Virus record (IMG/VR): IMGVR_UViG_3300013307_000680
Coordinates: 1 to 25,425 of that record
Source: a virus
Reading direction: 5' to 3' (one strand)
Length of the DNA stretch: 25,425 nucleotides
Position 1 is the first letter of the stretch; each line of letters opens with the position of its first letter. The notes beneath the pieces are model-generated. The model worked only from the letters and a program-made list of their open reading frames with translations, made no database searches and was not told the origin of the DNA. Below are positions 1 to 25,425 of this stretch, one piece after another. A program made the position numbers and the translations under genes.

Positions 1-1608
1 ATGCCGAAACTTGCTGCCCTGTATGCGCGTATCTCCAAGGCTGATGACAACGTTCCCAAGGTTGAGAACCAGCTAGCCGACCTAGAACGGCTTGCCGCAG
101 CTCGGGGACTGACCATCGTTGACCGATACGTTGACGACGGCCTGAGCGCTGCCAAGGCTGAGAACCGGCCGGACTTTGACCGGCTGTTAGCCGATCTCGC
201 CTCCGGGAAGTTCACTGTCATCCTGGCAACCGAAGAGGCACGTCTAGCCAGGAACGAGACTGAGAAGTTCGCTCTGATGTTTACCTGTTCGCAGGCAGGA
301 GCAACCTGGGAGACCTTGCGTGACGGCCATGTAGACCCTTCTACGGCTGCCGGTGCACTCATGGCGGGTATCCGTGGCTCTATCGACGCTTTCGAGTCCA
401 GACGGAGAGCTGAGCGTCAACGACAGGCCAACATTCACAAGCGGGAGAAGGGTCTTCCCGGTGCAGGCAAGAGACCCTTCGGTTTCAAGGAAGACAAGAT
501 CACTCCGGAACCTGATGAGGCTGACCTCATCAAGCGTGGAACTGAAATGGCTCTCTCCGGTGCCAGGAAGTTTGAAGTCCTAGAGCTGTTCAGGGAGTCA
601 GGCATCAAGACGGCACGCGGTGGGGAATGGCACGCTGCCAGCATGGTTGCCCTGCTCAGACGGTGGCGTAACGCGGGCTACGTCGAACACGACGATGAGC
701 CATACGGACCGGCTGTTTGGCCTCCGATCATTGCTGATGACCGGGAAAGGGCTTTGCAGATGGTCAGGGATGTCCGAACGATCTACAGCACTCCGAAGAT
801 GCCTGGACAGTGGCAGAAGCCGACTCATCTAGCTAGCGGCATTGCCAAGTGTGGCTTCTGCGATCGGCAGATGGTTTTCTCCGGTGGCACAAGGGTTCCT
901 GGTTACCGTTGCATAGCCCTGGTGACCGATGGCAAGGGCAACGGAGCTGGACACGCATCTATCCGAGCTTCAATCCTTGATGCTGTGATCGTTAAGGAGT
1001 TGTTGAAGCTCTATCTCTGGCAGCCTGAACAGCTCACAGACGACACAGGATCAGAAGCCGAGCTAGGACAGCTCCATAGCTCTCTCGGTGAGGTACAGAA
1101 GAAGCTAGAGCGCTTGCTTGACCTCTACACCGAAGGTGACCTAAGCCGAGCTGAGTACAACAAACGTGTTGCTCCCTTGAAAATCCAAGAGGAGGACATT
1201 CAGCAGGCCATAGCCGACTTTGCCAAGTCCAACGCTCATACGGCCATGCTGATTGAAGCTCAACAGACACTCATGCAGAATTGGGCAGAACGGGGGATCA
1301 CGGTTACCCCTGATCCACGCGGTACCAATGAACGTAGCCGGATGATTAGGCCACCAACCAAGCCCGGTGAAACGGTGAGCGCCAAAGATGCTCTAGGGAT
1401 CATCAGGGAATACCGGGAAGTTGGTGACCAGCTAAGGGAAGCTTTCGAAGCACTGTCTCTAACCGATCAAAGACGGCTTGTATCTGCTAGCTTGAACATC
1501 GTTGTTCAACCGGGCGGAAGAGGAGCAAAGAGAGTTCTTATCAGCTCTCGATTGAACTCAACGGAGGGGATTGAGGATGGCTCAGAAGATTCAAGTGACG
1601 ATGACTGA
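1..1608 (+). CDS. int: Large serine recombinase (phage integrase)
   Basis: This is a 535-residue large serine integrase for site-specific integration and possibly excision of the phage. The N-terminal resolvase domain starts with YARIS, placing the catalytic serine at residue 12 beside Arg10. The later EEARLAR segment corresponds to the family's conserved DRLxR region. A recombinase domain follows (about 150-260), then a zinc-ribbon-like region with CGFC and YRC, a long charged coiled-coil stretch (about 350-420) and a C-terminal tail. The fourth zinc ligand, normally Cys in a GCG motif, reads GAGH here, so the ribbon is incomplete or uses His. The first base of the window is the ATG, so the ribosome binding site, promoter and any adjacent attachment site lie outside. 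The 3' end overlaps the Lsr2 gene. Family assignment is secure; the target site is unknown. Confidence 0.95.
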   Translation: MPKLAALYARISKADDNVPKVENQLADLERLAAARGLTIVDRYVDDGLSAAKAENRPDFDRLLADLASGKFTVILATEEARLARNETEKFALMFTCSQAGATWETLRDGHVDPSTAAGALMAGIRGSIDAFESRRRAERQRQANIHKREKGLPGAGKRPFGFKEDKITPEPDEADLIKRGTEMALSGARKFEVLELFRESGIKTARGGEWHAASMVALLRRWRNAGYVEHDDEPYGPAVWPPIIADDRERALQMVRDVRTIYSTPKMPGQWQKPTHLASGIAKCGFCDRQMVFSGGTRVPGYRCIALVTDGKGNGAGHASIRASILDAVIVKELLKLYLWQPEQLTDDTGSEAELGQLHSSLGEVQKKLERLLDLYTEGDLSRAEYNKRVAPLKIQEEDIQQAIADFAKSNAHTAMLIEAQQTLMQNWAERGITVTPDPRGTNERSRMIRPPTKPGETVSAKDALGIIREYREVGDQLREAFEALSLTDQRRLVSASLNIVVQPGGRGAKRVLISSRLNSTEGIEDGSEDSSDDD

Positions 1609-1915
1609 CGACTTGGACGGTACTGCCAAGGATGTCAGGACGTTCAGTTTCGCTCTGGACGGGAAGGACTATGAGATAGACCTGAGCAAGCGCAACGGTG
1701 ACAAGTTCACCAGGAAGCTTGAACCATTCGTTGCGGCAGCTCGGAAGGTCAACCGGAACAGGGGACAGCAGAAGCCAGCTTCAAACGGTGCCGTCAAGCG
1801 GTCCAAGGATGAAATGAACCGGATACGCGAATGGGCCAGGCAGAAGGGTCACAAGGTCTCTGAGCGTGGCCGTATCGCTCAACCGATCCTAGATGCCTAT
1901 GACGCTTCACACTGA
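1577..1915 (+). CDS. lsr2: Lsr2-like nucleoid-associated protein
   Basis: This 112-residue protein matches the Lsr2 family, the actinobacterial H-NS analogue that bridges and silences AT-rich DNA. An N-terminal dimerisation half (MAQKIQVTMTDDLDG, then FALDGKDYEIDLS) is joined by a basic linker to a C-terminal DNA-binding half with the AT-hook-like RGR at residues 97-99. Length is normal for the family. I chose the ATG at 1577 because GGAGGGG lies just upstream and family members start with MAQ; an in-frame TTG six bases earlier is less likely. The gene overlaps the integrase by 32 bases, implying coupled expression. A phage copy could silence phage promoters in lysogeny, counter host Lsr2, or affect integration. 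The family call rests on motifs; the role is inferred. Confidence 0.92.
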   Translation: MAQKIQVTMTDDLDGTAKDVRTFSFALDGKDYEIDLSKRNGDKFTRKLEPFVAAARKVNRNRGQQKPASNGAVKRSKDEMNRIREWARQKGHKVSERGRIAQPILDAYDASH

Positions 1916-1932
1916 GGCACAGACCTTCTCAG

Positions 1933-1985
1933 AACGAAAGAGAACCAGGAAGCTTCTCACTCGGGAGTTTCCTGGTTCTTCGTTT
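1933..1985 (+). terminator. Terminator after int-lsr2
   Basis: A long inverted repeat (arms 1933-1951 and 1969-1985, containing AACCAGGAA / TTCCTGGTT, with a two-base bulge) begins 17 bases after the Lsr2 stop. The tail is T-rich on the plus strand. The A-rich left flank means it may also end leftward transcription from the small gene at 1999-2181. Confidence 0.75.
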
Positions 1986-1998
1986 GTATGGACATTCT

Positions 1999-2181
1999 CT
2001 AGCTAGGAGAGAGTGTCTCCTGTCCGCTGGTCAATCTCACTGCTAGAGCTGCGGCAGCTAGACATTCGTACCTCCGTTGTTCCCTCTTCGGAACTGATAT
2101 CCACTCTCTAGCCTGTGCAGGAGCGTCCTCAGCAGCCTGGATAGCTTGTGCCACTCGGGTTAGTAGGTTGGTCATTCTCAT
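1999..2181 (-). CDS. Small phage protein, unknown function
   Basis: This leftward ORF encodes 60 residues, MRMTNLLTRVAQAI..., with an amphipathic N-terminal helix and an Ala-rich C-terminal helix around the segment REQRRYECLAAAALAV. The W-x-P-x-R-x-Y-x-AA layout resembles small uncharacterised actinophage proteins, but I cannot name a family. A GAGAG stretch lies about five bases before the ATG at 2181; an internal ATG six bases further in is an alternative start. It is last in a possible leftward cluster with the two ORFs upstream (2214-2405 and 2442-2555). Coding is plausible from composition and position, not proven. Confidence 0.55.
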   Translation of the reverse strand: MRMTNLLTRVAQAIQAAEDAPAQAREWISVPKREQRRYECLAAAALAVRLTSGQETLSPS

Positions 2182-2213
2182 TCACTCTCTCGGTTCTTAC
2201 TGTTCTTCTGTAT

Positions 2214-2405
2214 TTAGGCACAATTGCCCTGAGAACCGTTATCCAACGGGCAAGCTATTTCAAGCTCACTGCGGTTCGACTTACCAGTTCTGAGAACACC
2301 CTTGAATGGCTTCCATTGGACCCTTGAATACACGCTTGGACCGATATTCCTAGCATCATCAGCACTGAGCCTAGCTATGGTGCCTCCTGAGATAGAGCCT
2401 TTCAT
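2214..2405 (-). CDS. Possible small leftward gene, unknown function
   Basis: This leftward ORF encodes 63 residues beginning MKGSISGGTIARLSADDARN. GGAG lies only two bases before the ATG, which is too close to be convincing. A perfect AGGAGG occurs inside the ORF but has no ordinary start codon after it. The ORF sits 32 bases upstream of the 60-residue gene at 1999-2181, in the same direction. No family is recognised. The opposite strand also has an ORF here, but it has no ribosome binding site and its product does not look protein-like. I include this with low confidence because the region is otherwise empty. Confidence 0.35.
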   Translation of the reverse strand: MKGSISGGTIARLSADDARNIGPSVYSRVQWKPFKGVLRTGKSNRSELEIACPLDNGSQGNCA

Positions 2406-2441
2406 TACTCCAAGTTTTCAACACCTTAGAGCTACCAGCGG

Positions 2442-2555
2442 TTATCTCAGCAAACCATCTTGCGTGTATTCAGTTATCTCCCAATCCCTCAGCGCACGAA
2501 AGTACACCGTTTCTATGGCTACCAGGAGGTTGAATCTCTGGCAGTTGCACTCCAC
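2442..2555 (-). CDS. Possible 37-residue leftward peptide
   Basis: This is a GTG-initiated leftward ORF encoding a peptide starting MECNCQRFNLLVAIETVYF. It has an ordinary-looking amphipathic composition and a CxC pair. A TAG stop directly precedes the GTG, so no longer version exists. No clear Shine-Dalgarno sequence is visible. It would be the first gene after the attenuator-like structure at 2571-2623. Function unknown; it may be non-coding. Confidence 0.25.
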   Translation of the reverse strand: MECNCQRFNLLVAIETVYFRALRDWEITEYTQDGLLR

Positions 2556-2570
2556 CTAGAAAGCAACAAA

Positions 2571-2623
2571 CCCGCCCTCTAAAGGAGCCACTACACATCC
2601 TTTAGAGAACGGGTCTGTAGTGG
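2571..2623 (-). terminator. Attenuator-like interleaved inverted repeats
   Basis: Two inverted repeats are interleaved. Pair A is 2577-2586 with 2598-2607 (CTCTAAAGGA / TCCTTTAGAG, perfect 10 bp, extendable to 16 bp with two mismatches). Pair B is 2588-2595 with 2616-2623 (CCACTACA / TGTAGTGG, perfect 8 bp). Read leftward, hairpin A is followed by TTTGTTGCTTTCT, as in an intrinsic terminator. Hairpin B would form first and place one arm of A in its loop, which is the geometry of an antiterminator followed by a terminator. It sits immediately before the leftward ORFs. An attachment site or pseudoknot are alternatives. Confidence 0.5.
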
Positions 2624-2732
2624 GGAACCTCTATCTCTTAACTACGAATACAATAATACGGCAATTCACCTTCAATAGGAAGTGACCTCCGTCACACTGA
2701 GCATTATGAACCATCAATTCAAATGATTACCT

Positions 2733-2760
2733 ATCAATTTTGTGAATTGATCCAATTCAC
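2733..2760. promoter_or_regulatory. Overlapping palindromic operators at the sigma promoter
   Basis: Two perfect inverted repeats overlap. ATCAATT (2733-2739) pairs with AATTGAT (2745-2751) across five bases. GTGAATTG (2742-2749) pairs with CAATTCAC (2753-2760) across three bases. They cover the -35 hexamer and fill the spacer of the promoter at 2740-2767, so a bound dimer would block RNA polymerase. Further half-sites occur at 2662-2669 (CAATTCAC) and 2713-2720 (ATCAATTC). This fits a repressor-controlled lytic switch, but the repressor is not identified. Confidence 0.6.
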
Positions 2761-2767
2761 GTATAAT
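2740..2767 (+). promoter_or_regulatory. SigA-type promoter of the ECF sigma gene
   Basis: The -35 is TTGTGA (2740-2745) and the -10 is a perfect TATAAT (2762-2767), separated by 16 bp. It lies about 70 bp before the sigma start codon in AT-rich DNA. It is a host housekeeping-type promoter, unlike the GGAAT/GTT promoters proposed for the phage sigma factor, so the sigma gene can be transcribed before its own product exists. Confidence 0.7.
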
Positions 2768-2791
2768 TAATGTTACAACAGCTCTACTGAT

Positions 2792-2835
2792 TGTCTTACC
2801 GAAGCACTAGGCGTTACGCCAGAATAGGTAAGACA
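2792..2835 (+). promoter_or_regulatory. Structured 5' leader of sigma mRNA
   Basis: A perfect 9-bp stem joins TGTCTTACC (2792-2800) to GGTAAGACA (2827-2835). It encloses a second small hairpin, GGCG-TTA-CGCC (2810-2820). The 3' arm ends four bases before the sigma ATG and contains the only purine-rich stretch (AGGTAAG) that could serve as ribosome binding site. Folding would therefore hide the translation start. The structure is seen in the sequence; a regulatory function is inferred. Confidence 0.5.
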
Positions 2836-2839
2836 CTGC

Positions 2840-3370
2840 ATGGACACACAAGGGGTATTCGCTACTGAAATAGTACCTCACGAAAAAGCCCTCTTAGCAC
2901 AGGCATTAAGACTCACCAAAGACAAGTACAAAGCCGAAGACCTCTGCCAAGAAACGCTTCTGAAAGCCTGGATAGGCATTGACTCCTACACTCCCGGCAC
3001 CAATGCGCTGAACTGGCTTCATCGGATCATGCAGAACCGGCATGTTGATATGTACCGGTCACAACAAACGAAGCCGGATGAGGTTTATTCCTTTGAGGAC
3101 TTCAATGAAGCCCTGGACGCGGTTGAGTCCGCTGAGACCTCTCACTTTGATGACCATATCAATCCGATCCTCTTGCAAGCCCTGGACCAGCTCCCTGAGA
3201 ACTTCCGTGAAGCGTTCTGGCTTCACAAGGTGGAAGACCTAAGCGTCAATCAGGTTTCTGAGCTGTTGGGCATCCCTCGAAACACTGTCCTGACCCGTAT
3301 TCACCGGGCCAAGTTGAAGCTCCAAGAATTGTTGATCGGATATGAAAGTGAGGTTGCAGAAGATGTCTAG
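2840..3370 (+). CDS. Phage ECF sigma factor, SigR/SigH-like
   Basis: This 176-residue sigma-70 family protein has only regions 2 and 4, as in ECF sigma factors. Region 2 spans about 12-75, with the core-binding segment EDLCQETLLKAW (33-44) and the -10 recognition segment GTNALNWLHRIMQNRHVDMY (53-72). The GTN-x3-WL-x-RI-x2-N-x5-YR arrangement and following KP are typical of actinobacterial SigR/SigH. Region 4 spans about 112-165, with a helix-turn-helix (LSVNQVSELLGIPRNTVLTRIHRAK). There is no extra C-terminal domain. Candidate promoters with the SigR/SigH pattern recur across the window in front of lysis and structural operons, so I infer it is the late-gene sigma factor. It is transcribed from a host-type promoter under palindromic operators and overlaps the next gene by eight bases. 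Confidence 0.9.
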   Translation: MDTQGVFATEIVPHEKALLAQALRLTKDKYKAEDLCQETLLKAWIGIDSYTPGTNALNWLHRIMQNRHVDMYRSQQTKPDEVYSFEDFNEALDAVESAETSHFDDHINPILLQALDQLPENFREAFWLHKVEDLSVNQVSELLGIPRNTVLTRIHRAKLKLQELLIGYESEVAEDV

Positions 3371-3545
3371 GCACATCAAAGGTAGATGTTCTGATTGCGG
3401 CCACACCTTTTATTTCCATAATTGGGGTATCTGTGGTGTTTACGATTGCCGGGTCTGGCTTAAGTACGCGGATAGCCGATGTCCAGCTATGAGTTTTCAG
3501 GATGAGGCCACATCGGAAGACCTTGGAATCCTGCTAGAGAAGTGA
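3363..3545 (+). CDS. Small Cys-rich zinc-ribbon-like protein, candidate sigma partner
   Basis: This 60-residue protein starts MSRHIKGRCSDCGHTFYFHN and carries a CxxC pair followed by CGVYDC, a further Cys and several His/Trp residues. That suggests one small zinc-binding fold. The ATG at 3363 overlaps the sigma stop by eight bases, so the two genes are translationally coupled. Zinc anti-sigma factors that partner SigR/SigH (RsrA/RshA) use H-x3-C-x2-C. Here the spacing is H-x4-C-x2-C and the helical anti-sigma domain is not evident. It could be an anti-sigma or co-regulator, or simply a zinc-ribbon protein. Function is therefore open. Confidence 0.75.
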   Translation: MSRHIKGRCSDCGHTFYFHNWGICGVYDCRVWLKYADSRCPAMSFQDEATSEDLGILLEK

Positions 3546-3551
3546 GCCGTT
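3525..3551 (+). promoter_or_regulatory. Putative phage-sigma promoter P1 (lysis block)
   Basis: GGAATC begins at 3525 and CGTTGGAA contains GTT at 3549-3551, with 19 bp between GGAAT and GTT. It lies in the end of the Cys-rich gene and would start RNA near 3557-3560, upstream of the lysis-block genes. Spacing and the extended -10 match the other five copies in the window. Confidence 0.65.
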
Positions 3552-3595
3552 GGAACATGAAGCAAGCAATTGAAAATAAGATCGAAGGTCACCCA

Positions 3596-3826
3596 ATGGC
3601 GTCCGCAGGATTGGAAAAGAATCGAGTCAATCTCCTGTTGGATGAGCTGGCACGACTCCATACCGAACTACGTCTTGCCCGTATTCGCATTGAGTTCCTT
3701 GAGAATCAGTATGAACTAAAGGCCGACAGTTCTAGCTATGAGACCTTGGACGCGATGATATTAGGGCTAGGAACTGGGGATGCTACACATTCTAATAGCG
3801 GCCGGGGGATCGGGAACATTCCTTGA
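3596..3826 (+). CDS. Small coiled-coil protein, unknown function
   Basis: From the ATG at 3596 this encodes 76 residues beginning MASAGLEKNRVNLLLDELAR. A predicted long charged helix (about 5-45) is followed by a polar tail. I chose this start because GAAGG lies eight bases upstream and the putative P1 promoter would begin its RNA close to 3557. Longer starts at ATG 3557 or GTG 3542, the latter overlapping the previous stop by four bases, remain possible on read-through mRNA from the sigma gene. No family is recognised. The next membrane protein gene overlaps its 3' end by 47 bases, so it belongs to the same operon. Confidence 0.65.
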   Translation: MASAGLEKNRVNLLLDELARLHTELRLARIRIEFLENQYELKADSSSYETLDAMILGLGTGDATHSNSGRGIGNIP

Positions 3827-4112
3827 TAATCTTGGAGGCATTCTCTCTGGCGTGTCTTCATTGTTGGCCGTATTCGGTGCAGCAATTGGCTTCTTATTAA
3901 GGTATCTTAGAAATAGAAAACGTGAACGAGCACGTATTGAAACTGCCGCTCGTGTCTCCTCAGAAGAGACAAGAAAGACTCTGGAAGCTCGGTTAGAGAA
4001 GGCTCATTCCGAACAGCTCGCCAGCAAAGACAAAGAGATAGCCGATTTGAAGGAACAGAACAAGATGTTGCTGGATAGGCTTATCGGGGACGGAAAATTA
4101 CGCGATGACTAG
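3780..4112 (+). CDS. Single-TM coiled-coil membrane protein, possible holin
   Basis: This 110-residue protein has a hydrophobic, Gly-rich N-terminal segment (about 22-41, GVSSLLAVFGAAIGFLL), then a strongly basic stop-transfer stretch (RYLRNRKRER), then a long charged coiled coil (about 52-105). AGGA lies seven bases before the ATG. It overlaps the preceding gene by 47 bases and the following gene by eight. Small membrane proteins with charged tails next to an endolysin are commonly holins or their regulators, and the leftward endolysin lies 1 kb downstream. That role is inferred from topology and context; no holin family signature is certain. Confidence 0.75.
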   Translation: MLHILIAAGGSGTFLDNLGGILSGVSSLLAVFGAAIGFLLRYLRNRKRERARIETAARVSSEETRKTLEARLEKAHSEQLASKDKEIADLKEQNKMLLDRLIGDGKLRDD

Positions 4113-4500
4113 AGAAGAAGAGCTAGAGATAGATCAGGTTGTCTCTAAAGCGGTGGAAACGGCTTATAAAGAGTATCCGCCATTATTGCTGACACCTTTG
4201 GTGAAGATTCTTATTGCGCTGTTCGCGGTCCTACTCTTGGTGACATCCGGTGATTCCACTTACAACACGGTTCATCTGGCGAGTATCCAGAAATGCCAAG
4301 CCACCAACACAGCAAATCAGCGAACAGTTGCACAGCAGGATAGAGCGGTTGTAGATCAGCTAGAGAATACGAAGTCTCAGCTCATAGCTAAGCGTGTGCC
4401 GGTTACTGATCCTCAGTGGAAAGCGGCAATCGACAAATACAACCGAGACCGGGCAGCGAACGACAAACAACGGCTTGCAATAAGCAAGAAATGCAGTTGA
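4105..4500 (+). CDS. Single-TM membrane protein, unknown function
   Basis: This 131-residue protein has a short acidic N-terminus, one strong transmembrane helix (about 28-47, LLTPLVKILIALFAVLLLV) and an 80-residue polar domain predicted outside the membrane, rich in Gln, Asn and Lys, with two Cys (one at the extreme C-terminus) that could form a disulphide. It overlaps the previous membrane gene by eight bases (ATGACTAG), indicating translational coupling. Together with its neighbours it forms a membrane-protein block facing the endolysin. It could be a second holin-type or envelope-disrupting protein; no family is recognised. Confidence 0.75.
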   Translation: MTREEELEIDQVVSKAVETAYKEYPPLLLTPLVKILIALFAVLLLVTSGDSTYNTVHLASIQKCQATNTANQRTVAQQDRAVVDQLENTKSQLIAKRVPVTDPQWKAAIDKYNRDRAANDKQRLAISKKCS

Positions 4501-4506
4501 TAGCTA

Positions 4507-4968
4507 GTGAGGTTATTCAAGACCGCAGATGACAGATATGTTGGCCTGGTTGCTGCCGTAGCTTCAATCATCATGGCCGTGATCCTCATTGTTGCTCTAT
4601 CGACTCCTAGCGACTCGGGTAGGACGCCATACCGAGCACCTAGCAAGGTGACTGTCTCAGCCTCTCCCACCAGGGCTAGCAAGTCTCCTGGTCCTATGCG
4701 TGACAGCTCGCCTGTAAGCCGTCCGTCCAGCTCCCCGGCACTCACGGCCGGACAACCGTTCCCGGTGTCTCAGAATGGCTCTCAGGCCGCTTCACAGGCA
4801 GTTTCGAGCCAAGCTCCTAGAGCTGTTTCACCGTCGATGCTTCCCTTTCCGGTTCCATCACTTCCGATCCCATTGCCGAGCTACACGGCACCATCGTTGT
4901 CACTTGACGTTTTCCCACTGCCGACTATCGGATTGCGGTTGCCTCTGCCATTGCCGAGCAAGTCATAA
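4507..4968 (+). CDS. Membrane-anchored Ser/Pro-rich protein
   Basis: This 153-residue protein begins at a GTG six bases after the previous stop. It has one N-terminal transmembrane helix (about 13-31) followed by about 120 residues dominated by Ser, Pro, Ala and Leu, ending in Pro-Leu repeats (such as PLPLPS). The low-complexity segment would lie outside the membrane and could span the thick cell wall. No enzymatic motif is present. Context in the lysis block suggests an envelope role, for example linking membrane damage to wall attack, or superinfection control; neither is shown by sequence. The start is uncertain because no ATG fits. Confidence 0.65.
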   Translation: MRLFKTADDRYVGLVAAVASIIMAVILIVALSTPSDSGRTPYRAPSKVTVSASPTRASKSPGPMRDSSPVSRPSSSPALTAGQPFPVSQNGSQAASQAVSSQAPRAVSPSMLPFPVPSLPIPLPSYTAPSLSLDVFPLPTIGLRLPLPLPSKS

Positions 4969-4988
4969 GCCAGCCAGGGGAAAACAAG

Positions 4989-5022
4989 AAAGCCCGTTCC
5001 TAAACAGTCAGGAGCGGGCTTT
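4989..5022. terminator. Bidirectional terminator between convergent lysis genes
   Basis: AAAGCCCGTTCCT (4989-5001) pairs with AGGAGCGGGCTTT (5010-5022), with one G-T wobble and an eight-base loop. A and T runs flank it on both sides, giving a U-rich tail in both directions. It ends the rightward membrane-protein operon and the leftward endolysin transcript. Confidence 0.9.
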
Positions 5023-5036
5023 ACTTGTGCCGTGTG

Positions 5037-5918
5037 TTAGTTGGTCACACCGGCAATCTTGGACTTCATAATGCCGTACCGAGCTGGACTCATGGTGATT
5101 ACCTCACTGGACTTGCATAGCGGCATACCTAGAAGAACCTTGATGTCATCCGCAGTGATCGGATTGTCTCCGTAGTTCAACGGCTGCCATAGGCCAGGAG
5201 CAACTAGCGCGATGGCGTTACTTTGGTTGTTCTGAACGATTATGTACATTCCTTCTTCATCTCCGGTTGGAATATCTGGCTGTGGCTTAGGTGGCTTGGT
5301 TGGTTCTGGCTGAGGGTCACTAGGAACCGGCAGACCTAATAGGGCAGCAAATTGGTTAGCCGTCATTTCGGCACGGTTGATATCCGATGGTCCGAACGGT
5401 GGCGTATTCGCGTTGTCCGCGTACTGGTGGCCGATCATTCCGGCAATACCAGTTGGCACACCCGAATAGTTGGCAACGATTACCTGAGCGTCACCACGGT
5501 TAGGCCAAAGGTTGGCTAGGTCGGATCGGTTGCCGTATCCGATGACACGCTTACGGTTGCCACCAAGCCAGGAAATGACAGCTTCACGAGCTGCATTGAT
5601 CCCTGCACTCTGATTACCGGTGATCCGGCCGGACCAGTTCTCAACATCAATCATCACGGCCATATGTGGATCAGGAGTGCCGACCATTGATTTGAGAGTG
5701 TCAACGGTGGCTTGCCAGTTCGGTTCCCAGACGAAATAGACGATGAAGCCTGTCAGCTTGCCCTTTTGAACGGCTGCCTTGGACCAAGCGAGGTTGGCAG
5801 CACAGTTCCTATCCCTGTACGTGCCGTCATTGGCTCGAAAGGCTAGGAATGGATACGGGTATCTGTCGTCAACAACACTCTGGAAGTGCGAGACATCAGA
5901 CCAAAGTAATTCTGGCAT
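5037..5918 (-). CDS. Endolysin, GH25-like muramidase
   Basis: This leftward gene encodes a 293-residue lysin. The N-terminal catalytic domain (about 1-200) has GH25 hallmarks: WSDVSHFQ at the start, FRANDGTYRD, the acid pair in IDVENW (Asp91 and Glu93) and a closing QYAD ... DINR segment. It would cleave peptidoglycan glycan strands. A Pro-rich linker (about 200-223) leads to a 70-residue C-terminal domain (starting MYIIVQNN) of a type seen in actinophage lysins and presumably wall-binding. I chose the ATG at 5918 because GH25 domains start close to the DVS motif. A sigma-type promoter also lies just before it, inside any longer version starting at GTG 5966. No signal peptide is seen, so export needs a holin. 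Confidence 0.9.
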   Translation of the reverse strand: MPELLWSDVSHFQSVVDDRYPYPFLAFRANDGTYRDRNCAANLAWSKAAVQKGKLTGFIVYFVWEPNWQATVDTLKSMVGTPDPHMAVMIDVENWSGRITGNQSAGINAAREAVISWLGGNRKRVIGYGNRSDLANLWPNRGDAQVIVANYSGVPTGIAGMIGHQYADNANTPPFGPSDINRAEMTANQFAALLGLPVPSDPQPEPTKPPKPQPDIPTGDEEGMYIIVQNNQSNAIALVAPGLWQPLNYGDNPITADDIKVLLGMPLCKSSEVITMSPARYGIMKSKIAGVTN

Positions 5919-5927
5919 GACCGTTTC

Positions 5928-5954
5928 AACGGGTAATACATCACACCAGATTGC
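5928..5954 (-). promoter_or_regulatory. Putative phage-sigma promoter P2 (endolysin)
   Basis: On the minus strand GCAATCT (5954-5948) is followed after 16 bases by CGTTGAAA, giving 19 bp between GCAAT and GTT (5930-5928). It differs from the other copies by one base in the -35 (GCAAT for GGAAT). GTT ends nine bases before the endolysin ATG, so the mRNA would have almost no leader. Confidence 0.55.
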
Positions 5955-5962
5955 AGAAATTG

Positions 5963-6044
5963 GCACTACCTAAGCACTGTCTCAGCACTATCCAGCGCTA
6001 CCTAATAAGTGGACGGGGAGCACTCAGAACACTGAGCCAGCACC
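5963..6044. repeat. Helically phased GCACT-like repeats
   Basis: GCACT occurs at 5963, 5974 and 5985, with GCGCT at 5995, GCACT at 6020, ACACT at 6029 and GCACC at 6040. Spacing is about 10-11 bases, one turn of the helix, with one position missing near 6006. The array lies in the non-coding gap between the leftward endolysin and the rightward small-gene promoter P3, so it may be a multi-copy protein binding site. The function is unknown. Confidence 0.35.
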
Positions 6045-6078
6045 CATCTTGGTTCATCCTCCGGAAAATGAGTCCTAG

Positions 6079-6182
6079 ATCAATTCAGGAATCAAGGCCA
6101 TTTAAGGAATCACTAGGTGAATCACAACCGTTGGAATGAGTGAAGAGAAAGAAGTTAGATGTGTCCACTACATCAATTCAGG
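6079..6182 (+). repeat. ATCAATTCAGG direct repeat flanking promoter P3
   Basis: An exact 11-base repeat lies at 6079-6089 and 6172-6182, either side of the promoter at 6106-6132. Its first eight bases equal the half-site at 2713-2720 in the sigma control region, suggesting a shared DNA-binding protein. The second copy is inside the first small gene, so chance is possible. Confidence 0.3.
6106..6132 (+). promoter_or_regulatory. Putative phage-sigma promoter P3 (small-gene block)
   Basis: GGAATC starts at 6106 and CGTTGGAA contains GTT at 6130-6132, with 19 bp between GGAAT and GTT. It is 28 bases before the GTG of the first small gene. It matches the motif found at P1, P4, P5 and P6. Confidence 0.65.
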
Positions 6183-6319
6183 CATGGAACCACGTAGAAG
6201 CTACACGCGATGAATACGAATGGTGCCATAGCGAAGAAGCACGGTTGAAGTACCTCCAAGCACTAAGAGATTTTGTAGCTATTAAGGACGAAGATGAAGC
6301 AAGTACGGACGCTATTTAA
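6161..6319 (+). CDS. Small acidic protein, unknown function
   Basis: This is a 52-residue protein starting at GTG (MSTTSIQAWNHVEATRDEYE), rich in Glu, Asp and Ala and predicted helical (SEEARLKYLQALRDF). AAAGAAG about six bases upstream is the ribosome binding site. It is the first gene after promoter P3 and overlaps the following gene by 26 bases, a compact arrangement that supports coding. No family recognised. Confidence 0.65.
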   Translation: MSTTSIQAWNHVEATRDEYEWCHSEEARLKYLQALRDFVAIKDEDEASTDAI

Positions 6320-6473
6320 GACGCCATTGGAGACCGTTGGACAGCTCAGGGAAGAGCTTGATGGTATGCCCGGTCTAACCAATGATTGCCAGCTACGCAT
6401 TGAGGCAACGCTAGGCGGAAAGATCAAAGCAATAAGGATCAGCGATGGTCAAGACGCCAGCAACCAGCGATAA
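6294..6473 (+). CDS. Small protein, unknown function
   Basis: This 59-residue protein, MKQVRTLFKTPLETVGQLRE..., has one helix followed by a beta-like segment (QLRIEATLGGKIKAIRIS). AAGGA lies five bases before the ATG. It overlaps both neighbours (26 and 29 bases), as is typical for a translationally coupled phage early or accessory block. No family recognised. Confidence 0.7.
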   Translation: MKQVRTLFKTPLETVGQLREELDGMPGLTNDCQLRIEATLGGKIKAIRISDGQDASNQR

Positions 6474-6585
6474 CAGCCACTCAGACCCGGCAAAGAGCCA
6501 AGCGAAATGGTCAGTCGATTTCTGTATCAGTCCTGACCACTGCACGCACCAAGTAAGAGAAGCAAACCCGGAAGGCAGCAAGTGA
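6445..6585 (+). CDS. Small protein, unknown function
   Basis: This 46-residue polar protein starts MVKTPATSDNSHSDPAKSQA, has two Cys and ends with an N-P-E-G-S-K tail. AAGGA sits six bases before the ATG. It overlaps the previous gene by 29 bases and the next by four (GTGA). No fold or family can be named. The good ribosome binding site and tight overlaps are the main support. Confidence 0.6.
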   Translation: MVKTPATSDNSHSDPAKSQAKWSVDFCISPDHCTHQVREANPEGSK

Positions 6586-6782
6586 CCAACCCAGCTCAGG
6601 AAGTCGATATCAACGCTCTCAACACTGAGGCTGACTCGCTCGAATACTCAGCCGATGTCAGGACTCAGGTAGTCCAGGCCGGTAGAGCGCTGGTAGCGGC
6701 AGAACAAGCCCTAGAGGCAGCTCAGACCGAATACAGCAAGGCCAAGACCCAACTTGATTGGGCCATCAGCCAAGGCCAGTAA
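6582..6782 (+). CDS. Small coiled-coil protein
   Basis: This 66-residue protein is almost wholly helical and rich in Ala, Glu and Gln (AALAALE-like heptads, e.g. RALVAAEQALEAAQTEYSKA), so a coiled coil is likely. The GTG start overlaps the previous stop by four bases and has GGAAGG six bases upstream. The fold suggests an oligomeric adaptor, but its function is unknown. Confidence 0.7.
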   Translation: MTNPAQEVDINALNTEADSLEYSADVRTQVVQAGRALVAAEQALEAAQTEYSKAKTQLDWAISQGQ

Positions 6783-6827
6783 CAAGGCCGCTAAACCCCA
6801 CCAGAAACCCGGCAAGAAAGTAATCCC

Positions 6828-7019
6828 ATGTTAGTCCTATTCGTGATGTTCATGTTGAAGGTAATTGCTTGGATGTTCCCATCCTGCACACTCCTATTCA
6901 CTGGATGTTATGAGCTGGACAGGGATGAACCGAAGAACTTTCACAACGTACCTGTTACTGATCTAGGTGAAAGTCCTCTCTCGGCAGAAGAACTAGAACT
7001 ATGGAGTACGAAGAATTGA
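6828..7019 (+). CDS. Small membrane protein
   Basis: This 63-residue protein has a hydrophobic N-terminal helix (about 1-25, MLVLFVMFMLKVIAWMFPSC) and a polar, acidic C-terminal half. Two Cys flank the end of the membrane segment. GAAAG lies eight bases before the ATG. It overlaps the next gene by 19 bases. No family is recognised; it may insert in the cytoplasmic membrane. Confidence 0.65.
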   Translation: MLVLFVMFMLKVIAWMFPSCTLLFTGCYELDRDEPKNFHNVPVTDLGESPLSAEELELWSTKN

Positions 7020-7150
7020 AGACAGGCACATCCTCAAACCAATGGGATGCAGAAGGTAATTACGTCGAATATTGCTGTGACGATTGCGAGAGATTCAGGA
7101 TCGGCTATTACTCGACACCAACCCACCACCAAACCACGGAAAGAAAGTAA
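7001..7150 (+). CDS. Small Cys-containing protein
   Basis: This is a 49-residue acidic protein, MEYEELKTGTSSNQWDAEGN..., with a CC-x2-C cluster and two adjacent His near the C-terminus (THHQ), so a single metal site is possible. It starts inside the previous gene and ends three bases before the next ATG. GAAG lies ten bases upstream. Function unknown. Confidence 0.6.
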   Translation: MEYEELKTGTSSNQWDAEGNYVEYCCDDCERFRIGYYSTPTHHQTTERK

Positions 7151-7153
7151 TTG

Positions 7154-7495
7154 ATGAGAGACCAAGCCGAGACTCTTCTAAGGGAAGCCGAAGAAGTAGC
7201 TAACCAACAACTGCATGTTGCAACGACAAAAGAAGGGCTAACAGTACCGCTCGTGAAGCTGGAAACGGAGCACGTAGCAACTGAGAAGATTGAACTAGAC
7301 AGTCATGGCCTAGAGAAGCCACCAGCCGCTAGAGAAGTAATCTCCTCATTCACTCTGGCATTAGTAGCCAGGAACATTGTTCCGAGAGACCTAAGCAAGC
7401 TGGAACTCCTGAATGAATTCTATGAGTGGCTGGTCAGTGACGCTGGATTCTCAATCATCAACTTCACTGATCTACCAGAATTGACACTCGTCTAA
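7154..7495 (+). CDS. Hypothetical phage protein
   Basis: This 113-residue protein starts MRDQAETLLREAEEVANQQL. It has an acidic helical N-terminal half and a C-terminal half with a helical segment (VISSFTLALVARNIVPRDLS) and hydrophobic end. The ATG at 7154 is preferred over the TTG three bases earlier because GAAAG lies at a good distance. It is the largest gene in the small-gene block. No family recognised. Confidence 0.75.
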   Translation: MRDQAETLLREAEEVANQQLHVATTKEGLTVPLVKLETEHVATEKIELDSHGLEKPPAAREVISSFTLALVARNIVPRDLSKLELLNEFYEWLVSDAGFSIINFTDLPELTLV

Positions 7496-7515
7496 ACCCC
7501 GACAAAGAACAACCA

Positions 7516-7698
7516 ATGAAGATATCCCTCAGTCTCTCGGTAGAGATACACAGGGACAAGAAACCGGTAGAGAAGTCCAAGGAAGAAGTCCCAGACGTAT
7601 TGAGCAATCACAATGGCTCATTCTCCGATGCTGGATACGTACAGGAAACAACCTTCGGATTCTCCAATTCCCCGGCAAAGAACAAATCCCAAAGTTAG
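7516..7698 (+). CDS. Small protein, unknown function
   Basis: This 60-residue protein has a short beta-like N-terminus (MKISLSLSVEIH), then a Lys/Glu-rich stretch (KKPVEKSKEE) and a polar Asn/Ser-rich tail. The ribosome binding site is weak (AAAGAA). It is in line with its neighbours, with short gaps on both sides, which is the main support. Confidence 0.55.
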   Translation: MKISLSLSVEIHRDKKPVEKSKEEVPDVLSNHNGSFSDAGYVQETTFGFSNSPAKNKSQS

Positions 7699-7712
7699 AG
7701 AGAAGAACATCT

Positions 7713-7922
7713 ATGCAACATCCCCCATTGAACATCAGTGAGTTGAAGACTGAGGATGGAACAAACCTCCGGTTAATGACAGTGGCAGAACTACAGGAGA
7801 AGCTAGAAGGACAAGACCCGAATGCATACGTGTATCCGTACACATGCAACGGTTGGTTAATCACACCTTCATTCAGTTCTGAGCCAGTGGACTCTGTAGA
7901 TGGACCTTATTCACTGTCCTAA
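7713..7922 (+). CDS. Small protein, unknown function
   Basis: This 69-residue protein (MQHPPLNISELKTEDGTNLR...) contains the segment LMTVAELQEKLEGQDPNAYV, resembling the small phage domains in which VxELxxxLxxxDPxAxV precedes a short beta hairpin. No enzymatic motif is present. AGAGAAG is eight bases upstream of the ATG. It is the last gene of the block, before a 236-base gap. Confidence 0.65.
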   Translation: MQHPPLNISELKTEDGTNLRLMTVAELQEKLEGQDPNAYVYPYTCNGWLITPSFSSEPVDSVDGPYSLS

Positions 7923-8158
7923 TTCCTTGCTGAATACCTAGCCAGCCCGACCCCTTGCGAGTGAGTTTCCAGCTCGGCAGTAAGGCAGGGGAGAAGCACA
8001 CCGCACCGATAATGTCAACATGCACCGCTAACGATGATTATGTAAACCTGGGCGGCATAGGCAGGCAATCCGGACACAGGCATAAGCCAACGAATATGTC
8101 AACCGAGCACATCGTTATAAACACCCGATCCTGAGAAAGTAAGAGTTACCCAACCGCA
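7923..8158. other. Non-coding gap before terminase, possible packaging site
   Basis: This gap holds no well-supported gene. A 40-codon ORF (8012-8134) has no ribosome binding site. The octamer ATGTCAAC occurs at 8012 and 8096, and there is a G-rich stretch GGGCGGCATAGGCAGGCA near 8050. Its place directly before the terminase small subunit is where a cos or pac site often lies, but I see no diagnostic signature. Confidence 0.3.
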
Positions 8159-8665
8159 ATGAAGAACCGAACCAAGGCACAGACCGAGAGTGAAGCTCTG
8201 GAAGCTCTGAGGTTGCACAACACCGGCATGACGGAACGGCAGATTGCCGAAGCCATGACGGACAAGGGAATGCCCATCAGCCAAGCCACAGTGCACAGAC
8301 GGATTGAGCTTGCCCTTTCTTTGTATGTGGTTCCGCAACTGGACGAAGCGAAGAAGCAAGCGCTCACCAGATACGAGACATTGCTTCAACACTTGTCCGC
8401 TGGTGTCAGCTCGGGTGACGTGCCAGCAATCAAGGCAGCAACGGCATTGCAAGCCCGCATAGATGCGATCACAGGTATTGACAAGCCGAAGGACAACGGT
8501 TCTGAAAAACCAAGGTCGGTACCGGCAGTTCTGGGTTTGATAGCTGGGGCCACTGCATCCCGTACTAATGCGAATCAAATTGAGAATCGGGTTCCTTCGC
8601 TTCCGTTCATGCCACAGGTGAAAGACGTTGAAGATGCGGAACTTGTAGAGGTAATCCCTTCCTAG
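8159..8665 (+). CDS. terS: Terminase small subunit
   Basis: This 168-residue protein has an N-terminal helix-turn-helix (about 20-52, GMTERQIAEAM and SQATVHRRIE) and a helical oligomerisation stretch (LDEAKKQALTRYETLLQHLS) followed by an Ala-rich helix, a common terminase small-subunit layout. It would bind phage DNA at the packaging start and hand it to the large subunit encoded 116 bases downstream. Identification rests on the HTH and position; the C-terminal third is unremarkable. The ribosome binding site is weak. The following 116-base gap holds only a short dyad (8676-8699). Confidence 0.75.
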   Translation: MKNRTKAQTESEALEALRLHNTGMTERQIAEAMTDKGMPISQATVHRRIELALSLYVVPQLDEAKKQALTRYETLLQHLSAGVSSGDVPAIKAATALQARIDAITGIDKPKDNGSEKPRSVPAVLGLIAGATASRTNANQIENRVPSLPFMPQVKDVEDAELVEVIPS

Positions 8666-8781
8666 CTCTATTGATATGAGGACGTTTCTAAGCCCTCATT
8701 TCTCCTCTCCGGTACATCCACCCTCTATCGCTTGGTTAGTCGCTCTGTGTGGCTCTCAGGTGGCAAGAATGGCAAGTTTGA

Positions 8782-10320
8782 ATGACAGACACAATCCCTC
8801 AATACGAACTCATCCCTGAGTCTTTCGATCTGAATGCTTATCTCGGGTACCTGGGTTCATTTGACCTCACTTCGGTTGAGGATCGAATGTCTGTCTCCTA
8901 TGCCGATCCTCTGGCGTTCGCTCTGATCTATCTCTCTACCCATTTGCAGGATGAGACCAGGGGTAATCACATTTCCTTTTCCCCGGTTCATATCGAATGG
9001 GTGAACCGAGCTAAGTCATGGATTGACGGTAAGCCAAGACGTGACGCTTACATTGCTCCCCGCGCAATGGGTAAATCGACTTGGTGGTTCCTGATCCTTC
9101 CTATGTGGGCAGCCGCATTCGGCCATGTTAAGTACGCTGCTGCATTCGCTGACACTGCACAACAGGCACAGACTCACCTACAGACCTTCCGGCAGGAGCT
9201 GGACCAGAACGAACAGTTGCGTGAAGACTTCCCTGACCTTGTGAATCCGTTGAAGCGAAACGGTAGGGCAGTAGCGGACAACGAATGGAAGTACAAAGCC
9301 AACTCAGGGTTCATATTCGTTGGCAAGGGTGCGGACTCATCCTCTCTTGGTTTGAAGGACGGTAACCGAAGACCGGACCTCCTGATTCTGGACGACATCG
9401 AACCACCAGGAGACCAGTATTCAAAGGGTTTGAAGGAGAAGCGACTAGAGGCTATTCGTGACGCCATTCTCTACCTGAATACCTCAGCTCGTGTTGTGTT
9501 CTCAGGAACCGTCACAATGACGGATTCCATCATTCACGACTTGGTGAAGTCGGTAACCGATGAACCTGAACGATGGATTGCGGAAATGAAACCTCCGATC
9601 CATGTTCATCATCACTTGCCGATCATCGAACATGAGGACGGTTCCGAGTCCTCTATCTGGCCTGATGGCCCTGACAAGTTCAGCTTGGACTACATGCAGT
9701 CCATTCGGGCTAATGCCGACTTCGCAAAGAACTATCTGAACTCACCTATGGGTTCCGATGGTGACTATTGGGCACCGGGTGATTTCAAGTACGGGGAAGT
9801 TCCTGGTGTTGGACCAAGATTGTTGTCCATTGACCCTGCCGTCACGTCAAAGGCATCTTCGGACTACACCGGTATTGCCGTCATTGGTTGGGCTAAGGAA
9901 GCCAAGAGAGCCGTTGTAGATGAATGCTGGCAAGTGAAGTTGCCTCCTGACAAGTTGGCAGCTCGCATAATCCAGATTTGCGATATGTACCCGGTTGCCA
10001 AGGTGCTTGTAGAGACCAACCAGGGTGGGGACGTATGGAAGAAGATTCTTGAAGATGTCCCTGTTCCGGTTGTGACAGTTCATCAGTCCGACCGTAAAGA
10101 GGTTCGGGCAGCTCGGGTCTACACCTTGTACAACAAAGGCTTGGTTTACCACTCGAAACGGCTTCCGAAGGTTGAAGAACAGATGACTTCATTCCCGAAG
10201 GCACCGAATGACGACATGGTAGACGCGGTATGTAGCGGAATTGCCTATCTGGTCAATGGAATCAAGGCAAAGAACCGCTCCAATCATCGGCAACCTATGG
10301 GTTCCCACTCGTATTTGTAG
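8782..10320 (+). CDS. terL: Terminase large subunit
   Basis: This 512-residue packaging motor has an ATPase and a nuclease domain. The Walker A-like motif is APRAMGKST (92-100), Walker B is LLILDDIE (200-207) and the coupling motif is SGTVT (about 241). The RNase H-like nuclease follows, with Asp351 in LLSIDPAV, Glu411 in VLVETN and Asp478/479 in NDDMVDAV as metal ligands. Length is normal. It cuts concatemeric DNA and pumps it into the prohead. The terminal base of its stop codon is the first base of promoter P4, so the next operon has its own start of transcription. Confidence 0.95.
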   Translation: MTDTIPQYELIPESFDLNAYLGYLGSFDLTSVEDRMSVSYADPLAFALIYLSTHLQDETRGNHISFSPVHIEWVNRAKSWIDGKPRRDAYIAPRAMGKSTWWFLILPMWAAAFGHVKYAAAFADTAQQAQTHLQTFRQELDQNEQLREDFPDLVNPLKRNGRAVADNEWKYKANSGFIFVGKGADSSSLGLKDGNRRPDLLILDDIEPPGDQYSKGLKEKRLEAIRDAILYLNTSARVVFSGTVTMTDSIIHDLVKSVTDEPERWIAEMKPPIHVHHHLPIIEHEDGSESSIWPDGPDKFSLDYMQSIRANADFAKNYLNSPMGSDGDYWAPGDFKYGEVPGVGPRLLSIDPAVTSKASSDYTGIAVIGWAKEAKRAVVDECWQVKLPPDKLAARIIQICDMYPVAKVLVETNQGGDVWKKILEDVPVPVVTVHQSDRKEVRAARVYTLYNKGLVYHSKRLPKVEEQMTSFPKAPNDDMVDAVCSGIAYLVNGIKAKNRSNHRQPMGSHSYL

Positions 10321-10346
10321 GAATCGGGGAACTTTAATACCCCGTT
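10320..10346 (+). promoter_or_regulatory. Putative phage-sigma promoter P4 (portal block)
   Basis: GGAATCG starts at 10320 and CGTTGAAA holds GTT at 10344-10346, with 19 bp between GGAAT and GTT. A CGGGG / CCCCG dyad (10325-10344) fills the spacer. It is 44 bases before the GTG of the membrane protein gene, which has AAGGA upstream. Confidence 0.65.
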
Positions 10347-10390
10347 GAAATGGGCAACGACTATTTCTATGCCCAAATGAAGGATATTTC

Positions 10391-10771
10391 GTGTCAGATA
10401 ATTCTATTCTCGAAGACAACTCGGGCTTTGCCAAGAATGAGCCTGTTGTTGTTGGGCATTTCGTCACTTGGTTACTTGTGAACGTCGGTGCCTTGATCGT
10501 TGGTCATACCCATTTGGTCACTGCAACCGAGTGGGGAAGCTTCGCAACCGGCATTACCCCGATGCTTACAGCCGTCCTCCTGGCCGTCCTGGCTACCGTC
10601 CTCCGTCGATACGTTGCACCGGCTTGGAAGTCCTTCCAGAAGTGGACTCAGGACCAGCAACAGCCAGTTCCGGCCGTTGGTACCTCTGCGGGCAGCTCAG
10701 GGCTTCCTAGCGTCACCCTGGACCAGGCCGAAGGCACAGACGGAACAGCTCATGCGGGTGACGGTGCCTAA
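10391..10771 (+). CDS. Two-TM membrane protein, holin-like
   Basis: This 126-residue protein starts at a GTG with AAGGA six bases upstream. It has two predicted membrane helices (about 22-40 and 52-72) followed by a basic stretch (RRYVAPAWK) and a Gln/Pro/Ser-rich polar tail. That topology is holin-like. Its position between terminase and portal, 5 kb from the endolysin, is unusual for a holin, and the lysis block has other candidates. The stop shares one base with the portal ATG (TAATG). I call it holin-like by topology only. Confidence 0.7.
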   Translation: MSDNSILEDNSGFAKNEPVVVGHFVTWLLVNVGALIVGHTHLVTATEWGSFATGITPMLTAVLLAVLATVLRRYVAPAWKSFQKWTQDQQQPVPAVGTSAGSSGLPSVTLDQAEGTDGTAHAGDGA

Positions 10772-12312
10772 TGAGTGACCTTGCACGCGGCCTAGCTCAA
10801 CTGAACTCGACACAACCGGGTTACATCGAAGCTGCCAAGTATTACGACGGCAATACAGCCGACGATATGAAGTTCTTCTCCGATGCCATCAAGCGAAAGT
10901 TCCGCAGTTCCGGCACTGACAAGATGCGATTGAACTTCGCTCGTGTTGCCGTTGATGCTGTCGCTTCCCGTATCGAGCTAAACAACGTCGCTTCACCGGA
11001 TGAGAAAGCACAGTCAGCTTTACAAGAGCTTTGGGATTCCAACCAGCTTGACCTAGAGCTTCCGGGACTGTTCCTAAAGACTCTCACCTTCGGTGACTCA
11101 TTCTTGATCCTTGACGGTGACCCGGAAACCGGAATTCAACTGTTCTACAACTCTCCGTTGTCCGTTCAGGTGATCTATTCGGTTGAGAATCCACGCCAGA
11201 AGGAATTTGCAATCAAGCGTTGGTCTGTCCCGGCAACCACCGGCAACGACACCTACATTCGAGTCAATCTCTATTACCCGGATCGTATCGAGCGTTATTA
11301 CACGCTGAACAAGGATGCCAAGGGAGAGGTTGAGACTGACTTTCGTCCTTACGTTGGCCCGGATGAGGATGACACTGAGCCGATCATTGAGAACGTTTAT
11401 GGCTTCATCCCGGTCTATCACTTCCGTACAGCTCTACATGCAAGCCCTGAGCACAAGGAAGCCTATTCAGCTCAGGATGCCATTAACAAGATTGCCATTA
11501 ACCATCTTGCCTCTATCGACTTCCAGGGATTCCCTCAGCGTTGGATCATGCTTAATGAGGGTCAGGACTCGACTGAGATTGACGATTTCGATGCTGACCT
11601 ATTCCACGATGCCGAAACTCCTCAGCCAACCGCAGTAGGAACAGACCAGTATTCAAGTCACGTCGCTCCTAGCTCGCCATTGAAAGCTGATCCGGGCACC
11701 GTCTGGACGCTTCCTAATGCACAGCGGGTTGGACAGTTCGATCCAGCGGACTCTAAGAACTTCCTTGACTCGCTGGATATGTGGATACGAATGATGGCAC
11801 AGGTAACGAATACGCCATTCCATTATTTCGATCCAACCGGGGAAGCTCCGTCCGGTGAATCTCTCCGAACCGCCGATGCTCCGTTGGTTAAGAAGGTCCG
11901 TAATCGTGAGCTGTCATTCACTGGTTCTCTGATTGACGTATTCACTGATGCTCTGACCTTGCTTGGAATTGACCAGCCGAACGTTGCTGTCCACTGGGCA
12001 AGTCCTCAGTCCACTGATGATCTAAACACTTGGCAAGTTGTCCAAGCCAAGATCAATGCTGGTATTCCGGCACGTCAGGCATACATAGAAGCTGGCTACA
12101 CCACCACCGAAATTGACGCTATGGGAATTCCGGACAACGGGGTAATGAGCTTGAAGGACCGAGCTGACATCCTCATTGATATCGGCAAGGCCGTTCAGGG
12201 TCTTTCCTTCGGTGTCACTGCGGGGATCGTTTCTCCTGAGCAGGTTCAACAATTGGTTGATGCCCTCATTGGAGAGGAACAATCGTCCGCTTCTGATGAG
12301 CAGGCCGCATGA
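10771..12312 (+). CDS. Portal protein
   Basis: This 513-residue protein follows the terminase block and resembles SPP1 gp6-type portals: an N-terminal segment (LNSTQPGYIEAAKYYDGN), a central beta-rich region, and a long helical C-terminal part with APSGESLRTADAPLVKKVRN, typical of portals. It would form the dodecameric ring through which DNA enters and leaves the capsid. It overlaps its neighbours by one base upstream and four downstream (ATGA), indicating coupled translation with the MuF-like gene. The family is clear from position and motif; exact subfamily is not certain. Confidence 0.9.
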   Translation: MSDLARGLAQLNSTQPGYIEAAKYYDGNTADDMKFFSDAIKRKFRSSGTDKMRLNFARVAVDAVASRIELNNVASPDEKAQSALQELWDSNQLDLELPGLFLKTLTFGDSFLILDGDPETGIQLFYNSPLSVQVIYSVENPRQKEFAIKRWSVPATTGNDTYIRVNLYYPDRIERYYTLNKDAKGEVETDFRPYVGPDEDDTEPIIENVYGFIPVYHFRTALHASPEHKEAYSAQDAINKIAINHLASIDFQGFPQRWIMLNEGQDSTEIDDFDADLFHDAETPQPTAVGTDQYSSHVAPSSPLKADPGTVWTLPNAQRVGQFDPADSKNFLDSLDMWIRMMAQVTNTPFHYFDPTGEAPSGESLRTADAPLVKKVRNRELSFTGSLIDVFTDALTLLGIDQPNVAVHWASPQSTDDLNTWQVVQAKINAGIPARQAYIEAGYTTTEIDAMGIPDNGVMSLKDRADILIDIGKAVQGLSFGVTAGIVSPEQVQQLVDALIGEEQSSASDEQAA

Positions 12313-13220
12313 TCCATGAGGACCAATCCAGATATCAGCGGCAGAACCAGCAATTAGAAGATCAGACCAAGGCCGATGTTGTTAAGCCTTTGAAGGATCA
12401 CGTTGCACAGTTCGGCCGGTTAGCTCATCAGGAATGGGTTAACGCATTCGGCAGCACGGACGCTAAAGCGGATGACGCTTTGAAGCTGGCTTCCTACAAG
12501 GCCACTTTGAAAGGACATCTAGCGGCAGCTCCTAGCTCTCAGTCGGCGGATATCGCTAGGGCAGTTGAAAAGGGTCACGCATTAGGAACACAACAAACAA
12601 TTGAACAAATAGATGACCCTAGCCGGCGAGTGGTACAAATAACAACTCCAAATAGAACAGCAAAGCAAATCAGCAAAGTAAACGATAACGTTTCATCAGC
12701 TCTGGACGACGCTGGAAGTTATATCGACTTACTCGGGGACGATGCCGAGTTCGAAGAGCTGACACCGGCATTCGCAAGCGCTAGTTCCGCTGTCACTTCA
12801 CTTGATCGTTCGGTGACTTGGTTTGTGAACCAGGCCATCAGTTATGCAGTGACGAAGGTTTCAAACGGTGCTGGCCTTGGACAAGTGTTCATCGGTGAAA
12901 GGGACGCTTGCCTAGATTGCAATTCGAATGTCGGTAAGACATCGGATAAGGGCTTTGATGGTCCACCGGTACACCCGAATTGCCGATGCTCAGTCGCTCC
13001 CTGGTCTGAGGATTGGACACCGGATGAAGGTCCGTCCTATCCGGAAGCGCTAGAGCGTGAAGCCAATAGGTCAGTCCTTAAAGGCTGGTCCGGTTCGGAC
13101 TCGAATACAGCTCGGCTAGCTGCTGCTGATCGGCTCTTGGAAGCCGGAACCAAATTGCCTGCCTCAGTCCAGCAATCAGCACGTAGAGCAATCAAGACCG
13201 GTGCCTTTGCTGGCACCTAA
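12309..13220 (+). CDS. MuF-like head morphogenesis protein
   Basis: This 303-residue protein has a mostly helical N-terminal part and, near residues 201-227, the Mu gpF zinc-like motif (CLDC, then HPNCRC with Cys201, Cys204, His222, Cys225 and Cys227). Such minor head proteins sit on the portal and are often injected. It starts with ATGA overlap on the portal stop. A patch from about 12588 to 12690 (codons for residues 94-127) has a markedly A-rich codon choice (ACA, ATA, CAA, AAA) unlike the rest of the gene. No toxin or ADP-ribosyltransferase motif is seen at the C-terminus. Confidence 0.88.
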   Translation: MIHEDQSRYQRQNQQLEDQTKADVVKPLKDHVAQFGRLAHQEWVNAFGSTDAKADDALKLASYKATLKGHLAAAPSSQSADIARAVEKGHALGTQQTIEQIDDPSRRVVQITTPNRTAKQISKVNDNVSSALDDAGSYIDLLGDDAEFEELTPAFASASSAVTSLDRSVTWFVNQAISYAVTKVSNGAGLGQVFIGERDACLDCNSNVGKTSDKGFDGPPVHPNCRCSVAPWSEDWTPDEGPSYPEALEREANRSVLKGWSGSDSNTARLAAADRLLEAGTKLPASVQQSARRAIKTGAFAGT

Positions 13221-13260
13221 TCCAAATCCCACCAAGAAACCCCACCAAGAAAGGTAAGAA

Positions 13261-13875
13261 ATGAAAACTGGCGACAACGCAGAAGTAATTGACGAAACCA
13301 ACCGTGAAGAAGAGACCGAAGGCGAAGAGCTAGAAGAGGGTCAGGAAGGCTCTGAGGCTGACGGAGAAGGTTCGGAATCGGAAGAGTGGACTCCACCGAC
13401 CAAGACCGAATTCACGAAGGTTATGCGTGAGTCTGACAGACGCGGTAACAAGATCAAGGAACTCAAAGCCAAGATTGCCGAATACGAAGCCAAGAGCACA
13501 CAAGGTCTAACCGATGTCGAAAAGGCAAAGGAAGAAGCTCGGGCACAAGAAGCGGAACGTTACAAGACTCGCATCATCAACACCGAAGCAACCGCTGGAC
13601 TGACCAAGCTCGGATTGAAGCCGGAAGTCAATGCAAAGCGTCTTATCAAGATGCTTGACCTTGAAGAGATTGACGTTGACCCGGATGACGGTGAGCTGAC
13701 CGGCCTGGACGAACAGCTAGCGGACTTGAAGGAGTCATTCCCTGACCTCTTCACCGATGCGAAGAAGGTAAGAGCTAATCCGGCTACCCGGAAGGATGCT
13801 GCCGACAGGCCACCGGTTGAAAAGAAGGAGACCGGTATTGACCGTATCGCAAAGGCAATGCTCGGAGTGAAGTAA
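13261..13875 (+). CDS. Scaffolding protein
   Basis: This 204-residue protein is highly acidic at the N-terminus (runs of Glu and Gly in residues 5-45), then charged and coiled (FTKVMRESDRRGNKIKELKA, then DVEKAKEEARAQ), with a basic C-terminal tail (DRIAKAMLGVK) that would contact the capsid protein. AAAGG precedes the ATG by six bases. Size, charge pattern and place between MuF and major capsid fit a phage scaffold of the DUF4355/gp20 kind. It is followed at once by promoter P5 and a terminator. Confidence 0.85.
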   Translation: MKTGDNAEVIDETNREEETEGEELEEGQEGSEADGEGSESEEWTPPTKTEFTKVMRESDRRGNKIKELKAKIAEYEAKSTQGLTDVEKAKEEARAQEAERYKTRIINTEATAGLTKLGLKPEVNAKRLIKMLDLEEIDVDPDDGELTGLDEQLADLKESFPDLFTDAKKVRANPATRKDAADRPPVEKKETGIDRIAKAMLGVK

Positions 13876-13882
13876 ACAATTG

Positions 13883-13909
13883 GGAATCGCATTTACCCGC
13901 CTATTCGTT
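13883..13909 (+). promoter_or_regulatory. Putative phage-sigma promoter P5 (capsid), nested in a terminator
   Basis: GGGAATCG places GGAAT at 13883-13887, and CGTTGGAA holds GTT at 13907-13909, with 19 bp between. The spacer contains the left arm of the terminator hairpin at 13895-13930. A transcript starting near 13916 would lack that arm and would not be stopped. It is about 150 bases before the capsid ATG. Confidence 0.65.
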
Positions 13910-13930
13910 GGAAGCAACAGATAGGCGGGT
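13895..13930 (+). terminator. Terminator after scaffold gene
   Basis: ACCCGCCTAT (13895-13904) pairs perfectly with ATAGGCGGGT (13921-13930), followed by TTTGCATT. The loop has an inner GTTG-gaag-CAAC hairpin. It would stop or reduce read-through from the portal-scaffold operon, while promoter P5 inside it restarts capsid transcription. Confidence 0.85.
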
Positions 13931-13946
13931 TTTGCATTCGTTATCA

Positions 13947-14015
13947 GTTGAGTTGAACTCCTGATGAATGTCCAACCAGCCGGTTTATGAAGTGCCAACG
14001 GTTGAGTTGAACTCC
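13947..14015 (+). repeat. Twin GTTGAGTTGAACTCC repeats in capsid leader
   Basis: A 15-base sequence occurs exactly at 13947-13961 and 14001-14015. Each contains an 11-base palindrome (GAGTT-G-AACTC). Both lie in the untranslated leader between P5 and the capsid ATG, so they could be protein binding sites or small RNA hairpins controlling capsid output. Confidence 0.5.
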
Positions 14016-14062
14016 CGAAGGTGCGAGTTAAGAAAATCCAATTCGACCTTTAGGGAAACTAA

Positions 14063-14989
14063 ATGGCACGCGAAACTTTCGACAACTGGATTCCAGTTGA
14101 ATATTCCGCTGATGTAATCCAGCGTCCAGCAATTCAGTCTTTCGTACTTTCTAGCGTCACTCAGACGCCAATGAAGTATGAGTCAATGGTTGTTCCTCGC
14201 TCTGGTGCAGCTCACGTTGCAACCACTGCAAAGGGTTCTGCATTCTCTGAGGACTCGGGCACCAACGACAAGGTAACTCTTTCCGCAGTTAAGTTCGGTC
14301 TTGTCTTCCGTATCGCTAACGAAGATATCTCTGACTCCATTGTTGACCTCATCAAGATCAAGCAAGCTGAGTTCGGCCGTTCTTACGCAATCACCCTAGA
14401 CAATGCAGCTCTTGGCACAACCGCAGTTGCAAACCTGGGAACCGTTCCGTTCAACTCGCTTTACTACAGCCTCCGTCACGATGACACCGGTTCTGGTTAC
14501 ACCGCAGATACCAACCGTGTAGCTACGGCCGGTACCGGTGCAGCCGTTACCTATGACAACCTTTCTGCATTGCTTGCAACTGTTGAAGGTTCTCAGTGGT
14601 ACGCACCAGACCGAGCTTTGATCGTTGCTCACCCATCATTCAAGTCTCAGATTCGCGGTATCAAGACCTCTCAGAACCTCCCGGTCTTCATCAATTCTGA
14701 CTTCGGTGGTGTAGCTGGTGGCGCTCCTGACACTCTGTTCGGAATTCCGATCAAGTGGTCTCTAGGTGCTCGCACCAATGCAACCGCTTCTGACGCTCCA
14801 ACCGGTAATCCACTTATGTTCATCACCAACCCGGATTACTTGATGGCTGGTGACCGTGGTGGCGTCAAGGCCAAGGTTGACACTTCCGTTGGAACTCTGA
14901 CTGACGAAACGATCCTTGCTATGCAGGCTCGTAACGCATTCGCAGTTTCCGTTCCTGCTGCTCACGGCGTTCTGGAACTTCTTCCGTAA
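14063..14989 (+). CDS. Major capsid protein, HK97 fold
   Basis: This 308-residue protein has HK97-family features: MARETFDNWIPVEYSADVIQ at the N-terminus, VPRSGAAHV, an acidic stretch with VFRIANEDI, and TSQNLPVFINSDFG with APDTLFGIPIKWS near the centre. It lacks an N-terminal scaffold domain, consistent with the separate scaffold gene upstream. It will form the icosahedral shell. Codon choice looks strongly biased to a small set, as expected for the most abundant virion protein. AGGG lies about nine bases before the ATG. Transcription likely starts at P5 and a symmetric hairpin follows the stop. Confidence 0.95.
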   Translation: MARETFDNWIPVEYSADVIQRPAIQSFVLSSVTQTPMKYESMVVPRSGAAHVATTAKGSAFSEDSGTNDKVTLSAVKFGLVFRIANEDISDSIVDLIKIKQAEFGRSYAITLDNAALGTTAVANLGTVPFNSLYYSLRHDDTGSGYTADTNRVATAGTGAAVTYDNLSALLATVEGSQWYAPDRALIVAHPSFKSQIRGIKTSQNLPVFINSDFGGVAGGAPDTLFGIPIKWSLGARTNATASDAPTGNPLMFITNPDYLMAGDRGGVKAKVDTSVGTLTDETILAMQARNAFAVSVPAAHGVLELLP

Positions 14990-14997
14990 TTGGTCCT

Positions 14998-15034
14998 GGG
15001 GACTGAGTTGGTGATTATCCCTGGCTCAGTCCCC
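14998..15034 (+). terminator. Hairpin after capsid gene, no T-run
   Basis: GGGGACTGAG (14998-15007) pairs perfectly with CTCAGTCCCC (15025-15034) across a 17-base loop. There is no T-rich tail, so it may be a partial terminator or an mRNA 3' stabiliser rather than a full stop, allowing part of the transcript to continue into the next genes. Confidence 0.5.
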
Positions 15035-15064
15035 ATTCCATGAGACCAAGATTGAAAGGTTGAA

Positions 15065-15448
15065 ATGACAAATCCAGTAGAAGTAAATCCAGAAGTTACC
15101 GATCCTGCTGCAAAGCAATTCCCTTCCGAAGTCGGTGCTCCAAAGGTAGAGGTTTCCGAACGTTCAGCAGACCAGGAACGTCCATCGGACTATTACGTCA
15201 AGGAATTCATCATCAAGGGACGTGACCTAAAGGCAGACAAGGAACTTCACGAACGCAATTCGCTAGCTGTTCTCAATGAGGCTATCCAACGCGGTCTGCA
15301 TCCGAAGGGTGACGTGAAGCTAGTCAAGGCCACAAACCTTGATGACGGTATCAATTCCAGCGTGACCTACAAGGTTGAAGTAGTTCCTGCTCATGTAGAT
15401 CACGTTGCAGGAGAAGCAAACACTCCTACAAAGGCACTAGCCGAATAA
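15065..15448 (+). CDS. Hypothetical head protein
   Basis: This 127-residue protein starts MTNPVEVNPEVTDPAAKQFP. It has a polar disordered N-terminal third and a compact alpha-beta centre (YYVKEFIIKGRDLKADKELH, then LAVLNEAIQRGLHPKGDVKLV). Small proteins at this position, right after the major capsid gene, are often head decoration or accessory head proteins, but no family is clear. The gene sits between the hairpin after the capsid gene and a strong terminator, so it forms a short transcript with the capsid gene. AAAGG precedes the ATG. Confidence 0.75.
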   Translation: MTNPVEVNPEVTDPAAKQFPSEVGAPKVEVSERSADQERPSDYYVKEFIIKGRDLKADKELHERNSLAVLNEAIQRGLHPKGDVKLVKATNLDDGINSSVTYKVEVVPAHVDHVAGEANTPTKALAE

Positions 15449-15478
15449 CCGAATATCTCAATTCCCACACAACTAGAG

Positions 15479-15511
15479 CGGGACGGGTGCCTGGTGGGTG
15501 TTCCCGTCCCG
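15479..15511 (+). terminator. Terminator after the capsid pair
   Basis: CGGGACGGG (15479-15487) pairs perfectly with CCCGTCCCG (15503-15511), followed by TTCTTTG. It ends the capsid transcript before the connector gene at 15546. Confidence 0.85.
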
Positions 15512-15545
15512 TTCTTTGTATCTAAAGGCTAGGTGTCGAAAACTT

Positions 15546-16040
15546 ATGTCAACCATCACAGGTGTTACCACGGCTGATGTATCGGCCTACACCGGAGTAA
15601 CCGTCACAGACGATGAAGTCTCTCAGGCATTGAGCGTGATTGAGCTTTACGCATCCGTTGACCTCTCGAATTTTGCTGGCTTCCGTGCCACCAATCGGAA
15701 GTGGCTTCAAATGGCTGTTGCCTATCAGGCCGCTTGGATGCACTCTCAGCCTGATCTATTCTCCCGAACTGACTTCACGAACCAATCTCAGGACGGCCTG
15801 TCTGTAAGCACTCGTGACGCTTCAACCCTCATGGTTGCGCCATTGGCTAAGAAGGCTCTTTCTCGTGTCTCCTGGGTACGTCCAAGGTCTATCTACATCG
15901 CTCCTGGCCGTCACATGGACCGTTACAACGGTGGCTCTCTGAACACCTATCCAGGCAGGCCGTACACGGATGCTGATTGGTCCAACGGCAATGATGATCC
16001 GAATACCGTTGGCGGTTGGCTTCCGGTGGATTGGAACTAA
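15546..16040 (+). CDS. Head-tail connector protein
   Basis: This 164-residue protein begins MSTITGVTTADVSAYTGVTV. The N-terminal helical region (VIELYASVDLSNFAGFR, with MAVAYQAAWM) resembles the adaptor (gp6/gp15-like) proteins that bind under the portal. A C-terminal Trp/Gly-rich tail follows (DYW-like). I chose ATG 15546 because the ORF upstream runs back into the terminator and AGGTG lies 11 bases before. The order capsid, adaptor, stopper, gp10-like, tail terminator is the standard siphovirus neck order. Confidence 0.8.
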   Translation: MSTITGVTTADVSAYTGVTVTDDEVSQALSVIELYASVDLSNFAGFRATNRKWLQMAVAYQAAWMHSQPDLFSRTDFTNQSQDGLSVSTRDASTLMVAPLAKKALSRVSWVRPRSIYIAPGRHMDRYNGGSLNTYPGRPYTDADWSNGNDDPNTVGGWLPVDWN

Positions 16041-16043
16041 CCA

Positions 16044-16373
16044 ATGATTAGCCTTCCAACAACCACTGTCACGGTTTATCGGGGTAGCTCCGTAGATCAG
16101 TACGGGGATGAGGACGATTCCAACACTGCCGTTCTGAGCAAGGTTCCGTGTTCTCTATTGGAGCAACGTCGATTAGTAGCGACTCAGGACAGTACGCAAC
16201 CGATGATTGTCCGTTACTACACAGCTCGATTGCCATACGGCACTGACATTGAGACCGGGGATCGGCTGCTAGACGAAAAGACCAATGTTATTTACATGGT
16301 CGATTCCTACGCACAGGTTCAATCTCCCTTTATTCAGGGTGACCTTCGGCTTGATCTAAGGCGAGTCTCCTAA
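16044..16373 (+). CDS. Head closure (stopper) protein
   Basis: This 109-residue beta-rich protein starts MISLPTTTVTVYRGSSVDQY and has the small SPP1 gp16-like layout (ARLPYGTDIETGDRLLD, then a short strand with VYMVDSYAQ-like text). It would close the portal-adaptor channel after packaging. It begins four bases after the adaptor stop. Assignment is by size, fold impression and order; motif similarity is weak. Promoter P6 follows at once. Confidence 0.75.
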   Translation: MISLPTTTVTVYRGSSVDQYGDEDDSNTAVLSKVPCSLLEQRRLVATQDSTQPMIVRYYTARLPYGTDIETGDRLLDEKTNVIYMVDSYAQVQSPFIQGDLRLDLRRVS

Positions 16374-16376
16374 AAG

Positions 16377-16403
16377 GGAATCGCTATTTCTTCCTGACCC
16401 GTT
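16377..16403 (+). promoter_or_regulatory. Putative phage-sigma promoter P6 (neck/tail block)
   Basis: GGAATCG starts at 16377 and CGTTGAAA holds GTT at 16401-16403, with 19 bp between GGAAT and GTT. It sits three bases after the stopper stop codon and 73 bases before the gp10-like ATG. Sequence GTTGAAATGAATA after the spacer is also the left arm of a long inverted repeat. Confidence 0.65.
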
Positions 16404-16445
16404 GAAATGAATAGCTCGGGACAACCAGCTTTATTCAGTTTCAAC
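16401..16445 (+). repeat. Long inverted repeat at promoter P6
   Basis: GTTGAAATGAATA (16401-16413) pairs with TATTCAGTTTCAAC (16432-16445) with one bulge; AGCT on both sides of the loop can extend it. The left arm is the -10 element and start region of P6. There is no T-tail, so it is more likely a control element or operator than a terminator. Confidence 0.45.
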
Positions 16446-16476
16446 CCTGCACGACAAGTCAGGAGGTGCATTAGAT

Positions 16477-16758
16477 ATGTCTGTTCGCGTCACTGTGGAC
16501 CGCAATTGGCAGAAGCATATCCAAGCGAACCTCCATGAATTGCTTGACAAGCTGGGTGAAGATATCACTGAGGATGCAAAGCGATTAGCTCCCGTAGAAA
16601 GCGGCAAGCTCCGAGATTCAATCTCGTATGAGGTAGAGGACCGCACAGTTCACGTCTATTCCGACGTTGATTATTCCCCATTCGTTGAAGCGGGAACGTC
16701 TGTGATGAATCCTCAGCCGTATTTGAAGCCAGCTCTCTACAAGAATCGAGAGAGTTAA
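16477..16758 (+). CDS. HK97 gp10-like neck protein
   Basis: This 93-residue protein (MSVRVTVDRNWQKHIQANLH) contains LAPVESGKLRDSISYEVEDR and VEAGTS-x-PQPYLKPALYK, the pattern of the HK97 gp10 family, which takes part in head-tail joining. A perfect AGGAGG lies before the ATG. The stop shares a base with the next start (TAATG), so the two are coupled. It is the first gene after promoter P6. Confidence 0.88.
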   Translation: MSVRVTVDRNWQKHIQANLHELLDKLGEDITEDAKRLAPVESGKLRDSISYEVEDRTVHVYSDVDYSPFVEAGTSVMNPQPYLKPALYKNRES

Positions 16759-17195
16759 TGGCTGGCACTCTCCTTCCGAACACTGAGCAAGTCGTCACTG
16801 CCTGGTTGAAGTCCGTTGGCTTCTCCAAGGTCGGTGCCACATTGCCCGAAGACGTGTCTCAGTGGGCCACAGACGGCTTTTTACAGGTGACTCCGGTAGG
16901 TGGTACCCCTGGCCTGTACGTGCCTATTGCAAGACCGGTTGTGCAGCTCGATTTCTGGGCAGCTAATACGAACTCAGCCAAGGCACCTAAGCAACGGGCT
17001 AACCAGTACGCGGAACAGGTACGTCAAGCCTGTTACCAGCTCTTGAACGTCGGTGTCTCCCTGGTCCTGCCTGATCCATACAAGCCAGCTCGGATTATGA
17101 CGGCCTACTTCCTATCTGAGCCAAGGCCAATCCCTGATCCAAATGCCTCCTACGCGCATTACCAGTGCGACCTACAAGTTAATTGGACGTTCTGA
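16758..17195 (+). CDS. Tail terminator/completion protein
   Basis: This 145-residue protein (MAGTLLPNTEQVVTAWLKSV) has an alpha-beta layout with a central helix (APKQRANQYAEQVRQACYQL) and a beta-rich end (YAHYQCDLQVNWTF), as in lambda gpU-like tail terminators, which cap the tail tube and join it to the neck. Position after the gp10-like gene and before the major tail protein supports this. It shares one base with both neighbouring genes (TAATG and TGATG). Confidence 0.75.
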   Translation: MAGTLLPNTEQVVTAWLKSVGFSKVGATLPEDVSQWATDGFLQVTPVGGTPGLYVPIARPVVQLDFWAANTNSAKAPKQRANQYAEQVRQACYQLLNVGVSLVLPDPYKPARIMTAYFLSEPRPIPDPNASYAHYQCDLQVNWTF

Positions 17196-17407
17196 TGTTT
17201 GCGCTAAAAGGCAGCCGATCCGGAGACCTCTTGACCTTGAACGGAAAAGTGATCGTTCACGACAACGAACGGGAACTTCAATTTCTCTTCCGGGGAGCTG
17301 AACCGGTCAAGGTCTCGATAAGGCCAGAAGAGGCATTACCCCTCTGGGCACATCCGGATATGGCAGGGATCAAATTTCCACTAGAGAAAAAGGACTTCAA
17401 AGCATGA
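17195..17407 (+). CDS. Small protein between tail terminator and tail tube
   Basis: This 70-residue beta-rich protein starts MFALKGSRSGDLLTLNGKVI. The ATG at 17195 overlaps the previous stop by one base; a TTG 12 bases upstream is in frame but less likely. The stop overlaps the next start by four bases (ATGA). No family recognised. Its tight coupling with tail genes suggests a virion or assembly role. Confidence 0.7.
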   Translation: MFALKGSRSGDLLTLNGKVIVHDNERELQFLFRGAEPVKVSIRPEEALPLWAHPDMAGIKFPLEKKDFKA

Positions 17408-17559
17408 GCACACCGAAGGAAGACAAGTCCAAGTTGAAGGTAAAGACAACCTTCATGCCGACTGTTGAACTCGAATTAGCCGATCAGGCCGAATATGACT
17501 ATCTAGCTTCCGCTGGCCTCCTGGTTGATGCGGACAACCCAAAGAAGGAAAAGGAATAA
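17404..17559 (+). CDS. Very small protein before major tail protein
   Basis: This 51-residue protein has a Lys-rich start (MSTPKEDKSKLKVKTT), a strand-like centre (PTVELELADQAEYDYL) and a charged tail. It overlaps the previous stop by four bases and ends three bases before the tail protein start codon. Its short length hides it from usual length cutoffs. Function unknown. Confidence 0.65.
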   Translation: MSTPKEDKSKLKVKTTFMPTVELELADQAEYDYLASAGLLVDADNPKKEKE

Positions 17560-17562
17560 ACA

Positions 17563-18120
17563 ATGTCCGTCACATCAAGCAATCTAATCCAGGGTCCAGC
17601 CGATCTTTACACGGCTGCATTCGGTGCAACTGAGCCGTTGGATAGTGCCGTCAATGCTGCACCAACAACCCCTTGGGTTAATGCCGGTGCAACTGATGGT
17701 GGAGTTAAGCTCGTCTTCAACCAGTCATTCAGTGAGCTGAGCGTTGACCAAATCGTTGATACCCCTGAGCGTCGAATGACATCGCGTGAGGCAACGATTC
17801 AGACCAACCTTGCTGAACCAACCTTGGCAAATCTCGTGATTGCCCTCAACGGTGGAACGGTAACAACCGGTTCCGGTAACAGCACCTACGATCCAGTATC
17901 AAGCTCAGCCGCAATTGCACCAACCTACATTGCCGCCATTCTTGATGGTGTCGCACCGGGCAAGTTCCGTCGTCGTGTAATTGCGCGAAAGGTTCTCAGC
18001 ACCGGAAACGTAGAGCAGGACTATAAGAAGGACGGACAAGCCTACTGGCCTGTCACTCTGACCACTCACTATGTGTCCTCTTCTATCACTCCAATTCACG
18101 TAGTGGATCAGACCTCCTAA
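17563..18120 (+). CDS. Major tail protein
   Basis: This 185-residue protein (MSVTSSNLIQGPADLYTAAF) has the layout of siphovirus tail-tube subunits: an N-terminal strand pair, a segment FSELSVDQIVDTPERRMTSR that matches a common tail-tube motif, and a C-terminal beta region. It should polymerise into the tail tube. AAGGA lies seven bases before the ATG. It ends before a strong terminator-like hairpin and the assembly chaperone genes. Confidence 0.85.
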   Translation: MSVTSSNLIQGPADLYTAAFGATEPLDSAVNAAPTTPWVNAGATDGGVKLVFNQSFSELSVDQIVDTPERRMTSREATIQTNLAEPTLANLVIALNGGTVTTGSGNSTYDPVSSSAAIAPTYIAAILDGVAPGKFRRRVIARKVLSTGNVEQDYKKDGQAYWPVTLTTHYVSSSITPIHVVDQTS

Positions 18121-18126
18121 TTCCGG

Positions 18127-18172
18127 GCAGCCGGACCAGCTTAATTCTCCCTTCTCGGCTGGTTCCGGCTGC
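18127..18172 (+). terminator. Hairpin after major tail gene
   Basis: GCAGCCGGACCAGC (18127-18140) pairs with GCTGGTTCCGGCTGC (18158-18172) with one bulged base, forming a 14-bp stem. The tail TCAATTAA is only mildly T-rich. It probably reduces transcription of the downstream tail genes relative to the tail tube. Confidence 0.75.
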
Positions 18173-18212
18173 TCAATTAACCCACCAACCCACCAAATGA
18201 AAGCGAATATCT

Positions 18213-18539
18213 ATGGCATTAGAACTGACAACCAATTCTGAGACCGAAGTTGAAAAGGTTCATCTGTTCAGCATTGACGGCAAGCCTTATTACATCCCTA
18301 ACAAGGTCCGTATGAACCTTCAATTGAAGCTCATGCGACTGATGAAGAAGAGTCCCGAAGAGGCTACGGCCTGGTTGCTGGAAGAGCTGTTGAAAGACTC
18401 CGATGGCGGATATGAAGCCTTGGAAGAGTATGACGACTTGACACCGGAAATCCTTGAATCGGTATTCAAGGCAGCTTGCCTAGTTGTCTTCGGCATGACG
18501 GATGAACAGCTTGAAGAGGCAGCTCGGGGAAATGGCTAA
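18213..18539 (+). CDS. Tail assembly chaperone, short form (gpG-like)
   Basis: This 108-residue acidic helical protein (MALELTTNSETEVEKVHLFS) is the unshifted product. Position between tail tube and tape measure fits a gpG-type tail assembly chaperone that binds the tape measure protein. GAAAG lies about eight bases before the ATG. Codon 105-107 region contains the heptamer GGGGAAAT-like slip site (18527-18533), four bases before the TAA stop, so a fraction of ribosomes enters the -1 frame to make the longer product. Confidence 0.85.
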   Translation: MALELTTNSETEVEKVHLFSIDGKPYYIPNKVRMNLQLKLMRLMKKSPEEATAWLLEELLKDSDGGYEALEEYDDLTPEILESVFKAACLVVFGMTDEQLEEAARGNG

Positions 18540-18847
18540 AGGAAGACTTTGATGTCTGGGGGAGAGCATCCGAACTCATTTGGATTCTCGATTATCTCCC
18601 TGAGATTGAGTCTGACTTCTCAGTCTTCCACCGCATAGACGATATCTATTCGCTCGATTCCCGCCTATTCAATAGGCGAGTGCAATACATAGCGGCTTAC
18701 GAAGGTGCCGTTCAAGCCCGCATTGTCAATGAGCACCAGGAACGTAATCCATTGGGCACGAATGCTCAGAACGTAGAAATCCCATCAACACCAGCCGGAT
18801 TTGAAATGGCCGGTCTCGGGGAATTTGTTTCATTCAGCAAGGTTTAA
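18213..18847 (+). CDS. Tail assembly chaperone, -1 frameshift product (gpGT-like)
   Basis: Ribosomes slipping back one base at G-GGA-AAT (18527-18533) continue in the -1 frame through WLKEDFDVWGRASELIWILD to a TAA at 18845-18847, giving about 211 residues. The -1 frame lacks its own start codon in a sensible place, yet is open and protein-like for 100 codons and stops just before the tape measure RBS. This is the classic lambda gpG/gpGT arrangement found in most siphoviruses. The extension would recruit the tape measure and tail tube proteins. Confidence 0.85.
18527..18533 (+). other. -1 slippery heptamer G-GGA-AAT
   Basis: The heptamer fits the X-XXY-YYZ rule with tRNA re-pairing from GGA-AAT to GGG-AAA. 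It is followed within four bases by the in-frame TAA and precedes a long open -1 frame. It is therefore the likely frameshift site. Confidence 0.85.
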
Positions 18848-18859
18848 TAAGGAGTCAAC

Positions 18860-20737
18860 ATGAGTTTCCAGATGGCGGAAGCCTATGTTGACCTTCTTAT
18901 TCGTGATGAAACTCAAAAGGGTCTCACCGGAGCTACTACCAAGATTACTGATGAGGTTGAGAAGACCTCCGGTAAGACGAAGACCTCTTTCGGTGGATTG
19001 GTCAAGGGCTTAGCTCCGGTAGCTACTGGCCTTACCGGCATGTTTGCTGGTGCCAAGATTGCTGACTTTATCCATGAGTCAGTTGACGGCTGGCGAGACC
19101 ATCAAAGAGTCCTCTCTCAGACTGCCGCAGTTATCAAGTCCACTGGTGGCGCTGCTGGGGTAACCGTCCAGCAAATGAGCGATCTTTCAGACAAGATCGA
19201 ATCCAATACTGGTGTTGACGGGGATAACGTCCTAGCCGGTCAGAACATGCTTTTGACCTTCACCAACATCAAGAATGGCGTTGGTCAGGGCAACGACGTA
19301 TTCAACCAAGCTACTCAGACTCTTACTGACCTCTCCGTTGCAACGGGTCAGTCAATGTCCGGAGCTGCTGTCCAGCTTGGAAAGGCTCTTAACGATCCTA
19401 TTGCCGGTATCTCTGCCCTTTCTCGTGTCGGTGTCACCTTCACGGAACAGCAGAAGACCCAAATCAAGACGATGGTCCAACACGGCAACGTTGCCGGTGC
19501 TCAGAAGATCATCCTTGGTGAGCTGAATAAGGAATTCGGTGGAAGTGCCAAGGCTCAGGAGACTTCTACTCAGAAGATGCAAGTTGCAATGCACAACTTG
19601 CAGGACACAATTGGTCAGGCATTAGTACCGATCATCACCAAGGCATCGTTGTTCCTGTCTGGTTCCCTGGTGCCAGCTCTTACCAACGTTGCAGGGTGGG
19701 CAGGCCAACACCTAGTTCCTATTCTGAGCCAGCTCGGTAGCTTCATTCAGAAGAACACTTCATGGCTTATCCCTCTGGTCAGTGGAATTCTTGCTGCCGT
19801 TGCCGCATTCAAGATTGTCACTATTGCTATGGGCATTTTCAATGCCGTCATGGCAGCTAACCCGATCTTCCTAGTAATTGCTGCCCTGGTTGCTTTGGGT
19901 ATCGGCCTTGTCATGGCATATAACAAGGTCGGCTGGTTCCGAGATTTCGTTAATACGAGCTGGCACGTAATCGCCAGTGTTACAACGTGGCTTTGGGCCA
20001 ATATCATTAAGCCGGTATTCACGGCCATTTCCGTTTACATCTCAATTACAGTCACAATCATCCGAACCTATATAAACATTTGGATGACGATATTCCGAAC
20101 TCTAGGTTCGGTAACAACTGCGGTGTTCTCTGGAATGAGAGCTGCTATCGGCTGGATCAGCTCTGCCTTTGCCTCTGCCTATTCTGCGGTCTCTGGCTAC
20201 GTGTCTCGGATCGTTGGTGCCGTCACGAGCATTCCAGGCCGCATAGGTAGTGCAGCCGGTTCCATGCTCTCAGCAGGACGAAACCTCATCAGCTCTTTCT
20301 GGTCCGGTATTCGTTCCGGAGCTGGCAACGTCGGCGGATTTGTAAGCGATCTAGGAAGCGCCATAAAGAATGGCCTGAACAATATCCTTCATCTGCCTTT
20401 GCACATTCCGAGAATCAACACTCACCTTCCTGGTGTCGGAACTATCGGCGGGGAAGTCTTAATTCCAGCTCTTGCTAAGGGTGGAATTATCCCGGCAACC
20501 CCTGGTGGTCGATTAGTGCGAGTCGCTGAGGCTGGACAGTCGGAAGCTGTCGTTCCACTTGATCGGCTGAATGCAATGTTGAGCGGAAAGACCAATGACA
20601 ACCGTCCTGCCGTTCATATCGAACATTTACACGTCACGGTTCAAGCCGACGATATCGAAAAGGCTGCTGACGTTTTCGACATTATCACTGAGGCAGGGCA
20701 AATGGCTTCAACCGGAGTACATAAGGAAATGCTGTAA
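18860..20737 (+). CDS. Tape measure protein
   Basis: This 625-residue protein (MSFQMAEAYVDLLIRDETQK) sets tail length; at roughly 0.15 nm per residue the tail would be near 95 nm. The N-terminal 270 residues are helical, with a coiled stretch and the motif LSRVGVTFTEQQKTQIKTMV, known in tail tape measure proteins. Several hydrophobic segments lie in the centre (for example WLIPLVSGILAAVAAFKIV and FLVIAALVALGIGLVMAYNK), likely inserted in the host membrane during DNA entry. AAGGAG precedes the ATG. The stop shares one base with the next gene. Confidence 0.93.
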   Translation: MSFQMAEAYVDLLIRDETQKGLTGATTKITDEVEKTSGKTKTSFGGLVKGLAPVATGLTGMFAGAKIADFIHESVDGWRDHQRVLSQTAAVIKSTGGAAGVTVQQMSDLSDKIESNTGVDGDNVLAGQNMLLTFTNIKNGVGQGNDVFNQATQTLTDLSVATGQSMSGAAVQLGKALNDPIAGISALSRVGVTFTEQQKTQIKTMVQHGNVAGAQKIILGELNKEFGGSAKAQETSTQKMQVAMHNLQDTIGQALVPIITKASLFLSGSLVPALTNVAGWAGQHLVPILSQLGSFIQKNTSWLIPLVSGILAAVAAFKIVTIAMGIFNAVMAANPIFLVIAALVALGIGLVMAYNKVGWFRDFVNTSWHVIASVTTWLWANIIKPVFTAISVYISITVTIIRTYINIWMTIFRTLGSVTTAVFSGMRAAIGWISSAFASAYSAVSGYVSRIVGAVTSIPGRIGSAAGSMLSAGRNLISSFWSGIRSGAGNVGGFVSDLGSAIKNGLNNILHLPLHIPRINTHLPGVGTIGGEVLIPALAKGGIIPATPGGRLVRVAEAGQSEAVVPLDRLNAMLSGKTNDNRPAVHIEHLHVTVQADDIEKAADVFDIITEAGQMASTGVHKEML

Positions 20738-23700
20738 TGAGTACATATATCACTGGTCCTGATCCATCGGCCACTTCATGGCCTATTCCGCTCTACCCGG
20801 TTAGAGCTGGCTCACGTCCATCTGGATATTCCGTTTCCGGTGGAACTGAACTTGCCGTTCTCCAAGACGGAAATGATGCCACCTACATTCAGCAACAGAA
20901 CGCTACGGATTACTTCCGCTACAACGTTGGTTCCTACAAGCTGCCCTTCGGTGCTCGCGTATCCGGTGTTACTCCGACCGTTCGCGCCAAGATGGTCACT
21001 TCCAACACTCGTAATGACTGGCTTGTGTTCCAGGGTGACCATTCGGGTACGAAATACGCTGCTGTTGACCACCTTCCAACAACTCACTATCCGGTGTCCT
21101 CTGCTGCCTTCAAGAATTACAACGGACCTTCCATTAGTGCTCTTGCTAATGGTGGCGTCATCACTCAGGACGACTTAGAGCGTGGCCTTTACGTTGAGTT
21201 CGGTCTCAACACGGTCTATGGAACCAATGCTGCCAATGCTCAAATTCGAGTAAGCGAAGCGAAGCTATCTCTTACCTATGACACTGCACCAACGGCAACT
21301 CTGACCGGTATTGCAACCGGTTCGACCATCAATGACACAGCATCCCCGTTAATTACTTGGGATTACTTTGACGACGCTCAGCCACAGTCCCAATATCAGG
21401 TAACGATCAGCAATTCGAGTACCGGAGTGAAGGTCTATGACTCTGGCCTAGTTACCTCTGCTGACACGAGCCATCAGGTAAGCACCAACCTTCCTAATGC
21501 CTCCTACAACGTGTCCTTGGTGGTCTACCAGGCATGGAGTGGTCCAGGTGGCGCGTTCAGCTCGCTAGCGGCTGCTACAGGTACCTTCACGGTCAGTGTA
21601 TTGAGACTTGGTGTACCGAGAATCAGCACTGCGGTAAGCGGTACCTCGAATGAGCGAACGACAATCACCGTCTATCCAGACGTGAACCTGTTGAATTATG
21701 ACGACTCAACTTTCGACCGTGGATATCTGCCGCTAGCTACTAGCCCGCTTAACTGCACTGTTGCTAACTCGACTACAACAGTCCGTGATGGTGCCGGTTC
21801 TGTAGCTGTCACTGTCACCAACACGACAACGCCAACGGTTTACAGCCGAGCTGGTCTAGTCGCAGTTCAACCATTGATGCCTTACAACACCCTCATCTAT
21901 GTCAACCCAAAGGCATTAACAGGCCGATCGGCTCAGTTCACTTTGAACTTCCGAGACACCAACAACACAATTCTCTCTTCGGTGTCCAGCTCGGTTACCT
22001 CGCTTGCTGCGAACACTTGGAATGCTGTCATTGTCACGAATGCAACCGCTCCTGCCAATGCCGCATTTGCTGATTACTCAATTGTGTTCAGCGGTACCTC
22101 TGTCAGTGACCAGTTCTTTATTGACGATGCCGCTATTTGGCATGGTGGAGGAGGAGCAAGAGTAAACCTCTCGACAGCTCCTAGCTTTGAAACCGGAACT
22201 GTCGGAAGTTGGACGGCTGCCGGTAACAACGCACCAACTCTGTCCGTCATCAGCTCGGATTCATACTCCGGTACTCAGTGCATGAAGATTCTTGCCACTG
22301 GTCCTAACGTCTTCTTCCCATGTGCAAGCTCGGCTTCATTCACGACTGTTGTAGGTGTTAAGTACACCGTTTCTGGATACGTGAAGCTACCAACTGCCGG
22401 TGGCGTCAGTAGCGTCTATGCAATCGTGCCTGGAATCGGTCTGAATGGTTTCAGCAACACGGTTACCGACAAAGACACTTGGGAACGTGTCAGTTGCACA
22501 TTCACGGCAACGACAACCTCAGCCGCAGTGACATTCTGTTTCGCTGGAAACGACGTTGTAGCCGGTCAATACTTCTACGTTGATGCCGTCCTGATCGAAC
22601 AGTCCGACTCTGCCGGTTCCTATTTCGACGGTAATAGCCCTGGTGCAACGTGGAATGGCACCGTCAATGCCTCAACATCAACAATCTCATCCTCATTGCC
22701 GGTCTGGTCCCGTGGTGGATTCTTCGAGACAACCCCTAACCTGTTGTCTTTCGATGACTCCACTTTTGAGGGTGACAGCTACATCTGGACAGGACTAAGT
22801 AACTGTTCTGCTGCCGCTTCTAGCACTACCTCACTTCATGGTTCCCGTTCATTGGCTCAAACCTGCACTGTTGCAACTACCACGATGGTTGCTCAGTTAG
22901 GTCAAAGCCGTTATCTGTCCTGTACTCCGGGAGAGAAGATTTGGCTTCATGCTGCCGTCAAGGCTGCCGCTACAAGCCGACCGTTTGCAATGAACCTGAT
23001 CTTCTACAACTCTGCCGGAACAAGCCTCAGCACTCTAAGTGTCTCTGGAACCGACGTAACAACCGGTTGGACAATTGCATCAGGTTCGGTAACCGTGCCA
23101 GCAAGTGCAGCGAGCTTCCAAGTCACTCTTTCGGTAACTCCTAGCTCGGGAAGCCTAGCCCTGAACGAAATTCACTATTGGGATGCTCTAGCGGTTTACC
23201 GTAGCTCCTATTATCAGGGATACGTTCCAGGGTTCTTCCCGAACACCGACGATGCACCGACATTGACGACTCAATATTCTGACGACAATGGCGTTACTTG
23301 GAATGCTCTGGATAGTCATGTTGTCTCGAATTCGAATGTCTCTGAAATCATCTACGATTACAGCGCCAAGTCCGGTGTCAAGCGTCAATATCGGGCTTAC
23401 CTGAGCGAGACTGAGAACAACGTCTTCCTAACCAGCGATTACAGCTCGGTGAGCTTCACGACGGTAACCCTAAACAACCTCTGGATTGCTGCGGACTCTG
23501 ATCCTGTCGGAACCAGCTACAACTTTGTTTATGACGGTGCTGGCCGTACTCGAAACCTGAGCGCTGATCCTCAGACGTTGGATATTGAAGGCCGTCCTTA
23601 TGGCTTCTCTGAGTTCGGAAACAGCTATGACGGACAGATTGCCATTACGGTTCAGTTGCCGTCGTTGCAGGACCAGGGAGCACTTCAAGGATTAGCTCTC

Positions 23701-23835
23701 ACCAAGTCTGAGGTTGTCGTCAGGGATCAGCGGGGACGTTCTTACCGTGGCGTCATGGGCAAGGTCCAATTCACAGACGAAATCTGGGGACAGACCGGTT
23801 CCTTCACATTGCAATTCACCGGGAACCAGCCATGA
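20737..23835 (+). CDS. Large tail protein with tandem carbohydrate-binding modules
   Basis: This 1032-residue protein follows the tape measure at distal-tail position. Its C-terminal 120 residues (from NNLWIAADSD to the end, with EGRPYGFSEFGNSYDGQIAI) look like a distal-tail-type beta domain. The rest is a set of beta-sandwich modules: an N-terminal domain (1-185), a fibronectin III-like domain (about 185-290), three lectin/CBM4-9-like modules (about 316-470, 475-650 and 667-823) and a further FnIII-like stretch. Modules one and three begin with related text (NLLNYDDSTFDRG and NLLSFDDSTFEGD). It probably binds host surface glycans. Start overlaps the tape measure stop by one base. Confidence 0.85.
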   Translation: MSTYITGPDPSATSWPIPLYPVRAGSRPSGYSVSGGTELAVLQDGNDATYIQQQNATDYFRYNVGSYKLPFGARVSGVTPTVRAKMVTSNTRNDWLVFQGDHSGTKYAAVDHLPTTHYPVSSAAFKNYNGPSISALANGGVITQDDLERGLYVEFGLNTVYGTNAANAQIRVSEAKLSLTYDTAPTATLTGIATGSTINDTASPLITWDYFDDAQPQSQYQVTISNSSTGVKVYDSGLVTSADTSHQVSTNLPNASYNVSLVVYQAWSGPGGAFSSLAAATGTFTVSVLRLGVPRISTAVSGTSNERTTITVYPDVNLLNYDDSTFDRGYLPLATSPLNCTVANSTTTVRDGAGSVAVTVTNTTTPTVYSRAGLVAVQPLMPYNTLIYVNPKALTGRSAQFTLNFRDTNNTILSSVSSSVTSLAANTWNAVIVTNATAPANAAFADYSIVFSGTSVSDQFFIDDAAIWHGGGGARVNLSTAPSFETGTVGSWTAAGNNAPTLSVISSDSYSGTQCMKILATGPNVFFPCASSASFTTVVGVKYTVSGYVKLPTAGGVSSVYAIVPGIGLNGFSNTVTDKDTWERVSCTFTATTTSAAVTFCFAGNDVVAGQYFYVDAVLIEQSDSAGSYFDGNSPGATWNGTVNASTSTISSSLPVWSRGGFFETTPNLLSFDDSTFEGDSYIWTGLSNCSAAASSTTSLHGSRSLAQTCTVATTTMVAQLGQSRYLSCTPGEKIWLHAAVKAAATSRPFAMNLIFYNSAGTSLSTLSVSGTDVTTGWTIASGSVTVPASAASFQVTLSVTPSSGSLALNEIHYWDALAVYRSSYYQGYVPGFFPNTDDAPTLTTQYSDDNGVTWNALDSHVVSNSNVSEIIYDYSAKSGVKRQYRAYLSETENNVFLTSDYSSVSFTTVTLNNLWIAADSDPVGTSYNFVYDGAGRTRNLSADPQTLDIEGRPYGFSEFGNSYDGQIAITVQLPSLQDQGALQGLALTKSEVVVRDQRGRSYRGVMGKVQFTDEIWGQTGSFTLQFTGNQP

Positions 23836-24980
23836 AGAACCTAGCTGTGAACGGCTATTCAGCCGATGAAGTGACAACTGCACTTCTGGACTCTGGACGA
23901 CTCCTGACCTTCACTTATGAATGGTTATCGTCCAGCAATGTCAGCAAGGGCTTTCTCACCAACGTTGCTCCTGGTGGTTCGATCACCAATTCAGCGTTGT
24001 CCTCAATCAAGAGGCAAGCTAATTTCAGCCTCTACTCTGCTAGTGATCCCGGCTTCCTATTCGGCAGTGACCGGATCAGGCCGATTGTTTCTGTCACCAT
24101 GCCCGATGGTGGATTAGCTTCCTTTCCACAGGGAGTTTTCCTTGTCTCGGCACCGGCTAAGAAATACAGCTCTGGATTGGTAACCGTCGATTGCACCGGC
24201 TATGACCAAGCTCAGGTTCTCACTGACGATAGTGTGTCTGTTCGCTATGTCGTCACTGCTGGCACGGCCTACACCGATGCTGTGGCCGCTCTCCTGGTCA
24301 ACATCCCGAATAAGAACATCATTTCTTCGGATGCGACGTTGCCAATTGATCGAATCTGGGATATCGGAACCACCAAGCTACAAATCATCAACGATCTTCT
24401 AGCTTCGATCAATTACAACTCTCTCTGGTTCGATGGTTTCGGCACTGCACAGGTTCAGCCATACGTTGAGCCTGACAGTGCTCCTATCACCTTCACTTAT
24501 ACAAATGTCGGTGATGAATCCATGTTCACACCGGAAGTAACTTCGACACTTGACCTATTCTCAGTGCCTAATTACATCGTGTTCACGGTAAGCCAGCCGG
24601 GTAGACCAGTTCTGACTTCCACATTCACGAATGATGATCCGAAGTCCCCGGTCTCAATCATCAACCGTGGTCGAAAGATTGCACAGATAGACACGAGCGC
24701 CGATGTTGCGACTCAGGCCGAATTGGACGCTCTCGTTAAGCGAGCTGCCCTTAATGCTGCCAACGTCTATCAGTCGGTTGAGTTCACAACTCCGGTAATG
24801 CCGATCCATGAGAACAGGGATGTCCTCTGGCTCACCCATGACGGACTTGATCTATCCGGCAAGTTCGCTGAGGTTAGTTGGAAGATGGACCTCAAAGCCG
24901 GTGGATCAATGACTCACACAGTTCGCCACGTCGTTAACCTTGATGCTTCGCTAGTAGGTACACCAGATGTCAGCAATTAA
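23832..24980 (+). CDS. Baseplate hub-like tail protein
   Basis: This 382-residue protein (MKNLAVNGYSADEVTTALLD) overlaps the previous stop by four bases (ATGA). Blocks such as GSITNSALSSIKRQANFSLY and YDQAQVLTDDSVSVRYVVT, with a later PNYIVFTVSQPG, match the layout of minor tail proteins that serve as gp27-like hub or tail-associated plugs in actinophages. It should sit at the tail tip. The end of the gene overlaps the next by 14 bases. Confidence 0.75.
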   Translation: MKNLAVNGYSADEVTTALLDSGRLLTFTYEWLSSSNVSKGFLTNVAPGGSITNSALSSIKRQANFSLYSASDPGFLFGSDRIRPIVSVTMPDGGLASFPQGVFLVSAPAKKYSSGLVTVDCTGYDQAQVLTDDSVSVRYVVTAGTAYTDAVAALLVNIPNKNIISSDATLPIDRIWDIGTTKLQIINDLLASINYNSLWFDGFGTAQVQPYVEPDSAPITFTYTNVGDESMFTPEVTSTLDLFSVPNYIVFTVSQPGRPVLTSTFTNDDPKSPVSIINRGRKIAQIDTSADVATQAELDALVKRAALNAANVYQSVEFTTPVMPIHENRDVLWLTHDGLDLSGKFAEVSWKMDLKAGGSMTHTVRHVVNLDASLVGTPDVSN

Positions 24981-25425
24981 TTCGGGTGAAGACCTCATTG
25001 GATTGATGAGGAAAGTTCAACCAAAGCAAACCGAGACTGTCGCTTTGGGAACTGTCACAACTGCCAGCGGTCCTTACGTAACCTTTGACGGAGACACATC
25101 AGAAACAACCAGCGCTCTTCCTGTGCTCGGTTCCTATGTGCCTACCCTGAATGACCGGGTGCTTCTGAACAAGGTCAATGGGCAATGGCTCATCATTGAC
25201 AAGGTGAGCACTATGGCACCGATCAGGTATTACGAAGAATATACGGTTGCCACTGGTACAACTGCCGTCACGAACACCGCATTCAATATCAAGGGCCAGA
25301 CGTTGACCAAGCTGATTGGCACCAGTGCTTACAACACGAGCACAGGAGCTTGGACGGCACCTATTGACGGTATCTATTGCGTTCAGAACTTGACGAACTA
25401 TTCCTTCTCCGGAACTCAGACTAGA
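24967..25425 (+). CDS. Tail protein, 3' end outside window
   Basis: This ORF starts at ATG 24967 inside the hub gene and stays open to the window end (153 codons seen). It begins MSAINSGEDLIGLMRKVQPK, with an OB-like small beta domain (ALPVLGSYVPTLNDRVLLNK then WLIIDKV) followed by Thr/Gly-rich text typical of tail fibre or baseplate proteins (IKGQTLTKLIGTSAYN, APIDGIYCVQNLTNYSF). It is likely a fibre- or baseplate-type protein. Its full length is unknown. Confidence 0.75.
   Translation, partial: MSAINSGEDLIGLMRKVQPKQTETVALGTVTTASGPYVTFDGDTSETTSALPVLGSYVPTLNDRVLLNKVNGQWLIIDKVSTMAPIRYYEEYTVATGTTAVTNTAFNIKGQTLTKLIGTSAYNTSTGAWTAPIDGIYCVQNLTNYSFSGTQTR

Follow-up and report, generated by a model that had tools for sequence, protein, structure and literature searches.

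A small cysteine-rich gene overlaps a SigR-like sigma factor gene and precedes a predicted SigR-type late regulon in a putative temperate actinobacteriophage

We analyzed an IMG/VR virus record in which the gene for an extracytoplasmic-function-type (ECF) sigma factor is overlapped at its 3' end by a small gene encoding five cysteines in 60 residues. The window, i.e. the whole stretch of DNA under study, is the entire record of 25,425 bases, and the virus is best explained as a temperate actinobacteriophage. The strongest new fact to emerge is the putative SigR-type late regulon of the sigma factor, comprising six predicted promoters in front of lysis, packaging, head and tail genes. The cysteine-rich protein (hereafter Cys protein) is probably a free-standing zinc ribbon, judging from its sequence. 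It could well be a dedicated modulator of the sigma factor or its holoenzyme, most plausibly an anti-sigma brake, and this is the reading that we tentatively favor. Table 1 lists the features on which the analysis is based.

Table 1. Genes and predicted regulatory elements in the 25,425-base window
Feature	Position	Strand	Remarks
Large serine integrase	1-1608	+	own PF13408 zinc ribbon at aa 279-334
Lsr2-like nucleoid protein	1571-1915	+	
Sigma-A-like promoter TTGTGA-N16-TATAAT of the sigma/Cys operon	2740-2767	+	consensus match only
Perfect 8+8 palindrome GTGAATTG-atc-CAATTCAC	2742-2760		overlaps sigma-A-like promoter; candidate operator
Perfect 9-bp leader stem TGTCTTACC/GGTAAGACA	2792-2835	+	3' arm holds likely Shine-Dalgarno sequence of sigma gene
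ECF sigma factor, SigR/SigH-like, regions 2 and 4	2840-3370	+	176 aa; stop TAG 3368-3370
Five-Cys protein, probable recombinase-type zinc ribbon	3363-3545	+	60 aa; ATG 3363, stop TGA 3543-3545
Predicted promoter GGAATC-N17-CGTTGGAA	3525-3555	+	inside 3' end of Cys gene; would drive downstream ORF and holin-like/membrane genes
ORF after Cys gene plus holin-like/membrane genes	about 3557-4968	+	block behind promoter 3525
Lysin	5037-5966	-	likely start ATG about 5918
Predicted promoter, one mismatch	5924-5954	-	ends ~5 nt before likely lysin ATG
Predicted promoter	6106-6136	+	5' of 6140-10320 block
Small genes, TerS-like, TerL block	6140-10320	+	block behind promoter 6106
Large terminase (terL)	8782-10320
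Predicted promoter	10320-10350	+	between terL and 10391 ORF/portal block
10391 ORF/portal block		+	behind promoter 10320
Predicted promoter	13883-13913	+	upstream of major capsid gene
Terminator-like hairpin CCCGCCTAT/ATAGGCGGG-TTTT	13896-13933		overlaps -10 region of pre-capsid promoter
Major capsid gene		+	downstream of promoter 13883
Predicted promoter	16377-16407	+	upstream of 16477 ORF and tail block
16477 ORF, then tail block		+	behind promoter 16377

The sigma factor and its control region

Phage-encoded sigma factors are already known. Pfam profiles detect ECF regions 2 and 4 in the present one. Its best curated family is TIGR02947 (SigH_actino), matched with 98.7 bits and thus under the cut-off of 251.55, and its best solved structural relatives are M. 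tuberculosis SigH. By these comparisons the protein is SigR-like, not an orthologue, which agrees with the likeness to the SigR system drawn in a first-pass annotation of this DNA. When the phage collection was searched by tblastn, the best relative (35% identity) was encoded in MT835748.1, at a SigR/RsrA-like locus where the sigma gene has an RsrA-like neighbor. This record, filed in GenBank as 'Bacteriophage sp.', resembles a fragment of an actinobacterial chromosome; since the SigR/RsrA-like pair lies beside housekeeping-enzyme-like ORFs, the top 'phage' match of the sigma factor is probably bacterial. Scans based on the integrase, the MCP and sigma alignments revealed no sister phages carrying the sigma gene together with the Cys gene.

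The two genes would be transcribed from a host-type, sigma-A-like promoter, which is probably repressed at the overlapping palindrome. No further copy of GTGAATTG-atc-CAATTCAC exists in the window, even when 3 mismatches are allowed, and the element is likely an operator for a repressor. The leader stem between this promoter and the sigma gene may control sigma translation; its fold energy is not unusual (z -0.95), and no Rfam family matched positions 2792-2835.

SigR/SigH-type promoters and the predicted late regulon

Promoters of the SigR/SigH class read GGAAT-N18-19-GTT (PMC10012870), and therefore the window was scanned for the GGAAT-N-GTT form. On the plus strand a spacing of 19 produced the only clear peak, and all five copies with this spacing read GGAATC-N17-CGTTGRAA exactly. 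Shuffled sequences gave an expectation of 0.08 for the core GGAATC-N17-CGTT, which was found 5 times; when GRAA was included and up to 2 mismatches were accepted, 7 copies were found versus 0.51 expected. In an unbiased count of 6+4 dyads the motif tied for the commonest, while shuffles reached 4 at most. A gene block begins at each of the five exact copies. The published promoter form is present, at the sequence level, in front of the predicted sigma targets.

We predict that the six promoters, i.e. the five exact copies and the one preceding the lysin gene, make up the regulon of the phage sigma factor, covering lysis, packaging, head and tail; their activity is inferred from the motif. As they match the host SigR/SigH consensus, they may be readable by the host factor as well, possibly SigH. 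The first of them lies inside the Cys gene, so that the early operon would consist of the sigma and Cys genes alone, placed directly before the late regulon. In front of the capsid gene the hairpin and its T run overlap the -10 region, suggesting that one unit ends where the next one starts.

Related phage loci totaling 663 kb did not contain the core, and no sigma factor was detected in these loci in the records searched. Scanning IMG/VR for the late-promoter motif yielded, among the matches listed, single chance-like matches with no sigma gene nearby. We found no description of a SigR-like phage sigma factor with a readable lysis/packaging/structure regulon in a temperate actinobacteriophage.

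Concerning the remaining layout, the lysin gene, the sole recognized minus-strand gene amid the plus-strand late genes, is equipped with a promoter copy of its own; a segment of it shares 66-69% DNA identity with mycobacteriophage lysin A. The large terminase has relatives among the terminases of Streptomyces satellite-system phages (MiniFlayer, 37%; Mulchroom, 43%). Neither a replication gene nor a repressor was recognized within the 25,425-base window, and it is possible that the record is a fragment or that the phage is satellite-like.

The overlapping gene and its relatives

The overlap of eight bases with the sigma stop, pointed out in the first-pass annotation, is indeed present: ATG 3363 lies inside ATGTCTAG, and a GAGG stretch resembling a Shine-Dalgarno sequence can be read about 9 nt 5' of it. 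Among the three forward frames this one has the highest codon-usage score, but the signal is weak: -0.06, where known genes average 0.32 and wrong frames -0.31. The main support for the gene therefore comes from the geometry of its start and from a family match that depends on non-Cys residues. A mechanical ORF beginning with GTG at 3542 overlaps the stop of the Cys gene, although ATG 3557 or ATG 3597 is the more probable start of this next gene.

The cysteines are arranged as C9-x2-C12, C24-x4-C29 (CGVYDC) and C40, with H4, H14 and H19 close to them. The CxxC motif, the CGVYDC pair and the nearby His had been recognized before, while the fifth cysteine, C40, had been missed. Of all mechanical ORFs in the window with a length of 50 aa or more (120 in number), just 2 contain the pattern CxxC..C..C..C, namely the Cys ORF and one antisense ORF.

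Sigma factors of the SigR/SigH class have as cognate anti-sigma a small zinc/Cys protein encoded next door. The SigR-like partner, the same gene order and the richness in cysteine would accordingly suit a true ZAS protein, i.e. the RsrA/RshA family in miniature. However, the H-x3-C-x2-C motif of ZAS proteins is absent, as H4 gives H-x4-C-x2-C only, there is no sign of the helical sigma-binding domain, and searches of Pfam (E<=1) and NCBIfam (E<=10) gave no match to an anti-sigma family. With two defining features failing, we rejected this identity as highly improbable, in line with the earlier view that the protein is not a canonical RsrA or RshA. CsfB/Gin and Fin likewise gave no Pfam match at E<=1.

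Only PF13408, PF04438 and PF10571 reached E<=1 in Pfam, and the single significant lead was PF13408, a family of zinc beta-ribbons from serine recombinases (21.1 bits, under the curated cut-off of 25.3; E=4e-4). This match was seen in 0/10 shuffled controls in which all cysteines were kept fixed, and hence it needs residues beyond the cysteines. When IMG/VR was scanned for the exact spacing C-x2-C-G-x10-C-x4-C-x10-C-P, most matches were chance frames, and the others were two viral serine recombinases (L044 and L094), which have all five cysteines at identical spacing and align without gaps through the Cys core; BLASTP scored the L044 enzyme at 24.6 bits. These data are suggestive of homology to recombinases. 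The Cys protein would most likely fold around one zinc ion bound by C9, C12, C29 and C40, or C24. AlphaFold2, run alone and with three recombinase ribbons, gave poor models of the Cys protein (pLDDT 51 and 44), which were of no help in assigning a fold.

The recombinase lead opens a further explanation, according to which the protein is a stand-alone recombinase-type ribbon whose target would be DNA or the phage's serine integrase, for instance as a directionality or DNA-bridging accessory, and adjoins the sigma gene by position only. The dependence of the PF13408 match on non-Cys residues, the Cys spacings shared with the two viral enzymes and the presence of an integrase with its own PF13408 ribbon ending 1.8 kb upstream speak for such a role. 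We nevertheless regard it as unlikely, as the match stays under the cut-off, identity to the ribbon of the window's own integrase is 13%, and recombination accessories more often adjoin the integrase gene than overlap a sigma gene. Kinship to recombinase ribbons as such neither favors nor excludes an anti-sigma role.

No homologs of the Cys protein were found in IMG/VR viral contigs, in INPHARED (50,697 phage records, E<=10), in GTDB genome contigs or in relatives of the phage's structural module. PLSDB plasmids gave chance-level matches only, and all matches in 396 genomes of actinobacteria, the phylum of Streptomyces, proved to be chance on inspection. Thus, the sigma-Cys pairing finds no support from conservation. 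The lack of relatives in any collection searched and the weak codon signal, together with the frequency of overlaps in phage operons, could point to a small zinc-finger protein of unrelated role, or to a weakly functional ORF, packed against the sigma gene by ordinary overlap. Yet the good start site, the five ordered cysteines and the match at the family level are what one would expect of a real folded protein, making this explanation rather unlikely.

Possible roles of the Cys protein and comparison with known systems

We propose an early regulatory operon in which the Cys gene comes second, after the sigma gene, with probable translational coupling through the 8-nt overlap, so that the zinc-ribbon protein would be made together with the SigR-like sigma factor. 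The latter would recruit host RNA polymerase to SigR/SigH-type promoters, at least six in number, from which the lysis, packaging, head and tail blocks would be transcribed; as an anti-sigma brake the Cys protein would stop leaky sigma factor from firing late genes in the lysogen. The modulator reading is preferred because the protein is made with the sigma factor, its gene ends at the first predicted sigma-dependent promoter, it is probably a small zinc protein, and SigR/SigH-like sigma factors typically have an anti-sigma of that kind encoded alongside; zinc binding, sigma binding, the sign of the effect and any redox sensitivity are inferred. Gene overlap, which is common in phages, proves only coupling. 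Several points count against the modulator: its remote kinship, as far as sequence tells, is to a DNA-side recombinase domain, no homolog and no similar Cys neighbor at other phage ECF genes were found, and the AlphaFold2 fold is poor. Against a brake in particular counts that a protein co-translated with its sigma factor needs a release route, and none was identified.

The main rival to the modulator reading is suggested by phage phiEco32, where the late sigma factor gp36 is accompanied by gp79, a small co-acting transcription modulator and also a precedent for the favored reading; against the latter counts that the late sigma factor gp47 of phage 7-11 works without a gp79-like partner (PMC8948821). 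As proposed for the sigma factor described here, gp36 and gp47 take host RNA polymerase to late promoters. However, both phages are enterobacterial podoviruses, their sigma factors are not SigR-like, and the gp47 promoter (GTAAtg-16-aCTA) differs. A gp79-like host-takeover factor would use its zinc ribbon to bind host RNA polymerase or sigma-A, thereby lowering housekeeping transcription and favoring the phage sigma factor. Co-production with the sigma factor would make sense at the early/late switch, but no sequence relation between gp79 and the Cys protein was found, and in a temperate phage leaky expression would burden the lysogen. We consider such a factor unlikely, and the DNA- or integrase-side role and the unrelated small protein come next.

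Among the closest known systems are SigR-RsrA of Streptomyces and SigH-RshA of Mycobacterium and Corynebacterium, which share the ECF class, the promoter form GGAAT-N18-19-GTT (PMC10012870) and a small Cys-rich gene directly downstream of the sigma gene. In contrast, the protein studied here lacks the ZAS motif and the helical domain, its putative regulon consists of phage late genes, and no copy of the SigR/SigH-type motif lies upstream of the sigma gene. Small zinc-binding anti-sigma factors with folds other than ZAS exist in CsfB/Gin and Fin, and CsfB inhibits two sigma factors (PMC5890618). These Bacillus sporulation proteins are likewise very small and Cys-rich. However, CsfB binds zinc through two CxxC pairs (C11/C14 and C30/C33) in a treble clef, whereas the present protein has C-x2-C, C-x4-C and a lone C; moreover, the targets of CsfB and Fin are not ECF sigma factors, and they share no family match with the Cys protein. 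From the recombinase ribbon of PF13408, which has the same five-Cys spacing and is matched weakly, the protein differs in being a free 60-aa polypeptide and not a recombinase domain.

Among actinobacteriophages, the sigma gene gp92 of Streptomyces phage Gilgamesh is also overlapped by the next small ORF, gp91 (locus L155, 3033-3422). Gp91 has 129 aa, no Cys and no family match, and gp92 is 25% identical to the sigma factor described here; gp91 could be a different kind of sigma partner. A similar small Cys neighbor was lacking at all other phage ECF sigma genes examined, and hence this record is, as far as present data go, the only one with the pairing.

A bolder version of the brake would be that the prophage took over the host's thiol-stress (SigR/SigH) promoter class for its late genes and keeps it in check with a novel anti-sigma factor, a free recombinase-type zinc ribbon with oxidation-sensing cysteines, and that disulfide stress triggers lysis through the Cys protein and through host SigH at these promoters. 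We consider this chain as a whole very unlikely. Readability of the late promoters by the host factor, if true, would connect the late genes of the phage with a thiol-stress circuit that has been studied well. If the Cys protein inhibits the sigma factor, it would represent a further zinc-binding anti-sigma factor outside the ZAS family, and one that comes from a phage.
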